Part shown: positions 1-32,586 of the stretch, one piece after another | How the letters are laid out: the number at the start of each line of letters is the position of its first letter | Numbering within the stretch: position 1 is the first letter of the stretch | Assembly: GCA_002897695.1 (NCBI GenBank) | Contig: BDTG01000047.1 | Span: 1 to 32,586, forward strand | Length of the DNA: 32,586 bases | Direction of reading: 5' to 3' | DNA from: a bacterium BMS3Abin14 | Lineage (GTDB): Bacteria; BMS3Abin14 | Program-made: the position numbers and the translations under genes | Notes under the pieces: generated by a model | The model's input: the letters and a program-made list of their open reading frames with translations, nothing else | The model's database searches: none | What the model was told of the DNA's origin: nothing

Positions 1-955
1 TGGTGGCGGATCTCCACGCACGAGCCTCAGATAATCCCCGTTTCATCAGGTTACGGGTGCGGGTGAAGGTACGTTTCCACTGTCTCCACAGGATGCACCG
101 GAGTTTGCGGCGTATCCAGCCGTCAAGTTCCTCGAACACACCTTTTACCTCTGCCAACCGGAAATAGTTCAGCCGGCCTCGAATCAACGGCATCAAGTCC
201 TCCTGAATGAACCGGCCAAGGTTGCAGCCTCGACCCTGACGGAATAGTATCCTGAGCTTGGCTTTGAATCGCGCCACACTCTTAGGCGCGACTTTGAGCC
301 GGGGTTGCTTATGATATGTCATGCTGTAACCCAGGAAACTCCTCTTCCAGGAACGGTCCACCGCGCTCTTGTTCCGGTTCACATTGAGCTTGAGACCTCT
401 CTCCAAAAACCGACTGACCGAGGCCAGTACACGCTCGCCGGCACGCTGGGACCGTACATAAATATTACAGTCATCCGCGTATCGACAGAACGCGTGGCCC
501 CGCCTTTCCAGTTCCTTGTCCAGATCATCCAACAGGATGTTGGACAAGAGCGGCGAGAGCGGACCGCCTTGCGGCGTACCTTCAGCGCTCCGGGTAACCA
601 GACCACCATCCATAACTCCCGCCTGAAGGTACCTGCGGACAAGTCCGAGGACCCTCCTGTCTTTGACCCGCCGAGCCACCCGGAACATCAAAATGTCATG
701 GTTCACCCGATCAAAGAACTTCTCCAGATCCATATCAACCACCCAACTACGACCGGAAGCAACATACTCACGGGCATTACGCACCGCATGATGAGCGCTT
801 CGGCCCGGGCGGAATCCATAGCTCGAATCCGAAAAGTATGGATCAAAGACTGGCTGCAAAACCTGATGCAAAGCCTGTTGAATGAGACGATCCAACAGCT
901 CGCCTTTGATGCGCGGCCAGTGCTCGCCTGTGGCTTCCTTCAGATCCCACCTCAC
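1..955 (-). pseudogene. ltrA: Group II intron reverse transcriptase/maturase, N-terminally and internally deleted, partial
   Basis: The frame is open from about 955 (possible GTG) to the window edge. It reads through RT blocks including [50 protein letters not shown] and the catalytic FCRYADD box, then a GIIM maturase region (MPLIRGRLNYFRL, WIRRKLRCILWRQWKR). The N-terminus is abnormal: intron RNA sequence (RWDLKEATG) is fused directly to [10 protein letters not shown], which is fused to DRLIQQAL at about 897-903. The usual block between these, about 28 residues containing the RVEIPKP...LGIPTV strand, is absent. No stop or frameshift is seen in the remainder, so the deletions may be recent. 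With RT-0/RT-1 missing the protein is unlikely to be active. The HNH/C-terminal status is unknown because the gene leaves the window. Confidence 0.8.
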
Positions 956-1046
956 GGTGGGCACCCTTGCCGTCCGGCTAGCAGTTCCCCCTGTCGGGAC
1001 TGCAAAGGACTTACACCTCCAAGTGGGTGCGCCCTGCCGGGCGCAC
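1..1046 (-). mobile_element. Group II intron (probable class C), 5' part, internally deleted, runs off left edge
   Basis: On the minus strand the canonical intron 5' end GTGCGCCCGGCA begins at 1046. It is followed by domain-I-like RNA sequence, including the GGTGGGATCTGAAGGAAGCC stretch (about 933-952) typical of bacterial group II introns. Only about 120 nt separate the 5' end from reverse-transcriptase coding sequence. Intact introns have several hundred nt of domains I-IV there, so a large piece is missing. The 5' junction lies immediately after the T-run of the fdh operon terminator (1048-1077) and in the same orientation, which is the target preference known for class C introns. The 3' end (domains V and VI) is outside the window. 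The class assignment is inferred from the insertion site. Confidence 0.8.
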
Positions 1047-1047
1047 T

Positions 1048-1077
1048 AAAAAAAGGGGCCCCGTTTCGGAGCCCCTT
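1048..1077 (-). terminator. Rho-independent terminator of the fdhA-fdhB-fdhI operon
   Basis: On the minus strand AGGGGCTCCG, loop AAA, CGGGGCCCCT forms a 10-bp stem (one G-U pair) followed by seven T residues. It begins about 30 nt after the stop of the cytochrome b subunit. The group II intron 5' end starts one base (A) after the T-run. Confidence 0.92.
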
Positions 1078-1107
1078 GCATCCTTTCAAGAATGACGTTT
1101 TACACCA

Positions 1108-1710
1108 CTACACTTCATCCCCTTCCCAGGCGCCGTGGTTCTTCCTGGCCCAGGCCTTTGTAACGGTACCCTTGGTCATAGCACGCCACGTTCCGGGCAT
1201 GCCGACAGTTCCCAGGTACACATGACCCACCATGGCCAGCATGAAGATGATGAATCCAAGGTTGTGGAGGAAGTACATCCACTGTTGAAGCCCTCGGCCC
1301 AAGGTAAAGGGAAACCACATGAACAGCCCCGTAACCCCCATGAACAGGCCAAGAAGGAAAACCGCCCAACCGAGCATCTTCTGACCGGCATTGAGTTTGC
1401 CGGCGGCAGGTCCATGGAAAGACGGATCCATAAATTCCTTGGCGACGGTTCCCAGAGAATCCTGGCCCGGTGCGGTGTAGTCCTTCATCCACTGGGAGAA
1501 GATGATGAAGGTCGTCAGGATGAACACAATCCCGGTGTAATGATGGATACCCCTGGATGTGCCCACCCCGCCGAAAATGCCCGTCAGCCAGAAGAATTTT
1601 TGGCTGTAAAGCCCAAGGCCGGTCAGGGCCAACGTGATAAAGGCCAGCATGTTGACCCAGTGGAAGAACCTCTCACCGGAGGTATAGCGCTTGATAAGAT
1701 GATTAGACAT
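1108..1710 (-). CDS. fdhI: Formate dehydrogenase cytochrome b subunit (gamma)
   Basis: This is the membrane anchor that takes electrons from the FdhB iron-sulfur chain to the quinone pool through two b haems. The 200-residue protein has about four hydrophobic helices (roughly residues 18-37, 58-78, 110-131, 143-167). Histidines near helix ends (H17 in [10 protein letters not shown]56/H57 in [22 protein letters not shown]) fit haem b ligation in the FdnI/FdoI family. The start at [11 protein letters not shown] was chosen because GGAGGT lies 7 nt upstream; the longer reading frame to 1806 lies inside fdhB. The ATG overlaps the end of fdhB (ATGTCTAA), which indicates translational coupling. Last gene before the terminator. 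Confidence 0.93.
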
Positions 1711-2488
1711 CGCTGTCACCTCCTTCCTCATCGGTTTCCCCGGGCCCAATGGCCACAAAATGGGCAATGGCAGCGAATACTCCCGCCAGGAAGAGTACGA
1801 CACCAAGAGGCTTCAGAACCGACCGCAGATACGTCGCGGCGGGTAGAGCCGGTTTATCGGGGAGCCCGTAAACCGAAGGTTTATCCTCCAGGAGGAAAAC
1901 TACGTGGGTGTTCAGAGCCCCGCCGTCGTACACCGAAAGCCCCTTTTGCCTGGCCATGGCTTTAACGGCCGGAAGTCCGGAACTGCGGGTAAAGGAAAGA
2001 GCGCCTGTTGGACATGTTTTGGTGCATGCCGGTTCCATTCCCATGGACTGGCGATCGAAGCACATGGTGCACTTGAACGCCTTGTCCACGCCGGCGCCCT
2101 CTGCGTTACCTCTATCGAAACGCGGGATATCGAACGGGCAGCCGAAGACACAGTACTTACAGCCGGTGCAAACGTCCTGATTGATGACGACAGCCCCATT
2201 GCTGTCCCGTGTAATGGCGCCGGGAACCGGACAGGCCTTCATGCACCCGGCATCCGAGCAATGCATGCACCGGTCCTGGCCGAAGAACCAGCTCAGGCCT
2301 CCGTCCTTCTCCACCTCGTTGAAAAGTATCCTGGTGTAGGTGCTGTAGGAGAGGTCCGGGGGGTTCTCGTAGCTGCCGTGATTCTCCGTTACCACCGCCG
2401 AAAGGTTATTCCACTGCTTACAGGCTGTCTGGCAGCCGCGGCAGGCAGTACATTTGGATGTATCGATTACTATCATTTTCTCAGCCAC
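1703..2488 (-). CDS. fdhB: Formate dehydrogenase iron-sulfur subunit (beta)
   Basis: Electron-transfer subunit between the catalytic FdhA and the cytochrome b anchor. Four cysteine groups are visible: CTACRGCQTAC, CMHCSDAGCMKAC, CTGCKYCVFGC and CTMC...CTKTC. That is sixteen cysteines for four 4Fe-4S clusters, as in FdnH. A single C-terminal hydrophobic helix (LKPLGVVLFLAGVFAAIAHF) would anchor it on the periplasmic side. The likely start is GTG at 2488, with a very strong Shine-Dalgarno (GGGGGTGAT) at suitable spacing; an ATG four codons later is the alternative. The gap to fdhA is 16 nt and the end overlaps fdhI by 8 nt. Length 261 is slightly shorter than E. coli FdnH (about 294). Confidence 0.95.
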   Translation of the reverse strand: MAEKMIVIDTSKCTACRGCQTACKQWNNLSAVVTENHGSYENPPDLSYSTYTRILFNEVEKDGGLSWFFGQDRCMHCSDAGCMKACPVPGAITRDSNGAVVINQDVCTGCKYCVFGCPFDIPRFDRGNAEGAGVDKAFKCTMCFDRQSMGMEPACTKTCPTGALSFTRSSGLPAVKAMARQKGLSVYDGGALNTHVVFLLEDKPSVYGLPDKPALPAATYLRSVLKPLGVVLFLAGVFAAIAHFVAIGPGETDEEGGDSDV

Positions 2489-2504
2489 TCAAATCACCCC
2501 CTTC

Positions 2505-5500
2505 CTATGCCTTCTTGACGTTGACCATAAAGGCCTTCGTCTCAGGAATCATTGTGTTGGCATCCCCAACGGATGGCGTCAACAGGTTTGAAGAATCGCC
2601 GAAGGTGTGGTTGCTGTACTCTTTGCCATTGGCCATGACGTCGTTTTCCTTTGTGGTGGCCCATCCGAAGCACCAGGGCAGGCCCACCTGGTGAACGGTA
2701 GTACCCGCCACCTTGAACGGCTGGAAGCGCTTCGTCACAATGGCAACCGCGTCCACGCTTGAACGGACGGAGGAGACAACGACCTTGTCCCCGTTTCCGA
2801 TACCCTTTTCCCTGGCGAGTTCCACGCTTATCTCCAGGAAGTTGGCAGGCTGCATCTCGACCTGCCATGGCAGCCAGCGGGAAAGCACACCCGTCTGCCA
2901 GTGTTCCGTTACCCGGTAGGTTGTGGCGACGATGGGATAGCGATCGTCGCTGTTAGCGAACTGATCAAGTTTCCCCGAGAAAATCTTGATCACCGGGTTG
3001 ATCCTCTGGGGGCTCATGAGGTTTTTCTCAAGGGGGGATTCCAGAGGCTCGTAGTGCTCAGGGAACGGTCCCTCCGCACGGCCCGGGCCAAAGAGCCTTC
3101 CAACGCCTGCGGGTTTCATGATGTAGGCCAGTTTGGTCTTCTCGTTCCACGTTCCATCCGGCTTCCGCAGGGGCGGCCAACCGCCGTCTGGAACGTCGCC
3201 GATCCATTTCGCGCCGTTCCAGTAGATGACCGGCTTTTGGGGGGCCCAGGGCTTGCCGTACTCGTCGACACTGGCGCGGTTATAGATGATCCGCCGGTTG
3301 ACGGGCCAGCACCAGGACCAGCCATTATAAAGGCCGATGCCCGTGGGATCGGACTTGCCCCGGCGGGCCATGTTATTCCCGCCGGCGTTGTAGGACTGGC
3401 TGTAAAGCCAGTTTCCTGATGAAGTGGACCCGTCGGCCTGCAGGAAAGCGAAGGACGGCACGAGGTCGCCGGGTTTATAGGTCTTGCCCTTGATGGTCCT
3501 CTCCTCGAGGAAATACCCGTTGATCTCCTTTGCGATGAGGTGGGTATTCATGCGGCGCACCTTGCCGTCCGGTCCCTTGGGGCCGTAGTCCCAGGTCATA
3601 TTCAGGATGGGGTCGGGGTAGACGCCGCCCTGTTCCTGGTACAGTTTTTTGACCCTGAACTGAAGCTCGTTGAGAATCTCCGAATCGGGGGGAGCAGGAG
3701 GCGCCACCGCGGCGTATCGCCACTGGCCCCAGCGACCGCTGTTGGTGATGCTGCCCTCCTTCTCGAAGGACATTGCGCAGGGCAGGAGGAAGACCTCCGT
3801 CTTTATCTGGGATGGGTCCATGCCGGGGGCCCGCCAGAAGGAGCCGGTCTCGTTGTCGAACAGGTTTACGTTGACCATCCAGTCCAGCTTTGTCAGTGCC
3901 TGGCGGGTCTTGGCGGAGTTGGCGCCGGAGCATGCAGGGTTCTGTCCCCACGCGAAGAACCCGGTGAATTTGCCCTTGTACATCTCATCGAAGAGCATCA
4001 GCCAGGAGGCGTTCTGTCCATCGTCAAGCTTCGGCAGCCACTGGTACTGGGTCTCCAGTGAGGCGCTCTTCCCGAAATGAGCACGGAGAAGGCTTGCACT
4101 GTATTTCGGGTAATTGGCCCACCAGTTGGCCGAATAGGGCTCACTGGTCTTCGGGGTATAGGCGCTGTTGTACCTGGCGAAAGAGGAGTCCTTGGCCCTC
4201 GGGGTTTTCAGATAGCCGGGGAGGATGTGAAACAACAGGCAGTGGTCCGTGGAACCCTGAACGTTGGACTCACCCCTCAGTGCATTAACACCTCCGCCCG
4301 ACATCCCTATGTTGCCCAGCAGGAGCTGGATTATGGCCATGGTCCGAATGTTCTGGGTGCCCACCGTATGCTGGGTCCATCCCATGGCGTACATGATGGT
4401 GCCCGTCCGGGCGGGTGTTCCCGTGGAGGTGTAGGTCTTGTAGACCTCCAACAGATCCCTCTTGGGCGTCCCGCAGATCGCCGACACCTTATCCAGGGTA
4501 TAGCGTGAGAATTGTTTTTTAAGAAGCTGGAGAACGCACATTGGATCCTTCATGCCGGGATCCTTCTTGATTACGCCCTTCCCGTCTTTCACGAATGCCC
4601 ACGACTTCTTGTCGTACTTTCTCTTTTTGGGATCGTAGCCGGAGAATACACCGTCCAGATCGCCCGGCATTTTGAAGCCTGTGTTAACGATGAACGGCCC
4701 GTTGGTGTACATCCGGACGTAGTCCCTGTGAAAAAGCTCGTTGTCCATGATATACTTGATCATCCCGCCAAGGAAGGCAATGTCCGTTCCCGACCTCATG
4801 GGAGCGTAGATATCAGCCTTCGAAGAGGTCCGGGTAAACCTCGGGTCAACACTGATCAGCTTTGCACCGTTCTCCCGTGCCTTGTCGACCCACTTGAACG
4901 ATATTGGATGGTTCTCAGCAGCATTGGAACCATCTATCAGGATAACATCCGAATTGCGGATGTCGATCCAGTGGTTTGTCATTGCACCGCGCCCAAACGA
5001 CTCTGCCAGAGCCGCTACAGTGGCGCTGTGTCATATCCTTGCCTGGTGTTCGATATACACCAGGCCCAGAGCGCGAAGCCATTTCTGGAGGATGTAGCAC
5101 TCCTCGTTATCCAGGGCCGCGGAACCCACCGAAGCAACCCCATCATTTCGATTCACTACCTGTCCGCCGGCATTGACCTTTGTAAAACCTGCGTCGCGGC
5201 TCTTCTTTACCCTGCGGGCAATCTGGCTGTAGGCCCAGTCCCAGCTGACCTCTTTCCATTCCCCGCTCTTCGGGGCCCGGTACAGAGGCTTGGTGATACG
5301 CCACGGGTTTTCGGAAACCTGACGCAAAGCCTGAGCCTTGGAGCAAAGGGTCCCCTCGTTGATCGGATGGTCAGGATCGCCGTCCATGTAAACGACCTTG
5401 CCGTCATGGGCCTGGACAATAAGGCCGCATCCGACTGCACAGTACGGGCAGATGGAGATCGACTCCCTGGAATACTTGATGGCCGTATTGCCGCCTCTGG

Positions 5501-5600
5501 CGCCGGCCATTGATATACCGCGAAGGCCGAGCCCTCCCAACGCCGCACCGGACACGCCGGCGCCGGAGATCTTTAAAAAATCTCTTCTCGTAACATTCAT
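2505..5600 (-). CDS. fdhA: Formate dehydrogenase alpha subunit, selenocysteine-containing, Tat-exported
   Basis: Catalytic molybdopterin (bis-MGD) subunit oxidising formate to CO2 in the periplasm. Start ATG 5600 gives the Tat signal TRRDFLKISGAG; ATG 5609 is an alternative but lies only 2 nt from GGAAGG. The N-terminal 4Fe-4S motif is C51, C54, C58 and C86. At 5031-5033 an in-frame TGA sits in the context HQARI-U-HSATVAALAESFGRG, the FdnG-type active site (Sec190 followed by the catalytic His). It must be read as selenocysteine; conventional ORF calling splits the gene into 5702-5031 and 4982-2505. The C-terminal MGD-binding domain includes VTEHWQTGVLSRW and HQVGLPWCFGW. The full product is 1031 residues, close to FdnG (1015). 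It has its own promoter and long leader. Confidence 0.96.
4997..5033 (-). promoter_or_regulatory. SECIS element for UGA recoding in fdhA
   Basis: After the TGA (5033-5031) there are 15 nt, then GCGGCTCT, loop GGC, AGAGTCGT: an 8-bp stem with two G-U pairs and a loop starting with G, 24 nt after the UGA. This geometry fits bacterial SECIS hairpins bound by SelB (apical loop with an early G, about 16-37 nt downstream). Pairing was read by eye, not folded. Confidence 0.75.
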
Positions 5601-5740
5601 CCTTGCCATCACCTTCCTTTCTCTTACGGTTAAAGATTCGGGAATAAGCTTTTTTCGGAACCAAACTAACTCTTTAACACCTGCCTTGCCTTCGGAACTC
5701 ACCCCCCTCCCCCTGTTTTTTTGTCCCGAAAAAGTCCCTC

Positions 5741-5781
5741 AAAAAACAAAAGGAAACCATGAGTTTATCACGGCTTCCTTT
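5741..5781 (-). terminator. Leader terminator / attenuator upstream of fdhA
   Basis: On the minus strand AAAGGAAGCCGTGA, loop TAAAC, TCATGGTTTCCTTT forms a 14-bp stem with two G-U pairs and no mismatch, followed by TTTTGTTTTTT. It lies between the fdhA promoter (5909-5937) and the fdhA start (5600), about 120 nt after the predicted transcription start, so it would stop fdhA transcription unless overridden. The other strand has no T-run after the hairpin, so it works only in the fdhA direction. Confidence 0.8.
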
Positions 5782-5902
5782 GCAAAATAGGCAGGCACGG
5801 CGATTACTCCCCGCACCCTATCGTCCTGCCCATCCCGGTGGGACGCAACAGGATCGGAAGTCTTTGTCCGGTATTTTACCCGGCACCCAGCGATTTTATA
5901 TA
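5782..5902 (-). ncRNA. Structured 5' leader of fdhA, possible cis-regulatory RNA
   Basis: About 120 nt of leader precede the attenuator. It contains at least one clear hairpin (CCGGGTA-AAA-TACCGG near the 5' end) and complementary GC-rich tracts such as GGGCAGG and CCTGCC. Position before a strong terminator is typical of riboswitches or protein-controlled attenuators. I could not match it to the molybdenum-cofactor, cyclic-di-GMP or cobalamin aptamers from memory, so no class is assigned. Confidence 0.4.
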
Positions 5903-5908
5903 GCAGGA

Positions 5909-5937
5909 ATTTTACCCCATCGAACCGTCAATTTCAA
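5909..5937 (-). promoter_or_regulatory. Sigma-70-type promoter of fdhA-fdhB-fdhI
   Basis: On the minus strand TTGAAA (5937-5932), a 17-nt spacer and TAAAAT (5914-5909) give a good sigma-70 match. Transcription would start near 5902, leaving a leader of about 300 nt before fdhA. Confidence 0.65.
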
Positions 5938-5941
5938 CCAT

Positions 5942-5956
5942 TAAAACCATGTTTTA
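5942..5956. promoter_or_regulatory. Perfect palindrome upstream of the fdhA -35, possible activator/repressor site
   Basis: TAAAACCATGTTTTA is a perfect 6+3+6 inverted repeat centred about 47 bp upstream of the predicted fdhA transcription start and 4 bp from the -35 box, the position of a class II-like activator site. The binding protein is unknown; the sequence does not match the TTGTATACAA boxes near the GntR genes. Confidence 0.4.
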
Positions 5957-6036
5957 GCAAAAACAGCGGCGCGGACGACACAACACTCTGCATAGAATGT
6001 CCGTAGAATTACAATGGCCGTGGAACACGCACCGGA

Positions 6037-6960
6037 TCAGGCGGGGGCATCCTCGGGCCCGTCCCCGTCATCCACATCAAAGCCGACCCAGACACCGAAA
6101 ATATTGGGGGCGCTCCTCCGGTACCCTTCCCCTTCCGCGGCCAGATCGTAGCCGGGGGTCTTGAGATCCTCCACCTCCGGATTGGGATTATCATCCCCCC
6201 CGGAATCCCACGTTTTTATGTATCCCTTGCAGCTGTTGCAAAAATCCACCCTCAGATTGCTGTCCCCGCCTTCCAGGGTGAAGAACCCCAATTTTTCGTA
6301 GTCGCTGTTCCCGCAGAAGGGGCACATGATCCTTCGAAAGCGCCATGTGGTCTCACACCTGTGGCAGATCAGGTATCGTTTCCCACCCTCACCCTTCAGT
6401 ACTGCAACGGCGGGGCCGCCCCCGCAGACAGGACAGAATCCATGCTCCCAACCCGAGGTGTCAATTTTTCCGAGGGCATGGGATATATCCCTGAATGTTC
6501 CCTTAAGGACGTTGAAGACGGTGAAGAGGGCGATCTCCGGATTGAGAGGTGGGGGGATCACCCCGGCATCCCTGAATCTCTCCTCGCCGTCAACAAGGTA
6601 ATTTTCCACCATTTTTCGAAACAGCCCTTTTTCATCCAGAAGGCCTGATGCCCTGCTGTTTCCATCCGCATGGTCAGAATGGACCCTCAACACATCCAGT
6701 ATCTCTGCGGCCCTGTTAACCATGGCCCGCTCCGATGGCATGATCTCGATGGGTTGAAGGAGTGTAAACCCTTCCTTGAGCCTCATCTCGGCCTCGTCCC
6801 CGCCTGGTGCATGAAACCTTTTACCGGGTTTCAGCGCCTTCGCATTGAGGGCGGAAAGGGTCCTGTAGAGTTTAAGAACCTCCTCCATCTCCTCCATGTC
6901 CATTTTTCCCTTAAAGAGGGCCTGGATAGCATTTGAACCGGTTTTGTCCGAGCTTGCCAT
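6037..6960 (-). CDS. fdhE: Formate dehydrogenase accessory protein FdhE
   Basis: FdhE is a cytoplasmic rubredoxin-like protein needed for active respiratory formate dehydrogenases; it binds the catalytic subunit before Tat export. The 307-residue product carries the four CxxC pairs of the family in the C-terminal half: CPVCGGGP, CHRCETTW, CPFCGN and CNSCKGY. The N-terminal half is helical and divergent, as usual. Start at ATG 6960 is supported by AGGAGG at 5-nt spacing. It lies 61 nt after the serine-type FdhA paralogue and 436 nt before fdhA, same strand. The acidic tail DVDDGDGPEDAPA is a local feature. Whether it serves the Sec enzyme, the paralogue, or both cannot be read from sequence. 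Confidence 0.92.
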   Translation of the reverse strand: MASSDKTGSNAIQALFKGKMDMEEMEEVLKLYRTLSALNAKALKPGKRFHAPGGDEAEMRLKEGFTLLQPIEIMPSERAMVNRAAEILDVLRVHSDHADGNSRASGLLDEKGLFRKMVENYLVDGEERFRDAGVIPPPLNPEIALFTVFNVLKGTFRDISHALGKIDTSGWEHGFCPVCGGGPAVAVLKGEGGKRYLICHRCETTWRFRRIMCPFCGNSDYEKLGFFTLEGGDSNLRVDFCNSCKGYIKTWDSGGDDNPNPEVEDLKTPGYDLAAEGEGYRRSAPNIFGVWVGFDVDDGDGPEDAPA

Positions 6961-7021
6961 TGAGTCCTCCTGTTACCAAGAAATAATCGGCGCCCAAAGG
7001 AATGAATCCTGCGGGCCGGGG

Positions 7022-9817
7022 CTATCCTTTCTCAACTTTCACCATGAATGCTTTCAACTGCATGCCTCCATCCTTACCGTTGAAGACGGGGGAAAAGAGT
7101 TCGTTGGTCCCAGGTCGTTCAGGCCTGTAACCGGTAACGGAAGTGACATGGTAATGTTTTCCATTATACTCGAAATCCCCCAAACGGAAAGTGACAAGCG
7201 CCAGCGCACGGACAGGTTCTTTTACAAACGGTGTTTTGATATTGACCCTGTCACCACTGACCACATCCAGTTCGGCCGCCAGGGCTGGCCCCATCTCCAA
7301 CATCCGGCCGGTTCCCAACTCCGTAAGCCACCCCACCCGTCCCAGGATACCTCCGCTTCCCATTGTATTGCCTGTCCGGTGGGCCGTCATGATCACCGGG
7401 AATTTAGCCAGCACGTCCTCCGGCCTTCTGGAGAGGTAGTCCCATGGGCCGGAGCTTTCGTCCATTTTCTCGATGGACGGGTCGGACCTTCCTCCTGTCA
7501 GGTAATCGGGGAGAGGGCTGTGGAACGGTTCGTAGTGCTCCGGGAAGGGTGTCCCCGTGGCGGTTGTTCGCCAGAACCGCACTGATAGACCAGGCGCAAC
7601 CGGCGGAGAGCCTGACCAGCGAAGCAGTATGGACCTGTCCTTTTCATGACCAAAAACCCAGGAAAACGGATCGGGCATTCCCCATGGCCAGAACCAGCCC
7701 CATCGTTCAAATAGCCCGCGGCCATAGGGGTCCGATGAGTCCCTTCTCCCGGCCAGCCACGTCTCACCGGCCATCTGGCCACGGTAGAAACGGTTACCGC
7801 AGGAGGCCCCACGGGGCCAGTCCCGCCCGGGTGTGAGGGGTACCGTTTTCTCGGCATCATCGTTCACCACCCCGTTAATCTCCCTGGCGACGGCCTCCGT
7901 ATCTGCCCAAATAGGCCATCTCAGGGATTTCACCGGTGAAAGGCCCGGTCCCCCTTCGCTGTGGGCCATTTTTTTCACAATAACACCGAGCCTGGTTATG
8001 GTGTGGAGGAGAGGATGGGCCGTTTCCGGAAGAGCATGGGCTGGGCAAAGGCGGCGAACCCTTCTTCCGGCATCCGTCATGCTCCCGGAACGAAGGGCCG
8101 GGGGCTCTATGGGGATAAAGATAACCTCCGTCTTCAGGGCAAAGGCCCCGCCGGCGGCTTCCTTCCAGAAACGGCTTGTCTCGTTGGGCACGGTATCGAT
8201 AACTACCAGGAGGTCAAGTTTCTCCAGCGTTTCACGGACTGTTTTTCCACCTGGAAAACTGTTGACCAGGTCCGAACCGACAACTATCAACACCTTTATT
8301 TTTTCACTGGCCACGTCACGGAGGATGGTGCTGATTGAAATCCCCTCGTCCTTTTTCACGACAGGTAGAAAACCGACGGCCTCGGAAGGTTTTTTTGTGT
8401 CAAACCAGGCCCTGGCCAGTGCCTCAAGGGCGCCTGGGTCCTCCCTCTCAAATTCGGTATTTCCGGATTTGGCTCCCTCCAACGGCAGCGGAAGGTAGCC
8501 GGGAAGATATGGCGCCAGCAGGCCCATGTCGCAGACACCCTGAGCGTTTCCCGACCCGGATGGGACGATAATCCCGCCGCCCCGCTTTTTCAGGTTTCCC
8601 AGCAGGGTCTGGATTATCGCGGCCATCCGGACGGTATCTGATCCCGATGGACGGCACAAAACGCCTGCCCCAAGGACAAAGGAGGCGGAAAACTCCTGGC
8701 GCCCCGTTCTTGCCAGTTCTTTGCAGACCCGTCGAAAAAGGTCCAGGTCCACCCCTGAGATCCCGGCGATTTTTCGCAGATCGTATCGGCTGTAGTGTTT
8801 TATTAATCGCTGATAGATGGTGTAGGGTTCGGAAAGCCCCGGATCCATCTTTAGCTTGCCCCTGGACTTCCCGCGTGTATACCGCTGGTACTGTCCCATG
8901 ATTTCAGTCAGGGTCGAGAAGGAGGCATCCGTATGCTTGAGCAGTTCTTCGGTCCTGCGTTCTCCATGTTCGAGTATCCAGGAGATGAATCCGCCGAAGA
9001 CGGCAGCATCGCATCCAGGTCGGGTCTGGAGCCAGATATCTCCGGGTTTGATGGATTCCGTCCATCTGGGGTCAATAAACACCACCGTTCCGCTCCTCCG
9101 CCTTACCTCGTCTAAAAATCGGGAGAGTACAGGAGCAGTCTGTCCGGGGTTGCACCCGGCAACTATGACCAGGTCGCTCTCGGCCACCTGTGTCGGTGGG
9201 TGGGTCGGAGCAGGGAGTCCAAGGACACCGGACAGGCCCTGAACGGCCATCCCGTAACTGACCCGGACAGTGGTGTCCATTTTGACCATTCCCATGGATC
9301 GGAAGAGTTTGGAGAGAAGATATGCCTCCTCGTTAGTCAGGCTCCCTCCGCATATCATCCCCATGTTATCCAGGCGGTTTGAGGACATCCCTGCAGTGGT
9401 GCGTCCGCTCATTTCGTGGTCCCGGGCATCCTTGATCCGCCGCCCGACCGCATAGACGGCATCCTCCCAGGAGACTTCCCGCCAACTGGATTCGCCTGGA
9501 TATCGGTGCAATGAGCCAACCGATTTCACGGAATCGGTGACGGCGGTCAGGGATATCCCACGGGCGCACAGGGATCCCATGGCCACCGGACAGTCGGGGT
9601 CTCCTTCCACTTTCCATCGCCCATCGCTGTCCCTGAAATAAATAACACCGCAGCCCATGGAACAGAGGGGGCACCGGCTGGGCGTTTCGCCGCCATAGAT
9701 CACGGACCGATTTTTTGCCCCCCGGAAGGCCCCTGCCTCGCCGGAAGACAGGGTGGTCAGAAGGAGGCCTCCCCCGATTTTCAGGAAGCTTCTCCTGCTT
9801 ATGCCCTTATTTTTCAA
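7022..9817 (-). CDS. FdhA-like molybdopterin oxidoreductase with Ser at the Sec/Cys position, Tat-exported
   Basis: Paralogue of the Sec FdhA over its full length (931 residues). A Tat signal (ISRRSFLKIGGG) and the N-terminal 4Fe-4S motif (C49, C52, C56, C84) are intact, and a C-terminal MGD-binding domain is recognisable (TAHRTGNTMGSGG). At the active site HQARI-U-HSATV of FdhA reads TTVRV-S-YGMAV: the metal ligand is Ser187 (AGT, 9257-9259) and the catalytic His is Tyr. GWTQHTVG is GVLCRPSG here. Formate chemistry by the known mechanism is therefore unlikely. Serine ligands occur in DMSO/TMAO reductases, but the framework is FDH-like. Start: TTG 9817 has AGGAG at 6-nt spacing; the ATG at 9823 touches that site with no spacing. 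It could be an enzyme with another substrate, or a non-catalytic partner for Mo-cofactor loading or assembly. Confidence 0.85.
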   Translation of the reverse strand: MKNKGISRRSFLKIGGGLLLTTLSSGEAGAFRGAKNRSVIYGGETPSRCPLCSMGCGVIYFRDSDGRWKVEGDPDCPVAMGSLCARGISLTAVTDSVKSVGSLHRYPGESSWREVSWEDAVYAVGRRIKDARDHEMSGRTTAGMSSNRLDNMGMICGGSLTNEEAYLLSKLFRSMGMVKMDTTVRVSYGMAVQGLSGVLGLPAPTHPPTQVAESDLVIVAGCNPGQTAPVLSRFLDEVRRRSGTVVFIDPRWTESIKPGDIWLQTRPGCDAAVFGGFISWILEHGERRTEELLKHTDASFSTLTEIMGQYQRYTRGKSRGKLKMDPGLSEPYTIYQRLIKHYSRYDLRKIAGISGVDLDLFRRVCKELARTGRQEFSASFVLGAGVLCRPSGSDTVRMAAIIQTLLGNLKKRGGGIIVPSGSGNAQGVCDMGLLAPYLPGYLPLPLEGAKSGNTEFEREDPGALEALARAWFDTKKPSEAVGFLPVVKKDEGISISTILRDVASEKIKVLIVVGSDLVNSFPGGKTVRETLEKLDLLVVIDTVPNETSRFWKEAAGGAFALKTEVIFIPIEPPALRSGSMTDAGRRVRRLCPAHALPETAHPLLHTITRLGVIVKKMAHSEGGPGLSPVKSLRWPIWADTEAVAREINGVVNDDAEKTVPLTPGRDWPRGASCGNRFYRGQMAGETWLAGRRDSSDPYGRGLFERWGWFWPWGMPDPFSWVFGHEKDRSILLRWSGSPPVAPGLSVRFWRTTATGTPFPEHYEPFHSPLPDYLTGGRSDPSIEKMDESSGPWDYLSRRPEDVLAKFPVIMTAHRTGNTMGSGGILGRVGWLTELGTGRMLEMGPALAAELDVVSGDRVNIKTPFVKEPVRALALVTFRLGDFEYNGKHYHVTSVTGYRPERPGTNELFSPVFNGKDGGMQLKAFMVKVEKG

Positions 9818-9898
9818 ACACATCTCCTGTCGATTTTTACCGCGAGGCCGTGGCCGGCGCCGGAAAAAATACCGGATGCTGAAATCCGCTAATGTCGG

Positions 9899-10585
9899 TC
9901 ATTCTGGATCAACGGGCTCTTTTCCGGAGAGATGTCTAACGAGAACAACGCCGCCGGTGATAACGTTTTCCCTCACCTTGGCCTCAATGCTTTTTTCATC
10001 ACGGTTGCGGAAGGCCTCAATAATCTCCCTGTGCTGTCTGGCCACTTCAGCAAATTGTCCGGGAAAAGTCAGAGAGACGGCGCCAAAACGTTTAAAATGG
10101 TCGTTCAGGTTGGAGATCATCTGGATGAGGCGGCTGTTCCCGCTGAGTTTCACGAAGACCTCATGAAACCTGCAGTGTGTCCTGTAATATCCATCAATGT
10201 CATCCTCCGCCTGAAAATTTTCAAGCTCGACGCTGATCTTCTCCAGCTTTTCGATGTCCTTCCCTGCCATATGGGGAGTTGCCAGACGTGCGGCAAGACC
10301 TTCGAGAGTGCTTTTTATCTCGTAAAGCTGGAAGGCTTCATCGGAGTTGATCCCGGTAACAACGGCCCCTTTCCGTGGGATTATCTCTATGAATCCCTCA
10401 TTTTCCAGCTTTCGGAACGCTTCCCGAAGGGGGGTTCGGCTGATTCCCATGGAATCGGCCAGCTCACCCTCGGAGATCTTCTCACCAGGCCGGAACTTTC
10501 CCTTGATAATGGCTGTCCTTATAGAATCGGCGATGTCCTCCGACAGAAGCTTTGGTTCCTGGATCCTGATCTTGAAGTCTTTCAA
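9899..10585 (-). CDS. GntR family transcriptional regulator, FadR/FCD subfamily (second of tandem pair)
   Basis: DNA-binding regulator of 228 residues. The N-terminal winged helix (about residues 12-75) contains the GntR signature ELADSMGISRTPLREAFRKLENEG; the C-terminal all-helical FCD ligand domain spans about 80-215. FCD domains often use an Asp and three His to hold a metal; here FHEVF and RQHREII are present but the expected last His is Asn (VRENV), so metal binding may be altered. The start is TTG 10585, overlapping the stop of the upstream regulator (TTGA), so the two are translationally coupled. It ends 81 nt before the Ser-type FdhA paralogue, same strand, so a role in controlling the formate dehydrogenase genes is a reasonable inference. 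Confidence 0.88.
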   Translation of the reverse strand: MKDFKIRIQEPKLLSEDIADSIRTAIIKGKFRPGEKISEGELADSMGISRTPLREAFRKLENEGFIEIIPRKGAVVTGINSDEAFQLYEIKSTLEGLAARLATPHMAGKDIEKLEKISVELENFQAEDDIDGYYRTHCRFHEVFVKLSGNSRLIQMISNLNDHFKRFGAVSLTFPGQFAEVARQHREIIEAFRNRDEKSIEAKVRENVITGGVVLVRHLSGKEPVDPE

Positions 10586-11253
10586 TGGATTCCGGATTCC
10601 TCCATCCTTTTGATCATCTGGACCAACTCCTCGCCGGCGAGGAGAACATGTTCAACCACGACTGCTTCGGCCAGGCGACCGTCCTTTTTTTCAAATGCCT
10701 TGATGATAGACTTGTGCTGGTTTACAGACTCCATAAGCCGACCAGGCAAGGACAGCGTGGCCATGCGAAAGCCCTTGAATCTTTGGACCATGCTGTCCCG
10801 AATTTCGAGAAGTTTTTCATTTTCGCAAAGTTTGATAAAACAGTTATGAAAGTCGTTATTCCTGGCGAAAAATGCCTCGAGCTGACTCTTTTCCGCCAGT
10901 TCGGCCAGTTGTCCGTTTATTTTTTTAAGCTTTTCGATATCGCCGTTAGATATTTTCTCGGCGGCAACCCGGGCAGCGTATCCCTCGAGAAGACTCTTGA
11001 TCTCATAAAAATCCTCCACCTGCTTCGCGGTGATAGTGGATACTACCGCCCCCCTGCGTGGGATAACCGCCAGGAATCCCTCACTCTCAAGCTGACGGAA
11101 TGCCTCCCTTATGGGCGTACGGCTGATCCCCAACTTGGCTGCAAGTTCCGGCTCAGTAAGTTTCTGCCCGGGAGCAAGTTCCCTTCGAATAATGGACTCC
11201 CGAAGTGAAGTGGCAATCTGCTCCCTCAATGTTTTGTGCTTTTTAAGTTTCAT
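10582..11253 (-). CDS. GntR family transcriptional regulator, FadR/FCD subfamily (first of tandem pair)
   Basis: Regulator of about 223 residues, paralogous to the next gene. Winged helix with ELAAKLGISRTPIREAFRQLESEG (about residues 35-60), followed by an FCD domain with NDFHNCF, NQHKSII and VEHVLL, so the three FCD histidines are present. The start was set at MKLKKHKTLREQ (ATG 11253, AGGA just upstream); the frame continues to 11331 but without ribosome-site support. The stop overlaps the TTG start of the second regulator. A pair of TTGTATACAA-like boxes 120-140 nt upstream is a candidate autoregulatory site. The FCD effector is probably an organic acid, but the ligand cannot be read from sequence. 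Confidence 0.88.
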   Translation of the reverse strand: MKLKKHKTLREQIATSLRESIIRRELAPGQKLTEPELAAKLGISRTPIREAFRQLESEGFLAVIPRRGAVVSTITAKQVEDFYEIKSLLEGYAARVAAEKISNGDIEKLKKINGQLAELAEKSQLEAFFARNNDFHNCFIKLCENEKLLEIRDSMVQRFKGFRMATLSLPGRLMESVNQHKSIIKAFEKKDGRLAEAVVVEHVLLAGEELVQMIKRMEESGIH

Positions 11254-11371
11254 TTTCCTGATATAATCCAAGTCAATAGGAAGCAATCCAGCCGGACGAC
11301 CCAACAACCGATTACTCCACAAATACTCCACAAAAAATCATCGGTGGTTTTTACTGGGATCCTGTCAATAA

Positions 11372-11395
11372 TTGTATACAATGTACACTATACAA
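11372..11395. promoter_or_regulatory. Paired GntR/FCD-type operator boxes
   Basis: TTGTATACAA (11372-11381, perfect 10-bp palindrome) is followed by CACTATACAA (11386-11395, imperfect copy), centres 14 bp apart. TNGTATACNA palindromes are typical FadR-subfamily operators. They lie between the GntR pair (minus strand) and the DciA-like gene (plus strand), so they could control either or both. Confidence 0.6.
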
Positions 11396-11496
11396 CAATC
11401 AAAGTCATGGCAATATTCCATGGATTTTCCAGAACTCCCGAGTCTGCCGATGATTGGCTTTTCATGAAATCATTTTGGATGAAAAGGCGAAGATCC

Positions 11497-11811
11497 ATGA
11501 GGGAAAGGACAAATAAACAGCGCCCTGTGCCGGTTGGGGAAATCATCTCGAGAATTATGGAAAATCTGGATATTCCGCCGGAGACCATTCAGAGGGGAAA
11601 CGCCCTGAATGCGTGGAAGACGGTCGCCGACAAGGCCGCGCCGCACTCGGAGGCCATCCATTTTCAGGGAAAAACCATCGTCGTGGCAGTCAGCGGACCC
11701 GGATGGATGACCGAGCTGTCCATGCGCAAGGTCGAACTGCTGCTTCGTCTCGAAAGGGAGGTCGGCAAAGGCATAGTAACCGACATACGGTTCCAGATGG
11801 ACAGGAGGTAG
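11497..11811 (+). CDS. DUF721/DciA family protein
   Basis: Small basic protein of 104 residues. The segment NAWKTVADKAAPHSEAIHF...GKTIVVAVSGPGWMTELSMR...LLLRLE...VTDIRFQM matches the DUF721 (DciA) fold: a conserved Trp, a central beta-sheet with the 'W..EL' helix start, and the terminal IRF strand. DciA is the ancestral loader of the DnaB replicative helicase in bacteria lacking DnaC. The start MRERTNKQRP (ATG 11497) is my choice, with AAGG upstream; in-frame ATGs at 11479 and 11464 are alternatives. It is a single plus-strand gene between minus-strand blocks; the promoter may share the operator region at 11372-11395. Confidence 0.78.
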   Translation: MRERTNKQRPVPVGEIISRIMENLDIPPETIQRGNALNAWKTVADKAAPHSEAIHFQGKTIVVAVSGPGWMTELSMRKVELLLRLEREVGKGIVTDIRFQMDRR

Positions 11812-11860
11812 GTGACTGGCCCGTATCAGAGAGAACCGGCTTTTGGCGAGGTAGTCACCT
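11810..11860. repeat. Inverted repeat between convergent genes
   Basis: AGGTGACT (11810-11817) and AGTCACCT (11853-11860) form a perfect 8-bp stem around a 35-nt loop. It overlaps the stop codon of the DciA-like gene and lies just outside the end of the convergent outer-membrane protein gene (11868). There is no T-run, so it is not a classical terminator, but it may stabilise or end both transcripts. Confidence 0.4.
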
Positions 11861-11867
11861 GAAGCTG

Positions 11868-12482
11868 TTATAAATAGATACGCACACCTACTGAGAAGTT
11901 ATGCGCCCTTAAAAAACTGCTGTACTTGTGGACCCCGGTCTTCAATTCCGCCTCCGTCGTATAGAAAAAACGGTACTGGAAGTCCAGGGCTATGGACCGT
12001 GTGACATGCACCGCGACCCCTGCTGTGACCTGGTAGGCCAGAACATCATCGACCGCCTTGACTCCTGCATCATCCAGGGTGATGTGGGCTCCGCCTATGC
12101 CTGCGCCGATAAACGGGGTGTAGAACGATTCCCTTTCCAGATCGTAATAGCCGTTGAACATAAGGCTCCGGACGACATAATTGATGCCGTCGACAGCTGT
12201 AGTCCCCACAGAATCAACATCGTTGAGACGGTATCCTGCCTCCATCTCCAGCCTGCCGTTGGGAAAGGAATATCCGAGAACGACGAACCTGTTGGAACCG
12301 GAGGCGAACAGGACGTCGCTCTTCCCGAGGTCCGGTTCATCCGTCAGATCATCGAAGGTGCCGTCGCCAAGCTTCACGGTCCCTGTCTGTGCCGACACGT
12401 ACATGCGCTCCAGTGCCTGAGCGGAAGAACAGAAAATAACGACAATAATTAAACTCAGGGGTAGAACAAGTATCCTTTTCAT
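11868..12482 (-). CDS. Outer-membrane beta-barrel protein
   Basis: A 204-residue exported protein: signal peptide about residues 1-25 (MKRILVLPLSLIIVVIF...SSAQA), then alternating amphipathic beta-strands such as NRFVVLGYSF, GRLEMEAGYRLN, FTPF-type GAGIGGAHITL and AYQVTAGVAVHV. The final strand, AHNFSVGVRIYL, ends in Leu rather than the usual Phe/Tyr of BamA-recognised barrels. The pattern is that of small eight-stranded barrels (OmpW/opacity-like 'outer membrane beta-barrel' families). The start at ATG 12482 has GGAG 8 nt upstream; GTG 12488 is the alternative. Function unknown; it ends the housekeeping run. Confidence 0.8.
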   Translation of the reverse strand: MKRILVLPLSLIIVVIFCSSAQALERMYVSAQTGTVKLGDGTFDDLTDEPDLGKSDVLFASGSNRFVVLGYSFPNGRLEMEAGYRLNDVDSVGTTAVDGINYVVRSLMFNGYYDLERESFYTPFIGAGIGGAHITLDDAGVKAVDDVLAYQVTAGVAVHVTRSIALDFQYRFFYTTEAELKTGVHKYSSFLRAHNFSVGVRIYL

Positions 12483-12537
12483 CCTCACCTCTCCGGATTC
12501 GCGTCCCGGAGGACTCTAGCAGAAAGCCCCATGAAAA

Positions 12538-13281
12538 TCACTCCCCGTACAGGATCTTCCTGGCCTCCCCGGTGTAATTCCTGTGACCGGGACCGGCGTA
12601 GAGGATCAATGGAGGGTCGGTGACCGCCGGCCGCTGCGTATCTTCCTTCCGGGCCTCCACCAGAACCAGTTTGGGGGGATCACCGGCCCTGGAGTGAACG
12701 AAACGGACCCGAACCGGCTGCAGCAGATGATTCTGGAGGGTGTCCAGGAGGTGATCGCGACGCTCGGCCAGATATATCCAGACGGAGCGGCCGCCCCGGC
12801 GGAGGATGGCGGCAGCAGCAACGGCGAAATCCCCCGCGTTGCCCAGAAGTTCGTGTCTGGAAGCCGCCCGTTCGGGATCGGGGCTCAGCCTGCCCGTTCC
12901 AACCTCTCTGTAGGGCGGGTTGGCAACCACCAGGTCGAACCCGGCCCGTTCATGCCTCTCCGGGTTGAACTTCCATGGATAATTTCGCAGATCCGCTTGA
13001 ACAAAACGTATGTTTTTCAGGCCGCTTAACCCTGCGCCTTCCGCGGCCTGGCGGATCAGGCCGGCCTGGACCTCCACGCCGACCACCGTACATTCAGGAT
13101 GATCGTACGCCATCATGAGCCCCACCAACCCGTTGCCGCACCCGAGATCAGCGACACGCCACCCGGCCTGAACATCGGGAAAACGTGCGAGGAGAATTCC
13201 GTCCACGGATGCCCTTGCCCCCCGGACGCGCTGGACGACTACCAGCCCTTTTCCACCGATTTCATCAGTGGAAATAGTCAT
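12538..13281 (-). CDS. tRNA1(Val) (adenine(37)-N6)-methyltransferase-like protein (TrmN6/YfiC family)
   Basis: SAM-dependent methyltransferase of 247 residues. It shows motif I VADLGCGNGLVGLM (SAM binding), an acidic ribose-binding end GVEVQ, FVQADLRNYP and the catalytic N6-adenine motif NPPYREVG (about residues 125-132), followed by RAASRHELLGN as in the YfiC/TrmN6 group. The family methylates A37 of tRNA1(Val); related members act on other RNA targets, so the substrate is inferred. The ATG directly follows the rimO stop (TAAATG), with GGGGGAG inside rimO as ribosome site, so it is translated as part of the same operon. Confidence 0.85.
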   Translation of the reverse strand: MTISTDEIGGKGLVVVQRVRGARASVDGILLARFPDVQAGWRVADLGCGNGLVGLMMAYDHPECTVVGVEVQAGLIRQAAEGAGLSGLKNIRFVQADLRNYPWKFNPERHERAGFDLVVANPPYREVGTGRLSPDPERAASRHELLGNAGDFAVAAAAILRRGGRSVWIYLAERRDHLLDTLQNHLLQPVRVRFVHSRAGDPPKLVLVEARKEDTQRPAVTDPPLILYAGPGHRNYTGEARKILYGE

Positions 13282-14586
13282 TTAGATTATCTCCCCCATA
13301 AGGTCGTAGTCACCGCTTCCCACGATCCGGGCCATAACCCGGCTCCCCGGAGCACAGCTCCGGTTCAGCCTGACGACCCCGTCCACTTCGGGAGCCTGAC
13401 CCCTGTGACGCCCGAAGGCGCCCTCATCATCCGCACCCTCCACAAGGACCTCCAGTTTAAGCCCGACCATTTCCCTGAGCAACGCCCGGGACACCCGATT
13501 CTGCTCTTCCATCAGGAGCCCCAGCCGCTCCCGTGCCGTCTCCGGATTCACCTGAGCCGTGAGGCCATCCGCTGGTGTGCCCTCTTCCCGGCTGTAGGCA
13601 AAGACCCCCAGGTGATTGATTTGGGCTTCCCGGACAAACCTGAGCAACGCCTGGAAGTCCTCCCCGGTCTCACCCGGGAAACCGGTCATCAGTGTGGTCC
13701 TGAAAAAGGCTCCGGGGAGTTGCTTCCTCACCATCTCCAGAACCCTCCGCGGGTCCGGCGCGCTTCCCCTGCCCATGCGCCTCAACACAGAGGGCGACAC
13801 GTGTTGGAAGGGGACATCCATGTACCGGCATACCCTTTCATCGGAGGACAGCGCCTCCAGAAGGTGTCCACTGACCCTGGTGGGGTGGATGTAAAGGGCC
13901 CTCAGCCAGTAGTCGCCGTCCAGATCAAGAACGGATCGAATGAGTTCCGGCAGGTCCCCACCGCCCTTGTCCAGGCCGTAGCGTCCAGTATCCTGAGCCA
14001 CGAGGGTGATCTCTTTCACCCCCTGCCCAACAAGCCAGCGGGCCTCATCCACGATTGAAGACAGGGGACGGCTGACAAATTCGCCCCTGATCAGTGGGAT
14101 CATGCAATAGGCACAGTGGTTGGAGCAGCCCTCCCCGATCTTGAGGTACGCCCTGTGAGCAGGAAAGGAGATCAAACGGGTTGAAAAAGTCTGGCTCGCA
14201 GAGGGGACAATGTCCTTTCCCGTGACCGCGAACACAACCTGTTCCAGAGAAGACGGGGCAACAAGGGCGTCAATCTCCGGGACCTCTACCTTAAGTTCCT
14301 CACCAAAACGGCTCACCATACACCCGGCCACAATGAGCCTTTTGTCCGGCCACTTTTTCTTGATGGCGGCAAGTTCCACTATGCGGTCAAGGGATTCGGC
14401 GACAGCCTCGGTGAGAAAGGAACATGTATTGACAAGGATCCAGTCCGCGGACTCGGGATCGTCGACGACCTCACACCCGGACCCGGTCAGATGCCCCAGC
14501 ATTACCTCTGTGTCCACGAGATTTTTGGAGCACCCGAGAGAAACAACCGCGATTTTCACCCTGGCTTGCGGTGACGATTCCGTCAC
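13282..14586 (-). CDS. rimO: Ribosomal protein S12 methylthiotransferase RimO
   Basis: Radical-SAM enzyme adding a methylthio group to the conserved aspartate of ribosomal protein S12. Order: N-terminal UPF0004 domain with three Fe-S cysteines (SLGCSKNLVDTE, NTCSFLTEA, VAGCMVSR), radical-SAM CxxxCxxC motif (CSNHCAYCMIP), the RimO-type RGEFVSRPLSSI and LVAQDTGRYG segments, and a C-terminal TRAM domain. The GTG at 14586 overlaps the lolA stop (GTGA), with GGAG 11 nt upstream; that start gives 434 residues, normal for the family. A farther GTG at 14622 lies inside lolA without a ribosome site. The RGEFVSRP segment separates it from MiaB. Confidence 0.95.
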   Translation of the reverse strand: MTESSPQARVKIAVVSLGCSKNLVDTEVMLGHLTGSGCEVVDDPESADWILVNTCSFLTEAVAESLDRIVELAAIKKKWPDKRLIVAGCMVSRFGEELKVEVPEIDALVAPSSLEQVVFAVTGKDIVPSASQTFSTRLISFPAHRAYLKIGEGCSNHCAYCMIPLIRGEFVSRPLSSIVDEARWLVGQGVKEITLVAQDTGRYGLDKGGGDLPELIRSVLDLDGDYWLRALYIHPTRVSGHLLEALSSDERVCRYMDVPFQHVSPSVLRRMGRGSAPDPRRVLEMVRKQLPGAFFRTTLMTGFPGETGEDFQALLRFVREAQINHLGVFAYSREEGTPADGLTAQVNPETARERLGLLMEEQNRVSRALLREMVGLKLEVLVEGADDEGAFGRHRGQAPEVDGVVRLNRSCAPGSRVMARIVGSGDYDLMGEII

Positions 14587-15233
14587 GGTTCGACGATCTC
14601 CGTCCCCTCGGGGATGTCCCACTTGAACAGGTCGGGTGACAGTTTCACATTCCTCTCGATCCTGGAGAAGGAAATGGTGGTCACGTTGCCTATCCTGTGG
14701 TAGATAGTGATCCTTTCGATGATTCCGGTGTCCGGTCCCACGAGAATTTTGATCATGTCGTAGGGGGTTTTCTTCGATTTCGGAAAAAGTTTCAGCACGT
14801 ATCTTCCTTCGGACCCCGTCCCGCCGGACCGTACCGTAAAATCCTTCTCAAGGCGGTCAATGCCGCCGAGAAAAGTACCTGCTCCCTGGCGCATCTCCTC
14901 CGGGGTCATCTTCCTCCTGACGACCTGGTTCCTGCTGGGCATATAGATCCATACAAGAGACCCGTCGATGATAACCCTGTGGGGTTTTTTCCCCTGGTAG
15001 TCCCAGCGCATCCTGTCGGGCAGCACAAAGGACAGAACGCCCTCTTCCCGATGGGATATTCCCACCCCGGGGCGATCCTCGGTCTGGTCAAATCTCGCAC
15101 GGATGGTCGTGATGGTGCTGTAGGCCTTTCGAACAAGGGCCAGAACTCTGGCTGTCCCGTTATCGGCATCTGCCGCCCAACCCGGGGCTGCGGTGATGAG
15201 AAGGATCATTATGGCAGCAAAGGCCGACCTCAT
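14583..15233 (-). CDS. lolA: Outer-membrane lipoprotein carrier LolA-like protein
   Basis: Periplasmic chaperone that ferries lipoproteins from LolCDE to the outer membrane. The 216-residue product has a signal peptide (about residues 1-21, ending PGWA-AD), then a LolA-type half-barrel: IRARFDQTEDR, GVLSFVLPDRMRWDYQGKKPHRVIIDGSLVWIYMP (here split across the sheet) and the closing FKWDIPEGTEIV. It overlaps ftsK by 4 nt upstream and rimO by 4 nt downstream, so it is embedded in the operon. Its presence supports a diderm cell envelope. Confidence 0.9.
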   Translation of the reverse strand: MRSAFAAIMILLITAAPGWAADADNGTARVLALVRKAYSTITTIRARFDQTEDRPGVGISHREEGVLSFVLPDRMRWDYQGKKPHRVIIDGSLVWIYMPSRNQVVRRKMTPEEMRQGAGTFLGGIDRLEKDFTVRSGGTGSEGRYVLKLFPKSKKTPYDMIKILVGPDTGIIERITIYHRIGNVTTISFSRIERNVKLSPDLFKWDIPEGTEIVEP

Positions 15234-17407
15234 TTTATGTCGGCCCTTCGGAGGACGGGACGGGGCTTGGCGCCGTCCGGCGGACCGATAATCCCCTCCG
15301 CCTCCATGCGTTCGATCATTCTGGCTGCTCTGTTGTACCCAACCTTGAAGTTGCGCTGGATCATGGACGCCGATGCGTATCCTTTCAGGTAGACAAAATC
15401 GAGAACGTCCCCGAATTTCTCATCCTCTTCATGCTCATCAACGCCCCGCGAGGAGACGGGCTCATAGTCGAAGAGGTCATCGCGGTACTCAGGTTGTGCC
15501 TGCTCCCTTAAAAATCGGGCGACCCTGTTTACCTCCTCGTCCGTCACCAGGCATCCGTGAATGCGGACCATCCCTGCAATGCCGGTCTTGACAAAGAGCA
15601 TGTCCCCTCGGCCGAGTAACTGCTCAGCGCCATTGCTGTCAAGGATAACCCGTGAGTTTGCCTTATCGAACACCTTGAATGAGATCCTGCCTGTGATGTT
15701 GTTCTTGATGTTCCCGGAGACAATATCCACAGATGGCCGCTGGGTGGCTATAATCAGGTGTATCCCCGCCGCCCTGGCCATCTGGCCCAGCCGGGCGATA
15801 CACTCTTCGACCTCCCGGGATGTGGTCATCATGAGGTCTGCCAGTTCGTCGATTATCACTACAATGTGGGGGAGATGGGGGTCGTCACCCTCCGGCGGTT
15901 CCTTGAGCTTGGCCATTTTCCGGTTATAACCGACAATGTCCCTTACGCCGTGGGAGGCGAGAAGCTGGTATCGCCTCTCCATTTCCACAACGGCCCATCT
16001 CAAGGCCGAGGCGGCTTTTTTTGGCTCCATTACCACGGGAGCCAGCAGGTGCGGAATCCCCTCATACGGCGACAGTTCCAGCATTTTTGGATCTATGAGA
16101 AGGAGCCTTACCTCGTGGGGTGCAAGGTTTCCCACCAGGCTGAGGATCATGGAGTTGATGGCCACGCTCTTCCCGGTCCCGGTAGCGCCTGCCACAAGGA
16201 GGTGCGGCATTGAATCCAGGTCGGTTACGTACGGGTCGCCTGCTGTATCCTTCCCCAGAGCGAGCCTCAACGCCCCTTTGGCGTGCGCAAATTCATTGGA
16301 ACTCAGAATTTCCCGGAGGGTGACGAGCTCCGGGCTCTGGTTGGGTATCTCGATTCCAATAACCGTTTTCCCGGGGATCAAGGGGACCACCCTGATGGAA
16401 ACGCCTCCCATAGCCAGGGAGAGGTCACCGGTGAGATTGAGGATCTGGTTGAGCTTTACCCCTGGCGCGGGTTCATATTCGAACACGGTTATTACCGGGC
16501 CCGGATTGATGGTGGTTACCCGCCCCTCAACCCCGAAATCCCGGAGCTTCTTCTCAAGGATCCTGGCGCGGCCCTTCTGGTCTTCCTCACTGATCCCCTC
16601 GTAGCCGGGATCGGGGAGGGTAAGCAGTTGAAGGGGGGGCAGGGAAAACTTCCCCCTCGGTCTAGACATCGTTTCAAATTCCTCCTGGACCGGTTCGGAG
16701 AGATACCTGTTCCTTGTTTCTGCCTTCCTGACTACCACCCTGGGTGGAGTTTTCTTTGCCTCAGCGTCCTGGGCCCTGGTGACGGCCTTCCGCCTCCTGA
16801 ACCGCTCCTTCCATTTGACAAAAAGCCCACCGATCCATCTGAAGCACCCCAGAAAGGCCAGGCCCATTTTTCCCAGCGATATGTTGGTCATGATCAGAAT
16901 CGAGGCGATGAGAAGGGCGATGGAGAGGATAAGAGTACCGGGAACATTAAAAAGCTGAACAAGTTTATCAGCGAGAAGGCGGCCGACGATCCCGCCCGCG
17001 TCCCTGTGGAGCCCTCCCATAATAGAGGCTGTCCCCATCCGGACCTGCAGGAGAATGCACACCGCCAACAGAAACCCGGTTCCGCCCCCGGCCCGCAGAA
17101 ACCATCCCCCCCACTGCTTGCTGGTGAATCTGGTCACCCCGAGGAACAAAAACAGCGCCGGGATCAGAAACCCGGCCCAGCCGAGAGCCTGGACGATAAG
17201 ATCGGCGAGATGAGCGCCCACAACCCCCCCCAGGTTACTCACTCCCTTAACCGTACCGGTACTGTTTAAGGAAACATCCAGTGGACTGTAGGAAACAAGA
17301 GAAAGGAGAAAAAAAAGGCTCAAGGCGATGAACAGAACACCAACGATTTCACGCCATCTGGCCTGAGATTTCGGGCTTATTATGCTTTCCTTGTTTCTGG
17401 ACACCAT
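15230..17407 (-). CDS. ftsK: DNA translocase FtsK/SpoIIIE
   Basis: Septal DNA pump that clears the chromosome termini at division. The 725-residue protein has four N-terminal membrane helices (within residues 20-185), a short charged linker (about 190-250), the alpha/beta motor with Walker A GATGTGKSVAIN (near residue 400) and Walker B VVIIDELADLMM, and a C-terminal winged-helix gamma domain (GYASASMIQRNFKVGYNRAA) that reads chromosome polarity sequences. The linker is much shorter than in E. coli FtsK, matching SpoIIIE-size forms. It is 30 nt downstream of uppP and overlaps lolA. Confidence 0.96.
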   Translation of the reverse strand: MVSRNKESIISPKSQARWREIVGVLFIALSLFFLLSLVSYSPLDVSLNSTGTVKGVSNLGGVVGAHLADLIVQALGWAGFLIPALFLFLGVTRFTSKQWGGWFLRAGGGTGFLLAVCILLQVRMGTASIMGGLHRDAGGIVGRLLADKLVQLFNVPGTLILSIALLIASILIMTNISLGKMGLAFLGCFRWIGGLFVKWKERFRRRKAVTRAQDAEAKKTPPRVVVRKAETRNRYLSEPVQEEFETMSRPRGKFSLPPLQLLTLPDPGYEGISEEDQKGRARILEKKLRDFGVEGRVTTINPGPVITVFEYEPAPGVKLNQILNLTGDLSLAMGGVSIRVVPLIPGKTVIGIEIPNQSPELVTLREILSSNEFAHAKGALRLALGKDTAGDPYVTDLDSMPHLLVAGATGTGKSVAINSMILSLVGNLAPHEVRLLLIDPKMLELSPYEGIPHLLAPVVMEPKKAASALRWAVVEMERRYQLLASHGVRDIVGYNRKMAKLKEPPEGDDPHLPHIVVIIDELADLMMTTSREVEECIARLGQMARAAGIHLIIATQRPSVDIVSGNIKNNITGRISFKVFDKANSRVILDSNGAEQLLGRGDMLFVKTGIAGMVRIHGCLVTDEEVNRVARFLREQAQPEYRDDLFDYEPVSSRGVDEHEEDEKFGDVLDFVYLKGYASASMIQRNFKVGYNRAARMIERMEAEGIIGPPDGAKPRPVLRRADIK

Positions 17408-17437
17408 TATCGGCTCACCGCATCCTCATGTTTTTTT

Positions 17438-18217
17438 TCATACCAGAAACACCAGGGAAAGGAAACCGACACTCAGGCAATAGACGGCAAAGGGGAGGAG
17501 TTTTCCCTTCGCAAGAACCCTCATGAGCAGGATGATGGAGAACCAGCCCGCCGCTGCGGCAGCCAGGGCACCGGCAAAATAGACCGCCATGTGGCCTGCA
17601 CCCAGAATCGCCTTTCCCTCGAGCAGAACCGCGCCGCCGACAGCAGGAATGGAGAGGAGGAAGGAAAATCGGGCAGCCTCGGTACCGGAAAGGCCCACAA
17701 GCATTGCAGCGGCGATGGTAGCTCCGGACCGGGAGACTCCAGGTGTAACGGCAACGGCCTGAAAACAGCCGATGAGCACGGCAGATCCAACGGTCAATTC
17801 CGGCATCCTGCTTCTGCCGCTGCGGAGCCCGCTCGCAATCAGCAGAAGAACGCCCGTAAACAGGAGCCCGCCCGATGCTACCTTTGGAGACGAAAAGAGC
17901 GGTTCGATTGTATCCATCAGAAAAAATCCCACCAGGGCCGCGGGAACACTACCCACAACGAGGAGCATGGGAAGCTTCCAACCTCCCTCCCGTGGCCTGG
18001 TCATGCCAACTGCTATCTCGATTATATCTCGGCGAAAATAGGCGATAACGGCTACCAGTGTCCCGCCGTGAAGGAGGATGTCGAAGGCAGCCGACGGCGA
18101 GCTGAAACCCGGCAGGATGGACTGGGCCAGCACAAGATGCCCCGAGCTTGAGACCGGAAGGAATTCGGTGACACCCTGGAGGATGCCCAGGAGTATCGAG
18201 TTAAACAAATCGGTCAT
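17438..18217 (-). CDS. uppP: Undecaprenyl-diphosphatase UppP (BacA)
   Basis: Integral membrane phosphatase recycling undecaprenyl diphosphate for peptidoglycan and polysaccharide synthesis. The 259-residue polytopic protein carries both family signatures: LQGVTEFLPVSSSGHL (catalytic Glu and Ser-rich loop) near the N-terminus and PGVSRSGATIAAAMLVGLSG in the middle. Slightly shorter than E. coli UppP (273), but the motifs and about eight helices are complete. Same strand as ftsK (30 nt downstream) but separated from rnj by a 218-nt repeat-containing gap. Confidence 0.96.
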   Translation of the reverse strand: MTDLFNSILLGILQGVTEFLPVSSSGHLVLAQSILPGFSSPSAAFDILLHGGTLVAVIAYFRRDIIEIAVGMTRPREGGWKLPMLLVVGSVPAALVGFFLMDTIEPLFSSPKVASGGLLFTGVLLLIASGLRSGRSRMPELTVGSAVLIGCFQAVAVTPGVSRSGATIAAAMLVGLSGTEAARFSFLLSIPAVGGAVLLEGKAILGAGHMAVYFAGALAAAAAGWFSIILLMRVLAKGKLLPFAVYCLSVGFLSLVFLV

Positions 18218-18253
18218 GGCTTAGTAATGCTCCTTTATGCCCCTTCCACAGTT

Positions 18254-18293
18254 CAGAGTCCAGAGTCCAGAGTCCAGAGTCCAGAGTCCAGAG
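18254..18293. repeat. Heptamer tandem repeat (CAGAGTC)n
   Basis: Five perfect copies of CAGAGTC plus CAGAG, about 5.7 units without interruption, in the gap between uppP and rnj. It is 36 bp from the uppP start. No stem or coding potential is seen; such perfect short arrays are slippage-prone. Confidence 0.9.
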
Positions 18294-18317
18294 AAACCGC
18301 CCAACGTCCAATGCCTG

Positions 18318-18344
18318 CCAGCCGAAGCTTTATGCGAAGGCTGG
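18318..18344. repeat. Hairpin with symmetric GAA/GAA internal loop
   Basis: CCAGCC-GAA-GC, loop TTTAT, GC-GAA-GGCTGG: six outer and two inner base pairs flank a symmetric GAA/GAA internal loop. It has no T-run on either strand. It sits in the rnj-uppP gap and may act as an RNA-processing or stability element. Confidence 0.45.
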
Positions 18345-18393
18345 TTCCTGGTATCTTAAGGCACTGCGCGGTTTGAACCTGACACTAAACTAA

Positions 18394-18424
18394 GCACCAG
18401 GTACTAGGTGCCAGGCACTAAGCA
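18394..18424. repeat. Short degenerate repeat tract (CACCAGGTACTAGG type)
   Basis: GCACCAGGTACTAGGTGCC followed by AGGCACTAAGCAC shows internal decay of a short repeated phrase and a GCACC/GGTGC inverted pair. A related CACCAGGTACCAGGC occurs at 24792-24806. Neither copy lies in a gene. Confidence 0.5.
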
Positions 18425-18435
18425 CTTTAAAACCA

Positions 18436-20130
18436 TCACTCCTCCACCAGCACGGACACGACCATGGGTTTTTTCTGAAGCGCGCGGCGGTACACGGCCC
18501 GAACGCCTATCCTGACATCCTCCCTGAGTTCCGCGATGGAAGAAGGGGCCGAGCGCCACTCCATGATGAAATTCTTCGCGACCACCTCCGCCTCCCTGTC
18601 CAGTGACTGGCTCGCCTCCTCCAGCCCCACTCCCACGCTGAATACTGACGGGGCGATGGACTCGGGTTCACCCGGGGCAGCTATGGATGCAACTACCACG
18701 ACAAGGCCCTCCCTGGCGAGCCTTCTTCGCTCCTTCATCAATGGGCTGCCGAGGTCGGTCACGAGGTCCCCGTCCACCAACATCCGCCCGGCCGGCACGG
18801 AATCTCCCAAGCATGCCGTGTCCTCTGAAAGTTCAAGGACCTGGCCCGGATCCAGGATGAAGGTCCTGTCCTTTTCGATTCCCACCTGCTGAGCAAGGCT
18901 GGAACAGGCGACGAGCTGGCGGTAATCCCCATGGATAGGGACAAAAAAGCGCGGCTTGACCGCGTTGATCATCAATTTGATCTCCTCGGCGCTCCCGTGC
19001 CCCGAGACGTGGACCATGGGGGACCCCTGATAATAGACCTGGGCGCCCGCACGAAAAAGCCGGTCTATCATCGAGCCGGCGGACAGTTCATTGCCGGGAA
19101 TAATCCTGGACGAGAAGATTACGGTATCGCCGTTGCCGACCTTCACGCCGGAGTGTTCGCCTCTGGCGATCCTGCTGAGAGCGGACATGGGTTCGCCCTG
19201 GGAGCCGGTGACCAGATAAACCAGTTTGCCTGAGTCGTGTTCTGCCGCGTTTTCCATGGAGATCAGAACGTCGGGAGGGACATGGAGGCAGCCAAGGTCG
19301 GATGCCAGGCGGCTGTTCCCGATCATCCGCCGTCCTTCGATAACGGCTTTTCTGCCGCAGGCTTTGGCGGCATCCAGTATCTGCTGTATTCTATGGATGT
19401 GTGACGCGAACGTCGCGATGAAGACACGGTTCGGGGCCTGTCCCATAAGGTCTTCGATGGCTCGGCCCACCTCAGCCTCCGGCCGGGTAAAACCAGGCCG
19501 GTCGGCGTTGGTGCTGTCGGACATGAGCAGGAGCACGCCCGCCTCTCCGATATCGGAGAGTCCCGCGAGATCGGTGGGGTTGCCGTCAATGGGAGCCTGG
19601 TCCATCTTGTAATCGCCGGAGTGTACCACGGTGCCCACAGGCGTCCTGATTATAAGAGCGGCCCCGTCCGGAATACTGTGGGTTACCCTCACCGCCTCGA
19701 TGTTAAAAGGACCGCATGTTACCGGATCGCGGAACATGAGCTGTCTCAGGTCACCGTCAACCGGCTGCCCGTTTCCATTCCTGTCGGCCAGCCGTTCCCG
19801 GACGAAAGCAAGGGTGAGGGCCGTACCATAGACGGGCACATCTGCCTGCCGCAGAAGGAAGGGCAGGGAGCCGATATGATCGTCATGCCCGTGCGTGAGA
19901 AAGATAGCATCGAGGCGATGGAGGTTTTCAAGGACATAGGTGAAATCGGGAAGAATGAGGTCCACACCCGGGTAGTTTCCCTGCGGGATCTTGAAGCCGG
20001 CATCCACCATTATCATATGGCCGCCGCATTCAAGCACCGTGCAGTTCATGCCGAAGGTCCCAACGCCCCCAAGGGGAATAACCCGCAAGGGCGCAGAGCA
20101 GGGCTCGGGAGTCAGAGCGCTGTCATTCAT
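18436..20130 (-). CDS. rnj: Ribonuclease J
   Basis: Metallo-beta-lactamase/beta-CASP nuclease with 5'-3' exo- and endonuclease activity in mRNA turnover and rRNA maturation. The 564-residue protein shows the RNase J start PLGGVGTFGMN, the zinc motif HGHDDHIG, HSIPD, VVHSGDYKMDQ, SDSTNADRPGFT, the beta-CASP segments (FASHIHRIQQI, GSQGEPMSALSRIARG) and VSGHGSAEEIK...PIHGDYRQL, then a C-terminal domain. Length matches the family (about 555). The ATG overlaps the rsmA stop (ATGA). Confidence 0.96.
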   Translation of the reverse strand: MNDSALTPEPCSAPLRVIPLGGVGTFGMNCTVLECGGHMIMVDAGFKIPQGNYPGVDLILPDFTYVLENLHRLDAIFLTHGHDDHIGSLPFLLRQADVPVYGTALTLAFVRERLADRNGNGQPVDGDLRQLMFRDPVTCGPFNIEAVRVTHSIPDGAALIIRTPVGTVVHSGDYKMDQAPIDGNPTDLAGLSDIGEAGVLLLMSDSTNADRPGFTRPEAEVGRAIEDLMGQAPNRVFIATFASHIHRIQQILDAAKACGRKAVIEGRRMIGNSRLASDLGCLHVPPDVLISMENAAEHDSGKLVYLVTGSQGEPMSALSRIARGEHSGVKVGNGDTVIFSSRIIPGNELSAGSMIDRLFRAGAQVYYQGSPMVHVSGHGSAEEIKLMINAVKPRFFVPIHGDYRQLVACSSLAQQVGIEKDRTFILDPGQVLELSEDTACLGDSVPAGRMLVDGDLVTDLGSPLMKERRRLAREGLVVVVASIAAPGEPESIAPSVFSVGVGLEEASQSLDREAEVVAKNFIMEWRSAPSSIAELREDVRIGVRAVYRRALQKKPMVVSVLVEE

Positions 20131-20954
20131 CGTTTTGTTTCCATATCATAAAGCATATTGGAAAGACGGGCGAACTGTTCAACCGTTACCTGTTCTGCCC
20201 TCACGCCTTCCCCCAGGTCCAGCCGATCAAGCGCCTCGACCAGGGCTATCTTGTTGACGCTCTCCATCCTTGAGGCGAGGCTGTTAACAAGTTTCTTCCT
20301 TCTCTGGGCGAACGCCGCCCTGACCACATGGCGAGTGAATTCCCGGCTTCTCAATTGGTAGACAGGCTCCGATGCCACATCCCATCGCACAAGCGCGGAG
20401 TCCACCTTTGGCGGTGGAAGGAAGACACCGGGCGGCACCTTTCGAAGGATTCTGGGCCTTCCATGCAGTTGACAGGCTACCGACATGATTCCAAATTCCT
20501 TGCTGCCCGGATCGGCGGCAAGACGACGCCCCACCTCCCACTGGACAAGAAAAATCGCTCTGGATACTGCCTCGGGATATTGGAGTATCCGAAAGATAAC
20601 CTGGGAGGAGACCGCATACGGCAGGTTCCCCATGAAAACCACCTGGCCTTCTTGCGGCAGCAGGCCTTCCCACGGGATCCTGAGAATATCCCCCTGAACC
20701 AGCCTGAAGGAAGTATCCTTCGCAAACTGCTCCTCAACGGCCGCCACCACCGACGAGTCGATCTCCACACCTGTCACCGAAGCTCCGACATCCAGGATGG
20801 CACGGGTGAGCTTTCCGGTTCCCACACCAACCTCGATGACCATGTCTCCGGGAGAGAGGCCCGCCGAGTTAACAATCAGTGCGAGAAGGTTCTTGTCATG
20901 GAGAAAGTGCTGCCCGTAGGGAGGTGTGCCCCGCCGGTGGAATCCAGCGCTCAT
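20127..20954 (-). CDS. rsmA: 16S rRNA (adenine(1518)-N6/adenine(1519)-N6)-dimethyltransferase RsmA (KsgA)
   Basis: Late small-subunit assembly methyltransferase that dimethylates two adjacent adenosines in helix 45. The 275-residue protein shows GQHFLHDKNLL, SAM motif VIEVGVGTGKLTRAI, GVEIDSSVV, QGDILRIPW, the catalytic NLPYAVSSQVI and the FAQRRKKLVNSL helix of the C-terminal domain. First gene of the minus-strand block that continues through rnj; overlap with rnj is 4 nt. The start at 20954 gives a normal-length protein; its promoter would lie in or near the compound repeat upstream. Confidence 0.96.
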   Translation of the reverse strand: MSAGFHRRGTPPYGQHFLHDKNLLALIVNSAGLSPGDMVIEVGVGTGKLTRAILDVGASVTGVEIDSSVVAAVEEQFAKDTSFRLVQGDILRIPWEGLLPQEGQVVFMGNLPYAVSSQVIFRILQYPEAVSRAIFLVQWEVGRRLAADPGSKEFGIMSVACQLHGRPRILRKVPPGVFLPPPKVDSALVRWDVASEPVYQLRSREFTRHVVRAAFAQRRKKLVNSLASRMESVNKIALVEALDRLDLGEGVRAEQVTVEQFARLSNMLYDMETKR

Positions 20955-20996
20955 TTATCAAAGTCCATTTGACATTTTCCCGGGCCTGCGGCTATA

Positions 20997-21149
20997 AAGT
21001 GATGGCCTTGCAAAAAGCCGTCACCGCGCCCATAGAGTGGCGCTCAAATCGAAAATTTGTGAGGAAAGTGAAAATAACATTTTCGCTTTCCGTGGAGTAA
21101 AAAGCCATGAAGGGACTTTTTACGACCCTATCAAAAGTGACCTTGCAAA
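20997..21149. repeat. Compound palindromic repeat element (four hairpins)
   Basis: Successive inverted repeats read by eye: GTGATGGC/GCCGTCAC (20999-21024), GCGCC/GGCGC (21026-21043), GGAAAGTGAAAAT/ATTTTCGCTTTCC with a 3-nt loop (21063-21091, 13 bp with one G-U) and GTAAAAAG/CTTTTTAC (21097-21123). AAAGTGA(TGG)CCTTGCAAA recurs at both ends (20997-21013 and 21134-21149), like a terminal direct repeat. The fourth hairpin and right end extend into the next gene. No transposase is encoded. Confidence 0.7.
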
Positions 21150-23206
21150 TAAAGTTCAAACCTTCTGGGCGTTTATACCCCACTATAGCCCTGCTGGCAA
21201 TACTGGCCCCCTTGGGCCTCGGCTGTATTTCCCCTGCCGCGATCCAGCGGGAAGAAGCTCCGCGGAAGATTGTTTTGCAGAAACCTGCCCGAGCCGTGGC
21301 AAGCAAAGAGCTGGCGGTTTCACCGAAGCCCGCTCGCCGCAAGGAACGGATATCCGATCGTGAGGAGCTCATGGCCTATCAGGAGGCCGTCAGGATATTT
21401 CGTGAGGAGGGACGCGCCCAGACTGCCTATGACATGCTCGATGCCTTTCTCCATATGCACCCGGACAGCAGGTATGCTGACGACGCTCTTCTCGAACAGG
21501 TACGGATCATGGCTTCCCTCGATAAACCGCGGGAGGCCCTTCGCCTGGCAAGACGGCTGCTGCGGGACTACACCAACAGCCCATTGAGGAAAAAAACCTT
21601 CCTCCTTCAGGGAGACATTTCTCTCGGCATGGAAAAATGGAAGGACTGCGTCCGTTCCATGGACAACGCCCTTACCCTGGACCTTCTGCCCATGGAGCGT
21701 GCCGAGGCCCTCGACAAAAGAAGTGTGTGCCTTCTCAAGAGAAAGCGCTACCGCCAGGCGTTCATGGGAGCCCGGGATGCCCTCCTCTCCTCCTCAGCTG
21801 TGGGTGTATCCAAAGAGATCGGGAACGAAGCCCGGAAAACCCTGGCCCAGTCCGCAGCGGGTCTTGGAGACAAAGCCCTGGCAGATATACTCGCTGAATC
21901 GGACGGTACTGAGCCCTTCGTATACCTGGCCATGGAACAGCTTCGAAGGATGATTGAGAAGGGGCTCTACCGGGAGGGAATGAACGACCTGACGGACATC
22001 CTCACACATTATCCGGGGCTGGCTCCACAGGCCGGCATTGACGAAGCCTACGATATATTAAGCGGCCATCTGCTCGTTCAAGGCGACACCATCGGCGCTA
22101 TCCTCCCCCTTTCCGGACGCTATCAGATCTACGGTGAAAAGGCGCTTCAGGGGATTCAGTCCGCCCTCGGGCTCATGTCCCCGCTGCCTCCGGATGAGTC
22201 CTCCCCCCATTTCACCCTCGTGACTATCGATTCCGGGACAGATCCGCTGAAGGCTGCCCAGGCCGTTACTGACCTTGCCGGAAAGGACCACGTTCTGGCT
22301 ATCATCGGGCCGCTATTCTCAAGGACATCGAAGACCGCCGCACAGGCCGCGCAGAAATCGAACGTCCCCATTATTACCCTCTCCGCAGATCCATCCATCC
22401 CGAAAACAGGTGACAATGTTTTCCGCCGTGCCCTGTCCGATTCCCAGCAGATAAGCTCCCTGGTGGCCGCGGCCCATGACCGCTTCATGATGACCAGGTT
22501 CGCCCTCCTTTATCCGGACACGGCTTACGGGAGGGAGATGATGAACCGCTTCTGGGACGAACTGGACAAAGGGGGGGCTGAGGTGACAGCGGTTGAAAGT
22601 TTCCCCCCCGGCGTGACCGATTTCGGGCCGCAGATCCGCTCCCTGGTAGGCCTTGATCGCAAGCTGTCCCCGGAGGATAAGCTCCTCAAGGAAAACGGGG
22701 CGGACGTAAAGGTCAAACCCATCGTGGATTTCGACGCTATCTTTATCCCGGCCGGGTTCCAGACCGTAGGCCTCCTGGCCCCGCAGCTTGCCTTCTACGA
22801 CATAACCAATGCCCTCCTGCTCGGCACCGATGGGTGGAACAACCCGTGGGTAGTGGAACTCGGAGAACATTATGTGGAAGGCGCTATTTTCACGGGCGGG
22901 TATCTGGCCGACATGGCTAATCCCGTCAGCAGAAAATTTTCGGCAAGATACTGGCTCAGCTTCGGTGAGGACCCCCAACCCCTGGCAGCGCAGGCATTCG
23001 ACGCAGCCAGTCTGATCCGTTCGGGGTTGGAATCAGGGATGGTCAAAGATCGATCATCCCTCAGGAACTACCTCATGAATCTCACCGACGCCCCGTCTGC
23101 GGAAGGCCCCCTTACCACGGGGCCGGACGGAGACATCGCCCAGCGCCCCCATCTCCTGACCGTGGAGAGGGGGAAAATCAAGCCGTTCGTGCCGGAAATA
23201 GATTAG
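21107..23206 (+). CDS. Penicillin-binding protein activator-like lipoprotein (TPR plus periplasmic-binding-protein fold)
   Basis: A 699-residue envelope protein. After a hydrophobic segment ending LGLGC (Cys40, a plausible though imperfect lipobox) comes a helical repeat region (about residues 80-310, TPR-like: YQEAVRIFREEGRAQTAYDMLDAF). A type-I periplasmic-binding-protein domain follows (about 325-690) with GAILPLSGRYQIYGEKAL, LAIIGPLFSRTSKTAAQ and FALLYPDTAYGREM. This layout is that of LppC/LpoA-type activators of class A penicillin-binding proteins; a ligand-binding role is also possible. The ATG has GGAG 9 nt upstream, but start codon and first codons lie inside the compound repeat. GTG at codon 11 is an alternative. 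Divergent from rsmA. Confidence 0.8.
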   Translation: MKGLFTTLSKVTLQIKFKPSGRLYPTIALLAILAPLGLGCISPAAIQREEAPRKIVLQKPARAVASKELAVSPKPARRKERISDREELMAYQEAVRIFREEGRAQTAYDMLDAFLHMHPDSRYADDALLEQVRIMASLDKPREALRLARRLLRDYTNSPLRKKTFLLQGDISLGMEKWKDCVRSMDNALTLDLLPMERAEALDKRSVCLLKRKRYRQAFMGARDALLSSSAVGVSKEIGNEARKTLAQSAAGLGDKALADILAESDGTEPFVYLAMEQLRRMIEKGLYREGMNDLTDILTHYPGLAPQAGIDEAYDILSGHLLVQGDTIGAILPLSGRYQIYGEKALQGIQSALGLMSPLPPDESSPHFTLVTIDSGTDPLKAAQAVTDLAGKDHVLAIIGPLFSRTSKTAAQAAQKSNVPIITLSADPSIPKTGDNVFRRALSDSQQISSLVAAAHDRFMMTRFALLYPDTAYGREMMNRFWDELDKGGAEVTAVESFPPGVTDFGPQIRSLVGLDRKLSPEDKLLKENGADVKVKPIVDFDAIFIPAGFQTVGLLAPQLAFYDITNALLLGTDGWNNPWVVELGEHYVEGAIFTGGYLADMANPVSRKFSARYWLSFGEDPQPLAAQAFDAASLIRSGLESGMVKDRSSLRNYLMNLTDAPSAEGPLTTGPDGDIAQRPHLLTVERGKIKPFVPEID

Positions 23207-23224
23207 AAATAGTGGAGGGTTTCC

Positions 23225-23488
23225 ATGATGAAAAGGTTTGCTTTCTTCTACTTCTTCAAGGTCACTTCCGACCGGCTCCTGGAGGTCGTCCCTGAGCACA
23301 TTGATTACTGGGCAAAGATGGACCCGCCGGGTTATATGGGGGGCCCATTTGGCGATGGGGCGGGAGGCATGATCCTGTTCTCCGCCGAAAGCATGGATGA
23401 GGCCGAGAAAATTACCGCCCTGGATCCGTTCGTCCTCCAGGATATCATGGGACAGATGTGGGTCCGTGAGTGGGTGGTTAAGAGCTAG
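23225..23488 (+). CDS. YCII-like small protein
   Basis: An 87-residue protein with the compact alpha/beta pattern of YCII-related (dimeric ferredoxin-like) proteins: VPEHIDYWAKM, a glycine-rich turn GGPFGDGAGGMILF, then SAESMDEAEKITALDPFV and a final W...WVV strand. The family includes uncharacterised small enzymes using conserved His and Asp residues. It begins 18 nt after the preceding lipoprotein gene with GGAGG at 7-nt spacing; ATG 23225 and the adjacent ATG 23228 are both possible. No specific role can be given. Confidence 0.65.
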   Translation: MMKRFAFFYFFKVTSDRLLEVVPEHIDYWAKMDPPGYMGGPFGDGAGGMILFSAESMDEAEKITALDPFVLQDIMGQMWVREWVVKS

Positions 23489-23628
23489 TTTGGGGTTTGA
23501 AAAAACGTTTTCTACTCCTTGCCACTGCCCTGGGAATCTTCATGACGGATGAATCCTGTTTTACAACATGTTACTATCAGCTTCGGTGACTTTTCAAGAA
23601 TCTATCGTTGTTAAAAGAGGAGAACAGA

Positions 23629-23973
23629 ATGAAGATCACACGTCTGGAAAACTGCGAAACAACCGATGTCGTAATGGACGGCGCCGCCGGAGCCGGCAGG
23701 CAGGTCCCCCTCGGCAAGGCCGACGGGGCTCCCAACTTCTCAATCCGGGTATTCACTATCAGCCCCGGCGGGCACACTCCTCACCACGCCCATGAGAGCG
23801 AGCACCTCAACTATATCCTGAGCGGCAGGGGAATCGCCCTTGAGGGAGAGACACCAAGGCCGATAAAGGAGGGCGACTTCATACTGGTCAAGCCCAACGA
23901 ACTGCACCAGTACCGCAACGACGGCGAAGTCCCTCTTGTTTTCATGTGCATGGTTCCCTCGCAGTACGAATAA
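23629..23973 (+). CDS. Cupin domain protein
   Basis: A 114-residue single-domain cupin. Motif 1 is GGHTPHHAHESEHLNYILSGRG (metal-binding His and Glu, split here by family spacing) and motif 2 is GDFILVKPNELHQYRN, giving the usual three-His/one-Glu metal site. Start at ATG 23629 has GAGGAG 6 nt upstream. It could be a small metalloenzyme or metal/ligand sensor; cupins of this size do not reveal substrate. The next gene is 26 nt downstream and probably co-transcribed. Confidence 0.85.
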   Translation: MKITRLENCETTDVVMDGAAGAGRQVPLGKADGAPNFSIRVFTISPGGHTPHHAHESEHLNYILSGRGIALEGETPRPIKEGDFILVKPNELHQYRNDGEVPLVFMCMVPSQYE

Positions 23974-23999
23974 TTCCTGGCTTCCCCTTCTGACCCGTT

Positions 24000-24731
24000 A
24001 TGGACTTGGCTCTGACCTATTACGTGATTATTTTTGGAGCTGGTTTTATCCAGGGATTTTCAGGTTTCGGTTCCGTTCTGTTCGCCCTTCCCCTGCTGAC
24101 CATGCTCCTTGACGTCAAAACGATAGTCCCCCTACTGACATTGCTCGGCCTCTGCATTAACATTGCCCTTCTGGTTCAGGTCCGCGAGCACCTTAACTGG
24201 AAAATCATCGGAGTTCTGGCGGCCGCAGCCGCTCCCGGAATCGCAATCGGTGTGGTCATTTTAAAGTTGGTCCCCAGCCGAACCCTGGAGCTTGGCATCG
24301 GGACGCTGATCATCCTCTTCCCCCTGTACATCCTCTTTGCCAGGCCACCGGAACGCGAGATATCCGCTGCATGGGGCTGGGTGTTCGGGTTTTTTTCCGG
24401 GGTTCTGGGGGGAAGCACCGGCGCCAGCGGACCTCCGGTTATCATCTACACATCCCTGCAGCCGTGGGGAAAATATGCCATCAAGGCTACCATGGTTGGC
24501 TATTTCCTGATCTCCAGCCTGATAATATCCGCCGCCCAGACCGCCGGCGGCATGATGACTCCGCAGGTATTGGACCTCTTCTGCGCCGGTCTGCTTCCGC
24601 TCCTGGCAGGGGTCCTCTTTGGGTCTTTGCTCTTCCGTAAGGTCGGATCCACGGAATACCGGAAGGTCCTGGCTGTCCTCCTCATCGCGCTTGGATTTTT
24701 CATGATCCTGCGAACGGTAATTTCATCGTGA
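24000..24731 (+). CDS. TSUP family (TauE/SafE) membrane permease
   Basis: A 243-residue polytopic protein with about eight hydrophobic helices and the two-repeat TSUP pattern: FIQGFSGFGSVLFALPLLTML in the first half and FFSGVLGGSTGASGPPVIIY in the second. The family exports sulfite, sulfoacetate or related anions. No clear Shine-Dalgarno precedes the ATG, so translation may be coupled to the cupin gene 26 nt upstream. The substrate is not deducible; a sulfur anion is the family default. Confidence 0.88.
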   Translation: MDLALTYYVIIFGAGFIQGFSGFGSVLFALPLLTMLLDVKTIVPLLTLLGLCINIALLVQVREHLNWKIIGVLAAAAAPGIAIGVVILKLVPSRTLELGIGTLIILFPLYILFARPPEREISAAWGWVFGFFSGVLGGSTGASGPPVIIYTSLQPWGKYAIKATMVGYFLISSLIISAAQTAGGMMTPQVLDLFCAGLLPLLAGVLFGSLLFRKVGSTEYRKVLAVLLIALGFFMILRTVISS

Positions 24732-25076
24732 TTCCGGTAAAAAAAGCCTTTCGTCGCGTTCGTCTGTGAAATAACAGTCCATTCCCCCGACCACCAGGTA
24801 CCAGGCCCCAATCTCTGCCTTTTTCACACCACCACTATCTATCTGTAAATACAGAAGCTTTTAACTTTGGGGGGAATTTGAGCTAAAAACGTGGGGAGAA
24901 CTATTCCGATTTTTCAAACTTATCATCCCAAAAAAAGCCATAACAAAACCAGAAAATGAAAAGTCTGAATTACAAGCTGACCGCAAGCCAACGAAGTTTC
25001 GCGAAGTTTAAAAACAGGGCACTATCGGCTGGCTACTCTCCGTGTCATCCTTTCACTGCATCGGTTAACCAGTGTC
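24732..25076. other. Gene-free AT-rich intergenic stretch
   Basis: About 345 bp between two 3' ends (TSUP permease and argO). It is visibly more AT-rich than the flanking genes. It holds a CACCAGGTACCAGGC tract (24792-24806) and a CGAAGTTT doublet (about 24990-25010). I see no ORF with a ribosome site, no tRNA and no convincing terminator. Confidence 0.6.
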
Positions 25077-25676
25077 TTACCCTACGAGGAAAAAGGCGAT
25101 GGTCCACATGCTGATCCCAACCGTGGAGTCAAGAACACGCCACGACACCGGGCGGCGGAACACCGGGGCCAGCATCTTTCCTCCAAAACTCAGGGAAAAG
25201 AACCAGATCACGGATGCCAGAATTGCGCCCAGGCCGAACAGAATCCGGCCGGTTCCGACAAAACGGCCCCCGGCACTTCCCAGGAGCACGACCGTATCGA
25301 GAATAGCCTGAGGGTTCAGGAGGCTGACGGCAAGCGTTGTCCCGATGACGGCGCTCAGGGAACCTGCCGGCACCTTGCCGGTTTCCATGCTCGTACCACG
25401 GACAGCCGAACTGAAAGCGCGAAGACCATACCAGAACAGAAAAAGTGCCCCACCCCAGGCAGCCCATTGGCCCAGATGAGGATGGGCGGCGATGACCGAT
25501 CCAGTTCCGGCCAGTCCCAGGACGATTAGGGTGATATCGCAGATACTGCAGATCAGGGGAATGAGCAGCAGGTGGCTGCGCCTGATGCCGTTAGACAGCA
25601 CGAAAGCGTTCTGGGCGCCGATGGCTACGATCAATCCGCCCCCCATTATGAAGCCCTGTGCAAATGTAAGGATCAT
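25077..25676 (-). CDS. argO: LysE/ArgO family amino-acid exporter
   Basis: Inner-membrane exporter of basic amino acids. The 199-residue protein has the LysE features GFIMGGGLIVAIGAQNAFVLSNGIRR at the N-terminus and LAVSLLNPQAILDTVVLLG in the second half, with about six helices. Start set at MILTFAQGF (ATG 25676); the frame extends to 25742 but the extra residues are hydrophilic and not family-like. Divergent from argP, the classic arrangement in which ArgP activates argO when arginine is high and blocks it when lysine is high. Function inferred from family and neighbour. Confidence 0.9.
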   Translation of the reverse strand: MILTFAQGFIMGGGLIVAIGAQNAFVLSNGIRRSHLLLIPLICSICDITLIVLGLAGTGSVIAAHPHLGQWAAWGGALFLFWYGLRAFSSAVRGTSMETGKVPAGSLSAVIGTTLAVSLLNPQAILDTVVLLGSAGGRFVGTGRILFGLGAILASVIWFFSLSFGGKMLAPVFRRPVSWRVLDSTVGISMWTIAFFLVG

Positions 25677-25742
25677 GGTTCCCGTCCTTGACGCCTTAAG
25701 TGAGTCGCGTTTTTTGTGTGACGAGCGGGCGTGAGAAAACAC

Positions 25743-25833
25743 TTTTACTTCACTTCCGGCGATAATAGGCCAGCTCAGTCCTAAAGTAAAATTAATTGTT
25801 TTTTATTATGATTAATCCTGCTAATCTTGCCCC
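25743..25833. promoter_or_regulatory. Divergent argO/argP control region
   Basis: AT-rich stretch with ATTAAT repeated around TGTTTTTTATTATG (25791-25816), a weak plus-strand promoter TTGTTT (25796-25801), 17-nt spacer, TGCTAA (25819-25824), and ATTAATC-type motifs that could be ArgP (LysR-type) contacts. The predicted argP transcript would start next to its ATG at 25834, and no Shine-Dalgarno is visible. Confidence 0.4.
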
Positions 25834-26724
25834 ATGCTCGATTACAGGCTCATCGAGGCGTTCGCAGCAGTGTTGCAGGAGGGTGGATTCGACAGGGCAG
25901 CACGCTCCCTGCACCTCACCCAGTCCGCCGTATCGCAGAGAATAAAGCTCCTTGAAGATCAGCTTGGGCTGGTACTGCTGGTGCGCTCGCAGCCACCCAG
26001 GGCCACACCGGCGGGGCAGCATCTGATCAGGCACCATCGGCAGGTACAGCAGCTGGAGGAGAGCCTGGGCCACGACCTGGGTCCATCCGGAGGGGTGGCG
26101 TTCACCTCCCTTGCTATCGGCATAAACGCCGACAGCCTTGCCACCTGGTTTCTCGATGCGGTGCATGACTTTGTCAAGGATGAGTCCGTCGTTCTGGACC
26201 TGTCGGTTGAAGACCAGGAGCGAACCCACCGGCTCCTGAGGGACGGCGAGGTTACCGGATGCGTAAGCACCCGAAAAGATGCAATGCGGGGCTGTCGCGT
26301 CGATTATCTTGGGCGCATGGAATATCGCCTGCTGGCAACCCCCGAGTTCACAGCCGGATGGTTCCCGGATGGTCTGAACGAAAAGGCTGTTCTGCTGGCC
26401 CCGGCCCTGTTATTTACCCGCGGGGACGATCTTCACAACAAAATGCTGAGGCTGCTGCTGGGAAGATCCCCAACGGACATCCCCTCTCACTACGTTCCAT
26501 CCTATGAGACATTCATCCAGTTCATAGTTTCGGGCCTGGGGTACGGAATGGTTCCGGACCGCCAGAGCGCCCCACTTCTCACCGCCGGCAAACTTGTCAA
26601 CCTTGCCGAGGGAAAAGATTTTCCTGTGGACCTGTATTGGCACCGTTGGAACATCCGTTCGAGAATACTGGAGGGATTTTCAGAAAGCCTGATTCGGAAC
26701 GCACGGGAGATGCTTAAAGGGTAG
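25834..26724 (+). CDS. argP: LysR family regulator ArgP (IciA)
   Basis: A 296-residue LysR-type regulator. The N-terminal helix-turn-helix (about residues 18-37: FDRAARSLHLTQSAVSQRIK) and GLVLLVRSQPPRATPAGQ closely follow E. coli ArgP, as do the effector-domain segments INADSLATWFLDAV, LSVEDQERTHRLLRDGEV and LYWHRW. ArgP senses lysine and arginine and controls argO. Divergent from argO with 157 bp between starts, as in enterobacteria. Translation start at ATG 25834 is supported by homology; there is no ribosome site, so the message may be leaderless. Confidence 0.93.
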   Translation: MLDYRLIEAFAAVLQEGGFDRAARSLHLTQSAVSQRIKLLEDQLGLVLLVRSQPPRATPAGQHLIRHHRQVQQLEESLGHDLGPSGGVAFTSLAIGINADSLATWFLDAVHDFVKDESVVLDLSVEDQERTHRLLRDGEVTGCVSTRKDAMRGCRVDYLGRMEYRLLATPEFTAGWFPDGLNEKAVLLAPALLFTRGDDLHNKMLRLLLGRSPTDIPSHYVPSYETFIQFIVSGLGYGMVPDRQSAPLLTAGKLVNLAEGKDFPVDLYWHRWNIRSRILEGFSESLIRNAREMLKG

Positions 26725-26780
26725 CCCTCCCCGGATCCATCATCGAAACACCGCAGGGGAATATTTCACACTTTCAAGGG

Positions 26781-26786
26781 TATAAT
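26781..26786 (+). promoter_or_regulatory. Probable -10 box for the DUF4139 pair
   Basis: A consensus TATAAT lies 48 bp upstream of the first DUF4139 gene, followed by AGGAGG before its ATG. No good -35 hexamer is present at 16-18 bp, so the promoter may need an activator. Confidence 0.45.
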
Positions 26787-26834
26787 CTTTTAAAGGGCAT
26801 TTTACCCGTATCCGAAGACCCGAGGAGGCACCTT

Positions 26835-27977
26835 ATGAAAAAGATCATTCCAGTCACAGTGGCAGCGTTTCTGCTCCTGGGCTCATCCGCTATGGCCCGA
26901 ACCAAACTGGTGGCCCTGCCGGAAAGGGAGGCTGTGACAATCCGATTCGACAACCCGTCGGCCACCCTGGTGGAGGAGGAACGTGTCCTGACTCTCCAGG
27001 AGGGAGAAAACCGGGTGGACTTTTCCTGGAAAGGGGTCCGGATCGACCCGGAGTCCATACGCCTGGCGCTCCTCTCCCACCCTGACAAGGTAACGCTTCT
27101 CTCGGTGGCCTACCCGCCAGGCGAGGCTGCGCTTGTCTGGCGGATTCATTCCGCCGGCGCCTGGGAGGAGAAAGTTCGCATCTCCTACCTGCTCTCCTTC
27201 ATCGACCGTATGATCACCTATAGAGGCATTGCTTCCAAAGACGAGAAGACCATGGATCTCGATGCGTTCCTGGTTCTTCGCAACTTTTCCGGCGAGGATT
27301 TCAAAGGCGCCGTCATGGACCTGGGGCAGGGCGAGCCGTTCACCGGAGACTCGGCCCACGAGGAAACCAGGCAGGTCCACTTCCTTTCAGCGGACGGAAT
27401 CACCTTGCAAAAGACCTTCACGTGGGACTCGGCCCAAAAACCATGGGAACCCAAACGTGTCGAAGGGGACGTCGGAATCCCGGTCCACTACATCATCAAA
27501 AATTCGGGCGAGACGGGGTTGGGAAAGTCCCTGTTGTGGGGCGGCAAGGTCCGGGTTTTTCAGGACGATGGGCACGGCTCCACCATCTTTCTCGGCGAGG
27601 ACCGGGCCGAACTGACCCCGGTGGGCGGGAAGATGAAGATTTATATCGGGGACAGCCGTGAGGTGTCGGTGACCCAGGTAAAGACGACAGACCGCCGCAT
27701 CAATCCGAGGCCCAGCCGGCACAAGGCGGCATTGTACGACACGGAGGAGGAGATCCGTGCCCGGGTGGAGAACTTCAAGGACACCCCGGTCACGGTGGAC
27801 CTGATCCAGCACATCCCAGGGGAGTGGGAGATGGCACAGACCAGCATGCCCTACGACAAGAAGGACGCTAACACCCTCGTCTACAGCGTCAGGGTCCCGG
27901 CAAAGGGAAAACAGACCATCTCCTTTAAATACAACCGCCGAAACGTCCGGAACCAGCCTAAATCAGGAGGTCCTTGA
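26835..27977 (+). CDS. Exported DUF4139 domain protein (short paralogue)
   Basis: A 380-residue protein with signal peptide (MKKIIPVTVAAFLLLGSSAMA) and a beta-rich body. The C-terminal part has the DUF4139 pattern: KVRVFQDDGHGSTIFLGED, ELTPVGGKMKIYIGDSREV, EIRARVENFKDTPVTVDLIQHIPGEWE. The N-terminal part (AVTIRFDNPSATLVEEERVLTL) is homologous to the start of the next gene. Family function is unknown; members are secreted beta-sandwich proteins. AGGAGG 8 nt upstream of the ATG. One base separates it from its paralogue, so the two are one operon. Confidence 0.8.
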   Translation: MKKIIPVTVAAFLLLGSSAMARTKLVALPEREAVTIRFDNPSATLVEEERVLTLQEGENRVDFSWKGVRIDPESIRLALLSHPDKVTLLSVAYPPGEAALVWRIHSAGAWEEKVRISYLLSFIDRMITYRGIASKDEKTMDLDAFLVLRNFSGEDFKGAVMDLGQGEPFTGDSAHEETRQVHFLSADGITLQKTFTWDSAQKPWEPKRVEGDVGIPVHYIIKNSGETGLGKSLLWGGKVRVFQDDGHGSTIFLGEDRAELTPVGGKMKIYIGDSREVSVTQVKTTDRRINPRPSRHKAALYDTEEEIRARVENFKDTPVTVDLIQHIPGEWEMAQTSMPYDKKDANTLVYSVRVPAKGKQTISFKYNRRNVRNQPKSGGP

Positions 27978-27978
27978 G

Positions 27979-29325
27979 ATGAAAAAATTTACTTTCACGC
28001 TTTGCGTTTCCCTTTCATTGGCCCTGTTGGCTCCGGTTCCGTCTTTCGCCAGGGTGGACCTGGTGACACTGCCTGCCCGGGACAAGGTCCAGCTTACCAT
28101 CTACAACTCGGCCGACCTCACCCTGGTCAGGGACATCCGCACCCTCACCATGAGGAACGGCCCCAACCGGCTCCAGTTCGGCTGGTCGGGAACCCTCATC
28201 GATCCTACATCTCTTGAGATGATGCCCCAGGCGGAAGCCGGAAATATTCAGGTGCAAAGCCTCGAATACCCACCGAGGATTCAGGGGCTGGGTATCTGGA
28301 ACCTGGACTCGGAGATGTCCGGTGAGGTGCCCTTCGAGATCACCTACTTTACCAGCGGGATATCGTGGCAGGCCTACTACATGGCCACCCTGACCCCGGA
28401 TGAGAGCGCCATGCGCCTGAATGGGTACGTCCGCGTAAACAACAACAGCGGGGAGGATTACGAGAACGCCGAAACCAGGCTCATCGTGGGCAAAATCAAC
28501 CTTTTAGACCGCATAGCCGACCTGGCGCGAAGAGCGGCGCCCTACGGCAAACCCGGCCCCGGTCTTCTTCCAATGACGATGGAAGGAGTGGCCGCCGACA
28601 TAGTGCAGGAAGCCGCCCCCGTCTTTTACGCCGCCAGGTCACAACTGAAGAGGGCAAGGCCGAAGGAGATCCGCAAGGAGGGGCTTTCGGAGTATTTCCT
28701 CTACACCATCGAGGGAACGGAGGACATCGCCAATGGATGGGGCAAGAGGCTCATCTCTTTTTCCGCACCAAAAATCCCGGTAAGGAACCTCTACAGGTAC
28801 GATGAGCAAAAGTACGGACAGAGCACGGTGCGCTTTATCTCCTTCGCAAACGACGAAGATCACCGACTGGGGAAAGAACCCATCCCGGGCGGTCTGGTCA
28901 AGGTTTTCCGTGACACCGGGAAAGACGGCCTTCTCTCCTACGTGGGCGCAAGGCAGACCCGCTACATCCCAAAAGGGGAAGAGGTGAACCTTGACCTGGG
29001 GCCGTCCCGGGATGTTTCGGTCAAGACAATCCTCATGGATTACAGGACCGACAAATACGAGTGGAAAGACGACTCGATCACCGGGTGGGATGAGCATCGC
29101 ACCGTCAAGGTTAAGGCCGATAACTACAGGGACACGCCGGTGCTGGTGGAGATCCGCCGGAATTTTCCCGTCAAGGCGTGGGAGCTGGAAAACGGCGGGA
29201 GCCACGGCCGTTACGAGAAGGTGGACGCGGATACCGTACAATACACCATGGAGCTGGATTCCCACGAAAGCAGAATCTTCAAATACGACGTCATCTGGCA
29301 CCGGGGTTCCAGGGGGAACCGCTAA
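27979..29325 (+). CDS. Exported DUF4139 domain protein (long paralogue)
   Basis: A 448-residue paralogue of the previous gene, with signal peptide (MKKFTFTLCVSLSLALLAPVPSFA). Shared landmarks: KVQLTIYNSADLTLVRDIRTL, LVKVFRDTGKDGLLSYVGARQ, IPKGEEVNLDLGPSRDVSV, HRTVKVKADNYRDTPVLVEI. It carries an extra central insertion (about residues 180-265) including a charged helix and a segment GVAADIVQEAAPVFYAARSQL absent from the shorter copy. The ribosome site AGGAGG overlaps the end of the upstream gene. It ends 6 bp before the convergent nucleotidyltransferase gene. Function unknown; the pair may form a heteromer at the cell envelope. Confidence 0.8.
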   Translation: MKKFTFTLCVSLSLALLAPVPSFARVDLVTLPARDKVQLTIYNSADLTLVRDIRTLTMRNGPNRLQFGWSGTLIDPTSLEMMPQAEAGNIQVQSLEYPPRIQGLGIWNLDSEMSGEVPFEITYFTSGISWQAYYMATLTPDESAMRLNGYVRVNNNSGEDYENAETRLIVGKINLLDRIADLARRAAPYGKPGPGLLPMTMEGVAADIVQEAAPVFYAARSQLKRARPKEIRKEGLSEYFLYTIEGTEDIANGWGKRLISFSAPKIPVRNLYRYDEQKYGQSTVRFISFANDEDHRLGKEPIPGGLVKVFRDTGKDGLLSYVGARQTRYIPKGEEVNLDLGPSRDVSVKTILMDYRTDKYEWKDDSITGWDEHRTVKVKADNYRDTPVLVEIRRNFPVKAWELENGGSHGRYEKVDADTVQYTMELDSHESRIFKYDVIWHRGSRGNR

Positions 29326-29331
29326 CAGAAC

Positions 29332-29892
29332 CTATTTCAGAGTCTCCGCCGCGATCCCATCGAACACTCCGGTAAATGAGCTTCCCTCAGCGGTCTGATC
29401 GAACTCCTCCAGCCAACGGCGGATGTAACCCTTATCCACATCGGGGTTGCGCAGGAGGATTGATCGTACGTCCTCCAGGTCTCTGGGACGGCCGGCAAAG
29501 ATCTTGAGGATAATGAGATCTTCCACGGATGCAAAAGCGATTTCCCTTCCCGCCAGCGAAACCATGTTGGCCCGTGATATGGCCTCCCTCTCGTAGGGGG
29601 TGAATGAGAAGATGAAATCGACCCGGACCCCGGTATCGCCTTGACTTGCCGGAAGGACCATCGTCTTCTGAACGAAATTCTCCACATCCTCGGGCAGCGG
29701 GGTCAGACCGACGCCCTCCATCAATTCCAGGACATCAGACAAGCGGTCGATATTCGCCCCGAGGGTCACGTCTATGTCGCGGGTGAGGCGCGGCTCCCCG
29801 TAAAGGAGTACTGCCTGCCCCCCAATGATCATATAGGGGATCCGGTGAGAATCGAGGGACTCTGCCAGGGAGGCTAGGATCTGCTGGAACAT
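29332..29892 (-). CDS. Nucleotidyltransferase-fold protein (AbiEii/MenT-like, DUF6036 type)
   Basis: A 186-residue protein with a minimal nucleotidyltransferase core: IPYMIIGGQAVLLYGEPRLTRDIDVTLG (the GGxA helix and the DxD metal motif, D-I-D), then GVRVDFIFSFTP with a third acidic strand, and VEDLIILKIFAGRPRDLEDV. This is the pattern of AbiEii/MenT-like toxins and related unassigned proteins. It overlaps the small upstream ORF by 19 nt. Toxin activity is possible but not shown by sequence; housekeeping or phage-defence roles are alternatives. Confidence 0.75.
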   Translation of the reverse strand: MFQQILASLAESLDSHRIPYMIIGGQAVLLYGEPRLTRDIDVTLGANIDRLSDVLELMEGVGLTPLPEDVENFVQKTMVLPASQGDTGVRVDFIFSFTPYEREAISRANMVSLAGREIAFASVEDLIILKIFAGRPRDLEDVRSILLRNPDVDKGYIRRWLEEFDQTAEGSSFTGVFDGIAAETLK

Positions 29893-30104
29893 GAGTTTAA
29901 AATGCGGGCGATTCTCAGTTTGGTTTCAAGACCGTCGAGGGGATCGTCCGGCGGCAGCGTACCTATTGCACGTCCCTCCTCCCACAGACGGGTGAAGATC
30001 TCGAGGGCACGAGCGTGGTCGACACGCCCTTCTTCCCGGGCGAGGTCGTCTTCGAAACGGCGTATGTATTCATGGTCTCTTTTCATCCTATTTTCGCCAA
30101 ACAT
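29874..30104 (-). CDS. Small acidic/basic helical protein, possible antitoxin partner
   Basis: A 76-residue protein (or 70 from ATG 30086), rich in charged helices: KRDHEYIRRFEDDLAREEGR, ALEIFTRLWEEGRAIG. It is unrecognised; no helix-turn-helix is obvious. Position just upstream of and overlapping the nucleotidyltransferase by 19 nt, behind a strong promoter, is that of an antitoxin or regulatory partner. The ATG at 30104 falls at the predicted transcription start, whereas ATG 30086 is preceded by a weak AGG touching the codon. Confidence 0.6.
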   Translation of the reverse strand: MFGENRMKRDHEYIRRFEDDLAREEGRVDHARALEIFTRLWEEGRAIGTLPPDDPLDGLETKLRIARILNSCSSRS

Positions 30105-30111
30105 GTTGATT

Positions 30112-30140
30112 ATTATACATTTTTTGTATCAGGACATCAA
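30112..30140 (-). promoter_or_regulatory. Near-consensus sigma-70 promoter with internal operator-like repeat
   Basis: On the minus strand TTGATG (30140-30135), exactly 17 nt, TATAAT (30117-30112). The spacer carries ATACA-6 nt-TGTAT, an inverted repeat that touches the -10 box, a natural autorepression site. Transcription would start near 30105, one base from the ATG at 30104, implying a leaderless mRNA. Confidence 0.75.
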
Positions 30141-30389
30141 CCGTGATTTCCCGTGGTTTCCCGGGAAGCGCCCGGCAGGAACAACCGGCGATTTCACCAC
30201 ACCCGTTAAAAAATCAAACGGGAGTTCCCCCCTGCGGCGCGTCGGGACTTTCCTGATGACATTGTCTCCATGATGAGCTTCGTGTGGGCTGAATCAGGAC
30301 CTTCCTTTCTTGACTACTTCCGGCAATCCATACTAGATTGACCGTTCATATTAACTTTCTAAACGGGGCCCAGGGAGGAGGGAACGAAA

Positions 30390-30563
30390 ATGAAAAAAGT
30401 TATTTTCGCCGCCAACACCTATGGGAAATTGCCTCGTCATGATGCACCCATCCTGGACGTCGATGGAGAGGAGAAGTCCCGCCTGACGGTGAAGGACCTG
30501 GTGGAACAGTTCCACACAATCCGTGGGGAGGAATTCAGCATGGACAGGATGTTGCTGGTGTAA
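30390..30563 (+). CDS. Small unannotated ORF upstream of glpK (57 residues)
   Basis: ATG 30390 to TAA 30561-30563, preceded by GGGAGGAGGGAACGAAA, a very good ribosome site. The product starts [18 protein letters not shown] and continues [20 protein letters not shown], ending SMDRMLLV. Codon use resembles the neighbouring genes. There is no signal peptide or membrane helix and I recognise no family. It lies 43 bp before glpK on the same strand, so it may be co-transcribed with it. Confidence 0.6.
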
Positions 30564-30606
30564 GAGAAAGACGACCCTTCCCTCAAACTTGTCAAAGGAG
30601 AATAAC

Positions 30607-32091
30607 ATGAAATATCTGCTTGCCCTCGATCAGGGGACGACAAGCAGTCGGGCTATAATTTTCGGTCTGGACGGCAGCATAGTGAGCGTGGCCCAGGAGG
30701 AGTTCGAGCAGCACTTCCCCCATGATGGATGGGTGGAACACGATGCAGAAGAGATATGGCAAACCCAGCTGAAAACCGCCCGGGAGGCCATCTCCCAGGC
30801 CGACGTTGCTCCCTCGGATATAGCGGCCATCGGCATCACCAACCAGCGGGAGACAACCATCGTCTGGGACAGACTCACTGGAAAGCCCCTTTACCACGCC
30901 ATCGTGTGGCAGGACCGGAGGGCGGCGACATTGACCGACCGCCTGAAGCAGGATGGGATGGAACGGGTTTTCCGCGAAAAAACCGGCCTGGTGCTTGATC
31001 CCTACTTTTCGGGGGGAAAGCTCGCCTGGATTTTGGACAATGTTTCCGGTGCCCGTGAACTGGCGGATGCAGGGAAGATCTGTTTCGGCACGGTGGACTC
31101 GTGGCTGCTGTATCGCCTGAGCGGGGGACGGATGCATGCCACCGACGTCTCCAACGCAAGCCGCACCCTGATGTTTAACATCCACGACCTTTCGTGGGAC
31201 GATGATCTGCTAGACATCTTCAACATTCCAGACGCGATCCTTCCCCAGGTTATGCCTTCCGCCGGCCGGTTCGGCGAGACTGACCCAGACCTCTTCGGGC
31301 AACCAATCCCAATCACCGGGGTGGCCGGGGACCAGCAGGCCGCCCTGTTCGGCCAGGCCTGTTTTGAACCTGGAATGGCCAAGAACACCTACGGAACCGG
31401 CGCTTTTGTGGTCATGAACACCGGCCCGAAACCGGTTCTGGGGGATGGTGTATTAACCACAATCGCCTGGCAAATCAACGGACAACAGCCCCAGTACGCC
31501 CTGGAGGGTTCCATCTTTATCGCCGGAGCGGCCGTGCAATGGCTACGGGATGGTCTTGGACTCATCAAGGATGCCCGGGAGATTGAGCAGCTCGCCGCCG
31601 GAGTGCCTGACAACGGGGGCGTATACTTTGTGCCCGCCCTCGTCGGACTTGGGGCGCCCCACTGGGACCCCTACGCGCGCGGCACCATCGTGGGCATCAC
31701 CAGGGCCACCACCAGGGGGCACCTTGCCCGAGCCGTCCTGGAGGCCATGGCATACCAGACCCGTGACGCCATCGAGGCCATGCAGGAGGCCGGCGGCATC
31801 GCGTTGCGGCAGCTGCGTGTCGACGGGGGAGCGTCGGCCAACAATCTTTTGCTGCAGATACAGGCTGATATCCTGGGCACCCCCGTCGTGCGCCCCCAGG
31901 TCACCGAGACAACCGCCCTCGGCGCCGCCTACCTCGCGGGTATCGGTATCGGGCTGATGGACCAGAATACGATCACAGGGCAATGGGTCCCCGACCGCAG
32001 GTTTGAACCTTCCATGGCTTCGAACGAACGCGATGCGCTGATCAGCGATTGGAAGCGTGCCGTCGAGCGGTCCCTTAACTGGGCCAGGTGA
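30607..32091 (+). CDS. glpK: Glycerol kinase
   Basis: Phosphorylates glycerol to sn-glycerol-3-phosphate. The 494-residue FGGY-family protein starts [20 protein letters not shown] (phosphate-binding loop) and shows [27 protein letters not shown] (split over family motifs), [29 protein letters not shown] and the C-terminal [20 protein letters not shown]. Length matches E. coli GlpK (502). The upstream in-frame extension to 30523 is not used: AAAGGAG precedes ATG 30607. The 30105-30389 gap upstream contains no gene I can support. Confidence 0.97.
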
Positions 32092-32150
32092 CAGGGGCAG
32101 GGTACTCCGACATTTGGATCCCGATCTCCCGGTAGTCCCCGGGGAATTTA

Positions 32151-32586
32151 CTAGATAATGCGGAAATTTTCCACCAGGGTACAGCGCCGCTTGCGTGTAT
32201 AGGTGCGCGCCGAGGTCAACCCCTCACCGGTCGGCCCGGCAATGGTGAAGGCGGTGTGGCCCTCGCCGCCAAGGCCAAGCCCGGCATAGGAGGGACCGTT
32301 CTTGACAAAAAGTGTGGTCTGAATGGCCCGAGCGAATGCTGTCATGTTGTCCACATTGGTCGAGTGCATTATGGCCGTGTGCCGATTGCCCTGTTCCACC
32401 TCAACGGCGAAATCAATTCCTTCCTGGACATTCGCCACCCGCACGATGGGCATGACAGGCATCATCTGCTCAATCCAGACAAGGGGGTGATCCTTACCGG
32501 CCTCGAATATGGCCAACCGGCACTCTTCCCCCACTTCGATGCCAATCTCTTTGAGTATTACCTGGACATTTTTACCTATAAAGGCG
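32151..32586 (-). CDS. CoA-acylating aldehyde dehydrogenase, EutE/PduP type (C-terminal part)
   Basis: Partial gene: the stop is at 32151 and the reading frame remains open at the window edge (FIGKNVQVILKEIGIEVGEECR... upstream of the first internal Met). The tail VKNGPSYAGLGLGGEGHTAF and TPTG-like GPTGEGLTSARTYTRKRRC closely follows the C-terminus of EutE/PduP, which convert acetaldehyde or propionaldehyde to the acyl-CoA, often inside microcompartments. About 145 of the usual 460-470 residues are visible, so catalytic Cys and any N-terminal targeting peptide are outside. Convergent with glpK, 59 bp apart. Confidence 0.9.
   Translation of the reverse strand, partial: AFIGKNVQVILKEIGIEVGEECRLAIFEAGKDHPLVWIEQMMPVMPIVRVANVQEGIDFAVEVEQGNRHTAIMHSTNVDNMTAFARAIQTTLFVKNGPSYAGLGLGGEGHTAFTIAGPTGEGLTSARTYTRKRRCTLVENFRII

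Follow-up and report, generated by a model that had tools for sequence, protein, structure and literature searches.

Moco RNAs (Rfam RF01055; Regulski et al. 2008) and their group lacking the P3 stem (Tuco/Wco) are already known. According to the text of PMC2408646 available to us, the sole member tested, the E. coli moaA RNA, turns expression off at the level of translation, and the evidence for ligand binding is indirect throughout; transcription termination was reported for the same RNA in the accessible part of PMC12121620. The available text of PMC2408646 also mentions terminators for Moco RNAs, makes no mention of an ON switch, assigns 58 of 176 RNAs to the P3-lacking group and notes a GCAA loop without receptor for four RNAs. 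The absence of P3 was correlated there with tungsten cofactor use, as a correlation only, and when P3 was removed from the E. coli RNA, regulation was lost with no change in specificity. A Moco RNA has been placed before a hydrogenase/formate dehydrogenase-related cluster in Eubacterium limosum, with no mechanism given in the portion at hand (PMC5651825), and the part of PMC10845959 that we could consult proposes an activating bis-MGD riboswitch before torC, which is unrelated. Our literature search found no account of an ON-type Moco riboswitch like the one described below, a weak indication, as most subscription papers and supplements lay outside its scope. Adenine riboswitches of the pbuE type are transcriptional ON switches in which a P1 strand is shared with the terminator and the ligand prevents termination.

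We analyzed a stretch of 32,586 nucleotides of bacterial DNA (the window). On its minus strand, an FdhE-like gene ending at 6037 is followed by a promoter-like site, a leader, a terminator, a spacer of about 140 to 150 nt, and fdhA (Table 1). An earlier note on this DNA had described a promoter, a structured leader and a 14-bp terminator with a T-run, and this layout was confirmed by scanning, shuffling and folding. The promoter-like site ranked best in a scan of window positions 1 to 12000. The number of terminator-like sites in that scan showed no significant excess (17 versus 13.3 ± 4.0 in shuffled sequence); a 14-pair stem with a T-run, in contrast, did not arise in any of 500 dinucleotide-shuffled versions of the 427 nt from 6036 to 5610 (maximum, 13 pairs). 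The leader (5902-5741) had a folding energy of -66.1 kcal/mol, versus -47.8 ± 3.8 for shuffled sequences (z = -4.9). Nothing essential was lost by the boundaries of 5741 and 5902 chosen earlier, and the aptamer (5871-5759) overlaps the terminator.

Table 1. Features of the fdhA locus in the window
Feature	Position	Strand	Basis
fdhA, formate dehydrogenase-N type catalytic subunit, Tat signal	2505..5609 (start 5609 or 5600)	-	TIGR01553
Iron-sulfur (beta) subunit	1703..2488	- (fdhA direction)	TIGR01582, below its cut-off
Cytochrome b (gamma) subunit	1108..1806	-	TIGR01583, above cut-off
Sigma-70-type promoter-like site TTGAAA-17-TAAAAT	5909..5937	-	Consensus match alone, 10/12 positions
Moco RNA (Mo/W-cofactor riboswitch) aptamer	5759..5871	-	Rfam RF01055
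Short-type aptamer core (P1, P2, P4 with GUAA loop, P5)	5773..5861	-	Model R1, 93.9 bits
P1 5' strand CTTCC	5856..5860	-	RF01055 alignment and folding
P1 3' strand GGAAG, common to terminator 5' arm	5774..5778	-	Folding
Intrinsic terminator hairpin AAAGGAAGCCGTGA-TAAAC-TCATGGTTTCCTTT	5749..5781	-	-18.3 kcal/mol; 14 pairs including G-U, 5-nt loop
Terminator tail TGTTTTTTGA (T-run)	5739..5748	-	Terminator scan

The product of fdhA scored 1385 bits against TIGR01553 (formate dehydrogenase-N alpha; cut-off, 814). The gene has a single in-frame TGA (Sec) at codon 193 (window 5033-5031), kept in all 14 fdhA genes compared, the window's own included, and its earlier designation as a Sec-type formate dehydrogenase gene was borne out. 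A strong intrinsic terminator (1077-1053, minus strand; 11 pairs and a T-run) directly follows the gamma subunit gene and fits an operon end. A second formate dehydrogenase-like protein is encoded at 7022-9823 (minus strand); it scored 393 bits with TIGR01553, below the cut-off, and apparently carries Ser at the Sec position (RVSYGMAV versus RIUHSATV, by eye). Two adjoining GntR/FCD regulators, possibly a duplicated local pair, lie upstream of that second gene (9899-11331, minus strand).

The earlier note had found no riboswitch consensus in the leader. This was wrong: when Rfam models were run against its minus strand, RF01055 matched at 39.9 bits, above the gathering score of 36, over the full model (positions 1 to 135). 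The only other Rfam match above cut-off in the window was a short one to group-II-D1D4-3 after the fdh operon (895-961, minus strand; 35.3 bits, cut-off 32; 67 nt of a 170-position model), which is probably spurious, and a match to the long non-coding RNA WT1-AS_5 (14.2 bits, cut-off 80) was discarded as chance. Among the signals proposed previously (molybdate/tungstate, Moco, selenium or formate), the Mo/W cofactor gained support from RF01055, and we rejected a selenium or formate sensor, for which there was no support.

The leader has the P1, P2, P4 and P5 junction and the core in common with Moco RNAs and, like them, lies upstream of a Mo/W enzyme gene, here that of a formate dehydrogenase alpha subunit. 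The P3 columns are deleted in the RF01055 alignment, so that the P3 stem is absent, as in the Tuco/Wco group. Unlike the canonical form, in which a GAAA tetraloop closes P4 and P2 holds the receptor, the leader has a GUAA loop, no 11-nt tetraloop receptor and a shortened P2. Its low RF01055 score is due to this subtype: it reached 93.9 bits with R1, a model built from 25 short-type RNAs that include the window's own.

In P1, CTTCC pairs with GGAAG, and GGAAG sits in the 5' arm of the terminator, AAAGGAAGCCGTGA. P1 and the terminator are therefore mutually exclusive, and the overlap of a terminator arm with the 3' strand of P1 is what is expected of a transcriptional ON riboswitch. In folds of the full leader, the terminator form reached -66.1 kcal/mol, versus -54.8 kcal/mol with P1 enforced. 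In simulated elongation, the pair probability of P1 was 0.55 to 0.58 when the transcript ended at P1 and 0.00 once the terminator was complete. Both energies and elongation point to termination as the default state, so that any ligand holding the aptamer in place would have to act as an activator. We conclude that the fdhA leader is very probably a P3-lacking riboswitch of the Moco family (short P2, GUAA loop on P4, no receptor) that turns transcription on. The family match, the covarying secondary structure, the P1/terminator overlap, the order of energies and the conservation in relatives were all computed.

The mechanism that follows goes beyond these computations by inference: it presumes which ligand binds, that binding stabilizes P1 and, from the structure, in which direction fdhA is controlled in vivo. 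Transcription would start near 5902, and the nascent RNA would fold into the P1-P2-P4-P5 aptamer. Binding of a pterin metal cofactor, its tungsten form being likelier than its molybdenum form, would hold the CTTCC/GGAAG helix; the AAAGGAAG strand would then not be free, the terminator would be blocked, and transcription would read through into fdhA and the following fdh subunit genes. When the cofactor is missing, the terminator, predicted to be far more stable than P1, would take GGAAG from P1, and transcription would stop with fdhA off. We propose that, through this cofactor-dependent read-through, the enzyme would be made only when its cofactor is present. The E. coli moaA RNA turns expression off via the ribosome binding site, whereas P1 of the fdhA leader doubles as a terminator arm and is predicted to turn expression on. 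The sharing of P1 with the terminator is like that of pbuE-type adenine riboswitches, but the aptamer and the ligand are unrelated.

In formate dehydrogenases of the fdhA type, the metal bound with bis-MGD is either Mo or W. The window's genome encodes a TupA-like tungstate-binding protein (52% identity to the query, which we take to be TupA) and four AOR-family (AFOR_N) genes. Together with the lack of P3, these genes favor a tungsten form of the cofactor as the probable ligand and speak against a reading with the same RNA and the same ON logic in which the ligand is the molybdenum form, the bis-MGD form or a precursor. That reading is a serious if somewhat unlikely one: the genome has a second copy of the RNA before an AOR gene, and the two copies could respond to one shared pool; moreover, the exact ligand of the family is described as not settled in the part of PMC10845959 available to us.

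We next compared Moco RNAs across genomes. RF01055 searches of 61, 39, 297 and 54 genomes (six of the 39 repeat genomes of the 61) contributed, respectively, 30 of 31 rows (G051:C41 left out), 19 of 29 rows (10 were the same family genomes again), 115 rows (five repeated G074 rows and three below cut-off left out) and 49 rows (one duplicate and two partial matches left out). The resulting 213 RNAs with distinct sequences comprised 25 short and 188 long ones, short meaning at most 87 nt from P1 to P1; 28 were short by length, and three from G170 (L265, L281 and L300), long-type RNAs wrongly measured, were removed by hand. The short RNAs came from the family of the window, the phylum that includes G024, Desulfobacterota and a single other MAG (G083), the family orthologues not being independent. 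A terminator was considered overlapping when its 5' arm started no later than the third base on the 3' side of P1. This was the case for 22 of the 25 short RNAs (all but L136, L209 and L210) versus 3 of the 188 long ones, and shuffling the sequence 3' of P1 gave chance overlap in a mean of 0.9 of the 25 short RNAs (maximum, 3; 40 rounds). The P4 loop, read by eye from the alignment, was GYAA in 23 short RNAs and GAAA in two, and receptor-like strings were found by a crude string test in 0 of 25 short versus 34 of 188 long RNAs.

All 25 short RNAs precede genes of cofactor-using enzymes, fdhA in 14 cases and AOR (aldehyde ferredoxin oxidoreductase) in 11. Long RNAs mostly stood before genes read as moaA, tupA, moeA, modA or porin, and also before fdhA (6), AOR (8) and AOR-ferredoxin (7). 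Gene names in this survey (MoaA, TupA, MoeA, ModA, XDH and others) were mostly assigned from the sequence of one cluster member and not by family search; AOR was checked on L001 and L017 (the latter below the family cut-off), and FdhA was checked with the window protein and in a tblastn search. Within the window's family, long copies lie before moaA with a terminator after P1 in eight genomes by scan, that of L008 being doubtful because its stem lies inside the coding region. The long copy in the window's own genome precedes the AOR gene and has no terminator. Taken together, a testable rule emerges: in one genome, the same cofactor would shut down the pathway that makes it (moaA, with the terminator after P1) and turn on the enzymes needing it (fdhA/AOR, with the terminator inside P1). 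Xanthine-dehydrogenase-like genes, whose products use the cofactor, are an exception to this rule, as they mostly follow long RNAs with downstream terminators.

The survey also bears on the opposite logic for the fdhA leader, an OFF switch in which the bound cofactor would favor termination, the logic of feedback on biosynthesis genes. In its favor are the OFF control by the E. coli moaA RNA, the single member tested (PMC2408646, in the text available), and the position of the terminator after P1 in most long-type RNAs (113 of 188; in between in 2, none in 70). The terminator of the window uses the P1 strand itself, however, and cannot coexist with the aptamer, as is likewise the case in 22 of the 25 short RNAs; no antiterminator was noticed in the leader, which was looked over for one only in passing. 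We therefore consider an OFF switch quite improbable here.

The predicted ON switch is conserved among relatives. Of the 12 genomes in the window's family, 11 carry the same RNA about 120 to 330 nt upstream of the fdhA orthologue, and in the twelfth (G006) the R1 match is cut by the contig end. Both terminator arms and the aptamer core are nearly invariant across the family. The P1 strands show no variation within it, and P1 covariation therefore comes from other lineages alone. When 80 fdhA neighbors were searched with R1, a short-type RNA was found in 8 and a long-type RNA in 5; the remaining 67 gave no RNA with this model, some of them because the contig ends at the gene.

In the alignment of the 25 short RNAs, standard pairs filled 95.1% of the paired cells, versus 77.0% after shuffling. 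Both sides changed in 19 of the 28 aptamer pairs, a count that 0 of 500 shuffles equaled, and the covariation score was 0.568 versus 0.219 ± 0.014 for shuffled sequences and was lost on sliding the partners. Covariation thus backs the P1/P2/P4/P5 architecture, both P5 pairs being invariant within the short set. In 41 RNAs with overlapping terminators, P1 positions 3 to 6 were paired in 131 of 164 cases (shuffled mean, 111; maximum, 125). The shared strand covaries with both partners, a change from G-C to C-G at the fifth position, for instance, being seen in P1 and in the terminator; pairing on the terminator side was complete (162 of 162), a figure biased by the terminator search method, which partly guarantees it. 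Covariation and a terminator, whose absence from related leaders the earlier note would have counted against control, were thus both present.

A vestigial riboswitch or plain constitutive terminator, with fdhA expression depending on incomplete termination or on a promoter located 3' of 5741, would suit the roughly 140 nt ahead of fdhA and a score barely exceeding the Rfam cut-off, but it is the least likely reading of all, since the aptamer core covaries across lineages and is kept before fdhA in the family, and the low score reflects the subtype.

Using R1, we found 22 additional RNAs, 21 of them in Desulfobacterota and unlisted by the RF01055 search, and one (L056) before an fdhA. An overlapping terminator, here beginning no later than the fourth base on the 3' side of P1, was present in 19 by scan, and two more had one whose hairpin exceeded the length limit of the scan. 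The Rfam cut-off was passed by only three of the 22; the Rfam model thus misses most of the short subtype, and cofactor control of tungsten enzymes is therefore under-annotated. Nine of these RNAs (L320 and L361 to L367, e.g., L363:301-509, with one tandem pair) represent a minimal Moco-like form of 68 to 84 nt, in which P2 and P4 are plain hairpins and 6 of 16 predicted pairs covary. All nine have a P1-overlapping terminator and fall below the Rfam cut-off, and a ferredoxin-type (AOR-ferredoxin) or AOR gene lies downstream wherever an ORF is in reach. At L308:1501-1790, a tandem pair of short-type RNAs, each with its own overlapping terminator, precedes an AOR gene.

We would call the combination of a short P2, a GYAA loop, a P1-sharing terminator and a downstream cofactor-using enzyme a new, little-recognized variant, predicted to be of the ON type. 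The part of the Tuco/Wco description available to us does not report the consistent occurrence, ahead of fdhA/AOR, of a short P2 carrying a CCC/GGG hairpin together with a terminator that overlaps P1. More tentatively, and at slightly less than an even chance, the window RNA may belong to a distinct, largely unlisted subfamily of ON-type Mo/W-cofactor riboswitches for cofactor-using enzymes (fdhA, AOR), spread over several phyla and including the minimal form; members of this subfamily might bind a form of the cofactor (e.g., a tungsten bis-pterin dinucleotide) that differs from the one recognized by OFF-type RNAs in their genomes. The small P3-less RNAs, especially the minimal ones, are good objects for asking what Moco-type RNAs bind.

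Finally, the phylum of G047 has two short RNAs before AOR that are without a terminator (L379 and L380). In these, ATCACCCTC, which lies just 5' of P1 and includes the first P1 bases, can form a 9-bp helix with GAGGGTGAT, located at the ribosome binding site (by eye). Through this pairing the 5' flank might keep ribosomes from binding, which would make the two RNAs possible translational ON switches.

Follow-up and report, generated by a model that had tools for sequence, protein, structure and literature searches.

The window, the whole 32,586-nucleotide stretch of DNA analyzed here, encodes an FdhA-like paralog (SG-FdhA) beside a selenocysteine (Sec)-containing formate dehydrogenase (FDH). 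This paralog is best read as a maintained, formate-inactive, exported protein resembling an alpha subunit, and as a new, lineage-restricted case among the non-formate CISM/MopB paralogs. It has lost the catalytic residues of formate dehydrogenases and keeps the cluster and putative cofactor motifs; it is under purifying selection in a syntenic locus, and a separate riboswitch precedes the neighboring fdhABC genes.

Organization of the locus

SG-FdhA is encoded on the reverse strand at positions 7022 to 9823, with an ATG start, 933 amino acids and no internal stops. The initial annotation was right that the gene is intact, but its end at 9817 and length of 931 codons are slightly short. Directly upstream lie two conserved GntR/FCD regulators in tandem (regulator 2 at 9899 to 10585 and regulator 1 at 10582 to 11331, both reverse strand), which share ∼40 to 46% identity with each other and precede the paralog in all relatives with enough contig. 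Downstream on the same strand is an fdhE-like gene (6037 to 6960; 307 amino acids, four CxxC motifs), whose product scores under the NCBIfam FdhE cut-off and passes those for the Pfam FdhE central and C-terminal domains. The catalytic fdhA follows (2505 to 5702, reverse strand), with an in-frame TGA (Sec) codon at 5031 to 5033; it starts at a GTG at 5702 or, more likely, at an internal ATG near 5600. Two further reverse-strand genes are predicted to encode an FdhB-like four-cluster electron-transfer subunit (1703 to 2488) and an FdhC/FdnI-like cytochrome b membrane subunit (1108 to 1806). A search of the window's genome for a second close FdhB found none encoded, and the genes for SelB and FdhD lie at other sites in it. 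Two other features of the window are a weak Rfam hit for group-II-D1D4-3 at 895 to 961 (reverse strand), immediately 3′ of the cytochrome b gene, and a 699-amino-acid open reading frame (ORF) at 21107 to 23206 (forward strand) with no NCBIfam match at an E value of 1e-20.

The gene order GntR-GntR-paralog-fdhE-[Moco/Tuco riboswitch, terminator]-fdhA(Sec)-fdhB-fdhC is kept on all contigs that are long enough, so that the association with fdhE and a downstream Sec-FdhA first seen in the window extends to its relatives. One family genome, G007, carries the entire locus on a single contig (L078, G007:C93) without the paralog; its Sec motif is intact, ∼220 bases separate GntR regulator 2 from fdhE, and a search of this gap for remnants of the paralog returned chance-level matches only. 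This indicates that the Sec-FDH locus can persist without SG-FdhA; G007 has a completeness of only 80% and may carry a copy at another site. We also note that another genome (L083, G011:C423) encodes a second Sec-FdhA, 59% identical and with its own FdhB, on a 7.1-kb contig with no match to the paralog or to fdhE.

A Moco/tungsten-cofactor riboswitch (RF01055) lies between fdhE and fdhA at positions 5759 to 5871 (reverse strand), and across the family this gap measures 436 to 638 bases; besides the window, 8 of the 9 relatives scanned have RF01055 there, G007 included. Overlapping its 3′ end is a terminator-like hairpin of 14 pairs with a U tract (5749 to 5781, reverse strand), around which 64 nucleotides give a fold z of −3.6, and this sharing of sequence between the aptamer and the terminator stem would be in keeping with an ON switch. 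A sigma-70-like promoter match (TTGAAA-17-TAAAAT, by consensus only) is found just before the riboswitch at 5909 to 5937 (reverse strand). We infer from this arrangement that fdhABC forms its own cofactor-gated unit and that the paralog and fdhE are probably transcribed separately.

Loss of the formate dehydrogenase catalytic residues

FDH-type enzymes use Sec or Cys as the Mo/W ligand together with a His, and DMSO/TMAO reductases use a Ser ligand. At the Sec/His site SG-FdhA has Ser189 and Tyr190, encoded by AGT (9257 to 9259, reverse strand) and TAC, which align with the TGA codon and His of the neighboring fdhA and with U192/H193 of Desulfovibrio vulgaris FdhA. The GWTQHTVG of the Sec enzyme is replaced by GVLCRPSG, and the Tat motif SRRSFLK and the 4Fe-4S cysteines C51, C54, C58 and C86 are present along with putative MGD motifs. 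These features bear out the initial annotation, which missed one further loss, that of the catalytic Arg (R441 in D. vulgaris FdhA, Ser422 in the paralog).

Our search for orthologs covered 386 genomes across the domain, with 12 genomes in the window's own family, and orthologue-level matches were confined to that family. The paralog was recovered in 11 of the 12 genomes, with 10 full-length copies and 1 (in G003) cut by an assembly gap of Ns and not by decay; the nine full-length orthologs other than the window's copy are 50 to 83% identical to it. When the genome collection was scanned with a sequence pattern, only this family and L044, an unrelated molybdopterin protein, matched, and a motif search that flagged G096 as a non-Sec/Cys FDH was ruled out by its site, which reads RLCHS. 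Because the sampled relatives pass from "same family" straight to "same domain," the window's family seems to be the sole sampled representative of a deep lineage.

Among the ten full-length orthologs, the Sec position is Ser in six and Gly in four (AGY and GGN codons, respectively), with at least three changes on the tree by manual count. The catalytic-His position is Arg in five, His in four and Tyr in one, the catalytic-Arg position is Ala in five, Ser in four and Val in one, and the Thr-Gln-His (TQH) loop has become Leu-variable-Arg/Ser/Gly. Conservation of the Ser and Tyr, which the initial annotation had put forward for checking, is thus not observed, and the random residues that it named as grounds for refutation are nearly what we see at the Sec position, yet the variation there is confined to small residues. 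The same positions are conserved in 29 of 29 catalytic FdhAs, save for one Ser at the TQH His, and FDH-N catalytic subunits from the other sampled genomes have Sec or Cys wherever the site was read. Other positions of the paralog are uniform: all ten orthologs carry Arg in place of the Lys that lies between cluster and pterin, and the Tat RR.F and all four cluster cysteines are invariant.

Conservation, selection, and history

The three pocket loops, whose columns we picked from known FDH biochemistry, are invariant at 8 of 28 columns in the paralog, compared to 255 of 904 (28%) across the whole alignment and to 28 of 28 in the neighboring catalytic FdhAs. The putative MGD-motif columns, assigned in segments of our own choosing from sequence motifs and general family knowledge and not from coordinates, are invariant at 34 of 53 (p = 3e-8), and the cluster cysteines at 4 of 4. 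Within the paralog, conservation is highest in these putative bis-MGD motifs.

Nei-Gojobori dN/dS values are 0.14 to 0.15 for the paralog (three closest pairs), 0.09 to 0.11 for FdhA (two of the three closest pairs) and 0.20 to 0.24 for FdhE (closest pairs). The value of ∼0.15 indicates a maintained gene, and the paralog is under purifying selection and is not decaying. Identity across genera is 55 to 63% for the paralog versus 83 to 88% for FdhA, a rate nearer to that of FdhE. The paralogs sit on a very long stem outside every sampled catalytic FDH-N, and the approximately unbiased (AU) test rejects a clade uniting them with the neighboring FdhAs (p = 9e-5); given the long branch, this result speaks against a recent tandem copy and gives no date for the split.

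Relationship to characterized families

SG-FdhA scores 393 bits against the FDH-N alpha model TIGR01553, whose cut-off is 814 and against which the neighboring Sec FdhA scores 1385, and it lacks the Sec/Cys-His pair and catalytic Arg expected of that family, while its Tat signal and four 4Fe-4S cysteines conform. FdnG/FdoG and D. vulgaris FdhA (TIGR01553) are still its best family match over most of its length, and it has in common with the FDH-N/FDH-O subunit the Tat motif, cluster cysteines, MGD-type motifs and a PFPEHYEP motif, but a C-terminal segment and an FDH-N segment of ∼45 residues are missing. Membership in the MopB/DMSO reductase superfamily is supported by PF00384 (E value of 1e-20) and PF04879 (E value of 4e-9), both above cut-off. 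The conserved Ser ligand of DMSO/TMAO reductases is contradicted by Gly in 4 of 10 orthologs, and matches to the models for those enzymes are weak. An AlphaFold2 model built from a 12-row alignment had a mean pLDDT of 41.6 and was unusable.

Several relatives of these enzymes do not carry out formate or standard chemistry. OmeA of Dehalococcoides (DET0187-type) resembles an FDH-N alpha subunit and has Ser where Sec/Cys would be expected; it reportedly has no formate dehydrogenase function and is part of an organohalide respiration complex that also includes OmeB, HupX and a reductive dehalogenase (PMC3160892, PMC5736913). A known family with Ser at this site was among the grounds for refutation that the initial annotation had named, and OmeA, an FDH-N-type protein that has been studied, provides one. 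By published description, and not by sequence, SG-FdhA is like OmeA in being FDH-N-like. At the Sec position the window's copy has Ser and 4 of the 10 orthologs have Gly. The operon of SG-FdhA consists of fdhE and fdhABC with a Sec-FDH next door. A search of the 12 family genomes for a reductive dehalogenase (PF13486) gave no match, and genomes outside the family yielded weak fragments only.

QrcB, of the Qrc menaquinone reductase, is a non-catalytic relative of Mo/W catalytic subunits without redox cofactors (PMC13059093); the paralog matches its profile at only 46 bits and, with cluster cysteines that are all invariant, would be expected to hold a cluster. In the arsenite oxidase AioA, also a MopB protein, no amino acid ligates the metal (PMC10100899), and the profile search reported no AioA match for the paralog. 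FhcB, an FwdB-type MopB protein without cofactor, has a scaffold role (PMC10100899) and differs from SG-FdhA in being cytoplasmic and in belonging to another branch of the superfamily.

Possible functions of SG-FdhA

As first choice, and with about even confidence, we hypothesize that SG-FdhA resembles an alpha subunit but is non-catalytic, and that it works as a redox or structural component in the periplasm beside the Sec-FDH. The protein would fold like an FDH-N alpha subunit and receive a [4Fe-4S] cluster, would probably still bind bis-MGD, and would very likely be exported by the Tat system in folded form, with FdhE probably escorting export as it does for FdnG/FdoG. The axial ligand, catalytic His, catalytic Arg and TQH loop are gone without a conserved new set in their place; formate oxidation would be absent and catalysis is probably lacking. 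SG-FdhA could then serve beside the Sec-FDH as QrcB and OmeA serve their own complexes, presumably in partnership with FdhE or FdhB. This reading would fit the lost and variable catalytic residues, the pocket loops at background conservation, the kept cluster cysteines and MGD motifs, the purifying selection and conserved gene order, and the single close FdhB in the genome, and it has precedents in QrcB, OmeA and FhcB. Against it, neither a beta nor a gamma partner specific to the paralog is encoded and the ∼45-residue FDH-N segment is missing; the position of the paralog and fdhE outside the riboswitch-gated fdhABC could point to maturation, and retention of the cluster and MGD motifs would equally be expected of a true enzyme with another substrate.

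The initial annotation had posed two alternatives, a formate-family enzyme with an oxygen ligand or a conserved non-catalytic partner for FdhE or cofactor loading. The former is very improbable: a conserved Ser ligand would agree with the six orthologs that have Ser, but Gly, which is incapable of ligation, occupies the position in the other four with at least three switches, the adjacent residue is variously Arg, His or Tyr, the His and Arg of the active site are also lost, and a Sec-to-Ser change in Escherichia coli FdhH abolished formate oxidation. Still less probable is a decaying pseudogene or recent tandem copy of fdhA. The dN/dS above that of FdhA and the missing copy in G007 would suit such an origin, but the dN/dS of ∼0.15, ten intact ORFs and invariant cysteines do not, and the AU result, with its long-branch caveat, also argues against it; decay, which the initial annotation had listed as a possible refutation of its own proposals, can be set aside on the same evidence.

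The non-catalytic half of the second alternative stands as far as formate chemistry goes, the FDH residues being lost, and SG-FdhA may take part in cofactor loading or act with FdhE. In its fullest form, SG-FdhA would mimic FdhA and serve in maturation or cofactor handling: with FdhE (and FdhD) it would hold, test or hand over bis-MGD, or it would occupy FdhE or the Tat machinery, to the benefit of the Sec enzyme. The constant pairing with fdhE, the riboswitch and terminator that part the paralog from fdhABC downstream, a rate of evolution faster than that of FdhA and nearer that of FdhE, and the known binding of FdhE to FdnG/FdoG are all consistent with this, but the paralog bears a Tat motif itself, while the maturation factors known for FDH are cytoplasmic, and G007 has intact Sec-fdhA, fdhB, fdhC and fdhE without it; we regard such a role as unlikely. 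We judge it quite unlikely, too, that SG-FdhA is a true Mo/W oxidoreductase for another substrate, whose metal either lacks a protein ligand, like that of AioA, or has one that is not conserved. Such an enzyme would account for the retained cluster cysteines and MGD motifs and for the uniform Arg in place of the cluster-pterin Lys, but the pocket loops are no better conserved than the protein as a whole, unlike an active site, and neither a beta subunit of its own nor obvious substrate genes nearby are encoded.

Rather unlikely, in our estimate, is the broader proposition that SG-FdhA is either an FdhA mimic that assembles or metallates a riboswitch-gated Sec-FDH with FdhE or a MopB enzyme whose metal lacks a protein ligand and whose substrate is another one; if true, it would define a new functional class found in this lineage only. 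Automatic annotation likely labels the paralog as formate dehydrogenase, which would lead metabolic reconstructions to include a second formate enzyme where very probably there is none. G007, with its Sec-FDH locus lacking the paralog, offers a natural control, and SG-FdhA is a well-delimited, conserved further case among the few MopB proteins, such as QrcB, OmeA and FhcB, that have lost formate or other standard chemistry.
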